DNA from: a virus
Strand: one strand, 5' to 3'
IMG/VR virus record: IMGVR_UViG_3300020195_000005
Coordinates: 1-34,408 of that record
DNA length: 34,408 nucleotides
Shown: positions 1-34,408 of the stretch, piece after piece
Layout of the letters: every line of letters begins with the position of its first letter
Numbering within the stretch: position 1 is the stretch's first letter
Translations under genes and position numbers: made by a program
Notes under the pieces: generated by a model
Seen by the model: the letters and a program-made list of their open reading frames with translations, nothing else
The model's database searches: none
What the model was told of the DNA's origin: nothing

Positions 1-39
1 TGCCGCTAATGCAGTTTTTGCGTCATTGTTTTTTGATGC
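1..39. repeat. Left copy of 39-bp terminal direct repeat
   Basis: Bases 1-39 are identical to 34370-34408. The lipoprotein frame continues without interruption from base 1 into the right end. The repeat is therefore most simply an assembly overlap of a circular, or circularly permuted headful-packaged, genome rather than a true short terminal repeat. Confidence 0.95.
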
Positions 40-108
40 GCAGCCACTAACGCTTGCGCTTGCGAGACTTAGCATTAAGATAAGCATCCATACTTTTTTG
101 TCCTTCAA
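1..108 (-). CDS. Lysis-region lipoprotein, 5' part (outer-membrane spanin candidate); continues at 34369-34229
   Basis: The gene crosses the linearisation point; joined, it encodes 82 residues. I place the start at the TTG ending at 108, because AAAGGAG lies 7 bases upstream. The N-terminus MKDKKVWMLILMLSLASASV is followed by SGC-A, a lipobox: signal peptidase II would cleave before Cys23. The mature part is about 60 residues, mainly polar, with a YTIVTPKDGWWIS segment. Its first 62 bases overlap the end of the 47-247 gene in another frame, the architecture known for Rz/Rz1 spanin pairs. It sits next to a holin-like gene. Function as an o-spanin is inferred from position, overlap and lipobox, not from sequence similarity; it is not especially proline-rich as classical Rz1 is. 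Confidence 0.7.
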   Translation of the reverse strand, partial: MKDKKVWMLILMLSLASASVSGCASKNNDAKTALAA

Positions 109-247
109 TTTCAATCTCCTTTACCATGTCCTCTTGAGCTTTCAAAACACGCTTATCCGACTCAGTGGCTTTATTCGCCCACCGCGCAGACCACGGGTTT
201 ATAAGATCAAGAACTTTATTGATTAACGCAATGATTCCAAGCCACAT
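47..247 (-). CDS. Small membrane-associated protein; inner-membrane spanin (Rz-like) candidate
   Basis: It encodes 66 residues. The N-terminus MWLGIIALINKVLDLINPW is hydrophobic and amphipathic. The rest is a charged, helix-prone stretch (about residues 20-60) ending in the basic tail KSRKRKR. A short N-terminal membrane segment plus a periplasmic helix is the layout of i-spanins, and the lipoprotein gene starts inside its 3' end. It directly follows the holin-like gene with no spacer. The hydrophobic segment is short for a confident transmembrane helix, so it could equally be a peripheral lysis regulator. Confidence 0.6.
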   Translation of the reverse strand: MWLGIIALINKVLDLINPWSARWANKATESDKRVLKAQEDMVKEIEIEGQKSMDAYLNAKSRKRKR

Positions 248-439
248 TTATTTGCCTACTAATGACCGCGTATAAATTCCAAGCCCGGCGAGAATCGAGT
301 AAATAAAAGGAGGGACACTGAAGGCTTTGCAGACAACTGCGTTAGCCAGGCAATGCGCGTTATAGGTATCAATGCCCCCGAGAATTACGGCAATACCTAA
401 AATGATGTAAGTTTTGAACCCATTTAATTTTTCAAACAT
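248..439 (-). CDS. Holin-like small membrane protein
   Basis: It encodes 63 residues with two hydrophobic segments (about residues 10-24 and 43-57), flanked by lysines (FEKLNGFK at the start, SLVGK at the end). The pattern, together with YIILGIAVILGG and a C-terminal LAGLGIYT, resembles small two-TM holins of tailed phages. Holins form lesions in the inner membrane that time lysis. AGGGAGATAAT precedes the ATG. A small hairpin (CCGCAT CA ATGCGG, 455-468) lies just upstream. It heads the lysis cassette followed by the spanin-like pair; its endolysin partner is far away at 32031-32435. Confidence 0.65.
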   Translation of the reverse strand: MFEKLNGFKTYIILGIAVILGGIDTYNAHCLANAVVCKAFSVPPFIYSILAGLGIYTRSLVGK

Positions 440-578
440 ATTATCTCCCTATGCCCGCATCAATGCGGTTTGTTAATTGTTGGAGAGCTCATACAAACCC
501 CCACATGTTAATAATACTAACCACGATACCAAGCCCCGACCATCTCAATTACTATTCACTCAACAAAAGGAGTGACCA

Positions 579-728
579 ATGCTAACTAATACGATTTCAG
601 GAATTTACGTTGTTCTATGCCGTCACTGTCACTACCCCAACTCCGCAGGGGCTTGTGTTTGCAACGGATGCAATGAACGAACTGATTCATTCCCCCTTGG
701 AAACGAGTACGTCTATCCGGGCGACTAA
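579..728 (+). CDS. Plus-strand 49-residue zinc-ribbon microprotein (candidate)
   Basis: This is the best-supported gene on the plus strand. AAAAGGAG precedes the ATG by 7 bases. The product has CRHC and, nine residues later, CVCNGC: a compact cluster of five cysteines plus histidines that would suit a zinc knuckle. It lies in the gap between the holin-like gene and 687-896 and overlaps the 3' end of the latter by 42 bases in antisense. A competing minus-strand ORF (586-690) covers almost the same bases. Function unknown; a late-acting regulatory or host-directed microprotein would be speculation. Confidence 0.5.
   Translation: MLTNTISGIYVVLCRHCHYPNSAGACVCNGCNERTDSFPLGNEYVYPGD
586..690 (-). 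CDS. Alternative 34-residue minus-strand ORF antisense to the zinc microprotein
   Basis: The ORF begins with an ATGA overlap with the stop of 687-896, as many real genes here do, and has AAGGGGG directly upstream. It encodes a short basic peptide with one CIRC knuckle. It and the plus-strand ORF at 579-728 cover almost the same bases, so probably only one is under selection. The plus-strand version has the richer cysteine pattern. Confidence 0.25.
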   Translation of the reverse strand: MNQFVHCIRCKHKPLRSWGSDSDGIEQRKFLKSY

Positions 729-896
729 TTGTGCAAATGCCTGATCTCTGGCGTCGAGTTCAATGCCGACTCGCAGACAAGCTTTTGCAATCCTGGACTT
801 ATGCTCTTTTTCCATCCGGGCAAAATCTTTTAAAATATGCAAACAGTCACCCGCAATCCGTTCATTGATTTTTGCCTGAGCGTCTGAAATTGTCAT
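687..896 (-). CDS. Small helical protein of unknown function
   Basis: It encodes 69 residues, predicted mostly helical from its regular charged/hydrophobic alternation (KINERIAGDCLHILKDFARM, then RIAKACLRVGIELDARDQAF). There is no signal peptide or TM segment. The start overlaps the stop of 893-1249 (ATGA), so the two are translationally coupled. It lies between the fibre genes and the holin. A cytoplasmic partner of the membrane protein upstream is possible, but nothing identifies the function. Confidence 0.6.
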   Translation of the reverse strand: MTISDAQAKINERIAGDCLHILKDFARMEKEHKSRIAKACLRVGIELDARDQAFAQLVARIDVLVSKGE

Positions 897-1249
897 ACTG
901 ATTTACGCTCTTGCTCAATTCTGGTCAGGCGTGAATCATTCCTGTCGACTCGCTGATAAATAGACAAAAAATCTTTAGCGGCATCTTTTGAAGTATACCG
1001 CTCTGTCAAATTGTCCTTCACATCAGATTTTAGCGCCGCGATAGACTGCTGCAGATAATCAATCTTAGTCGTTACGATTGATGAAAATGACCCACCCCAC
1101 CAGACCACACCAAACGTTTGAATGGCAATAGCGATGATAATTCCTACAAGTTCGAATCGAATTACCATCCCAGTTTTAGGCTCGATGTATTCTCCTCGTC
1201 TAAAGTCATTCGGGTTAAGGTTTTCTGGATCATGTTCACGCCGTGTCAT
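893..1249 (-). CDS. Single-TM protein with periplasmic coiled coil
   Basis: It encodes 118 residues. A polar N-terminus (1-30) is followed by a transmembrane helix (VGIIIAIAIQTFGVVWW, about 35-51). A long helical region then runs to the end, with heptad-like spacing (LQQSIAALKSDV, YQRVDRNDSRLTRIEQ). This N-in, C-out anchored coiled coil is common in phage lysis regions (XhlA-like or i-spanin-like proteins). GGAAATAAA precedes the ATG. It is coupled to the next gene by an ATGA overlap. It could be a second spanin-type factor or a membrane anchor for the exported proteins encoded upstream. Confidence 0.7.
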   Translation of the reverse strand: MTRREHDPENLNPNDFRRGEYIEPKTGMVIRFELVGIIIAIAIQTFGVVWWGGSFSSIVTTKIDYLQQSIAALKSDVKDNLTERYTSKDAAKDFLSIYQRVDRNDSRLTRIEQERKSV

Positions 1250-1269
1250 TTTATTTCCATTAGCCCCGA

Positions 1270-1710
1270 TTATTCGGCTGTTGTTGTTGAGTTAATAATT
1301 TTCGTTGACAATGCAATTTTATCTTTGATCTGATTGCTGATAACCTGCATTGACTGATCCTGCTGCCGACGCATCTCGTTTATAAGTCTCTCGGCCAACC
1401 ATGAATCGAACATGCTTTTCGCCATACGCGCCAAATAATCCGTTGGCGATTCAAGATTCGGAACGGTCGTGCTGGTCTGCCCGATCACAATCTTTGATCC
1501 GTCTGATGTAAGAACAAATCCACCCAGATCATCAAGTTGATAAACAGGAGTCTCCACCTGAAGTGTCTCTTGATAGCCTCGATATTTTGCGCCATCTAGA
1601 ATCTCAGGAGCGGTGAAAGCGGCGAGATCAACTTCAATTGCTTTTTTTTCTGCGAACAAGCTTGTTGAAATTAAAAGAAGGCCGATTAAGATAAATGCTG
1701 TTTTTTTCAT
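1270..1710 (-). CDS. Exported protein with Sec signal peptide, unknown function
   Basis: It encodes 146 residues. The N-terminus MKKTAFILIGLLLISTSLFA has a textbook basic start, hydrophobic core and A-x-A-like cleavage site before EKKAIEVD. No lipobox cysteine follows, so the mature protein (about 126 residues) should be soluble in the periplasm or associated with the envelope. The C-terminal half is helical and polar (RLINEMRRQQDQ). CAGGAGA provides a good ribosome site. It overlaps the end of 1707-1910 by 4 bases. Its neighbours are also membrane or exported proteins, suggesting one envelope-directed module. Confidence 0.75.
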   Translation of the reverse strand: MKKTAFILIGLLLISTSLFAEKKAIEVDLAAFTAPEILDGAKYRGYQETLQVETPVYQLDDLGGFVLTSDGSKIVIGQTSTTVPNLESPTDYLARMAKSMFDSWLAERLINEMRRQQDQSMQVISNQIKDKIALSTKIINSTTTAE

Positions 1711-1910
1711 TCTGGTTTCTCCTGTGTTTTTTGAATCTGCTGGTTTAGAAATTGAGTTATCTGCCCGAGTGCTTGGCCATGTTGTGTTGCCACGGCCGCA
1801 AGAATTTCATGATTCCTTACAATCAATGTCTCTCTTTGATAGATCGAGAAGCACCCGATCAATATTAAGAAAAATGCTATTGAACAACCGATTGTTTTAG
1901 TTAAGATCAT
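1707..1910 (-). CDS. Small single-TM protein
   Basis: It encodes 67 residues with one hydrophobic segment near the N-terminus (IGCSIAFFLILIGCFSIY, about 7-24). A polar helical tail rich in glutamine (QHGQALGQITQFLNQQIQ) follows. It could be an N-terminal anchor or, with Cys20, an uncleaved or atypical lipoprotein signal; a canonical lipobox is not evident. AAAGGAACAAAAC precedes the ATG. It lies between the fibre gene and the exported 146-residue protein. Confidence 0.65.
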   Translation of the reverse strand: MILTKTIGCSIAFFLILIGCFSIYQRETLIVRNHEILAAVATQHGQALGQITQFLNQQIQKTQEKPE

Positions 1911-1925
1911 TGTTTTGTTCCTTTG

Positions 1926-4688
1926 TTAAGTTTTAGTTAATGTGTAAGTCGTGCCGCCAAGCCGAACAAGTACGTTTGACCCGTCACTCCAAATATCCCC
2001 ATCTACTGGAGCTGTTGGAGCTGTTCCCGACGGCATATTTAGCGAAGCTCTCGTGGTTGTTGATGCGCCGGCAACAATCTTATCGGCGAAAGCAAATTCC
2101 GCGCCTGAGCCTATTGCGTCAAAAGTTACACCGCCAGTAGACCCTACCGTTGTTGAGAAATAGTTTGATGCGTCATAGCCAGCGCGTAATTGTTCAGTTG
2201 CTGAAGTGACGTGGAGTTTTGCGGATACGGTAGTAGAGCCAATGCCGACGTTGCCGCTCTGAAGAACTGTTAGTGCGGCAAGTTGTGCCCCGCTATTATA
2301 GACATCTAAATTAAATGCGTTCGAGGTGTTCGTGCGTATGCCCCAATAACCGTCAGGACCTTGAATGTTGACGACTGCAGTATTTGTGCCATTATATACG
2401 GTATTACTTCTTTCTGTACCTGTATCTATAACTCCATCTGCTCGAAGTCTGAAACCTATTTGATTTCCACTTGAGTTTTGGACATTCAATATCTGTGCAG
2501 ACTGACCAGATGCCGCCCTCAATGTCAAAACTTTGTTCGTAGAGATACTGTTCACAACACCGAGCTGTGCAAGGGCAAGTGCTTGAGTACCAATAGTCAA
2601 TAGCCCAGCGTTCGTCAAAACCATTCTGTTAAATGCGGTTGTGTTGTCGTAGTAATTAAACGAACCGTCTGTTGAGACATAGAACTCGTATGATGCAGCA
2701 GTCGCATCTGTTCTCCGTATTTTTAGTCCAGACTGTATGTTGCTTAAGATGTCTACTGGAACTGTCGGAGTATCTGTACCGAAACCAAAACGACCATTTT
2801 CGTCTATTACTGCTAACACCGTCCCTGCACTATTCTGCCACTGAGTTAAGTCTGCTGTTTGAGAAGTGGCACCTTTGATGATTGTTCCAACGACTGCCGC
2901 TGTGGTGTCTACTTGTAGTTTTGCCCCTGGCGTCGTCGTCCCAATGCCGACGTTGCCTGTGTCAGTAATAGTAAAAGCATCCGCCTTATTCCCCATGCTG
3001 ATGTTTATGCCAGTGTATCCCGTTTGCTCACCTGTTATTTGTAATATACCTGTTGCTGGATTGCGGATAAAGTTATACCCAGTTCCATTCGCTCCCAATC
3101 TAAAATCACCACCAGAAGCCCTAAAAGTTCCTCCTAAAGTGATATTGTTTGCATTATTTTGTATGAGTGCATTTGCTCCGACATAAACAGCACCAGTGAA
3201 CTTAGCTCCTGAATTAACATTTAGTGAGCCTATCCCCTGATTACTAAGAATATCCATATCGCCAGTGCCTGTATTTCTACCAAAAGTCCAGCCGAAAGTC
3301 CCAGTAGTACCGAGATACATTTGAATCTCTCCTGAAGATTCAACAGTCAATTTTTGACTCGGACTCGTCGTCCCTATCCCGACTTTGCCGGTTGAAAGAG
3401 TGGTACCAGAGCCATCTAGGCCGGTAGCGAAAATGAGGTTACCAATGTTTAAAGTATTCGAGTTGGAGGCTGTCGGAGAATCAATGTTATACCCTAAAAC
3501 AATATTATTTGCTCCTGTAGTGAGATTATCTCCTGCTCTATATCCAAAAAGAATATTATTGGAACCAGTAGTGAGCGCCAACCCGGATTGGTAGCCAAAC
3601 AGCGAATTATTTGAATATGAATTGGAGCCGGTACCATTCCCTGCTCCATATCCTACTGCGGTGTTACTTGCCCCCGTTGAGTTGAAATATAAAGCTCGAT
3701 ACCCTACTCCCGTATTTCCCGCGCCGCTGGTATTATTGTAAGAAGCCTCCATGCCGAACGCGGTACCGTAATTAGCTGTGTTTGAATATAGAGCCGTGTA
3801 TCCAATTGCAGTATTACCAATACCCGTTGATACGAATGGAATAGTTAAGGTTCCTATTGCTGTATTGGCGTATCCTGTTGATATGGCACTTAGTGAAGAT
3901 GCTCCAACTCCCGTATTACCTCCAAATCCGGAGGTTGTGAGATTGCCCGATCCACCACCTGCGAATAAGTTATCGGTACCTGTGTTGTGTATTGCTCTTG
4001 CGCCACCAAAGTAAATGCCTCCCAAGATTGAAGAGGTGGTGTTCGGCAATTGAAGTTGGGTAGTATAAGCAATACCAGCGACTTCGAGTTTGTAGAGAGG
4101 ACTCGCCGTCCCAATGCCGACGTTGCCAGTTTCAAATAAAGTATTTCCTGTCCCCGCAGGGGTAATACGAATATTATGATTACCTTGGCTTCTTATTTGA
4201 ATAGGTCCATAGGTCGAACCATGAATATAAGTTGTTCCTCCTATGTAGCCCATTGTTAATAAATCTTGTGCACCATTCGCACCAAGTCCGAAAAGCGTTC
4301 CCTCTCCTGAACTAAGAATTGAAAGCTTATTATTAGGGGCACTTGTCCCAATCCCAACATTCCCACCAGTAAAAAGAGCTGAATAAGTAGCGTTTGAAAA
4401 TGTCTGCTGTCCTGTCCAGTCATTAGGACTACCCAGATTCAACGAGGCTACTACTGCCCCTGTCGTCGGGGAAATTGTGAGAGTTCCGTCGGAGTTGGAA
4501 ACTGATGTGACTCCCCCTGTCGTCATGTTGTCGAGAGTATCCAGAGCTTTTTGTACATCGTCATCTGCGCCGGAAAGATTATTATTAAAACTCGATGTGT
4601 CGGTCTGAATCCTTTTAGCTTTCGGGTCGATCGCCCAGGCGTTAAACGAAACAGCTAAGCACAAAATCACAGCAATTATTTTTTTCAT
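1926..4688 (-). CDS. Long repeat-rich tail-fibre-like protein with an apparent Sec signal peptide
   Basis: It encodes 920 residues, the longest protein here. The start overlaps the stop of the preceding gene (TCATGA), and the next in-frame Met is 53 codons in, so this start is well constrained. The N-terminus MKKIIAVILCLAVSFNAWA looks like a cleavable signal peptide (cut before Ile20). Recurrent NVGIGTxxPxxKLxV units (first at about 110, several more towards the C-terminus) are typical fibre turns. Residues about 250-400 carry 14-residue-type repeats (NTAIGYxAL, NTGVGYRAL, NNILFGYRAG) resembling YadA-type left-handed beta rolls. No S74 chaperone is visible; the end is a short GDIWSDG/LVRLGG motif. 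Position after the tail genes argues for a receptor-binding fibre, but the signal peptide is unexpected for a virion protein: it may be displayed on the infected cell. Confidence 0.8.
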   Translation of the reverse strand: MKKIIAVILCLAVSFNAWAIDPKAKRIQTDTSSFNNNLSGADDDVQKALDTLDNMTTGGVTSVSNSDGTLTISPTTGAVVASLNLGSPNDWTGQQTFSNATYSALFTGGNVGIGTSAPNNKLSILSSGEGTLFGLGANGAQDLLTMGYIGGTTYIHGSTYGPIQIRSQGNHNIRITPAGTGNTLFETGNVGIGTASPLYKLEVAGIAYTTQLQLPNTTSSILGGIYFGGARAIHNTGTDNLFAGGGSGNLTTSGFGGNTGVGASSLSAISTGYANTAIGTLTIPFVSTGIGNTAIGYTALYSNTANYGTAFGMEASYNNTSGAGNTGVGYRALYFNSTGASNTAVGYGAGNGTGSNSYSNNSLFGYQSGLALTTGSNNILFGYRAGDNLTTGANNIVLGYNIDSPTASNSNTLNIGNLIFATGLDGSGTTLSTGKVGIGTTSPSQKLTVESSGEIQMYLGTTGTFGWTFGRNTGTGDMDILSNQGIGSLNVNSGAKFTGAVYVGANALIQNNANNITLGGTFRASGGDFRLGANGTGYNFIRNPATGILQITGEQTGYTGINISMGNKADAFTITDTGNVGIGTTTPGAKLQVDTTAAVVGTIIKGATSQTADLTQWQNSAGTVLAVIDENGRFGFGTDTPTVPVDILSNIQSGLKIRRTDATAASYEFYVSTDGSFNYYDNTTAFNRMVLTNAGLLTIGTQALALAQLGVVNSISTNKVLTLRAASGQSAQILNVQNSSGNQIGFRLRADGVIDTGTERSNTVYNGTNTAVVNIQGPDGYWGIRTNTSNAFNLDVYNSGAQLAALTVLQSGNVGIGSTTVSAKLHVTSATEQLRAGYDASNYFSTTVGSTGGVTFDAIGSGAEFAFADKIVAGASTTTRASLNMPSGTAPTAPVDGDIWSDGSNVLVRLGGTTYTLTKT

Positions 4689-5011
4689 GATTTTATATAA
4701 TCCACGATTAACGGTTCTCCGGTTTCTGGCGCAACCACCATTGTAAAAGTCGTTGAAGAGGTCTCGGTGAAATCTGCGGTCGGGTGCATCCGTAGTGATG
4801 CCCGTACGGCTCCCAGTGTTCCCGCGACGTATGGATAGGCGGTTGTGAAAACTGTCTGAACTCCATTTACTGCAGGAGTCGGTGTTTCACCGTAGATAAA
4901 TCTTGTCGTGTCCAAAATGCTCCTCACCTTTTCTGCAACTAGGGTGCTTGCCGTTATTCTGTTTGCGATAACAATTGTCGGGCTATTTCTAAACACTGAA
5001 ACATTACTCAT
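4685..5011 (-). CDS. Small tail-fibre-associated structural protein
   Basis: It encodes 108 residues. The central and C-terminal part (NGVQTVFTTAYPYVAGTLGA, later DFTETSSTTFTMV and a final VDYIKS) matches a beta-rich motif commonly found in phage tail-fibre and appendage proteins. There is no signal peptide. It overlaps the neighbouring genes on both sides by a few bases, so it belongs to the fibre operon. It is probably a virion appendage component or fibre connector; the exact role cannot be told. Confidence 0.65.
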   Translation of the reverse strand: MSNVSVFRNSPTIVIANRITASTLVAEKVRSILDTTRFIYGETPTPAVNGVQTVFTTAYPYVAGTLGAVRASLRMHPTADFTETSSTTFTMVVAPETGEPLIVDYIKS

Positions 5012-5318
5012 CGTTCCCGTTTCGGATCAAGTCAGCCATAGTTTTTAATTCCTGCTTTGTCAAACCCAACTTGGTCATGAGCGCTCCTTTTTCTGTGGCG
5101 CGATCTGTTTCTTTTTGGGTTCTTGTGAACACTTTTGGTAGTGCCAGTAACTGTACTTTAACCTCATCAATTTCACTATCTGACAAAGTCTCCTTGGAAA
5201 CTAAAACAACTCCGCCACCTTGCCAATAAGTCACCCCTAAAATTTTAGGGTGAGTGATTAACTTTATATTTGAAACTTGTTCAGGAGACAACGCAACGTT
5301 GCCAAGCTTGGTATCCAT
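5004..5318 (-). CDS. Small protein of the fibre cluster, possible fibre accessory factor
   Basis: It encodes 104 residues. The first half looks like a small alpha/beta unit (ILGVTYWQGGGVVLVSKETL). The second is charged and helical (VFTRTQKETDRATEKGALMT). AAGGAAC precedes the ATG. It sits between two fibre-type genes with overlap downstream, where tail-fibre assembly chaperones are often encoded, but no such family is recognisable. Confidence 0.55.
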   Translation of the reverse strand: MDTKLGNVALSPEQVSNIKLITHPKILGVTYWQGGGVVLVSKETLSDSEIDEVKVQLLALPKVFTRTQKETDRATEKGALMTKLGLTKQELKTMADLIRNGNDE

Positions 5319-5327
5319 TTTTGTTCC

Positions 5328-5927
5328 TTATTTGTATTCGATCAAAGTTATAGAAGAAGTTTTAACTGCTGTTGTAAACAACTGCCCAGACGGAGAATTT
5401 GCTCCGTTAAAGTAAAACGTCTGCGAGCCAGTGGCTTCAAATTGCCGAACACTGAACGTCATAGCAGTCAAAATCAACCCCGACGTGACAGCGTGAATAT
5501 ATGAAGTATTAGCACGCCATGCACCACCTGAAAGCGTATAGTTGCCGGCGAGCGCATCAGTTGCTGAAATTGTTGGGCAGAAAAGGAAACTTCCCAAGTA
5601 CCCATTACCACCAACACCATGATGACTAACCAAAGCTAAAATTTTATTCGATACGCTTTTTGGTGTAATGGCTAATGTCATGACTTCTACACCTTCACTG
5701 ATAAGTGGCGGCGTGTTGTCGAGGTTCGATGTGCAACTTCCAGTTGCATAAGTGCCACTGTTGAAATGGACGATCTGAACGATGGACGTTGCTAATCCAG
5801 CCCCCAATGCCGTTTCAATCGCAGCGACTTCGTCTTGAAGATCGTTGATGTGGGCCGCTAGAACGTCCGTGACGTTATCAACTTTAGTTATGAAAGATTT
5901 TATACTTGCTGGAAACGATGCTGGCAT
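5328..5927 (-). CDS. Tail fibre / receptor-binding-type protein
   Basis: It encodes 199 residues. The first 45 (PASFPASIKSFITKVDNVTD, then AAHINDLQDEVAAIE) match the N-terminal module seen at the start of many metagenomic siphovirus fibre proteins, probably the virion-attachment segment. The remainder (about 50-199) is beta-rich with glycine and serine, ending SSITLIEYK, compatible with a trimeric jelly-roll tip. GGGGTATAAC precedes the ATG. It directly follows the hub gene, as expected for a host-recognition protein. Confidence 0.7.
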   Translation of the reverse strand: MPASFPASIKSFITKVDNVTDVLAAHINDLQDEVAAIETALGAGLATSIVQIVHFNSGTYATGSCTSNLDNTPPLISEGVEVMTLAITPKSVSNKILALVSHHGVGGNGYLGSFLFCPTISATDALAGNYTLSGGAWRANTSYIHAVTSGLILTAMTFSVRQFEATGSQTFYFNGANSPSGQLFTTAVKTSSITLIEYK

Positions 5928-5928
5928 G

Positions 5929-7149
5929 TTATACCCCTGCGCCTTGACGCTCTTGTTCTAGTTCAAAAAATAAAGTTTCTAATTCTCCGGTGATGTCCGG
6001 CTTGCCCTCGTTGAATTCGATCTCGGTGTACAACGATGCATCCTTTAATGAGTATCTGATATTGTTAAATTTATACAGAGTGTCCCCGCAGTACTTACCG
6101 GTGCCAGCTCCAGTTCCATACTTAAACCCTCCATATTGAACTTTCAACGGCACGGATACCGGTACAACAACTGCAGGCGGAATCGGAACAGCGCTTTCGA
6201 TCAAAGCAATATTGAATGGCAATGTTATGCGGGTGTTTCTCTGAAAAGTTGAGTACTTGCTTAATATTGAGGAAGCAAGCTTGTCCGCAACCGTGCTGTC
6301 AATCACGGACGAATTGCTCATCCTTTTTTCCTTGAGTCCGTAAATAGCTATCGAGCCGGCGTCACTCTTTACATATCGATACGGAACGCCAGCAATATCG
6401 CCACCCTCAATGTAGACCCGGTTGACGATATCGCTGTAATCGAACTCATCGTCAATCGATCCGATCTCTTTTCCAATTCTATACCTGTATCCAGCCACTA
6501 ACGAACGAGCTACGAAGTATAAATTCAAGTTTCGATCCACACCCCATTCTGCGTCAACGAATGATGCGAGTTTGTCGAGTGCTTCCTCGGCCGTACCGTT
6601 GAAGTTTATACTCGCAACATTCGTTGAGAACGTGTCAACCGTCCCGAGAGTTATGACCGTGTTTGCAGCTAAAAAGTTAGCGTGAATATCTTGAACCAGC
6701 TGAGTGACAGTTCTGGCGGTGTAAGTCTTTGGAGCGCCCGATCCATTTTGAATTTGAATTTGCTGTAACCGTTTGCCGTACCCCGTTCCTGATACCACAA
6801 CTTCCTCACCGTCCAGCAGGGACGGTCTCACGCTCTCAATAAATCCGCGATAATATAATGTGGTAGAACCCCCAAACGATGGTGTGATGAACAACTGAAA
6901 ATCGTAAATGGAAGCATAGTCTGATGCCGTAAGATTTGTCAAAACGTCGTATGCTCTTTTAAGGGTCATTGAAAAATTGCCGCATCCACCGATTAAGTCG
7001 TACTCCCATGTCAGGTCTTTGACCTGGTTGTTTAAAAGAGCCAGTACGTTACCAGCCGAATCAGAAATTTGAATTTTAAACTGGAAGCCTTGCTCGGATG
7101 CCCCGTACTTAAAAATTCCGTATTTTGATTGTGAGTATTTTAGTCCCAT
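5929..7149 (-). CDS. Baseplate hub / tail-associated protein
   Basis: It encodes 406 residues. A beta-rich N-terminal region (KIQISDSAGNVLALLNNQVK, LTWEYDLIGGCGNFSMTL) followed by YYRGFIESVRPSL and a GTGYGKRLQQ segment resembles the gp27/Tal-like hub domains of siphovirus tail tips. It lies after the Dit-like gene and before the fibres, the standard position. No peptidoglycan hydrolase domain is visible, so it is the structural half only. The start lies three bases after the upstream stop, without a strong ribosome site, suggesting translational coupling. Confidence 0.7.
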   Translation of the reverse strand: MGLKYSQSKYGIFKYGASEQGFQFKIQISDSAGNVLALLNNQVKDLTWEYDLIGGCGNFSMTLKRAYDVLTNLTASDYASIYDFQLFITPSFGGSTTLYYRGFIESVRPSLLDGEEVVVSGTGYGKRLQQIQIQNGSGAPKTYTARTVTQLVQDIHANFLAANTVITLGTVDTFSTNVASINFNGTAEEALDKLASFVDAEWGVDRNLNLYFVARSLVAGYRYRIGKEIGSIDDEFDYSDIVNRVYIEGGDIAGVPYRYVKSDAGSIAIYGLKEKRMSNSSVIDSTVADKLASSILSKYSTFQRNTRITLPFNIALIESAVPIPPAVVVPVSVPLKVQYGGFKYGTGAGTGKYCGDTLYKFNNIRYSLKDASLYTEIEFNEGKPDITGELETLFFELEQERQGAGV

Positions 7150-7152
7150 GTT

Positions 7153-7905
7153 TTAGTGTCCGTCGAATTTGTCTCTGAACGTCATTCTTAAAATTGGAGA
7201 GCCCGTCGCCGTTCCCGTCCACTTAACTGAATTTGCACCCGCAGCTAGTTTTAAAAAATCTCCTGAGAAACTTGAGATCCGATTGACTGCTCCTTCATCC
7301 ACAACAGTCAACAAATCCGTATCAATGTCAATAAACCCGGTCGTAACTGGGATTGCGCGATTATAGATAAAAAACTTGCCAGTCGTGAGATTGTCGATCC
7401 GGAGCCCAGAAGCAATCTCAACGCTTCCCGCCATTACACGGATTATAGAATTAGTTTCGAGACTGCCAACCGTGGGGAACGAATCTGTCTGCGGAGTTGC
7501 TGTAATAGTTTTGTTGGTCACGGTTTGAGTTACAGCCTCAAAACCATAGTCATCGGATACCAGTTCGGCTTCCCATTTAATGCGTCTTAAGTCGGATTCC
7601 TCATAAGATGAACTGAAATATGTTTTCTGAACGTAAAGACGTCTGTCATCATAAATTGTTAGATAAAATTTGCCGTTGTCCATGGCGCCTTTTATACTGT
7701 TTAGTTCAGCCCGGGAATTGTCGCTGAGATCGTTGTATATCATCCCACCAATTCGGAGCGTCAGACCTGACTTAAAACCAACATCAGAAATAAAGCCGTG
7801 CCGACGCGGAATGATAACAGAATCAACTCTGGACTGTTCTGTTATCTCGAAAGTATCAACCGAGTTCCCAAGTGCTAATGATCCAAGAGCAATTAAAAGT
7901 GCCAT
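7153..7905 (-). CDS. Distal tail (Dit-like) protein
   Basis: It encodes 250 residues. The N-terminal half carries RRHGFISDVGFKSGLTLRIG and a RIKWEAELVSDDYGFEA segment, features of the Dit/N-terminal tail-tip ring fold that caps the tube. The C-terminal half is a beta-sandwich-like extension (IRVMAGSVEIASGLRI, FFIYNRAI, TGSPILRMTFRD). Its start overlaps the stop of the tape measure gene (TAATG). In siphoviruses Dit follows the tape measure, as here. It could also be classed as the minor tail protein of lambda gpL position. Confidence 0.7.
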   Translation of the reverse strand: MALLIALGSLALGNSVDTFEITEQSRVDSVIIPRRHGFISDVGFKSGLTLRIGGMIYNDLSDNSRAELNSIKGAMDNGKFYLTIYDDRRLYVQKTYFSSSYEESDLRRIKWEAELVSDDYGFEAVTQTVTNKTITATPQTDSFPTVGSLETNSIIRVMAGSVEIASGLRIDNLTTGKFFIYNRAIPVTTGFIDIDTDLLTVVDEGAVNRISSFSGDFLKLAAGANSVKWTGTATGSPILRMTFRDKFDGH

Positions 7906-9749
7906 TAGCGTGCGAGCTCCTCTTTCAGTACCCGAACAAAATCTTTCATGTTAGAGGGACTATTTAAAATCGCTTCGTTGATTTGAATATGAACCGTGGT
8001 TCCGCCACCACCACCACCAAACATTCCCTTTTTACTTAACGGCACAACTGCTTCCGGTCCTGCTTCGCCAATCAAAGCAATAGTCGGTTTAGATACTATT
8101 CCGCCATCGGCCATTTTTGGGATGTCAGCAAAAGTGATACTTGGGTCACTTCCACCACCTCCGCTCACTCCACCCATTTTTGAAATTCCTGGAGCCGAGC
8201 CAACAGCAGCGGAAACAGCTGATACACCAATAGCGGCCGCTCCACCCAGTGTTGCGATCGATGCTAGGATAGCTGCGGGTGCCCATAAAGCCGCGATAGC
8301 GGAAGCAGCAAATGCAACTATGCCAACCGTTAACGTGGCGGCAATAGCTGACGCAATTACCATTAAGCCTTGAGTGGCAACATATGTTGCACCCATCAAT
8401 TTTATCTGTCCAGATATTGCGGTGAACCCAGAGCCAATTGTGGCTGTGAACGCAGTTGTGACGGCTAAGGATTCATTTAAAGTCGCGATAGGTTCAAGCG
8501 CGTCTTCAATGCTTGATCCTAGCCCGGATAATGCAGTGTCCCCACCTGCCCCAAAGCCGGCACCGCCGGGCAAAACTGGTGGCGCTCCTTTGCCCTTTGT
8601 TAATTCAATGCGATTGAACTTTCTGAACTTGTCAATCACTTCATCTTTAACGCGACCGAACAATTTCATGTTTGCAGTGAGGTCACGGAACTGCATAGAA
8701 TTGTCTTTGACCAGCAATGTATTTTCTTCCGCCACTTTGCTTTTGCCGTCTCCACCAAACCCGAGCATACTTCCTAATGCTGAGAATATTCCTTTTCCGC
8801 CATCCTTGTCACCAAACAAAGCAGCGAGTGCTTTGTTGGCCAGCATCCTTGAAAATGCCTTTAGCACGTCGTCTGAGAATGATATTAGAACAGACTTTAA
8901 ACTTTCCACCTTACCTTTGAAAACATCAAAGATCGCCGTTGAAAGTCCTGTTTCCATGGCAGCGCCGATACTAGCACCGAGAGTTTTCATACTGTCGGCC
9001 ATAGATTCAAAATTTGATTTGAACCCCTCTGCAAACTTCCCCCACAGTTGTGTAGCTCGTACCACTCCTTTCTCAGTACCCTCTTGAAAGTCGGACATGA
9101 ACTTATCAACTGTACTTTTCATCTTCCCGATTGCTCTGTTGAAATCATCTGCAAAATTAGTGCCGAGAAACTTGTCTGACAAGAATGCAAGCGCCACGAC
9201 CAACGCAACAACGGCCGCAGTTATAAGAATGATTTGAAGACTAGCAAGTGTGAATATTCCAGCAAACGCCACTCCCAGTTTTATAATAGCCTGCATGGTT
9301 TGAAGTAGCTTACCTATTGCAATTCCTAATGTGCCAACCACAACGGCAATTGCAGAGTATTTTATAAACTGATTGACCATGACTTGATGTCTAATTACAA
9401 ATTTGGATACAGCATTCACCACACCGTTTAAGATATCTGTGAATGCAGTCAGTGAAGGAGTTGCGGCGATAGCCACGTTGTTTGCGAGCACCTGAAATGC
9501 ATTGCTCACCTGGTTTAGTTGGTTGCCTAATGCCGGGATATCTTTAGCAGCTTTGTTAAAAGCAGCGCCAACACCAGCCGTCACTGCCCCACCAAAGAAA
9601 ATCATAGTCCGGCTTACTTCCGAAATCTCTCGTCCGAGGCTTTTGAACTGTTTAGCCGTTTGGTCAATCTGATTTCGGACGTTGCCAGCTTTGTTTTGAA
9701 AGCCTGCATCATCTAGTATGACATCAACTTTAATTTCTGGATTACTCAT
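7905..9749 (-). CDS. Tape measure protein
   Basis: It encodes 614 residues, helical and alanine-rich. The N-terminus (about 15-50) is a charged coiled coil (AGNVRNQIDQTAKQFKSLGR). Strongly hydrophobic stretches occur at roughly 130-190 and 450-520, as in tape measures that insert into the host membrane. The C-terminus GEAGPEAVVPLSK is a motif commonly found near the end of such proteins. It follows the frameshifted chaperone pair and precedes Dit. It is short: at about 0.15 nm per residue it would specify a tail near 90 nm. No lytic domain is seen. Confidence 0.9.
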   Translation of the reverse strand: MSNPEIKVDVILDDAGFQNKAGNVRNQIDQTAKQFKSLGREISEVSRTMIFFGGAVTAGVGAAFNKAAKDIPALGNQLNQVSNAFQVLANNVAIAATPSLTAFTDILNGVVNAVSKFVIRHQVMVNQFIKYSAIAVVVGTLGIAIGKLLQTMQAIIKLGVAFAGIFTLASLQIILITAAVVALVVALAFLSDKFLGTNFADDFNRAIGKMKSTVDKFMSDFQEGTEKGVVRATQLWGKFAEGFKSNFESMADSMKTLGASIGAAMETGLSTAIFDVFKGKVESLKSVLISFSDDVLKAFSRMLANKALAALFGDKDGGKGIFSALGSMLGFGGDGKSKVAEENTLLVKDNSMQFRDLTANMKLFGRVKDEVIDKFRKFNRIELTKGKGAPPVLPGGAGFGAGGDTALSGLGSSIEDALEPIATLNESLAVTTAFTATIGSGFTAISGQIKLMGATYVATQGLMVIASAIAATLTVGIVAFAASAIAALWAPAAILASIATLGGAAAIGVSAVSAAVGSAPGISKMGGVSGGGGSDPSITFADIPKMADGGIVSKPTIALIGEAGPEAVVPLSKKGMFGGGGGGTTVHIQINEAILNSPSNMKDFVRVLKEELAR

Positions 9750-10323
9750 CAGAATATACCTGTTGCTATGTCAAAAACCGGCATCACGTCTTTACGTGCC
9801 GACAATGATTTTTTCAATTGTTTTTGGCGAGACCTAGTTTGATCATTTAATTCTTTGAGCAAGATCACGGCTTGGACAAATGTCATGTTTTTGATCTCCT
9901 CGAATGTCATGTTGAACGGCGCGATTTTAAATATAAAAACCATCGTCGCCCAAGTTAGTGGGGACTCTTCGGAACCGCCTGAGCGGCTTCTGGAATCCTT
10001 ACCTATTTTTTTTCCTCACCCTTCAGCCCTGACACCAGCATTACTTCACTCAACAAGCTGCCCAGCTCAGCAATATCAGAAAATTTAAACATCTCCCCAA
10101 CTTGTTGAATTGTAAGCGATGGCGTCTTTTTTCTAAGCGATAAGTACACGAAAAAAAGAAGGTTTCGCAGCTTCTTTAATGCAATATGAAAACTCTCAAG
10201 GTCGCACTCGAACTTTTCCTCAGCTTGGGCAATGTCCCAAAGTGTAAGTGGGGATATCTCGTATTCTAGTTCCCCCACTTTTATTTTTTTTGAATTTTCA
10301 CCAAGAACCAAACTAAGCGACAT
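9749..10323 (-). CDS. Tail assembly chaperone GT-type fusion made by -1 frameshift
   Basis: The upstream 106-residue frame ends GAG GAA AAA AAA TAG. Slipping back one base on the A8 run changes the next codon to ATA. The frame then stays open for 85 codons, to a stop overlapping the tape measure start. The join reads EKK-IGKDSRSRSGGSEESPLTWA, then IFKIAPFNMTFEEIKNMTF, giving a 191-residue fusion. This is the lambda G/GT arrangement: the long form binds tape measure and tail-tube subunits during assembly. The downstream part has no convincing independent ribosome site at its first Met (9943), which supports synthesis by frameshift. Confidence 0.85.
10003..10013 (-). promoter_or_regulatory. Slippery site for -1 programmed ribosomal frameshift
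   Basis: On the minus strand the site is A8 followed by TAG. The heptamer A-AAA-AAA fits the X-XXY-YYZ rule, and the zero-frame stop is immediately adjacent, which favours pausing. The sequence just downstream includes AGCCGCTCAGGCGGTT, which can pair as GCCG(C)/CGGC-type stems and may act as a stimulator. Shifted translation continues into the tail chaperone extension. Confidence 0.8.
10003..10323 (-). CDS. Tail assembly chaperone G-type (short form)
   Basis: It encodes 106 residues, helical and acidic, with ISPLTLWDIAQAEEKFECDL followed by a LRNLLFFVYLSLRKK helix: the character of the tail assembly chaperones that lie between tube and tape measure genes. AAGGAGCATGC gives a strong ribosome site. 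Termination at TAG makes the short form; slippage makes the GT-like form. The short form is expected in excess over the fusion. Confidence 0.85.
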   Translation of the reverse strand: MSLSLVLGENSKKIKVGELEYEISPLTLWDIAQAEEKFECDLESFHIALKKLRNLLFFVYLSLRKKTPSLTIQQVGEMFKFSDIAELGSLLSEVMLVSGLKGEEKK

Positions 10324-10332
10324 GCATGCTCC

Positions 10333-11256
10333 TTATGTTAAAGTGATCGTGAACTCGTTGTCTGTACCAAAGAACCCCAGGCTGATATCGTACATGTAAA
10401 TCCCATTCTCATCGGTCGGATCGATGCTGTCATATTGCGTTTTGGATGTAGCAGTAATAGTCGCAATATTTCCAGCTGCTGATCCATGGGAAGCTGTGAA
10501 ATTGACTGCGGTGTCTGACTGCCATTCGCTCCACATCGGCTCAGTCGCTTCAAGTTCAGCCTCAAGTTTCAATTTCCCAGTTGGGGAGCGTGACCCGATT
10601 ATCACACCCAGCATCGCATTTACTGAGTTTATCGATGGGCGCTCGACAATCTGATTGTTAATGTTGAGTGAATAATCTTTTGTTACTCCAACAAATCCAG
10701 AAACCGCCATAGCGACCGACTCACTCGGAACACCGATCGTGCTTTCGTAAGTTGGTGAAACCATAGCAACGTCAGTAGGTATCTGATAAATACCTTTGTA
10801 CGTCCACTTCACCATCGGAATCTTTCCGGCTTCTGCCACAATTTCAAACGACCCGCGGCATCCCGTAGCTTTATAAAGATGCCCATCTTTGTAAATCCAA
10901 AGCGTGCATGATCCCGACGGTGTACCAGGATTGTAGACAACCGAAGTTCCGGGACTTACAGTCTCAGTCATTCCGCATGACCTGAAAAGCGGAGAGAGTC
11001 TGCCGATAGTGCCAGCAGTTCCGCCGTTCTTCAGTTCTGTTTCAAACGATATATCCCAAACCATTTTTGATCTGGAAGATGCCAAAGATGATAGAGAAGC
11101 TCGAAGCGGCTTCCGCTCAATCTTTTCACTTCCTGCTTTAATGCTCAAACTAAAAATCTCAACCTCGTTGGCACTTACTGCAGGCGTTGGATCCGTGGCA
11201 TAAGTTGCTTCGATTTTTGCTAATAGGACTGTTCTGTTTGCTAATAAACCCGGCAT
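10333..11256 (-). CDS. Major tail tube protein
   Basis: It encodes 307 residues. The opening LLANRTVLLAKIEATYATDP and the later RSKMVWDISFETELKNGG are characteristic of siphovirus tail tube subunits, where a beta-sandwich polymerises into stacked hexameric rings. The C-terminal 90 residues (TASHGSAAGNIATITATSKT and beyond) include a glycine-rich beta segment. AGGAGAATAAAATT precedes the ATG. It lies upstream of the chaperone pair, in the canonical order. Confidence 0.85.
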   Translation of the reverse strand: MPGLLANRTVLLAKIEATYATDPTPAVSANEVEIFSLSIKAGSEKIERKPLRASLSSLASSRSKMVWDISFETELKNGGTAGTIGRLSPLFRSCGMTETVSPGTSVVYNPGTPSGSCTLWIYKDGHLYKATGCRGSFEIVAEAGKIPMVKWTYKGIYQIPTDVAMVSPTYESTIGVPSESVAMAVSGFVGVTKDYSLNINNQIVERPSINSVNAMLGVIIGSRSPTGKLKLEAELEATEPMWSEWQSDTAVNFTASHGSAAGNIATITATSKTQYDSIDPTDENGIYMYDISLGFFGTDNEFTITLT

Positions 11257-11260
11257 AATT

Positions 11261-11782
11261 TTATTCTCCTGTTAATACTTTTAATGGTTTCTCTAAAGAT
11301 GTTTCGCCTGTTGCGTCACTCTCGTTCAATAAGACGCACTTACACTTTGATCGGCACACCGACCAGCCTGTTCTCGGAAGCCCTCGTAGCTTCCAGTTTG
11401 AGAATATATCCACTTCTCCATGTCTTGGAGTGCAATCATAACATGCTTCGTTGCCTTCTTGGATCGATACCGCAATCCATGTCAATTTCGTTTCGTCTGT
11501 AAATCCGAATCTTAACCCCGATGCTTTGCGGCCAAGCGCGCCAAGCTGTCCCGTCACATCGTCGCCGATTGATTTGAAAAACTCCCCGAAAATTCTTCCG
11601 CTATTTTCAAGATCATCTATAAGCAAGCCACGGATAACGTCATTGGCGATGCCGGCCTCTTTCAGCGTCTGAATGTATTCTGCAAGCGTAACAGCTGTCC
11701 GCGTCGACTTCGCCGTGAGATTGATCTCTAAAAGCCCAATGGATTTGTTCAACGCTTTATTTACTTCTGAATCGAAACTCAT
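11261..11782 (-). CDS. Virion-morphogenesis protein with Cys/His C-terminal motif
   Basis: It encodes 173 residues. The C-terminal part has CYDCTPRHGEVDIFSNW, then GLPRTGWSVCRSKCKCVL: a conserved-looking C-x2-C-x2-RHG plus C-x3-C-x-C cluster like that at the end of phage head-morphogenesis (Mu gpF-like) proteins, probably metal-binding. The N-terminal 110 residues are helical. It overlaps the preceding gene by ATGA. Its position between tail completion and tail tube genes suggests a minor connector or morphogenesis factor. Confidence 0.6.
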   Translation of the reverse strand: MSFDSEVNKALNKSIGLLEINLTAKSTRTAVTLAEYIQTLKEAGIANDVIRGLLIDDLENSGRIFGEFFKSIGDDVTGQLGALGRKASGLRFGFTDETKLTWIAVSIQEGNEACYDCTPRHGEVDIFSNWKLRGLPRTGWSVCRSKCKCVLLNESDATGETSLEKPLKVLTGE

Positions 11783-12240
11783 GATTTTGTAAACTTTATA
11801 ATTTCAGCTCTTAGAAACGCCATAATCTTAGCTCGCGATCCCACAGAAATGCCCATAAATGCACGCTTTGGATTCTTCCCCAATCCCTCTTGGTGGATAT
11901 AACCAAGCTGCCCGATTCGCATCTTCGCTTTAGGATGTAATCCTTTCAAAAAGACGCGCGTATGATTCACAGCCACCTTTTCGACAGCGTAATTATTTTC
12001 GGTAACGAAACTTCTGTGATTTGCGATCAATGGCTTTTGATGTCCTAACGCGAGCAGCTTCTTTTTGGCGTAAGTTTTTTTGTTTGGCATAAAAACATTC
12101 CCAGAAAAATCAATGCCGGCGCGCGTGTCGCCGGCTATTTGCCTAATCACAATGCGCCCAGCCTCAAGCATTTGCTCAGTCAAATCAAGAGTCTTTGCCA
12201 AAACCCCAAGCCGCACAGTCACCTTTGCGCCATTAGCCAT
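11779..12240 (-). CDS. HK97 gp10-like tail completion / neck protein
   Basis: It encodes 153 residues. It is basic with a helical N-terminus (LTEQMLEAGRIVIRQIAGDT) followed by a lysine-rich mid-section and GYIHQEGLGKNPKRAFMGIS. The RAF-Ig/S pattern and size fit the HK97 gp10-like family that sits at the head-tail interface. It overlaps both neighbours (start within the end of the 12233 gene). The assignment is by sequence character and position. Confidence 0.65.
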   Translation of the reverse strand: MANGAKVTVRLGVLAKTLDLTEQMLEAGRIVIRQIAGDTRAGIDFSGNVFMPNKKTYAKKKLLALGHQKPLIANHRSFVTENNYAVEKVAVNHTRVFLKGLHPKAKMRIGQLGYIHQEGLGKNPKRAFMGISVGSRAKIMAFLRAEIIKFTKS

Positions 12241-12508
12241 TTTTTACGTCCTCGGCTTCAACTATTTCAATCGGTGCTTTTTTCTTATTCACTTCGTCGG
12301 CAAACTCAACACCGATTAAAACCGTCTCAGTGATGTGTTTTAAAAAAATCCGATCAATCACAAATTCAGTGAAATCAATTAACTCAGCCTGAGGATTTGA
12401 AAGAACCATGTCGATGTCGATAGTCTTAAACGCTTCGATAAGCTGGGCTTTCACCTTCGCTTCGAGCTTCAATTCCTTATTGACTAAAGAACTAATCGTC
12501 TTTTCCAT
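12233..12508 (-). CDS. Small head-tail junction region protein
   Basis: I take the start at the Met of MEKTISSLVN (91 residues); the upstream 27 codons of the open frame overlap the 50-residue gene before it. The protein is helical and acidic, with no cysteines, ending IEIVEAEDVKNG. Its place between small connector genes and the gp10-like gene suggests a structural or assembly role. The family is not recognised. Confidence 0.55.
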   Translation of the reverse strand: MEKTISSLVNKELKLEAKVKAQLIEAFKTIDIDMVLSNPQAELIDFTEFVIDRIFLKHITETVLIGVEFADEVNKKKAPIEIVEAEDVKNG

Positions 12509-12644
12509 CGTCCTTCTTCGCCTTTGCTTTTGGTTGTTCTTTTGTGATGTTGCGAACTTCATCGCCGATATTTGCGACAACAAAATCACCGCAATCTTTC
12601 AGCACGTTCCATTCTCTGCCGTCAAACTTGATTGTATTTAACAT
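12492..12644 (-). CDS. 50-residue protein with lysine-rich tail
   Basis: ATG preceded by GTGGAG nine bases away. The N-terminal half (LNTIKFDGREWNVLKDCGDF) looks like a small beta unit. The C-terminal 15 residues are a Lys/Asp tail (KAKAKKDDGKDD). It ends 17 bases inside the next gene. Unknown; compact genes of this kind between connector genes are usually minor structural or assembly proteins. Confidence 0.6.
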   Translation of the reverse strand: MLNTIKFDGREWNVLKDCGDFVVANIGDEVRNITKEQPKAKAKKDDGKDD

Positions 12645-12650
12645 TTTTGC

Positions 12651-12818
12651 TTACTCCACTTCTTTTAAAATCAACATTCCGTTTTCTTCAACCACTCTGC
12701 CTTTATCAACTTCCATGACCACCCCCGTAGATATGTCGCGCAGATAACACGCGAACCAGTTTTCGCCCTTGATCTCATAAAACCGATCACCGAATGTAAC
12801 GATCTTACGCGGTAACAT
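12651..12818 (-). CDS. 55-residue beta-rich small protein
   Basis: It starts inside the 3' end of the tail terminator-like gene (14-base overlap) and ends seven bases before the next ATG. The sequence (ITV-like core: RKIVTFGDRFYEIKGENW, CYLRDISTGVVMEVD, GRVVEENGML) suggests a single small beta barrel, of the type often labelled KOW/SH3-like in phages, though I cannot assign a family. It sits in the head-tail joining block. Confidence 0.6.
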   Translation of the reverse strand: MLPRKIVTFGDRFYEIKGENWFACYLRDISTGVVMEVDKGRVVEENGMLILKEVE

Positions 12819-13227
12819 AATCCAAAGAATCCTCAGCTATGAAAACCAAATCTGCTAAAATGTAATCCGATTCGACAGAAACTTTCATATTCGAAAACCT
12901 GCAATATCTAATGTTATCAACGCGATAATTCTGCGATGAGTGAATGTCTCGCAAAATGTTTTGAAGCAAGTTGTGGGCGTTGTCATACTCTTTCACAAAT
13001 AATGATTCCGATGTCTTGAACGCCAGATGAATCGTCATCACACGCTTAGGAAAAAAACGCGTCGCAAGGTTGTCCCCCTCGCCTAGACTCGTTTCTGCGT
13101 TCTCAATGAAATATTTCATATTGAAATTCTCGCTCTCGTTCGCAAGATTGATTCCATTCTGCGCTTCAGATAATTTGAAAGACCCAAGCCGACGCTTGAA
13201 ATAACCCTTGATCGTAGCGTAACTCAT
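12805..13227 (-). CDS. Tail terminator / neck-type protein
   Basis: It encodes 140 residues. An N-terminal helix and loop (TIKGYFKRRLGSFKL) precede a section with PKRVMTIHLAFKTSESLF and LLQNILRDIHSS, ending in a beta strand (SDYILADLVFIAED). Size, charge and position between connector and gp10-like genes match lambda gpU-like tail terminators. It is coupled by ATGA to the preceding gene. Confidence 0.5.
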   Translation of the reverse strand: MSYATIKGYFKRRLGSFKLSEAQNGINLANESENFNMKYFIENAETSLGEGDNLATRFFPKRVMTIHLAFKTSESLFVKEYDNAHNLLQNILRDIHSSQNYRVDNIRYCRFSNMKVSVESDYILADLVFIAEDSLDYVTA

Positions 13228-14129
13228 CGCAACAACCTTACCGACCCGGCATCGCGGTTCTGTTCATCTTCCCCGCCTATCCCACCGGATTGATTCGCGT
13301 CATACTGAAACTTCACTTTTGAAAACATAGCGTCATATTGCTTTTCGTAGCTTTCCGATAAAGCCCACCACTTATCATCAACTTCTTTTGAGAAATCTCT
13401 GCAGATCAATGCAAGCGACTTTTTAATCAACGGCACCTTTAGATCAGAACTTTCCAAAATCAAAGCTGGACGATACCCTCGCGCGTTTACATCTAGCATC
13501 ATTTCATTGAAAGATTGATCGATCTTCTTTTGAAATCCGCGGCGCAGCGTGAAATTATAAGAACTAGTCGGGTTTGTCGCCCATGCCGCGTCAACTGTGA
13601 TAGTGCCTGTGGATTTAACAAAATCGGTTACAACACGCTTTTGAATAACACCTGTCGCCGGGTCACTAGCTTCGATAACCCCACCATTCCAATAATCATC
13701 CGCGTAAGTTTTGAGATTTAATGCCACCAATGTCGTTGAAGTCGATGAAGAAACCACATCGCCGATGCCTTCGTTTCTTCCTAAAATATCCGATTGCTCG
13801 TTCAGCAAATCTTCATCAATCACCGAGATCGCAAGACGATTTAGAACAACATCAAACAAAACTGTTTGGTAGTAAGTGATCGAACTAATAATATATTTAA
13901 AGTCACAAACAAAATTTTCTCCAAGAGCCGTGTTAATACTCAAATTGAAATCATAAGTTATCTCGCCTGTCGTTGCGTTAACTACCGCAGTAGTTCCAGC
14001 CGCAACAAGGGTTGTTCCGCCAGGCCCTTTGATCGTGACGGTCGCAGATGTAGAAATCGCTGGTCGGTTATTGATATAGGGCGTAATCGCGATTGTGTCG
14101 GTTATGTTGAGCAGTAATTCTTGTTTCAT
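13224..14129 (-). CDS. Head-tail adaptor with N-terminal Ig/BppU-like domain
   Basis: It encodes 301 residues and appears two-part. Residues 1-95 form a beta domain (ATVTIKGPGGTTLVAAGTTA, a repeated T/V alternation) like N-terminal virion modules. Residues about 100-300 contain LNEQSDILGRNEGIGDVV, SYNFTLRRGFQKKIDQSFNE and helices YRPALILESSDLK, as expected for an adaptor at the portal ring. The C-terminus is polar (GGIGGEDEQNRDAG). The fusion is inferred from composition, not from alignments. Confidence 0.55.
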   Translation of the reverse strand: MKQELLLNITDTIAITPYINNRPAISTSATVTIKGPGGTTLVAAGTTAVVNATTGEITYDFNLSINTALGENFVCDFKYIISSITYYQTVLFDVVLNRLAISVIDEDLLNEQSDILGRNEGIGDVVSSSTSTTLVALNLKTYADDYWNGGVIEASDPATGVIQKRVVTDFVKSTGTITVDAAWATNPTSSYNFTLRRGFQKKIDQSFNEMMLDVNARGYRPALILESSDLKVPLIKKSLALICRDFSKEVDDKWWALSESYEKQYDAMFSKVKFQYDANQSGGIGGEDEQNRDAGSVRLLR

Positions 14130-14311
14130 AATATCCCGCGATCCTGATTAACGCGTTTAGCTAGGCTCACGACTTCCTTTTTCATTGATTCGCGCTGTTG
14201 ACTGGTCGGTGGTTTACCGCCTGAAAAATCTTTAAACGCTTTGATTCTCATGTCCACAAGATGACTCACGCGCTGATTGGATACTTGTGACTTTTCTAAT
14301 TTCATGCTCAT
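14126..14311 (-). CDS. Small basic protein of head module
   Basis: It encodes 61 residues, basic and helical (HLVDMRIKAFKDFSGGKPPT, then SMKKEVVSLAKRVNQ). ATGA overlaps at both ends link it to the glycosyltransferase upstream and the adaptor downstream. It has no recognisable family; it could be a DNA- or capsid-binding minor protein. Confidence 0.6.
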   Translation of the reverse strand: MSMKLEKSQVSNQRVSHLVDMRIKAFKDFSGGKPPTSQQRESMKKEVVSLAKRVNQDRGIL

Positions 14312-15195
14312 AGTTTTTGCTCCTCGCGCGTATCAATAAATTTAGGTTTAGTCTCAGATGCGAATCTTTTAGGATCGCTCTTTTCAGCAGCGTCAAAAGA
14401 CGAATCCCTATAGTTCTGGAACAAATCAAGGTTTGATTCCATCGTCATAATGTGCCCACATTGCACGCGCGGGTCGATGTAAATCGGAATCCCTAGCTTA
14501 TTAGCTTGCGCGCAGAATGGCATTACCTCATCCATCTGCCTAAACGATGTGTCAGGGCGCGGGTCGCCGGAATAGTGAAAGTATGGTTTTTCCATGTCCC
14601 TGAAAACCGATGTTTTCATCAAGACACAACCAAGCCCGATAACATCAGCTAAAAACGGTTTGCCGTTAGGGTCAAAATAAGTGAATGGGCGCCACATACA
14701 CAGCTGGCGTCCGTCCTCATGGACAAATCCGAGCTCTTCATAATCTGATTTATAATCTAGCATTTCATGTTCCCATTCCACATATCGCCCCATGACCGGC
14801 GAATAAGGTTGCTGCTTTAAAAAATACATTCCCGATACGATGGGACGTTCATCAGAAATTGTCTCAAATAAAAGTTCAATCGCGTTTGAAGGGAAAGTTT
14901 GATCCATGTCCATAAAAAAAACATAATCCGCGCCACATTCAATCGCCTCATGAATAAACCGATTGCGGTTTGCATCCATTGGGAAATCGCCCAAGACTTT
15001 AATAGTTGTTGCGATTTTATTATTTTGTAATAAATTCAAAAGATTCATGGGATTAAATAAATTCAAGCAACTCATGTACGTTGCCTTCGGGACATCTTTC
15101 CCTGCTAGGGGTTGTCCGACGATTAACATTTTATAGCCAGCCTTGTGATGCCCTGCGACAACTGCCTTTGCATCACTGATACGGTTAGAAGTCAT
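14308..15195 (-). CDS. GT-A-fold glycosyltransferase in the head gene cluster
   Basis: It encodes 295 residues. A Rossmann-like start (YKMLIVGQPLAG) precedes RNRFIHEAIECGADYVFFMDMD at about 77-98. The DMD at 96-98 is a metal-binding DxD motif of GT-A enzymes that use nucleotide sugars. GLGCVLMKTSVF (187-198) and PRPDTSFRQMDEVMPFC carry the acceptor-side pattern common in phage GT2-like proteins. GGAGAAAATTAA precedes the ATG. Encoded between the capsid and connector genes, it may glycosylate a virion protein; modification of DNA or host glycans are alternatives. Family-level assignment is firm; substrate is unknown. Confidence 0.8.
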   Translation of the reverse strand: MTSNRISDAKAVVAGHHKAGYKMLIVGQPLAGKDVPKATYMSCLNLFNPMNLLNLLQNNKIATTIKVLGDFPMDANRNRFIHEAIECGADYVFFMDMDQTFPSNAIELLFETISDERPIVSGMYFLKQQPYSPVMGRYVEWEHEMLDYKSDYEELGFVHEDGRQLCMWRPFTYFDPNGKPFLADVIGLGCVLMKTSVFRDMEKPYFHYSGDPRPDTSFRQMDEVMPFCAQANKLGIPIYIDPRVQCGHIMTMESNLDLFQNYRDSSFDAAEKSDPKRFASETKPKFIDTREEQKL

Positions 15196-15210
15196 TTAAT
15201 TTTCTCCATG

Positions 15211-15378
15211 TTAAATTGTGTGATCTGATGCCGGAACATTCGCTGCTGTTACGGTTATCTCCCAGCCCTGCGCCTTCAAGGCCGCATTGGTCGGCTTGTC
15301 AGTGTCGGTTGCAATGATCGTTAGACCATCTGCACCACCAGCCCCAGGAACTTTCTTTGTCAAATTTTCTGTCGCCAT
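15211..15378 (-). CDS. 55-residue protein directly after the capsid gene
   Basis: AGGGGAGATT gives a strong ribosome site. The protein begins with a glycine-rich stretch (KKVPGAGGADGLTIIATDTD) and has a PTNAALKAQGWEITV section. It has no cysteine or TM. Its location just after the major capsid gene suggests a capsid-decorating, head-fibre or completion protein, but no family is recognised. Confidence 0.65.
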   Translation of the reverse strand: MATENLTKKVPGAGGADGLTIIATDTDKPTNAALKAQGWEITVTAANVPASDHTI

Positions 15379-15434
15379 AATCTCCCCTTAAAAGTTGTCC
15401 GTTTTTGTTGCTGGAACGGACAAACCAGTTAGCC

Positions 15435-16334
15435 TTAGTAAGTCTGCGACCTAATTAAAACTAGAGCCGTTGATCGGATGATCGCAGCGCTGTCGTAGTA
15501 ATTATGCACAAACTCATTTGCACCCAATGATGCATCGCGCTGAACTTCAATTTCAGGCAAGCCCATGGCGGCGTTCACATTTTTAACGGCATACGCGATA
15601 CCTTCGGAAAACTGCCCGAGGATACCGAGATAAATGTCGTTAGTCGATGTTCCAGTCGTGACGCGTGGAGTCACAAGAACTCGTGCGCCAAACATCGGAA
15701 TAGAAAGCAGTCCGCTGTTCATAACACCCTGGCCTTGGCCACTAAAATCAGTTCCACGCTCTGTTGCCGTGCTTGTAGCAGATGTCAATACTAAATCACC
15801 ACGAATGTGATTCCATTGCTTCGGGTGAAGCGCAAGAACCAAATTTTGATTTGATTCAGCACCTTCCAAAATTAACAACGCGCTCAAAATATTAGCAATG
15901 CTAATGTCTGTTGAGTTCGTCGCACCAACGGAATTTGTGTAGTTAGTCGTCATCACAGAAAGAATATCAGTATCAACTTGCTTAGCGCGAGCGTTACCGA
16001 TGATCTGTCCAAGCCGAGCTGCCATGTTTTCGCCACTAGAAGCGAAGCCCAAGTCAGTTGGCGTGATCTTGATGATGCGACGCGCCACAGTCAATACCAC
16101 GTCGGTTGGGGTAATGTCTGCGTTAGTCGTTTGATCTGTTCCCTCTGCGGTTTTTGAAACCGTAGGCGCAATGAAAACAGGGAAAGAGGCCGCTTTTGTC
16201 GGCACTCCCGAAATGTCAGCGAACCGACATTCGTTAACCAAGTTTACATTTTGCTGAAACGCTAATCTTGCTTCTACAATTGTCTCGGGTGTGATCATCG
16301 ACACCAGGGACGTTGACGTCATTTCTCCTGCCAT
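15435..16334 (-). CDS. Major capsid protein (HK97-fold type)
   Basis: It encodes 299 residues. The helical N-arm (TSLVSMITPETIVEARLAFQ) and the following E-loop-like SVSKTAEGTDQTT are consistent with an HK97-fold subunit. The A-domain region carries LVLALHPKQWNHIRGDL and a PMFGARVLVTPRV strand, and the end (AAIIRSTALVLIRSQTY) is typical. It lacks the long delta domain of HK97 itself, which fits the separate scaffold gene just upstream. AAGGAGTATTT precedes the ATG. Confidence 0.88.
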   Translation of the reverse strand: MAGEMTSTSLVSMITPETIVEARLAFQQNVNLVNECRFADISGVPTKAASFPVFIAPTVSKTAEGTDQTTNADITPTDVVLTVARRIIKITPTDLGFASSGENMAARLGQIIGNARAKQVDTDILSVMTTNYTNSVGATNSTDISIANILSALLILEGAESNQNLVLALHPKQWNHIRGDLVLTSATSTATERGTDFSGQGQGVMNSGLLSIPMFGARVLVTPRVTTGTSTNDIYLGILGQFSEGIAYAVKNVNAAMGLPEIEVQRDASLGANEFVHNYYDSAAIIRSTALVLIRSQTY

Positions 16335-16350
16335 AAATACTCCTTAAAAG

Positions 16351-16947
16351 TTATTGTGAATTTCCCCAACCGCGCACGCCGTGAGTTGTCTTTGTGTTGT
16401 GCCGCTTCCATGCCTGATATTCAGAAATAGGAAGTTGCGCGATTCGCGGGTCATTCCGGTCATACGAAAGATACTCTGGAAGTGTTCCATCTGTTGAAAC
16501 TTTCGACTGGACGCTTGTCACAGTCGTTTTTTTTCCGTTTGTTTCTACCGCATTAAAAAATCCCATCGTTTTCGCTTTCTGCAGCCACAACAACTTTTGC
16601 TCGGGCTTTTCAAACGCCGGGACCATGTCTCGCTTCCCTTCAGGAATGAGCGCGATCTCAGCATCTAGCAAGGTTGTGAAAATTGGTTCTAATTCTTCTG
16701 CGCGTTTTGCTTTTGCATTCGCGCCCTCATACAATTCTTTGTACTTGTTCTGTTCCTTGAGCAAGTTCTCCTGCTCTAAAACTTTCGCACCTTCCATTGT
16801 CCGGATCTGCTCTTTTTTAGAGAGCGTTTCTTTCAAAAGGTCTGAATTCTCCCTTTCGAGCCTAGCAATTCGGTCGTCAGCGCCGCCGCCTCCGCCTGCT
16901 TGGACTTTATTTTCTTCAATTGTTTCTGCTGCTTTGCCTTCTGGCAT
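16351..16947 (-). CDS. Capsid scaffold protein
   Basis: It encodes 198 residues. A long charged coiled coil covers about residues 25-95 (RIARLERENSDLLKETLSKK, with EQIRTMEGAKV following), flanked by a glycine-rich N-terminal hinge (AGGGGGADD). The C-terminal 40 residues (DRNDPRIAQLPISEYQAWK) would bind the capsid subunit. It precedes the capsid gene, the normal place for a scaffold in siphoviruses without a fused delta domain. No protease signature was found. Confidence 0.8.
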   Translation of the reverse strand: MPEGKAAETIEENKVQAGGGGGADDRIARLERENSDLLKETLSKKEQIRTMEGAKVLEQENLLKEQNKYKELYEGANAKAKRAEELEPIFTTLLDAEIALIPEGKRDMVPAFEKPEQKLLWLQKAKTMGFFNAVETNGKKTTVTSVQSKVSTDGTLPEYLSYDRNDPRIAQLPISEYQAWKRHNTKTTHGVRGWGNSQ

Positions 16948-16948
16948 A

Positions 16949-17104
16949 TTATGCTCCCTGCTTTGGTTTTAATTTCTCATAAACATTTAACTCAATCTGC
17001 AATTCTTTCAATTTTATATTCCGCGAATAGATTTCTTTTTTTAACTTTGCTTGGCGTTCCTCAAGAAATAAAACTTGTTTTTCAATCTCTCCAGCTTGAT
17101 TCAT
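16949..17104 (-). CDS. 51-residue coiled-coil protein upstream of scaffold
   Basis: The protein is almost entirely charged helix (EIEKQVLFLEERQAKLKKEI, ending ELNVYEKLKPKQGA). It overlaps the previous small gene by ATGA (17101-17104) and ends one base before the scaffold ATG. No clear ribosome site of its own, so it is probably made by coupled translation. It may assist scaffold or portal assembly. Confidence 0.6.
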   Translation of the reverse strand: MNQAGEIEKQVLFLEERQAKLKKEIYSRNIKLKELQIELNVYEKLKPKQGA

Positions 17105-17274
17105 GATCTTAAAAGACTCTGTTGCTGAAAATTCAATTTAAAAATTCGGATGCTTTCGATCATTCGCACAACGTTCGCATTAAGCATATCAATCTTTTGT
17201 TCCAATACGTCGAGACGCTCATTTACGTTGCCGGTCTTTTTTTCAACTTCCAAAACTGTTTTGCTTTTGTCCAC
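17101..17274 (-). CDS. 57-residue coiled-coil protein, GTG start inside portal gene end
   Basis: The start codon is GTG, chosen because AAGGAGAGCAAA lies directly upstream. It begins 32 bases inside the portal gene in another frame. The product (VLEVEKKTGNVNERLDVLEQ, then KIDMLNANVVRMIESI) is a two-heptad-type coiled coil. It is followed by the second small coiled-coil gene with an ATGA overlap, suggesting that the two proteins pair. Confidence 0.55.
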   Translation of the reverse strand: MDKSKTVLEVEKKTGNVNERLDVLEQKIDMLNANVVRMIESIRIFKLNFQQQSLLRS

Positions 17275-18718
17275 TTTGCTCTCCTTGCCTGTTGTTTAAG
17301 AAACTGAAATCCAGCTTGTACTTTTGAGTGATGCTGTTCCTGACTTCTAAATTCTTGCTTAAAAATTCTTCTGCTTGTTCGTCCGTCTCGATCTCGCTGT
17401 TCTCCGCACGGATTACATCGTATAGACTTATTAAGCCGAGTTCAAGACGCTGCTTTAAAATATCCATTTCAATCTGCGGATCTTCAATCACTTGCTCGCT
17501 TGCGAAATCGACTTGGATTTTAGCATTCTCTGAAATAGGAGGAAGCGAATATAAATCTGAAAACTGCTGCACGCAATCAAAGACAAGTGTCTCAAGTGAT
17601 CGCCAGACTTTGATCTGCTCCTGCCGCAGTTCGTTTAATCGCTCCTTCGCAATTCGGCGTGCGAATCCGCTGGTGGCCTGCGCCTGCAGCTTGAAGTTCT
17701 CAGAAGAAATTCCGTAGTTCCCTGCCACGCCGAGCATCACATTTTGAATGCTCTCGCCGAGCTGCATGATGTTCGATTGCCAGTCAAGCACAGAGATATC
17801 ACCGTTGCTTTGAAAAACATGAAGCGGTGATTTAATCTGATTTGATTTGATCATCTCTCCCTGATCAACGCTATTCGTCTTAACAGAAATCTGCTTGAAC
17901 TGCATCGGTACCATGAAATTTCGGAATGTGTTTTGAAGCGCGACAAGTTTCGTTCCCTCATATAAATCATTGCCGGTGAACATGTCCCAGAAACAATTTT
18001 CGCGTTCTGCCGAGTGCGCAAAAACGAATGGATAAAATTCACCCTCAGCAATATTCACATCACGAAAAGGATTTATACCTTCCTCATTCCCAGCGATCGT
18101 TCGCATCTTGAAATCTTTGTCGATAATAAAATGACGGGTCGGACTCCAGAAAATCCATTGGCTGATTGCGTTTCCGCTTTCATCGCGGTATGAATCCTCA
18201 ATCAGAAGTGCGTCAACCTCAGTCGGATTATCTGGATTCTCGAAAACAACGACCATGTCGGGCGTGTAGATATTTAAGTCTACGAACTCTCCCACCATCG
18301 CGACTTGTATGATTAAATCATTCAAGCCGTTTAGCAAAAAATTCGCCCTAGCAAATTTTTGATCAATATCAAAGCCCTCCTCGCAACCCGTCAGGAGTGA
18401 ATAATTTTTATCACTTGCTTTTGGTGTTACGGCGCGATCGGGGCTAGTCTTATAAACCGTGCTGATTTCTTTTACGATGCGTTTTGCCAAGTTGTTGGTC
18501 ACATCAATATATGGACGCATGTCAGAATATGATTCGAATGTGAACATCTTTCTAAGTTCAGAGTCGATGATCGAATAGATGTTGTCTTGCAGTATTTTCT
18601 TGCGGTTTAAAAAACTTATTCGGCGTGTGTTGTCTGCTGCGATCTTAGCCTGAATTTCTTTTAGAGTGATTTCCGTTCCAGGAATTTCTTCTCTGCGTGT
18701 AACGTATTTTTTTGGCAT
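17243..18718 (-). CDS. Portal protein
   Basis: I place the start at MPKKYVTRREE (491 residues), where the terminase stop and portal start overlap as TGATG. The protein has an SPP1/HK97-type portal character: a helical N-terminus, long central beta region (MVVVFENPDNPTEVDALLIE, SQWIFWSPTRHFI), then LQNTFRNFMVPMQFKQISV and a helical QATSGFARRIAKERL stretch forming the channel. The C-terminal 60 residues are acidic (LISLYDVIRAENSEIETDEQ). Twelve copies normally form the DNA gate to which terminase docks. Confidence 0.82.
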   Translation of the reverse strand: MPKKYVTRREEIPGTEITLKEIQAKIAADNTRRISFLNRKKILQDNIYSIIDSELRKMFTFESYSDMRPYIDVTNNLAKRIVKEISTVYKTSPDRAVTPKASDKNYSLLTGCEEGFDIDQKFARANFLLNGLNDLIIQVAMVGEFVDLNIYTPDMVVVFENPDNPTEVDALLIEDSYRDESGNAISQWIFWSPTRHFIIDKDFKMRTIAGNEEGINPFRDVNIAEGEFYPFVFAHSAERENCFWDMFTGNDLYEGTKLVALQNTFRNFMVPMQFKQISVKTNSVDQGEMIKSNQIKSPLHVFQSNGDISVLDWQSNIMQLGESIQNVMLGVAGNYGISSENFKLQAQATSGFARRIAKERLNELRQEQIKVWRSLETLVFDCVQQFSDLYSLPPISENAKIQVDFASEQVIEDPQIEMDILKQRLELGLISLYDVIRAENSEIETDEQAEEFLSKNLEVRNSITQKYKLDFSFLNNRQGEQSGQKQNSFGS

Positions 18719-19998
18719 CAGTTCCTTACGAAAGTTTTTAATACCGGATATTCGAATTCTATAAAATATCCCGCTCCGTCGGCTGCGTGCGTCAATAGTG
18801 GATCCGACTTGTCGATCTCCGACGAATTTTCTTTTCGAGAAACTGTCATCATGTCTGTGATGAGCGCCTTGCATATTGGTAACATAAAAAGTCTGCGTTG
18901 TCCAGAATGATTTTTCAATAAAGAATTTACAGCGTTCAGCCGATCTTTAATTGGAGGGTTTGCCGACTTGAACCTAAATAGCAAATTCGGGACGTTTTTA
19001 AAATGATCAAGGATGATTTGATAATCAGAAAGCGATGATGCTGTGTTGCGCGCTTTCGCGGTCGCGTCCCCGTAAATTATCATGCCGGACTTATGCTGCC
19101 CGTACTTAGCGAGGATTGTTCGACACATCTCAGGCGTATTCGAGTTGTCTATAGTAAATTCGTCTATACAATGGATTTCGTCATATTTGTTTCTGAATGC
19201 GTCTTCGCGCTTGTGCACCTGCGCGACACCCACAGTAAACGGAGTAACGTTAAAATCCCAATAAACGCATAAAGGCAAATCCAAACGGTAAACAAGATCA
19301 CGCCGCACAGAATGCTCAAGGGAAAAAGCATAATAAACCTGGCCGTTGACATCCTCGAATGACCCTTCGTACTGCTCTCGGAATGTTCGTTCGTCGAGCT
19401 CTCGCTTCGCATTCTCAATTTCTTCATCGGGTATATATCCTCCCTCAACTGCTTTGAATTTATACGCCGACCATCCCGCTGGCCGGCTAATCATGACCTT
19501 GTCGTAAAGCTGGCGCAGACGCCTTTTTGTCCTGTCCGGGTTACCAAGAAACCAGCAGAACCCCATGGTGTCCGATAAAGCCGGGCGGATCACAGAGTCA
19601 TAAACTTTGGCTTTAACATGATCGTATTCATCAATAATGCAACCGTGTAATTTTACGCCTAGAAGCCCATGCGCTTTATCCAAACCAAATAATCGAATAG
19701 TTGATCCGTTTGGCAGGGTAACGCTCAGCTCGGATAAATTTACGCGCACCCTGTAGCGCATTGGTAACATGTTGATCAGAATTTCCCACGCGATCATTTT
19801 CGCCTGGCGATATGTCGGCGCGCAATACGCATACAGCCCTTTTACTTCCAGGGCCTTGACAATCAACTTTGCGAGGAATGTTGTAGTCTTTCCAAAACGC
19901 CGGGCTGTAACAACAACACAAAACCGATTTTTATCGGCGAACATTTTACTCTGGTTGGGTTTCAGAGTTATCATCTTCGATCTGTTTTGGTTCATCAT
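18718..19998 (-). CDS. terL: Terminase large subunit (packaging ATPase and nuclease)
   Basis: It encodes 426 residues. Walker A is TARRFGKTT (31-39), Walker B IIDEYD (121-126), and a coupling motif FLGNPDRTKRRL follows. The C-terminal RNase H-fold nuclease keeps its acidic residues: YWDFNVTP at about 255, YGDATA near 313 and HAADGAGYF near 410. The start may instead be the Met eight codons in (19974); neither has an obvious ribosome site, and the gene overlaps the small terminase by 53 bases. It pumps DNA into the prohead and cuts concatemers. Confidence 0.92.
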   Translation of the reverse strand: MMNQNRSKMITLKPNQSKMFADKNRFCVVVTARRFGKTTTFLAKLIVKALEVKGLYAYCAPTYRQAKMIAWEILINMLPMRYRVRVNLSELSVTLPNGSTIRLFGLDKAHGLLGVKLHGCIIDEYDHVKAKVYDSVIRPALSDTMGFCWFLGNPDRTKRRLRQLYDKVMISRPAGWSAYKFKAVEGGYIPDEEIENAKRELDERTFREQYEGSFEDVNGQVYYAFSLEHSVRRDLVYRLDLPLCVYWDFNVTPFTVGVAQVHKREDAFRNKYDEIHCIDEFTIDNSNTPEMCRTILAKYGQHKSGMIIYGDATAKARNTASSLSDYQIILDHFKNVPNLLFRFKSANPPIKDRLNAVNSLLKNHSGQRRLFMLPICKALITDMMTVSRKENSSEIDKSDPLLTHAADGAGYFIEFEYPVLKTFVRN

Positions 19999-20377
19999 GC
20001 GTCAACATGATCTTAAACATGTCATCGCCGTCCTCGAATTTCTTGTACTTATCAATCGACAAACTGTTGCCAAATTCTTCTCTTGCTTTTCGCTCCAAAT
20101 ACCACTTCGCAGTTTGCGGTTCTGATAGATCGTCGTAAATGGTTTTCTTAGCTTTTAAAATAGGTCTTTCCTTGAGAGCGTTCCTTTTGTCTAGAAATGA
20201 AGGACTGACTTCAAAGTAGTTAAATAAAGTTTGTCTTGTTATTTCTGCATACGCACAAGCTTCTGTGTCATTGCAGCCTATGGCAAACGCTTCTTCCAGT
20301 TTTTTTACAGTCAACTCAGTTAGCTTTGTTGGGCGACCCGTTTTTAGCTTTTCACTTTCCTTTTTTCGCTTGGTCAT
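19946..20377 (-). CDS. terS: Terminase small subunit
   Basis: It encodes 143 residues. GRPTKLTELTVKKLEEAFAI, then a helix-turn-helix (NDTEACAYAEITRQTLFNYF) and ERPILKAKKTIYDDL match the DNA-binding end of many phage small terminases. The C-terminus is acidic (DDMFKIMLTHDEPKQIEDDN), the usual contact to the large subunit. The ATG overlaps the stop region of the immunity gene (AATAAATG). It recognises packaging DNA and loads the ATPase. Confidence 0.85.
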   Translation of the reverse strand: MTKRKKESEKLKTGRPTKLTELTVKKLEEAFAIGCNDTEACAYAEITRQTLFNYFEVSPSFLDKRNALKERPILKAKKTIYDDLSEPQTAKWYLERKAREEFGNSLSIDKYKKFEDGDDMFKIMLTHDEPKQIEDDNSETQPE

Positions 20378-20590
20378 TTATTTTTCAGTATCATTTAAAA
20401 CAGCCCATACTATGAGCGCGCCCCACGCGAAAATAGTCCACCCCAAAAAAATGTTTAAAATGAATATACTTTTTCGTTGAATCGCTTTTCTTTTGTTGCC
20501 AATTAGGGTTGGTATAAAATAAAAAAGCATCATGACCCATAATATAATTATGGATACGATCAACATTGCGATTGCTCCGGTCGTTGTCAT
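20378..20590 (-). CDS. Superinfection immunity protein, T4 Imm-like
   Basis: It encodes 70 residues with two TM helices (IAMLIVSIIILWVMMLFYF; FILNIFLGWTIFAWGALIV). The loop FIPTLIGNKRKAIQRKS and the FLNxFLGWT-type motif match the superinfection immunity family (PF14373-type, of which T4 Imm is the classic member). Such inner-membrane proteins stop injection of DNA by related phages. AAGGAATGTTTTAA precedes the ATG. Two small inverted repeats lie upstream. It is the first gene of the packaging operon, an unusual place that ties exclusion to late transcription. Confidence 0.75.
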   Translation of the reverse strand: MTTTGAIAMLIVSIIILWVMMLFYFIPTLIGNKRKAIQRKSIFILNIFLGWTIFAWGALIVWAVLNDTEK

Positions 20591-20604
20591 TTAAAACATT
20601 CCTT

Positions 20605-20655
20605 TGACCAACTGGTCATTTTGTTATGCCACAAGATTACCACCATATCTATGGT
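20605..20655. promoter_or_regulatory. Two inverted repeats upstream of the immunity-terminase operon
   Basis: TGACCA-AC-TGGTCA (20605-20618) and ACCATA-TC-TATGGT (20642-20655) are perfect 6-bp-arm repeats with centres 37 bp apart. On the minus strand TTTACA and TAATCT are 18 bp apart around the second repeat, a weak promoter-like pair. This is the likely control region for the packaging and late genes, perhaps a binding site for a dimeric regulator. Confidence 0.4.
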
Positions 20656-20680
20656 TTTGTAAATACCATCCGTTTCAAGT

Positions 20681-20983
20681 CTATATTTTTTTTGAAAATT
20701 TCTTCCGAAATAAATCGGTTGCGGATCTATAATCTTGCTCGACTAAAATGTCAACGACCCCCATATGCCTGACCACCGCCGGTTTTTTCTTCCGCGCTTT
20801 ATTGATCTGCCTCAGTTTAGAAAGATAGACCATATGCCCTTCGCGCATACGCGTTAGCATCGCGGCGTGTTTTTCTAGCTGCTTCGCCCGGTCGCTTGCC
20901 TCCTGAAGTTCTGCTTTTTGTTTATCGAATTTATCGCGCGCGTCGCGCCAGTCTTTTGATTTAAAAAAGTCGATTAGTATCAT
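20681..20983 (-). CDS. Helical charged protein, unknown
   Basis: It encodes 100 residues, highly charged. A probable coiled coil spans about residues 10-45 (KFDKQKAELQEASDRAKQLE), followed by a basic region (LRQINKARKKKPAVVRHM) and a basic end (FRKKFSKKI). GGAAATAAT precedes the ATG. It lies between the origin region and the packaging operon, so a DNA-binding or regulatory role is possible but unproven. Upstream, short TTAATTG repeats and a weak hairpin (21055-21076) occupy the gap. Confidence 0.6.
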   Translation of the reverse strand: MILIDFFKSKDWRDARDKFDKQKAELQEASDRAKQLEKHAAMLTRMREGHMVYLSKLRQINKARKKKPAVVRHMGVVDILVEQDYRSATDLFRKKFSKKI

Positions 20984-21113
20984 ATTATTTCCATTTGTTA
21001 ATTGTTAATTGTTAAAAAAACACCCGGGCAATGGTTTTTCCATCGTTTGCAAAATAGACGACGAGGAGAACGTCTACATCCGAGCGCGAAATCGGAACGG
21101 CCCGAGCGTTTTA

Positions 21114-21377
21114 TCAAAATACACCCCTAAATCTGCTTCCTTTGAAAATCTTTAAAGCGGCTATAACCCCGGTTATTTGGGCTTCTATGGGCATCCTTGC
21201 CTCCTCAGGCTGTTCATTTACCCATTCATGCAATTGTGCTTCTACCTGCTCAAAATCGAGCCAATCTTGTGGCGTCAATTTATCCAGGTTTTTTAGGTTC
21301 CATTCGACTGCTTTTAGGTACTTATTAAGCATGTTTAAAAACGTGTTTTTGAAGTGCGACCAAAACTTTTTATACAT
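21114..21377 (-). CDS. Helical protein whose first codons contain an iteron
   Basis: It encodes 87 residues, amphipathic helical (FLNMLNKYLKAVEWNLKNL, DWLDFEQVEAQLHEWV) with an acidic middle and basic end. The DNA coding for YKKFWSHF includes a GTTTTGGTCGCA element shared with the origin region. Ribosome-site spacing at this ATG is poor (CAGG abuts it), so translation might start later, for example at the Met in NMLNKYL. The family is unknown; location beside the origin suggests a replication accessory role. Confidence 0.5.
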   Translation of the reverse strand: MYKKFWSHFKNTFLNMLNKYLKAVEWNLKNLDKLTPQDWLDFEQVEAQLHEWVNEQPEEARMPIEAQITGVIAALKIFKGSRFRGVF

Positions 21378-21631
21378 CCTGCAAAATTCTTCATTTTTTT
21401 TATTATTACTATATATAGTAATATAGTAAAGTCACAAATACTTTTTGGTCGCATTGGACATTATTCATAAACCTTTTAGTTTCAAACACTTAAGCGTGTT
21501 TTGTTTTGGTCGCAAGTTTTGGTCGCACATTAAAGGAATTTTAATAATGACGGTAATAATGTTAAATAATGTTAATAAGGGCGGTCATAAGAGGTAAAAT
21601 CCTGGTTGCGACCAAAACTTGCGACCAAAAC
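21355..21631. other. Candidate replication origin: iterons, inverted repeat and AT-rich palindrome
   Basis: The 12-mer GTTTTGGTCGCA occurs in plus orientation at 21503-21514 and 21516-21527, with an 11/12 copy at 21442-21453. It occurs in minus orientation at 21355-21366, 21607-21618 and 21620-21631. The tandem pairs make a perfect 25-bp inverted repeat (21503-21527 and 21607-21631) separated by 79 bp of AT-rich DNA. A perfect palindrome TTACTATA/TATAGTAA, extending to 20 bp, lies at 21404-21423. The region borders and enters the 3' end of the primase-helicase gene. Iterons beside a primase-helicase resemble the P4 origin. The 194 bp at 21378-21571 has no gene. Confidence 0.65.
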
Positions 21632-23833
21632 TTTTAGTGACATTCCGTGCCAAAACCAGCCTCTATTGTCGTGTTGATTTGATTTGATTTTATTGATACC
21701 AAATTTCTTAGTAATATATGATCCGATTTCGTTTCGGCCAAATGACCGGCATCGTGTCATTTTTTGCCAATTTCTAAACGCGATGACGATCTCGGTAACG
21801 CCCACCGACAGGGTCGTGTCAAATGGTGATGGAATATCGCACATTTCTTCAAAGAACGTTCCTAACACATCGGAATCGTCTTTATGCGTCTCAGTAGAGC
21901 TAGTAACGGTTTGTTCTGTTCCAAGGCCATTTTTCTGCCAGTTCCTGTAGCCCTCAACCATCCATGCGAAGATTCCCTCGTGTTCTGCTTCTAGCTTTTC
22001 ATCAAGGTATCTGTCCGCCTCGTTTGGTCCGAAGAATCGATTAAACGGAATTTCTTTTACTCTCGACCATATTCCGTCATCGGTTCCTGATATGTCAGGC
22101 CTATGGTTTGTGCTGAACCAAATTTTAAACGTTGGATCAAAATCAAAAGGTTCTTTATACATAAATCTCGCTGAAATCTTTTCGCCTCCGGTGAGTGCTT
22201 TTATTTGTTCTTCATCGAATGAGTTTCCGCGGCTTGATTCGCTTACTGTTACAAATCTTGATCCTCTGAGTCGCGCGACATCGGAAGATGCGGCGTTAGA
22301 TGAAGACATTTTCTTTTCGGTTAAAAGCGATGATTGAGAGTTTGAGGCGTAATCTCCTAATATGTAATTGATTCGTTTTACGAATGTTGATTTTCCATTT
22401 CTTCCATTTCCGTAAAGTACAAAAAAACAATGTTCTCGGATATCGTTCCCGATGGAGTATCCAACTGCCTTTTTGACGTACTCAATAAGTGAATCATTGC
22501 CATCAAAGATCTCTTTTAAGAATTGCAGCCATCTTTCGCATTTTGCGTCCGGGTTATAATTAACCTCGACACAGCGTGTGTTTTTTTGTGTTTTATCGTG
22601 GGCTGTTAATTGGAGCGTATTCAAATCGAGCGTTCCGTTTAAACAATTGATCGTGTTTGCTTTATCAAATATATCGTGTGGGACACAAATTCCTTCAAGC
22701 CCGATCAGAGTCTCAATCATCGCTTTTTTCTTTCCAATGGCTTCTCGTTGTACTGCAAATGCCCGCAGTTTTTTATCTTCAGTTTCTGCTGATTTCTTAT
22801 GAATATTCTCAATAACGTTATCGGCTAGACGCATGATTTCAAATGTCTGATCAATCTTCCATTTCTTTTCGTTCCAAACAAGCCAGCCACCGAGCGCATC
22901 GCAGAAGCAGATTTTTTCTCCGTACAATTCCTTGAAAAGCCGGGCCGCCCAAGAATCGGTATAAGCCCATCCTGCGGTTTCTTTTTTTTCATATTTTTCA
23001 TATTTTTCTATACTGAATCCACTTTTTTTTGCTGCGGATAATGTTTCATAGAATTTTTCACCTGCAATGCCGCCTGGTTTTGCTTGTGAGCATTCAATGA
23101 TTCCTTCAATGACTGCGATAAGCGATAGTGCTCCGCCCCCGGAATCGCATCTAAAACATTTCCATACATTCTTTTCCGGGTTAATAAAAAAGTTTTGTTT
23201 TCCTGTTGATCCGTGCACCGGGTGGCTACCGCCCCATTGTCCGCCATGTTTTTGGAGTTCGATTCCTTTTTTTTGAATGATATCCATGACGGATATATCA
23301 CCGAGCTCTACTTGAATATCTTTTTTTGGTTCGGTTGCTGGAATATATTTATGGAGGACTGAGAATATTTCCTCTTTCGAGATGGTATAAATAGGCGTGT
23401 CATTGATCACGATGTAGGGCGTTCCTGTATCGGGGTGAATGGATCCGGGGCCAACAACTTGCCCTCCTCCCGATATAATCTCTCCGAAATGAACTTTATT
23501 TTCTCCTGTTCCGGTTGTGAGAATTATTTTACTTGAAATTTCTTTGCAGTAATAATAAAAATGCTCGCCCATTCTTGGGGTCTTCACTGTGAATGTGTTT
23601 GGGAGCCAGGCTCTGACGCTTTCGCTTATTTCTGCGTTGTCTGCATCAATGATGATGAGCCCATTTGATCCTCCCATAACTCCGAAATTCCCACCGTTTT
23701 CTATCCATTTCAGAATTTCTTGTAGCGGATGCGGTCTTTTTTGCCATGCGTGCTCAAAAGGTTTTTTTGATCTTGTTGGGATCTTTACAAATCCTAACCC
23801 AGCGTCTTTTAGTTGAACTGGAAAATTACTCAT
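21572..23833 (-). CDS. Primase-polymerase / SF3 helicase replication protein
   Basis: It encodes 753 residues from the ATG at 23833 (AGGGGATAGGC before it; an upstream TTG is less likely). A PriPol domain occupies about 1-165 (IIDAD at 61-65; GEIISGGGQVVGPGS near 117-131). A zinc segment at 195-235 has GGSHPVHG and WKCFRCDSGGG. A D5-type region follows, then SF3 helicase with Walker A GNGRNGKST (475-483), the FVTVSES region (527-533) and WFSTNHRP (572-579). It would unwind the origin, prime and perhaps elongate. Its last codons contain two iterons. As no separate DNA polymerase gene is visible, elongation depends on this protein or the host. Confidence 0.9.
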   Translation of the reverse strand: MSNFPVQLKDAGLGFVKIPTRSKKPFEHAWQKRPHPLQEILKWIENGGNFGVMGGSNGLIIIDADNAEISESVRAWLPNTFTVKTPRMGEHFYYYCKEISSKIILTTGTGENKVHFGEIISGGGQVVGPGSIHPDTGTPYIVINDTPIYTISKEEIFSVLHKYIPATEPKKDIQVELGDISVMDIIQKKGIELQKHGGQWGGSHPVHGSTGKQNFFINPEKNVWKCFRCDSGGGALSLIAVIEGIIECSQAKPGGIAGEKFYETLSAAKKSGFSIEKYEKYEKKETAGWAYTDSWAARLFKELYGEKICFCDALGGWLVWNEKKWKIDQTFEIMRLADNVIENIHKKSAETEDKKLRAFAVQREAIGKKKAMIETLIGLEGICVPHDIFDKANTINCLNGTLDLNTLQLTAHDKTQKNTRCVEVNYNPDAKCERWLQFLKEIFDGNDSLIEYVKKAVGYSIGNDIREHCFFVLYGNGRNGKSTFVKRINYILGDYASNSQSSLLTEKKMSSSNAASSDVARLRGSRFVTVSESSRGNSFDEEQIKALTGGEKISARFMYKEPFDFDPTFKIWFSTNHRPDISGTDDGIWSRVKEIPFNRFFGPNEADRYLDEKLEAEHEGIFAWMVEGYRNWQKNGLGTEQTVTSSTETHKDDSDVLGTFFEEMCDIPSPFDTTLSVGVTEIVIAFRNWQKMTRCRSFGRNEIGSYITKKFGINKIKSNQHDNRGWFWHGMSLKVLVASFGRNQDFTSYDRPY

Positions 23834-23889
23834 GCCTATCCCCTTCAATTAAAAAAGAGGGGCGGAGTTTCCCCCGCCCCTGTGTTGTC

Positions 23890-24654
23890 TTAATACGGCC
23901 GTGCAGTTCCTGGTTTATCCCCCTCGCTGATTCCGGCTTCGTCGGATGTTAGCTCCTTCGCGTGGAATCGTTCCCACAACGCCTCAGCGACCTTGAAATC
24001 GTCGGCGCTTGTCTTGGCTGCCTTATCGATTTTTAAAACGAAATAGGCGCCATTGTCGCCCGTTTCTTTCTTGCTTCTGAGGGTGTATGTCCAAGCGAAC
24101 ATGTCCCGCTCCTGCGAAAACTGTGTCAAGGACAGCAATTCTTTGCCGGCCTTAAAACTTGTTTTCGAGAAACTGATCAAGACTGGAATGAACGTTCCCG
24201 GGATGTGCGCTAAGAAGTTAAGAAACTTTGTTGCTTTTGGCGGTTCGCCGTTTGCCCCAAACTTTCCGTCTTCCTGAACGCGCGGGTCGAGCAAATCCGT
24301 GCTGCGCCAAATGATCGCTCCGGTTTCAAACGCCGGATCGAAATCTGCGGATTTCTTGTCGCGAGGATTAAATCTGATCCAGTTTGTTTTTTTAAGGATT
24401 GGAACAAAGACAATCCGTCCATCGTTGTCAAGCGGAAAAGTCTCTTTCGTTAGCGAGTTGATGATCATTCCTGCTTGGAACCGTTTCGGGTCTTCCTCCA
24501 CTTCTGGAGAGAGCGCCTGGAGCAGTTTCGCGCGCGGGATGATCAGATCTTCTTGTTCCGCATCCTCTTCAAATCCTCGGCGTGGCGCCGTGGAAATCGC
24601 AACCTCTGTTGCTTGTTTTGTTTCAATCTCCGTTTCCGATTTTGTATTTTTCAT
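23890..24654 (-). CDS. Conserved-type phage replication-module protein, possible ssDNA-binding
   Basis: It encodes 254 residues. After a polar N-terminus comes LIIPRAKLLQALSPEV, then GMIINSLTKETFPLD and RIVFVPILKKTNWIRFNP, a pattern I associate with a phage protein placed between nuclease and primase genes. Downstream KATKFLNFLAHIPG and LISFSKTSFKAGKELL suggest an OB-like beta domain, and the C-terminus is acidic and flexible (LTSDEAGISEGDKPG), as in SSBs. AGAAGGACAAA precedes the ATG. The SSB idea is inference. Confidence 0.55.
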   Translation of the reverse strand: MKNTKSETEIETKQATEVAISTAPRRGFEEDAEQEDLIIPRAKLLQALSPEVEEDPKRFQAGMIINSLTKETFPLDNDGRIVFVPILKKTNWIRFNPRDKKSADFDPAFETGAIIWRSTDLLDPRVQEDGKFGANGEPPKATKFLNFLAHIPGTFIPVLISFSKTSFKAGKELLSLTQFSQERDMFAWTYTLRSKKETGDNGAYFVLKIDKAAKTSADDFKVAEALWERFHAKELTSDEAGISEGDKPGTARPY

Positions 24655-24683
24655 TTTGTCCTTCTTTTTAGTTTTAATTTGAC

Positions 24684-25091
24684 TTACTTCGCTGCCATGA
24701 ACGCAATTGACGCTTTCATGTAAAACTTAATGAACTCAGGTATCGCCTCCGCGCTCTCCATGCGTTCCCTGACATAGCTTGACAGGGATGCGGAATTGAC
24801 AGTGGGCTTTATTAAGTCTTCGCGCTGTTCGTCCTTTAAAAACTGAAAAAGCAGCGGCTCGTTAGCCTTGTCAAAACTTGCATAGAGCCTCGGCTTTTTC
24901 AGAATAACGTTCCCGATGCCGTCATATCTGGCAGTCGCGGTTTTATCCTGTGATTCCATGAGCTCAATGATCGCTATCTCGGCGTTGAGTGTGCGCGCTT
25001 TCGCATCAGACAAGCTATTCTCAAGCTTTTCTTCCTCGGCTCTAGCGTCGCGCAGTTCAATTACAAGATCGCGTTCTGTTTTGATTTCCAT
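24684..25091 (-). CDS. Coiled-coil protein of replication module
   Basis: It encodes 135 residues. The N-terminal 50 form a coiled coil (LVIELRDARAEEEKLENSLS). The C-terminal part has GIGNVILKKPRLYASFD and LIKPTVNSASLSSYVRERM. The layout resembles accessory proteins next to SSB-like genes in other phages; the family is not recognised. GGAGGTGAAATAAA is a strong ribosome site. It probably acts with the 254-residue protein immediately downstream. Confidence 0.6.
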   Translation of the reverse strand: MEIKTERDLVIELRDARAEEEKLENSLSDAKARTLNAEIAIIELMESQDKTATARYDGIGNVILKKPRLYASFDKANEPLLFQFLKDEQREDLIKPTVNSASLSSYVRERMESAEAIPEFIKFYMKASIAFMAAK

Positions 25092-25092
25092 T

Positions 25093-25392
25093 TTATTTCA
25101 CCTCCTTTATTGGTTTTTGATTGTTGTAGATAAAACTAATTACTGATTCCGAGTCATAGCATACGGCTGTCTTGGCGCCTGCCAGGGTCAATAGTTTCAG
25201 CGTGTGCGCTTGTAATTGTGTAGGCTTGCCTTTCCCAAATTTCAGCTCTATAAAAAAACACAAGCCGTCTTTTAATAAAAAAATATCAGGAATGCCGGAA
25301 TAAAACTTATCGGATATTTTCCAGATGAACGCATCGGGATATGTTTTACGAAGGAGTTTAAGTACTTTTGTTTTTAGTTTTAATTCGGACAC
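25093..25392 (-). CDS. VRR-NUC domain nuclease
   Basis: It encodes 99 residues from GTG at 25392, chosen because AAAGGA lies 8 bases upstream; the TTG at 25398 is too close to it. The core has GIPDIFLL (Asp36) and FFIELKFG (Glu49, Lys51), the PD-(D/E)xK catalytic set of VRR-NUC, followed by KPTQLQAHTLKLL. These stand-alone nucleases often accompany SNF2 helicases in phages and may process branched DNA. Its stop is one base from the next gene. Confidence 0.85.
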   Translation of the reverse strand: MSELKLKTKVLKLLRKTYPDAFIWKISDKFYSGIPDIFLLKDGLCFFIELKFGKGKPTQLQAHTLKLLTLAGAKTAVCYDSESVISFIYNNQKPIKEVK

Positions 25393-25447
25393 TTGCAATA
25401 TCCTTTGTTGTGCGGAGCAGTTTATACTTTATAAACAAAAAGTCAAT

Positions 25448-26062
25448 TTAATTTTTTGAAACACCACCAGCCCACTTTGGGTTGTCTTTCATTTTCCATT
25501 TTTTAAATAAATAGCATTTTTGAGAGCAATAAATTCTTCGCTGTGATTTCTTAGAACGAAAAACTTTTCTACACTTTTTGCATTTGCTTTTAAAACTAGA
25601 GTTTCTCTTATTATTTCGCTGTTGCTTATCCGTTGCCCAACGGCAATTCTTAGGAGTATAGTTTCCGTTATTATCTATTCTATCCATTGATAAATCAGCA
25701 GTAGGTTTTTTCCCCATATCTTTTATGAAGTTTGAAAAATCAAACCACCTTTTGCATACTTTTATCCCCCTCCCGCCATAATTTTTAAACTCGTTATTTT
25801 TAATATTTGAGCATCTTTGGATCATGTTTGCCCATGCTGTGTATTCTTGAGATTCAGTAAGTCCATGTTTTAAAACCCCTTTTTTTGTACATTCCCCTGT
25901 GCCGCAGCTTTTAGAATAACCTATTTTCAAATTAGTTAAATTAACTATGCGGATTTCCCCACATTTACATTTGCAAAGTAATCGACTGCGCCAGTTTTTT
26001 GATTTTATCGTGTTATCAATTACTGTCCAAAGTCCGAATTTTTTACCTATCTGAATTGACAT
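25448..26062 (-). CDS. HNH-type homing endonuclease-like protein with zinc fingers
   Basis: It encodes 204 residues. An N-terminal cysteine cluster (CKCKCG at 30-35, C53, C58) precedes the nuclease-type region NYGGRGIKVCKRWFDFSNF (95-112) and MDRIDNNGNYTPKNCRWA (126-143), a signature of free-standing phage HNH/AP2-like endonucleases. A C-terminal ribbon follows (CKKC at 161-164, CSQKC at 179-183). It overlaps the helicase 3' end by 16 bases. By eye it is AT-richer than its neighbours, consistent with a mobile endonuclease inserted between helicase and VRR-NUC. Confidence 0.8.
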   Translation of the reverse strand: MSIQIGKKFGLWTVIDNTIKSKNWRSRLLCKCKCGEIRIVNLTNLKIGYSKSCGTGECTKKGVLKHGLTESQEYTAWANMIQRCSNIKNNEFKNYGGRGIKVCKRWFDFSNFIKDMGKKPTADLSMDRIDNNGNYTPKNCRWATDKQQRNNKRNSSFKSKCKKCRKVFRSKKSQRRIYCSQKCYLFKKWKMKDNPKWAGGVSKN

Positions 26063-27459
26063 AGTAGTTCCTGATTGTCACTTTTTTTATTCAATATCTT
26101 ATAAATGTCTTCGTCTATACTATCACAAGTTTGCAAATAAATGTAAGTTGTTGACATTTTTTGCCCGGGCCTGTCCGTTCTACCGCGGGCTTGTTCAAAT
26201 CCCTCAAAACTATAATCTACGCTAAAAAAAACTTGAAGATGACACCCGACAAAAGTAAGCCCAAACATAGCCGATCTTGGATGCGCCACGAGTATGCGCG
26301 CGGATCCGTCTTTAAAATCGCGGACGGATTGGTCGCGGTCTTTTGTGCCGGAATAAAGCGTGGAGAACTTGATCTCTTGCTCGGCTAGGTACGCGCAGAT
26401 TTTATCCATTTCCCAATGAAATTGGATCCATACAATGATCTGCTGGTCTCCGGCCTGCTCAATAATATCGGCCAGCTCATTAAGTTTGGCGTTGCCTTCG
26501 GGGATGTCTAGCGCGGTGCCGTGCTCGTCATAAATAAAACCCGCGCAGATCTGGCGAAGTTTTAAGATTTTTGAAATCGCCACCTGCGCGGTGATGGTGC
26601 TGTCTTTTAGTTCAAGGATCAAATGCTGTTTCATCTGCTTGTACGCTGAGCGTTGCGGTCCTGACATTGTTATTTTACGCACCTCATCCATCGTCTCGGG
26701 TAGATCTAAGCACTCTTTTTTCTTGGCAAAATGTGCCCACTTACTTATTTCTCGCATCATTTCAGCTCGTTTTTCGTTTGTCATGTCGTAGTCGCATTTC
26801 CGCATGATTTCCTGTGCCATCCCGTACGGAATTTTCATCCCCTGTGGCATCTGCGCGCCGGTGTACCTGTTTTTCAAATAAAAATAAGAGTTTCTGAACG
26901 CAAAAAACGATGGGTGAAATATCCCGCGCTGCACGAACTGCATCTGTGGCCAATACTCAATGGCTGAGTTCGGCGCTGGCGTGCCTGTTGAGATCACGCG
27001 ATGCTTGAAAATCGGCGCCAGTTCGAGCAGCGCTCGGGTGGTCTGCGCCTTGAAATTTTTTATTTTGCTTGATTCATCCAATACACACATCCAAGGGTCG
27101 TTTCCGATCATGCTTTTAATCGCCTGCTGCTTGGGGAGTGAGCGCATCTCCTCATAGTTTGTGGCGACGATGTCTGGCGTCGCACCCTTTATTTTCGGGT
27201 ATTTATGCAGGTTTTGGAATTTCATTCCGGGCATAAATTTCGAGACGTCCTCAGCCCATGCCCCCTCGATTAGGGATATTGGGCAAACCACCAGTAATTT
27301 TAGCGCCGGCGTTGCCTCTCTCAGGCGCTTAAACAGTGATAGCGTCCCGATGGTCTTACCTGTCCCGATATCCCAAAATAACGCACCGCAGCCCTTTTCT
27401 GGCGTGCCGTTGAGAATGAATTCAACGCCGGCGGACTGATGTTTAAACAGTTCGATCAT
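26047..27459 (-). CDS. SNF2-type (SF2) DNA helicase/translocase
   Basis: It encodes 470 residues from MIELFKHQ (overlapping the upstream stop as ATGA). The Q-like start FKHQSAGVEFIL, Walker A DIGTGKT (30-36), VLDESSKIKN (127-136; DES in place of DEAH), STGTP (157-161) and a C-terminal QARGRTDRPGQ arginine-finger motif identify an SNF2-like ATPase. Phage members remodel or unwind DNA during replication or recombination. The gene heads a block with VRR-NUC and primase genes, the usual partnership. Confidence 0.9.
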   Translation of the reverse strand: MIELFKHQSAGVEFILNGTPEKGCGALFWDIGTGKTIGTLSLFKRLREATPALKLLVVCPISLIEGAWAEDVSKFMPGMKFQNLHKYPKIKGATPDIVATNYEEMRSLPKQQAIKSMIGNDPWMCVLDESSKIKNFKAQTTRALLELAPIFKHRVISTGTPAPNSAIEYWPQMQFVQRGIFHPSFFAFRNSYFYLKNRYTGAQMPQGMKIPYGMAQEIMRKCDYDMTNEKRAEMMREISKWAHFAKKKECLDLPETMDEVRKITMSGPQRSAYKQMKQHLILELKDSTITAQVAISKILKLRQICAGFIYDEHGTALDIPEGNAKLNELADIIEQAGDQQIIVWIQFHWEMDKICAYLAEQEIKFSTLYSGTKDRDQSVRDFKDGSARILVAHPRSAMFGLTFVGCHLQVFFSVDYSFEGFEQARGRTDRPGQKMSTTYIYLQTCDSIDEDIYKILNKKSDNQELLCQFR

Positions 27460-27638
27460 TTTTTCTCGCGGATTACCCGGCGCAGTTCTGATTTTCGGAT
27501 GCCAACACTGTTGAGCTGGCGTTCGATTTTGATTGTACCGCGTCCCATCTGCCGCCTGATCCACACGCACCCCCAGCTGATTCCGTTTTTTTTTAAAAAC
27601 GACTGCGCCTCGCGCACGGTTAAAAGTTCATCTAGCAT
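27456..27638 (-). CDS. Small helix-turn-helix DNA-binding protein
   Basis: It encodes 60 residues. LLTVREAQSFLKKNGISWGC then VWIRRQMGRGTIKIER has the layout of an excisionase/MerR-like HTH (helix_17 type), with a basic C-terminus (RKSELRRVIREKK). AAGAGGAGAATATAAAA gives a strong ribosome site. It overlaps the SNF2 start by ATGA. Without an integrase it is more likely a transcriptional or replication regulator than an excisionase. Confidence 0.7.
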   Translation of the reverse strand: MLDELLTVREAQSFLKKNGISWGCVWIRRQMGRGTIKIERQLNSVGIRKSELRRVIREKK

Positions 27639-27690
27639 TTTTATATTCTCCTCTTGTTAACAGTTTGCAAATTACACACTAAACGCTCCG

Positions 27691-27721
27691 AGCCTATAAA
27701 ACTTTGTTTGTTTTAAAGGCT
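27691..27721 (-). other. Imperfect hairpin including a stop codon
   Basis: AGCCTATAAAAC (27691-27702) and GTTTTAAAGGCT (27710-27721) pair with one mismatch around a 7-base loop. The TAA stop of the upstream 66-residue gene lies inside the stem. No T-run follows on either strand, so it is not a clear terminator; it could protect or attenuate the message before the replication block. Confidence 0.5.
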
Positions 27722-27913
27722 ATTGATCAAGTCTGCTTTTGACGCAAACAGTTCGCTTTCATAGCACAGCCTTACCGGTTTCAGCATGTATTTTGTTAAT
27801 AATTCAAACCTTGTAACATGAATTATTATTTCATCGATCGAGCACTCCCTGATTTTATCATCAAAAATTAACCAAACTGATTGATTGCGGCTGTATTTCG
27901 TTTCGATTTTCAT
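27713..27913 (-). CDS. Small phage protein, unknown family member
   Basis: It encodes 66 residues. The arrangement of VWLIFDDKIRECSIDEI, then VRLCYESELFASKADLINSL at the end, is one I recognise from small phage and plasmid proteins (a beta strand pair plus ...ELFASKxxL). Function is not known. CAGGAGCAACT precedes the ATG. It lies at the boundary between the small early genes and replication genes. Confidence 0.65.
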   Translation of the reverse strand: MKIETKYSRNQSVWLIFDDKIRECSIDEIIIHVTRFELLTKYMLKPVRLCYESELFASKADLINSL

Positions 27914-27929
27914 AGTTGCTCCTGTTGGT

Positions 27930-28091
27930 TTAATAACTCAATCCCAATCCGTAATATGTCTTCTGGATAGACCAGCTCTTAGCTAGAATAATATTGGATA
28001 GTCGGTCAATCGTAGCTTGAAGATGTTCAATCTCAGCTTGAAGCTGTTCAATTTTATTATCCAAATCTTTAATGTGTTCTTGTTCGATCAT
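27930..28091 (-). CDS. 53-residue coiled-coil protein
   Basis: The first 35 residues are a near-perfect coiled coil (IKDLDNKIEQLQAEIEHLQA), followed by a short aromatic tail (WSIQKTYYGLGLSY). GAGGAGAATTT precedes the ATG, which overlaps the upstream stop (ATGA). It follows the two alanine-rich paralogues and could be an oligomerisation partner. Function unknown. Confidence 0.65.
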   Translation of the reverse strand: MIEQEHIKDLDNKIEQLQAEIEHLQATIDRLSNIILAKSWSIQKTYYGLGLSY

Positions 28092-28636
28092 AAATTCTCC
28101 TCAATAATTTTAATCCCATAGTTAAAAATATTCTCCTTAACCTCTTTTCTGCCGACTCCATCGGCGGCATTGGCGGAATAGACGGCGGCCATGGCGGCCT
28201 TGGCGGAACCGGCGGAATAGGCGGCGTTGGCGGCGTTGGCGGCGGCATGGGCGGCAAAGGCGACGGCATAACCGTGATAGGCGGCAAAGGCGACATTGGC
28301 GGCGGCAAGGGCGACATTAGCGGCAAGCTCCCTATTCTCGATCGTGTCATCTTTTAGTACAGCCTTAGTAGCATCAATCGCCTGTCTAGGTCTAGCATCG
28401 TCTGGATGTTTCTTTTCCCAAATATCAATAACCTGTTCCGCGGCAAAAATCTCGTACGCCAAATATTGTCGGCGTGTCATAGCCCTCACGATCAGCCAAT
28501 TAGCCCATTCCCAGTGGTCGTCGTTGTTTAGCGATTGCAACACCCGGACAAGCTCGGTCTCTTTTTGATTCTCAAACCAAACTATTCCTTCTTTGCACGC
28601 TTTTTTTGAGTTCAAGAATTCCGTTGTTATTTTCAT
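28088..28636 (-). CDS. Alanine-rich Imm5-like protein, longer paralogue
   Basis: It encodes 182 residues. Residues 1-50 (KKACKEGIVWFENQKETELV, HWEWANWLIV) are shared with the next gene. Then IDIWEKKHPDDARPRQAIDA, a signature of the Imm5-like family seen in phage and polymorphic-toxin immunity genes. About residues 100-160 form an Ala-rich repeat (AANAANAAYSAGSAKAAMAA). The DNA there is a GGCGG/GCC-rich repetitive tract, prone to length change. The C-terminus IFNYGIKIIEENL again matches its paralogue. Strong GAGGAGTT ribosome site. Role unknown; family name is the only clue to toxin or host-factor binding. Confidence 0.6.
   Translation of the reverse strand: MKITTEFLNSKKACKEGIVWFENQKETELVRVLQSLNNDDHWEWANWLIVRAMTRRQYLAYEIFAAEQVIDIWEKKHPDDARPRQAIDATKAVLKDDTIENRELAANVALAAANVAFAAYHGYAVAFAAHAAANAANAAYSAGSAKAAMAAVYSANAADGVGRKEVKENIFNYGIKIIEENL
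28548..28579. repeat. 32-bp direct repeat shared by the two Ala-rich genes (second copy 28907-28938)
   Basis: The same 32 bases, starting ACAAGCTCGGTCTC, occur in both genes and code for the ENQKETELV region. Neighbouring stretches such as AGCCCATTCCCAGTGG and CAATAATTTTAATCCCAT are also shared. This shows recent tandem duplication of the gene rather than convergence. Confidence 0.9.
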
Positions 28637-28995
28637 AACTCCTCCTCAATAATTTTAATCCCATGGTTTAATATTTTTAACATAATATGTTTTTTTGCTG
28701 CAACATAAGCATCAGTGTGAGAAGCGGTATCAACAACAGGAGAATCAGCAGCATCAGCACCATAATAAGCAGTATAAGCAGCTGCAGAATAAGCGGCAGT
28801 AGAATAAGCGGCATATGAAATATATTGTTTGTAGCTCATAATCTTAACGAGCAACCAACTAGCCCATTCCCAGTGGTTGTCGTTGTTCAAAGATTGCACG
28901 ACATTAACAAGCTCGGTCTCTTTTTGATTCTCAAACCATTTAACGCCCGATGAACATGCTTTTTTTTCTAGTAGCCATTCTTTAGTTATTTTCAT
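28633..28995 (-). CDS. Alanine/tyrosine-rich shorter paralogue
   Basis: It encodes 120 residues. The N-terminus (KKACSSGVKWFENQKETELV, HWEWASWLLV) and the C-terminus (ILNHGIKIIEEEL) are nearly those of 28088-28636. The PDDARPRQAID segment is absent. The Ala-rich middle is shorter and tyrosine-rich (AAYSTAAYSAAAYTAYYGAD). It overlaps the longer paralogue by ATGA. It looks like a duplicate that lost or never had the charged central block; hetero-oligomers are possible. Confidence 0.6.
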   Translation of the reverse strand: MKITKEWLLEKKACSSGVKWFENQKETELVNVVQSLNNDNHWEWASWLLVKIMSYKQYISYAAYSTAAYSAAAYTAYYGADAADSPVVDTASHTDAYVAAKKHIMLKILNHGIKIIEEEL

Positions 28996-29007
28996 AAATT
29001 CTCCTGT

Positions 29008-29088
29008 TCATCTTCTCGAAAATGTTTTACTAAGCACAAGCCCGAATGCGACTCCTAAACAAAATATACTCCAATGAGTTTCAATCAT
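29008..29088 (-). CDS. 26-residue single-TM micropeptide
   Basis: It has a strong ribosome site (AGGAGAAGTT) and is linked to the upstream gene by ATGA. The peptide IETHWSIFCLGVAFGLVLSK is one hydrophobic helix with a basic end (FSRR), which should insert into the inner membrane with the C-terminus inside or bound to lipid. It is probably a real micropeptide because spacing and overlaps fit; function unknown. Confidence 0.5.
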   Translation of the reverse strand: MIETHWSIFCLGVAFGLVLSKTFSRR

Positions 29089-29549
29089 AACTTCTCCTGT
29101 TCATCTGGTTTGTCTAGGGATGAGAACTTTAATTTGTCAGCATACTTCTCATTTACCATTTGGTTTTTCCCACATTCTTCGTGTCTTTTTTCTTTCACTT
29201 CTCCATCACACAGACAAAGTCCACCATTATTTGCCACAACTATCTCATAAAGTTCTTCTGCTGTTTTGTCTTTGACAAAATCTCTCACATATTCCCCAGA
29301 TGAAGTAAGCCAACCAAAACGAGCAGATGTTCCCCATTCAATGACACTACCTTTTTCAAAGGCATTTATGAGAAGCCAAGTTACTGTGTCTCCTAGTTTT
29401 TCCTCTAATACCTCGGAAGAGTAATTTCTTTTATCTTCAATTAAATCAAAGAATGCCTTAACTGCGTTTAATATAGGCAGCTCGCCAGAGCCGTATCCTG
29501 CTCCAAATACTCTATTTTCCCAGTCTGTAAATTGTAATTCTTTATTCAT
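29085..29549 (-). CDS. Early protein with C-terminal cysteine cluster
   Basis: It encodes 154 residues. WENRVFGAGYGSGELPILNA resembles the start of a family seen in many phage early regions. The middle is helical (YSSEVLEEKLGDTVTWLLIN). A late NNGGLCLCDGEVKEKRHEEC may bind metal. AGAAGGAATAACGATCT precedes the ATG. Function unknown. Confidence 0.6.
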   Translation of the reverse strand: MNKELQFTDWENRVFGAGYGSGELPILNAVKAFFDLIEDKRNYSSEVLEEKLGDTVTWLLINAFEKGSVIEWGTSARFGWLTSSGEYVRDFVKDKTAEELYEIVVANNGGLCLCDGEVKEKRHEECGKNQMVNEKYADKLKFSSLDKPDEQEKL

Positions 29550-29555
29550 AGATCG

Positions 29556-29754
29556 TTATTCCTTCTCTGTTAATCCAATTCCGTATTCCCCTGAACACGC
29601 CCCTGTGCGCAAATCATAATTGTTGCCACCGTTTCGACATTCAAACTCAAACTGTTCCCGTTCGTTTCGACCACCATCAAGCCTCGTCATCCAATTTATC
29701 AAATGCAGTCCAGCGGTTATAACCAACAATATACAAATTAGGGCTTTTATACAT
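29556..29754 (-). pseudogene. Small TM protein gene, apparently frameshifted at an A4 run
   Basis: AGGAGA and ATG (29754) are ideal, but that frame stops after 25 codons. With one A fewer at 29745-29748 the frame opens for 65 codons. It then reads MYKALICILLVITAGLHLIN (one TM helix), then WMTRLDGGRNEREQFEFECR and a GACSGEYGIGLTEKE tail. The downstream frame has no clear initiation site of its own; internal ATG at 29690 has none. This is either a true disruption, a programmed +1 slip, or a sequencing error in A4. Confidence 0.55.
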
Positions 29755-29782
29755 TCTCCTAGGGTTTTAATACATCCTCCTA
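29741..29782. repeat. 21-bp tandem duplication covering ribosome site and start codon
   Basis: Two adjacent 21-bp units (29741-29761, 29762-29782) differ at three positions; each carries TAGGAG(G/A)ATGTAT on the minus strand. The upstream copy runs into a stop after two codons (ATG TAT TAA). The duplication lies at the start of the frameshifted TM gene. Confidence 0.85.
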
Positions 29783-29804
29783 TTTATTCCGATTAAGGGC
29801 GTGG

Positions 29805-29966
29805 TCATTTCACCACCTCAACTTTAACAACGGGAATCATCATTCCAACTAATGCCAAGCGAACATAATTACACCAATCGTCTGAGTTGTCAGTGTGTTC
29901 TAGGGTTACTAAACACTGGACTGTTTTCTTTTTATTATCCATTTGTTCTAAGAAATCTTCTTTCAT
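29805..29966 (-). CDS. 53-residue small early protein
   Basis: It starts with an ATGA overlap with the 167-residue gene. The sequence (KEDFLEQMDNKKKTVQCLVT, then WCNYVRLALVGMMIPVVKVE) has a short hydrophobic strand-like C-terminus but no convincing TM. GGGGAAAGT precedes the ATG. Unknown. Confidence 0.55.
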   Translation of the reverse strand: MKEDFLEQMDNKKKTVQCLVTLEHTDNSDDWCNYVRLALVGMMIPVVKVEVVK

Positions 29967-30466
29967 ACTTTCCCCGCTAATTTTCTAATATTCACAGCGA
30001 TCATTAAAGATATGTTTCTTCCGATATTTTCTTCACCGTCTTCTAATCTTGTCGCCTGCTCTGCCGCAATATTTGCGCTATCTTCGATGCCTTTTTTGCG
30101 CGCTGTGAGGATGGCTGATTTTATAAAGCCAACCATCTTATAAGCACCTGCTGTCTGTCTATTAAGCCAATACTCTTTTTCCTTAGGATCACTTGGTTCC
30201 AAGCCCATGTCGCCATAGGTATACGGTAGGTATTTAATCTCAACAACCAAAGCTCTTGCTAATTCAAAATTTTCACGACTTACGCCATGATCAAAAAGCT
30301 GACAATGCTTGCATCCACTCCAAACTGTAGGACTGCCACCATTGTCAACTGTGTCAAACGCAATTAATCCATTTCCGCAAGAAGAACAAACCTTTCCTAT
30401 GATTTCAATTTCAACACTAGGTCTAATTTTATCTCTCGCTAGTTTTTTAGCTTCTTCGTTATTCAT
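29963..30466 (-). CDS. Zinc-ribbon early protein
   Basis: It encodes 167 residues. CSSCGNGL at about 27 and GCKHCQLFDHG at about 51 form a four-cysteine zinc ribbon. The remainder is helical (ENFELARALVVEIKYLPYTY, then GRNISLMIAVNIRKLAG), with WLNRQTAGAYKMVGFIK between. AAGGAGAAAGT precedes the ATG. Zinc-ribbon early proteins often bind host polymerase or DNA, but no specific role can be assigned. Confidence 0.65.
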   Translation of the reverse strand: MNNEEAKKLARDKIRPSVEIEIIGKVCSSCGNGLIAFDTVDNGGSPTVWSGCKHCQLFDHGVSRENFELARALVVEIKYLPYTYGDMGLEPSDPKEKEYWLNRQTAGAYKMVGFIKSAILTARKKGIEDSANIAAEQATRLEDGEENIGRNISLMIAVNIRKLAGKV

Positions 30467-31062
30467 ACTTTCTCCTTCAACTCTTGATCTTTTTTCCGTT
30501 TTTCATCACAAAAAATACATATGAAATATGTTCTTTCATCTCCTGTATATACACCTTCATTTTCGAGGTGGAATATTTTTCCACAATAACCATCGCAACA
30601 ATGAATTGATATATTTGGAATCAATTTATGGAGCGAATCAATTGTGTATTTTGCTTCGGTTATCACGTAATCAAGATCAAAATACTGGCCAACATCCCAT
30701 GAATGCATGTAGTCACATCCCGCTTTTATCCATCTCGGCCTACCGTCAATCCCGCCGCGTTTTTCGTAAAAAGTACAGCCTCCATGCCACTCCAAACTGT
30801 TAATGATTGAGCCTGCGTAATTGTAAAAAATGTCAATTTTCCCACTTGCTGGGCGCACATGTTCTTTTGATTTTAACCAAAAATCTTCACGCCTATCTTC
30901 GGGAATCTGCTCCAAAAGAACATGGATGTAGTGGCAAAAATCAAAATAACGATCACTGCGTGCATCAGTACTCGCATTTGCTAAAACAGTCCAAAGAATC
31001 CCCCTATAGCGTCCTGAATATTCCAATCGCTGATTATTTTTTCCGTCAAATTCAATTTTCAT
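30463..31062 (-). CDS. Early protein with C-terminal CxxC pairs
   Basis: I prefer the Met of MKIEFDGKNNQ (199 residues), four codons into the open frame, because GGAGCAAATT is upstream and the previous gene's stop overlaps it. The body (SDRYFDFCHYIHVLLEQIPE, then GGCTFYEKRGGIDGRPRWIK) is rich in aromatics. The end has CCDGYCGKIF and CIFCDEKRKK, likely a zinc site. It overlaps the next gene by 4 bases. Unknown function. Confidence 0.6.
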   Translation of the reverse strand: MKIEFDGKNNQRLEYSGRYRGILWTVLANASTDARSDRYFDFCHYIHVLLEQIPEDRREDFWLKSKEHVRPASGKIDIFYNYAGSIINSLEWHGGCTFYEKRGGIDGRPRWIKAGCDYMHSWDVGQYFDLDYVITEAKYTIDSLHKLIPNISIHCCDGYCGKIFHLENEGVYTGDERTYFICIFCDEKRKKDQELKEKV

Positions 31063-31202
31063 AATTTGCTCCATTTATGCCATAAAAAACAGCGGTTACA
31101 TTTCTTTTGTTCACTAGTCTTGCTTTTTTCTTGTGCCCATATATGCCAGGCGGCATATCCGTCTGGTTCTCCCGCGTTTCGGCGACATGCTTGTATTATC
31201 AT
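31059..31202 (-). CDS. 47-residue zinc-knuckle microprotein
   Basis: AAGGAGTAGAA precedes the ATG; the stop overlaps the next start (ATGA). QACRRNAGEPDGYAAWHIWA is followed by QKKCNRCFLWHKW. The CxxC with flanking His and Trp resembles small phage zinc proteins. Unknown role. Confidence 0.6.
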   Translation of the reverse strand: MIIQACRRNAGEPDGYAAWHIWAQEKSKTSEQKKCNRCFLWHKWSKL

Positions 31203-31245
31203 TTCTACTCCTTAAGGTCTCCGATTGAATTACAATTGCAGGCGA

Positions 31246-31286
31246 GGGAGCCGTTGACGCTCCCGAATGCGCCGGGGTTCCCCGGC
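31246..31286 (-). other. Tandem GC-rich hairpins between early genes
   Basis: GCCGGGG-TT-CCCCGGC (31271-31286) is a perfect 7-bp-arm palindrome. GGGAGC/GCTCCC (31246-31251, 31259-31264) encloses a 7-base loop. They lie directly after the stop of 31289-31480. Neither is followed by a T-run, so they look more like an RNA-processing, stability or attenuation element than a standard terminator. Confidence 0.6.
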
Positions 31287-31288
31287 AC

Positions 31289-31480
31289 TTAGACAGGTGA
31301 CGAACCTTCGCCCTTAAAAATCATGGTTAATTTGTTAAGTGCTTCCAATGTTCCCTTCATTTGAGGTATTTCTTCTATGATAAATTTAACTTTTCTAAGT
31401 TCCGCCACTTGTGCTTTTAATTCATCAATTTCTCTTTGATGCTTTTCAACCTCTTTGAAAATATTAATCCCTATATTCAT
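31289..31480 (-). CDS. 63-residue coiled-coil early protein
   Basis: KEVEKHQREIDELKAQVAEL continues as a coiled coil, followed by FIIEEIPQMKGTLEALNKL. AAGGAGTTTAAAAA precedes the ATG, and its start overlaps the upstream stop. The two GC-rich hairpins lie just after its stop. Function unknown. Confidence 0.65.
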   Translation of the reverse strand: MNIGINIFKEVEKHQREIDELKAQVAELRKVKFIIEEIPQMKGTLEALNKLTMIFKGEGSSPV

Positions 31481-31620
31481 TTTTTAAACTCCTTCACTTT
31501 GTTGTCTTTAACCCTCAAGGCTTCAACTTCCTTATCGCTCAAAATCAAGCACCAGTACACCATGCCGACATAATCAATCATGCGTCTAGCTAAACTATTC
31601 CCGCGTCTATTCTTTCTCAT
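31477..31620 (-). CDS. 47-residue basic early protein
   Basis: It starts 14 bases inside the end of the 31607-31840 gene and ends with an ATGA overlap. The first 20 residues are strongly basic (RKNRRGNSLARRMIDYVGMV), then a hydrophobic/acidic middle (YWCLILSDKEVEA) and basic end. It may bind nucleic acid. It lacks a good ribosome site and would rely on coupled translation. Confidence 0.5.
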   Translation of the reverse strand: MRKNRRGNSLARRMIDYVGMVYWCLILSDKEVEALRVKDNKVKEFKK

Positions 31621-31840
31621 CAATGATTAGAGTTTTAATAATCTTTTCGGGTGCAATCCCGTTGATAAGATTTTTAACATTAAATTTTTCTAAATACTCC
31701 AATCGTGGATTGATAATTTTCAGCAAAACAAACTCCGCAAGGTTCGATTTTGCCAAATACTGCGCCCTGGCGACTAGCAATTCGTCCTCTGTCGCCCGTG
31801 CCGCCCAAATTTTAAGCGCGTCTAAATTTACCTTGTTCAT
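31607..31840 (-). CDS. 77-residue helical early protein
   Basis: Helical throughout (LKIWAARATEDELLVARAQY, FVLLKIINPRLEYLEKFNVK). AAAGGGGTGACAAA precedes the ATG; the start overlaps the previous stop (ATGA). Unknown function. Confidence 0.6.
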   Translation of the reverse strand: MNKVNLDALKIWAARATEDELLVARAQYLAKSNLAEFVLLKIINPRLEYLEKFNVKNLINGIAPEKIIKTLIIDEKE

Positions 31841-32004
31841 TTTGTCACCCCTTTTTTATAAGAATCTCCTAAACTAATCCATTCATCTACGCCTAACTCC
31901 TCAAGCCAGTCATTCATCGCATCAGGAATAGAATCATCTAAAACGTTATAATTGTTCCGGATGAAATAATCCTGTAAATAATCCTCAAAATCTTTAAAAT
32001 CCAT
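31837..32004 (-). CDS. 55-residue strongly acidic early protein
   Basis: I choose the second ATG (32004) because AGGGG is 7 bases upstream, whereas the first (32010) abuts it. The sequence is unusually rich in Asp/Glu and aromatics (DFKDFEDYLQDYFIRNNYNV, then DAMNDWLEELGVDEW), with a pI well below neutral. Such small acidic early proteins sometimes mimic nucleic acid, but here that is conjecture. Confidence 0.6.
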   Translation of the reverse strand: MDFKDFEDYLQDYFIRNNYNVLDDSIPDAMNDWLEELGVDEWISLGDSYKKGVTK

Positions 32005-32030
32005 GGTCATTCCCCTTATTTAAGACACTA

Positions 32031-32435
32031 TTATCTAAAATATGTGTGCTGCCCTACCTTTGCCGTTTCTGTTAATCTGTCAGCCCAATAAGGGCGTTTA
32101 AACGTGCCTATCGCCTCCCAGTGCGTTGCCTTGTTGGTCAAGTTGCTTGTATACCCCATTTTTACCGCTCTTACTGCACGTTTAACGGCATAGCTTGGTA
32201 TAACCCTGCCCTTGCGCGTGTAAACACCCTTCAACTCACTCACGGCATTACAGCCGTAAACGCCCTTGGTAGTCCCTCGGTTAAGCAACGCTTCGGCTGT
32301 AGCTGTCATTTCGGTCAGGCTTCCCGATTCGTACTCGCCCAATACGCACTTAACAGCTGTCTGTTGATCAATGTTATTCGCCAATAAAAATCCACCATTT
32401 AAAAGTAGAAATATGCTTAATAGTAAAATCTTCAT
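32031..32435 (-). CDS. Secreted SleB-like cell-wall hydrolase (endolysin candidate)
   Basis: I take the ATG at 32435 (134 residues), two bases after the upstream stop, because it opens with a signal-like MKILLLSIFLLLNGGFLLA. The mature part has CVLGEYESGSLTEMTATAEALLNRG, then GCNAVSELKGVY, and ATHWEAIGTFKRPYWADRL with a final KVGQHTYFR, a pattern of Hydrolase_2 (SleB-like) peptidoglycan hydrolases; the catalytic Glu is probably the one in GEYES. The N-terminal segment could be a cleavable signal or a SAR anchor. It lies among early genes, distant from the holin. Confidence 0.75.
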   Translation of the reverse strand: MKILLLSIFLLLNGGFLLANNIDQQTAVKCVLGEYESGSLTEMTATAEALLNRGTTKGVYGCNAVSELKGVYTRKGRVIPSYAVKRAVRAVKMGYTSNLTNKATHWEAIGTFKRPYWADRLTETAKVGQHTYFR

Positions 32436-32436
32436 A

Positions 32437-32661
32437 TCAACGATCACCACGAAATTGATCTTCATCCTCTGGAAATTCATCCGGTAAATTGATCAAGCAA
32501 TGCGCACACACTCTTATGTCGCGGCGCCTGAATTCAATATCAGTCAATTCTTTAGCAGTAAATTCTCCTTCACAAAATTTACAGGAATAAAGATTCGGGT
32601 GAGAAACTGACTCCTCGACCATTTTTAAAACTTTATTTAGATATTCGGCTTGATTGTACAT
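32437..32661 (-). CDS. Zinc-finger-type small early protein
   Basis: It encodes 74 residues. CKFCEGEFTAKEL and CAHCLINLPDEF give two CxxC pairs 24 residues apart, a likely zinc finger. The N-terminus is helical (YLNKVLKMVEESV) and the end acidic (PEDEDQF). TAGGAG is 12 bases from the ATG, so initiation may be modest. It is two bases from the hydrolase gene. Confidence 0.6.
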   Translation of the reverse strand: MYNQAEYLNKVLKMVEESVSHPNLYSCKFCEGEFTAKELTDIEFRRRDIRVCAHCLINLPDEFPEDEDQFRGDR

Positions 32662-32679
32662 ATTCTTGTCATGCTCCTA

Positions 32680-32895
32680 TTATTTTTTAACAAACCCGGA
32701 CGCTACTACATCATCGTCGCATCTGACGTGCCATTTGCCAGTATTTCCAGCAAAAACATTTCCACTACACATTGCACGCATGGATTTTTTGGCGGCCCGA
32801 AGGGATGTAAATTTATAGTATCCCGAATAAGATGAGCAATTATTTGCAACCCAATTCCCGATGTATATTTTCCAATTTCCGCTGTATATTTTCAT
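32680..32895 (-). CDS. Small early protein with repeated start motif
   Basis: It encodes 71 residues. The opening IYSGNWKIYIGNWVANNCSS contains a short internal repeat (I-Y-x-G-N-W). LRAAKKSMRAMCSGNVFAGN is basic, and the end KWHVRCDDDVVASGFVKK is beta-like, in the style of small WYL/KOW-type folds. AAGGATAAAACAAA precedes the ATG. Unknown. Confidence 0.6.
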   Translation of the reverse strand: MKIYSGNWKIYIGNWVANNCSSYSGYYKFTSLRAAKKSMRAMCSGNVFAGNTGKWHVRCDDDVVASGFVKK

Positions 32896-32947
32896 TTTGT
32901 TTTATCCTTAGTTGTTCCAATCCACGCGCCACGTAAAACCATAGCGA

Positions 32948-33316
32948 TTAAATACGTAACATTTTTTCAGTATCAACATTCGATTTCAACTGCATGTGAT
33001 TGTAATATCCGTTACTATAATTAACGCGTTTAGACGTGATTCCCTGATAATCTGTATTACTATCGACACATACCGTACATCCAACAAAAACTGCGTCACG
33101 CTCAATTTCCGTGAGAAATACGACCGATTTATATTTATCGCTACCAGCGCCACGACATACACCAGTTGGCGAGTAAATTTCAACATCCTTGAACCGATAT
33201 TTAATTTCCTCCAATTTGTTATAATAATCTGGTGTGTTATAAAATCCTACACGTGCAATTTCAGACGCTCGGAAATCCATAATCTGTTTTTTTGCTAGTT
33301 CAATTTTGATTTTCAT
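32948..33316 (-). CDS. First early gene, unknown function
   Basis: I choose MKIKIELAKKQ (122 residues), with AAAGGA upstream, over an earlier ATG 10 codons before. The protein is alpha/beta (IMDFRASEIARVGFYNTPD, SVVFLTEIERDAVFVGCTVC). It is the gene nearest the candidate promoter at 33370-33398, so may be expressed first after infection. No family is recognised. Confidence 0.6.
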   Translation of the reverse strand: MKIKIELAKKQIMDFRASEIARVGFYNTPDYYNKLEEIKYRFKDVEIYSPTGVCRGAGSDKYKSVVFLTEIERDAVFVGCTVCVDSNTDYQGITSKRVNYSNGYYNHMQLKSNVDTEKMLRI

Positions 33317-33369
33317 TTTCTTTTTTCCTTTGTTTGGCGTTTGCATCGCCGTATCTCTGATCTGTATAC

Positions 33370-33398
33370 AGTTTACAACCTATATACGATGCCTGCAA
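33370..33398 (-). promoter_or_regulatory. Candidate early promoter with adjacent palindrome
   Basis: On the minus strand, TTGCAG and TAAACT are 17 bp apart, a sigma70-like arrangement (imperfect -10). The perfect palindrome CTGTATACAG (33362-33371) overlaps the expected start, and GGTTGTA occurs twice 40 bp apart (33374-33380, 33414-33420). It precedes the entire leftward gene string and follows the terminator. No experimental or search support. Confidence 0.4.
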
Positions 33399-33445
33399 GC
33401 ATTATTTTCCCTATACAACCCTAGAAATACTGAAATTTTAGCAAT

Positions 33446-33496
33446 AAAAAAAACCCCCGCGGGAAGGAGACGCGGAGGGAAAACCGGAGGTTTTTT
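33446..33496 (-). terminator. Strong intrinsic terminator of the lysis/late operon
   Basis: On the minus strand, AAAAAACCTCCGG pairs with a CGGGGG then T8 at the other end, with an inner GC-rich region; the T8 runs at the 3' side. It lies just after the last lysis-region gene (stop at 33521), before the candidate early promoter, marking the end of the late transcript. The A/T tails on both sides make it potentially bidirectional. Confidence 0.75.
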
Positions 33497-33520
33497 AGAT
33501 AAGTCGGGCCGACGTGCGGA

Positions 33521-33940
33521 CTAGAATAATAATGTTAAACTAATTATTCCCCAATACCATATGAAACAAATCAGGCGAGTTTTGAAATTAGCGTCCTTGG
33601 AATCCTCTTGAATGACTAAATTTTTAATGACGAATTTATAGAGCCAAGAGTTTTTACCATAGGATGGGGCAATCTTGATCATGAACGGAGCCGCCAAAAA
33701 GATCAGCCACGAGCAGGGCTTTAAAAAGAAAATTGCTGTGCAGACCATGAGCGGGATTGCGAGCCAGCGGAACGCCTTATGCCCATGCTCCCAGCCCCCC
33801 AGCGTGCCCAGAACAGCTGATGCGCACACAATCGCCAGCACCCACCCGAAATGGGGCTCAATCAGCCATAACAGTGGGAACTGCCACGCTCCCCAGGTCA
33901 GCCAGTCGTCTTTTGAAATGCCCCTGAAATTTATTGCCAT
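33521..33940 (-). CDS. Multi-span membrane protein, end of lysis region
   Basis: It encodes 139 residues, about four hydrophobic segments (FPLLWLIEPHFGWVLAIVCA; FRWLAIPLMVCTAIFFLK; WLIFLAAPFMIKI; FIWYWGIISLTLLF at the end). Probably an inner-membrane protein; a second holin or antiholin, or an exclusion factor, is possible. It overlaps the 101-residue gene by 10 bases and is followed by the terminator. Confidence 0.65.
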   Translation of the reverse strand: MAINFRGISKDDWLTWGAWQFPLLWLIEPHFGWVLAIVCASAVLGTLGGWEHGHKAFRWLAIPLMVCTAIFFLKPCSWLIFLAAPFMIKIAPSYGKNSWLYKFVIKNLVIQEDSKDANFKTRLICFIWYWGIISLTLLF

Positions 33941-34236
33941 ATTAAATGCAGGTGTAAAAGAGCGATTGCAACGCTCATGAATAAAGTTGCCAAATACATA
34001 TAGATGCGTTTTTTGCCACCGTCTCGAATTTTGATAGTGACCTCAGTCGATAGTGTTTTTTTGTAAAGAATCGTGACGTTTATAATCTCCCAGATCAGCA
34101 CCGCTGCCAGAATAGATATAAATGCCCAGAAAAAACCCCAGTGTCCGCCGAGTGCCCAGAATATTTGCATCAAAACATAACTGATTAAACATCCAATTAA
34201 AAATACCTGTCTCATTTTCTGCGCTGGATTACCCAT
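33931..34236 (-). CDS. Three-TM membrane protein
   Basis: It encodes 101 residues with hydrophobic segments at about 11-30, 34-56 and 80-100 (VFLIGCLISYVLMQIFWALG; FFWAFISILAAVLIWEII; YMYLATLFMSVAIALL). It overlaps the lipoprotein stop (8 bases). It sits between the lipoprotein and the four-TM protein. Together they may adjust lysis timing or the host membrane. Confidence 0.65.
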   Translation of the reverse strand: MGNPAQKMRQVFLIGCLISYVLMQIFWALGGHWGFFWAFISILAAVLIWEIINVTILYKKTLSTEVTIKIRDGGKKRIYMYLATLFMSVAIALLHLHLIWQ

Positions 34237-34408
34237 TGATTCTCATATCTCCTTCTTTTGAAATCCACCAACCATCTTTTGGCGTAACGATGGTGTATGT
34301 TTTATTTTCGTTCGTTGGCAACGCAACCCCAGCAATAGCCGTCCCTTTAGGGATATAAATAAAGTCCGTTGCCGCTAATGCAGTTTTTGCGTCATTGTTT
34401 TTTGATGC
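34229..34408 (-). CDS. Lysis-region lipoprotein, 3' part (continues from 1-108)
   Basis: This part encodes the C-terminal portion of the 82-residue lipoprotein: ...ASKNNDAKTALAATDFIYIP, GTAIAGVALPTNENKTYTIV, TPKDGWWISKEGDMRING and a TAA stop at 34229-34231. Bases 34370-34408 duplicate 1-39. See the 5' part for the signal and lipobox. Confidence 0.7.
   Translation of the reverse strand, partial: ASKNNDAKTALAATDFIYIPKGTAIAGVALPTNENKTYTIVTPKDGWWISKEGDMRING
34370..34408. repeat. Right copy of 39-bp terminal direct repeat
   Basis: Identical to bases 1-39, within the lipoprotein gene; it marks the overlap used to close the circle. Confidence 0.95.

What the first reader, a model, noticed from the sequence alone, without database searches (positions are those of the whole stretch)
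21355..21631. Iteron array and 25-bp inverted repeat nested in the primase-helicase 3' end: likely replication origin
Six copies of a 12-mer (GTTTTGGTCGCA, one with a mismatch) lie within 277 bp in both orientations. Tandem copies form a perfect 25-bp inverted repeat around 79 bp of AT-rich DNA, with a separate 20-bp AT palindrome. Two copies are in the last codons of the primase-helicase and one in the first codons of the next gene, so protein sequence is co-selected with the DNA signal. P4 alpha protein binding iterons next to its own gene is the closest known logic.
Basis: partly seen in the sequence, partly recalled or inferred. Interest (0 to 1): 0.75.

Follow-up and report, generated by a model that had tools for sequence, protein, structure and literature searches.

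The report
Phage replication origin beside its primase
A 34-kb phage carries, right at the end of its primase-helicase gene, a cluster of short repeated binding sites around its easiest-to-melt DNA; this is almost certainly where its replication starts, a layout known from phage satellites and a few dairy phages that turns out to be common in phages with this type of primase.

Summary
An 11-bp core, TTTTGGTCGCA, occurs six times in 277 bp, in both orientations, and nowhere else in the 34.4-kb circularly assembled phage genome. Two tandem pairs form a perfect 25-bp inverted repeat around 79 bp. The least stable DNA of the whole genome (21366-21445) lies inside the array, between two divergent copies. 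The neighbouring gene is a PrimPol/SF3-helicase/winged-helix initiator whose family profile matches PDB 7ola/7om0 (SaPI5 PriRep, from memory) along its full length. Homologues have the same anatomy at the same place with different repeat words: arrays downstream in 16 of 51 families against 0 of 46 upstream at p<=0.017 (23 of 51 at p<=0.05), with the melting-prone DNA inside 21 of 23 arrays. Two homologues, phages A2 and phi-adh, have annotated replication origins exactly there. Best reading: a primase-helicase-bound iteron origin (0.92). Iteron sequence tracks the primase's predicted recognition helix (p=0.001 with 33 sequences; not significant with 14).

The parts
21572..23848 (-). Initiator gene: primase-polymerase / CHC2 zinc ribbon / D5_N-DUF5906 SF3 helicase / C-terminal winged helix (758 aa)
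   Evidence: Pfam Prim-Pol, Zn_ribbon_DnaG, D5_N, DUF5906; full-length profile match to PDB 7ola 'DNA primase' E=2.4e-52; C-terminal H-E-H-H-E-E fold matching RFX winged helix
21620..21631 (-). Iteron 1, in primase codons 740-743 (GTTTTGGTCGCA)
21607..21618 (-). Iteron 2, in primase codons 744-748, 13 bp from iteron 1
21528..21606 (.). 79-bp A+T-rich spacer inside the 25-bp inverted repeat; contains the third least stable 50-bp stretch of the genome (21529)
21516..21527 (+). Iteron 3
21503..21514 (+). Iteron 4, 13 bp from iteron 3
21503..21631 (.). 25-bp perfect inverted repeat made by the two tandem iteron pairs; either strand could form a hairpin
   Evidence: single-strand DNA fold -34.1 kcal/mol, z = -8.3
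21442..21453 (+). Iteron 5 (one mismatch at the first base; 11-bp core intact)
21366..21445 (.). Predicted duplex-unwinding element: least stable 80 bp (21366) and least stable 50 bp (21383) of the whole record, flanked by divergent iterons; contains the 20-bp AT palindrome 21404-21423
   Evidence: nearest-neighbour stability scan; palindrome
21355..21366 (-). Iteron 6, in codons 4-8 of the small downstream ORF if its ATG at 21377 is used
21114..21377 (-). Small downstream ORF (87 aa), no Pfam or PHROG match, no detectable similarity to the ORF in that place in relatives

Best explanation
This is the replication origin of a circularly assembled, probably complete 34-kb tailed phage. The product of the adjacent gene, a PrimPol/SF3-helicase initiator, binds the six TTTTGGTCGCA iterons through its C-terminal winged helix (inferred). 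Divergent iterons on either side of the AT-rich stretch 21366-21445 would let two helicase hexamers assemble and melt it (inferred; the stretch is shown to be the least stable DNA in the genome). The primase domain then makes primers and a polymerase, probably the host's, extends them (inferred). The two tandem pairs around the 79-bp spacer are a second inverted unit that could serve as additional loading sites, a cooperativity element or an extrudable hairpin (undetermined).
For: Array unique in the genome and far above chance. Least stable DNA of the genome lies inside it. Neighbour gene has the initiator domain order and its family profile matches PDB 7ola/7om0 along its length; its C-terminus is a predicted winged helix resembling RFX DNA-binding domains, the fold family of the P4 alpha origin-binding domain (PMC10516667). 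Nearest relatives with 37-42% primase identity and conserved operon order have arrays at the same site with other iteron words: CTCCACC, GCTTCACT, GTAGAGA. Over 51 dereplicated full-length primase families an array is detected downstream in 16 at p<=0.017 (23 at p<=0.05) and upstream in 0 of 46 at p<=0.017. In array-bearing loci the least stable DNA lies in the array in 21 of 23 (chance 1.1), and the AT peak was flanked by oppositely oriented iterons in 10 of 10 families. Homologous phages A2 and phi-adh carry annotated rep_origin features exactly there, and those regions hold such arrays. Iteron sequence distance tracks the predicted recognition helix (residues 685-730) more than any other primase segment, p=0.001 over 49 windows with 33 sequences.
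Against: No direct replication or binding data for this phage. GC skew gives no support. About half the homologous families, including actinophages TG1 and GardenState and Vibrio phage 1.055.O, show no detectable array by the same test. The iteron-recognition-helix covariation is not significant after strict dereplication (n=14, p=0.38). The array is ~1 kb from the small terminase gene, which leaves a packaging role possible.
Confidence: 0.92

Rival explanations
1. It is an operator: the primase-helicase (or another phage protein) binds the repeats to regulate primase or downstream transcription, and replication starts elsewhere.
For: Promoter-like matches are denser than expected in the region (8 against 2.5), though the A+T content favours such matches; the downstream genes need a promoter or read-through.
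Against: The array lies 3' of the primase gene, not 5'; it contains the genome's least stable DNA; homologous sites in A2 and phi-adh are annotated as origins. The two functions are not exclusive.
Confidence: 0.04
2. It is a packaging (pac/cos) recognition site bound by the small terminase, whose gene starts ~1 kb downstream.
For: Small terminase gene at 20377-19946 on the same strand.
Against: In the homologous loci the array follows the primase and no terminase is annotated within ~2.5-3 kb downstream; no homologue of the window's terminase was found in the neighbourhoods of the nearest relatives.
Confidence: 0.02
3. The functional element is the 129-bp hairpin (25-bp stem, 79-nt loop) as in the pRN1 plasmid origin, with the iterons only an accident of stem sequence. 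This would still be an origin, working differently.
For: Strong single-strand folding (z -8.3); pRN1's origin is a 21-nt stem with 58-nt loop 3' of a PrimPol-SF3-winged-helix gene, and phage BIP-1 has a similar stem-loop (PMC4234260).
Against: Two further iterons (21355, 21443) lie outside the stem and flank the least stable DNA; the nearest relatives have scattered or tandem iterons at the same place.
Confidence: 0.06

Closest known systems
Lactobacillus phage A2 and phi-adh replication origins
   Same: Homologous primase (29% and 28% identity); annotated rep_origin begins in the last codons of the primase gene and spans an iteron array with A+T-rich centre
   Different: Iteron words differ (ACGGGAGGA; AACTATACAC and AACCCTACA); the window's zinc-ribbon cysteines are absent from them in the alignment
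SaPI/PICI Pri-Rep-ori replicons
   Same: [quoted passage not shown] full-length profile match to PDB 7ola/7om0, titled 'DNA primase', which I identify from memory as SaPI5 PriRep
   Different: The window encodes its own large and small terminase, so it is a phage and not a satellite; asymmetric layout <-[DUE]-> -> ->[79]<- <-
pRN1 plasmid origin and its proposed counterpart in phage BIP-1
   Same: Origin 3' of an AEP PrimPol-SF3-winged-helix gene; stem-loop of about 100 bp (PMC4234260)
   Different: pRN1 has no iterons; here the stem is built of iterons and overlaps the gene end
SCCmec Cch2 helicase and its putative origin
   Same: D5-type helicase binds direct repeats immediately 3' of its own gene through its C-terminal domain (PMC7581432)
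   Different: Separate primase; 5-nt iterons; not a phage
P4 alpha protein with ori and crr
   Same: Primase-helicase with winged-helix origin-binding domain that binds repeats (PMC4234260)
   Different: P4 alpha has a bacterial-type (Toprim) primase per PMC4234260, whereas this protein has a Prim-Pol domain

Membership tests
Phage origin 3' of a PrimPol/D5-type primase (A2/phi-adh type) | Homologous primase-helicase gene immediately upstream | tested here: met
Phage origin 3' of a PrimPol/D5-type primase (A2/phi-adh type) | Iterons in both orientations starting at or in the 3' end of the primase gene | tested here: met
Phage origin 3' of a PrimPol/D5-type primase (A2/phi-adh type) | A+T-rich, easily melted DNA inside the array | tested here: met
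Phage origin 3' of a PrimPol/D5-type primase (A2/phi-adh type) | Drives autonomous replication with the primase | not testable with these tools
   needs a replication assay
[quoted passage not shown]
   definition from PMC6092414
PICI/SaPI replicon | Satellite that depends on a helper phage for virion functions | tested here: not met
   window encodes large and small terminase on a 34.4-kb record with 39-bp identical ends
P4 alpha/ori | Toprim-type primase fused to SF3 helicase | tested here: not met
   Prim-Pol domain instead
P4 alpha/ori | Winged-helix origin-binding C-terminal domain | tested here: met
   predicted fold and RFX-type PDB match, E=0.004; DNA binding itself not tested
pRN1-type stem-loop origin | Long stem-loop just 3' of a PrimPol-SF3-winged-helix gene | tested here: met
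   25-bp stem, 79-nt loop
pRN1-type stem-loop origin | No iterons | tested here: not met
   six iterons

The most novel reading that the evidence does not exclude
PrimPol/SF3 phage initiators and their origins form a co-diversifying lock-and-key system: each lineage keeps the same array architecture 3' of the gene but swaps the iteron word together with the recognition helix of the winged helix. Each phage thus has a private origin, and a readable protein-DNA recognition code exists across the family. [quoted passage not shown]
Probability: 0.45. Interest if true: 0.6.

Novelty: new member of a known kind. Interest (0 to 1): 0.45.

Why it matters
It gives a concrete, testable origin for an uncultivated phage that has no close relatives in the collections searched. 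[quoted passage not shown] The apparent tracking of iteron and recognition helix offers a way to decode initiator specificity.

Tried and rejected
Single-protein scans of IMG/VR with the primase, large terminase and Pam3_Gp34-like protein found no close relative; exact and gapped iteron-pair patterns found nothing in IMG/VR. An alignment of nine diverse primases was too divergent to scan with; five sequences worked. GC skew, raw and detrended, gives no usable origin signal. DnaA boxes: only two in the window, neither in the array. Rfam and tRNA scans were empty. No intrinsic terminator was found in 21.0-22.0 kb. The downstream small ORF is not detectably homologous to the downstream ORF of relatives. 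The shuffle test by 8-mers misses some arrays visible by eye (e.g. L022, L178), so the count of families is conservative. The cited structure paper for SaPI5 PriRep is not held, so the identity of 7ola/7om0 as SaPI5 rests on my own knowledge.

Full report
OBSERVATION. All elements reported are present. The 12-mer GTTTTGGTCGCA occurs six times at 21355-21631, once with a mismatch. The invariant core is the 11-mer TTTTGGTCGCA, three copies on each strand and none elsewhere in the record. In 100 dinucleotide shuffles no 11-mer clustered more than 3 times within 300 bp, against 6 observed. The 25-bp inverted repeat is perfect and is the longest with a loop up to 300 bp in the window. The record has a 39-bp identical end repeat, consistent with a circular assembly. 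On the + strand the order is <-(21355) [77 bp, AT-rich, palindrome] ->(21443) ->(21503) ->(21516) [79 bp] <-(21607) <-(21620).

WHERE THE DNA MELTS. A nearest-neighbour stability scan of the whole record places the least stable 50 bp at 21383 and the least stable 80 bp at 21366, both between the divergent copies at 21355 and 21443. The third least stable 50 bp is at 21529, inside the 79-bp spacer.

THE NEIGHBOUR GENE. ORF 23848-21572(-) has Prim-Pol, CHC2 zinc ribbon, D5_N and DUF5906 domains. A profile of 21 homologues matches PDB 7ola/7om0 ('DNA primase') over its full length, E=2.4e-52; from memory this is SaPI5 PriRep, and the paper is not held. Structure prediction of the last 118 residues gives helix-strand-helix-helix-strand-strand with a disordered tail. 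The best PDB matches are RFX winged-helix domains, E about 0.004, prob 1.00, with modest model confidence (mean pLDDT 69.7). PMC10516667 states that the tail of the related ASFV C962R resembles the P4 alpha origin-binding domain and RFX1. Within the C-terminal family 14 of 16 members match Pfam Pox_D5 and 5 match RFX_DNA_binding at E up to 10 (best 6e-5); the window's own fragment matched none.

IS PROTEIN SEQUENCE CO-SELECTED? Iterons 1 and 2 encode residues 740-748. In the full model residues 741-758 have pLDDT below 50. In the nearest relatives the corresponding tail differs in length and sequence up to a terminal RPY/RPF. The iterons therefore sit in a tolerant linker, and strong protein co-selection is not supported.

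RELATIVES. Scans with a five-primase alignment gave 80 viral and 80 genome loci. The nearest, L020-L030 (37-42% identity), have arrays immediately 3' of the primase with a TATATA-rich stretch, but with different words: CTCCACC, GCTTCACT, GTAGAGA. The close group L020-L025 shares the upstream genes where the flank is held (SNF2 helicase, two small genes, primase). In 149 loci, 9-mer repeat pairs averaged 22 downstream against 2.4 upstream. By exact 8-mers, 82 of 120 full-length-primase loci have at least 4 copies downstream against 2 of 112 upstream; helicase-only homologues mostly do not (4 of 30). These loci are redundant. After dereplication at 70% the shuffle test finds arrays downstream in 16 of 51 full-length families at p<=0.017 (23 at p<=0.05) and upstream in 0 of 46 at p<=0.017. 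In array-bearing loci the least stable 50 bp of the locus falls in the array in 21 of 23, chance 1.1. In a 60% dereplicated set the AT peak was flanked by oppositely oriented iterons in 10 of 10.

KNOWN ORIGINS AT THE SAME PLACE. The GenBank records of Lactobacillus phages A2 and phi-adh annotate rep_origin at -27..+482 and -7..+378 of the primase stop, and those stretches hold such arrays. [quoted passage not shown] The present survey shows it is common in phages. SCCmec Cch2 (PMC7581432) and pRN1 (PMC4234260) are further cases of an origin 3' of an SF3 initiator.

COVARIATION. Across 33 array-bearing primases, iteron distance correlates with winged-helix distance after controlling for helicase distance (r=0.33, p=0.0005), while helicase distance given winged-helix distance does not (r=-0.05, p=0.83). 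In a 30-residue sliding scan the peak of the whole protein is residues 685-730, covering the predicted recognition helix 705-716 and part of the wing; permutation p of the maximum 0.001. With stricter dereplication (n=14) the maximum is no longer significant (p=0.38), although these windows stay second and third. I treat this as supportive, not proven.

MECHANISM. Shown: array, iteron unique within the genome, melting-prone DNA inside it, initiator-type neighbour with predicted winged helix, family-wide positional conservation. Inferred: iteron binding by the winged helix, assembly of two hexamers, melting at 21366-21445, priming, takeover by a polymerase. Not determined: role of the 79-bp inverted unit and whether the array also regulates the downstream genes.

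VERDICT. A real replication origin by strong comparative evidence; a new member of a known kind with a distinctive layout. Confidence 0.92.

Noticed in passing
L024, +213 to +329 from the primase stop: Compared with its near twin L023, L024 carries an extra stretch holding a second, different inverted pair set (GGGACGGCTGGGACGC ... GCGTCCCAAGCGTCCCAA) next to the normal array; possibly an inserted foreign iteron module or a small mobile element.
   Followed up: no
Loci L040, L104, L126, L133, L163, L167 and similar: Short (~465-500 aa) helicase-only homologues, many in Spirochaete/Treponema contigs, mostly lack iteron arrays downstream, unlike full-length PrimPol forms.
   Followed up: partly
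L007:6640-6960: A distant relative with a different primase-helicase also has an array (TGTAAACA / TGTCAACA words in both orientations) directly 3' of its primase.
   Followed up: partly
L030, about +209 from the primase stop: An exact consensus DnaA box (TTATCCACA) lies just beyond the iteron array; the window's array has none.
   Followed up: no
window 28088-28995: Two adjacent ORFs look like paralogues (shared motif KAC..G..WFENQKETELV near the start) with Ala/Tyr-rich tails.
   Followed up: no
window 25448-26062: ORF between the SNF2 helicase and the VRR-NUC-like endonuclease looks like an HNH/homing-type endonuclease by eye.
   Followed up: no
window 21575-21586 (primase C-terminus) and L020-L030: The primases of the window and nearest relatives end in a conserved RPY/RPF tail separated from the winged helix by a variable linker; its role is unknown.
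   Followed up: partly
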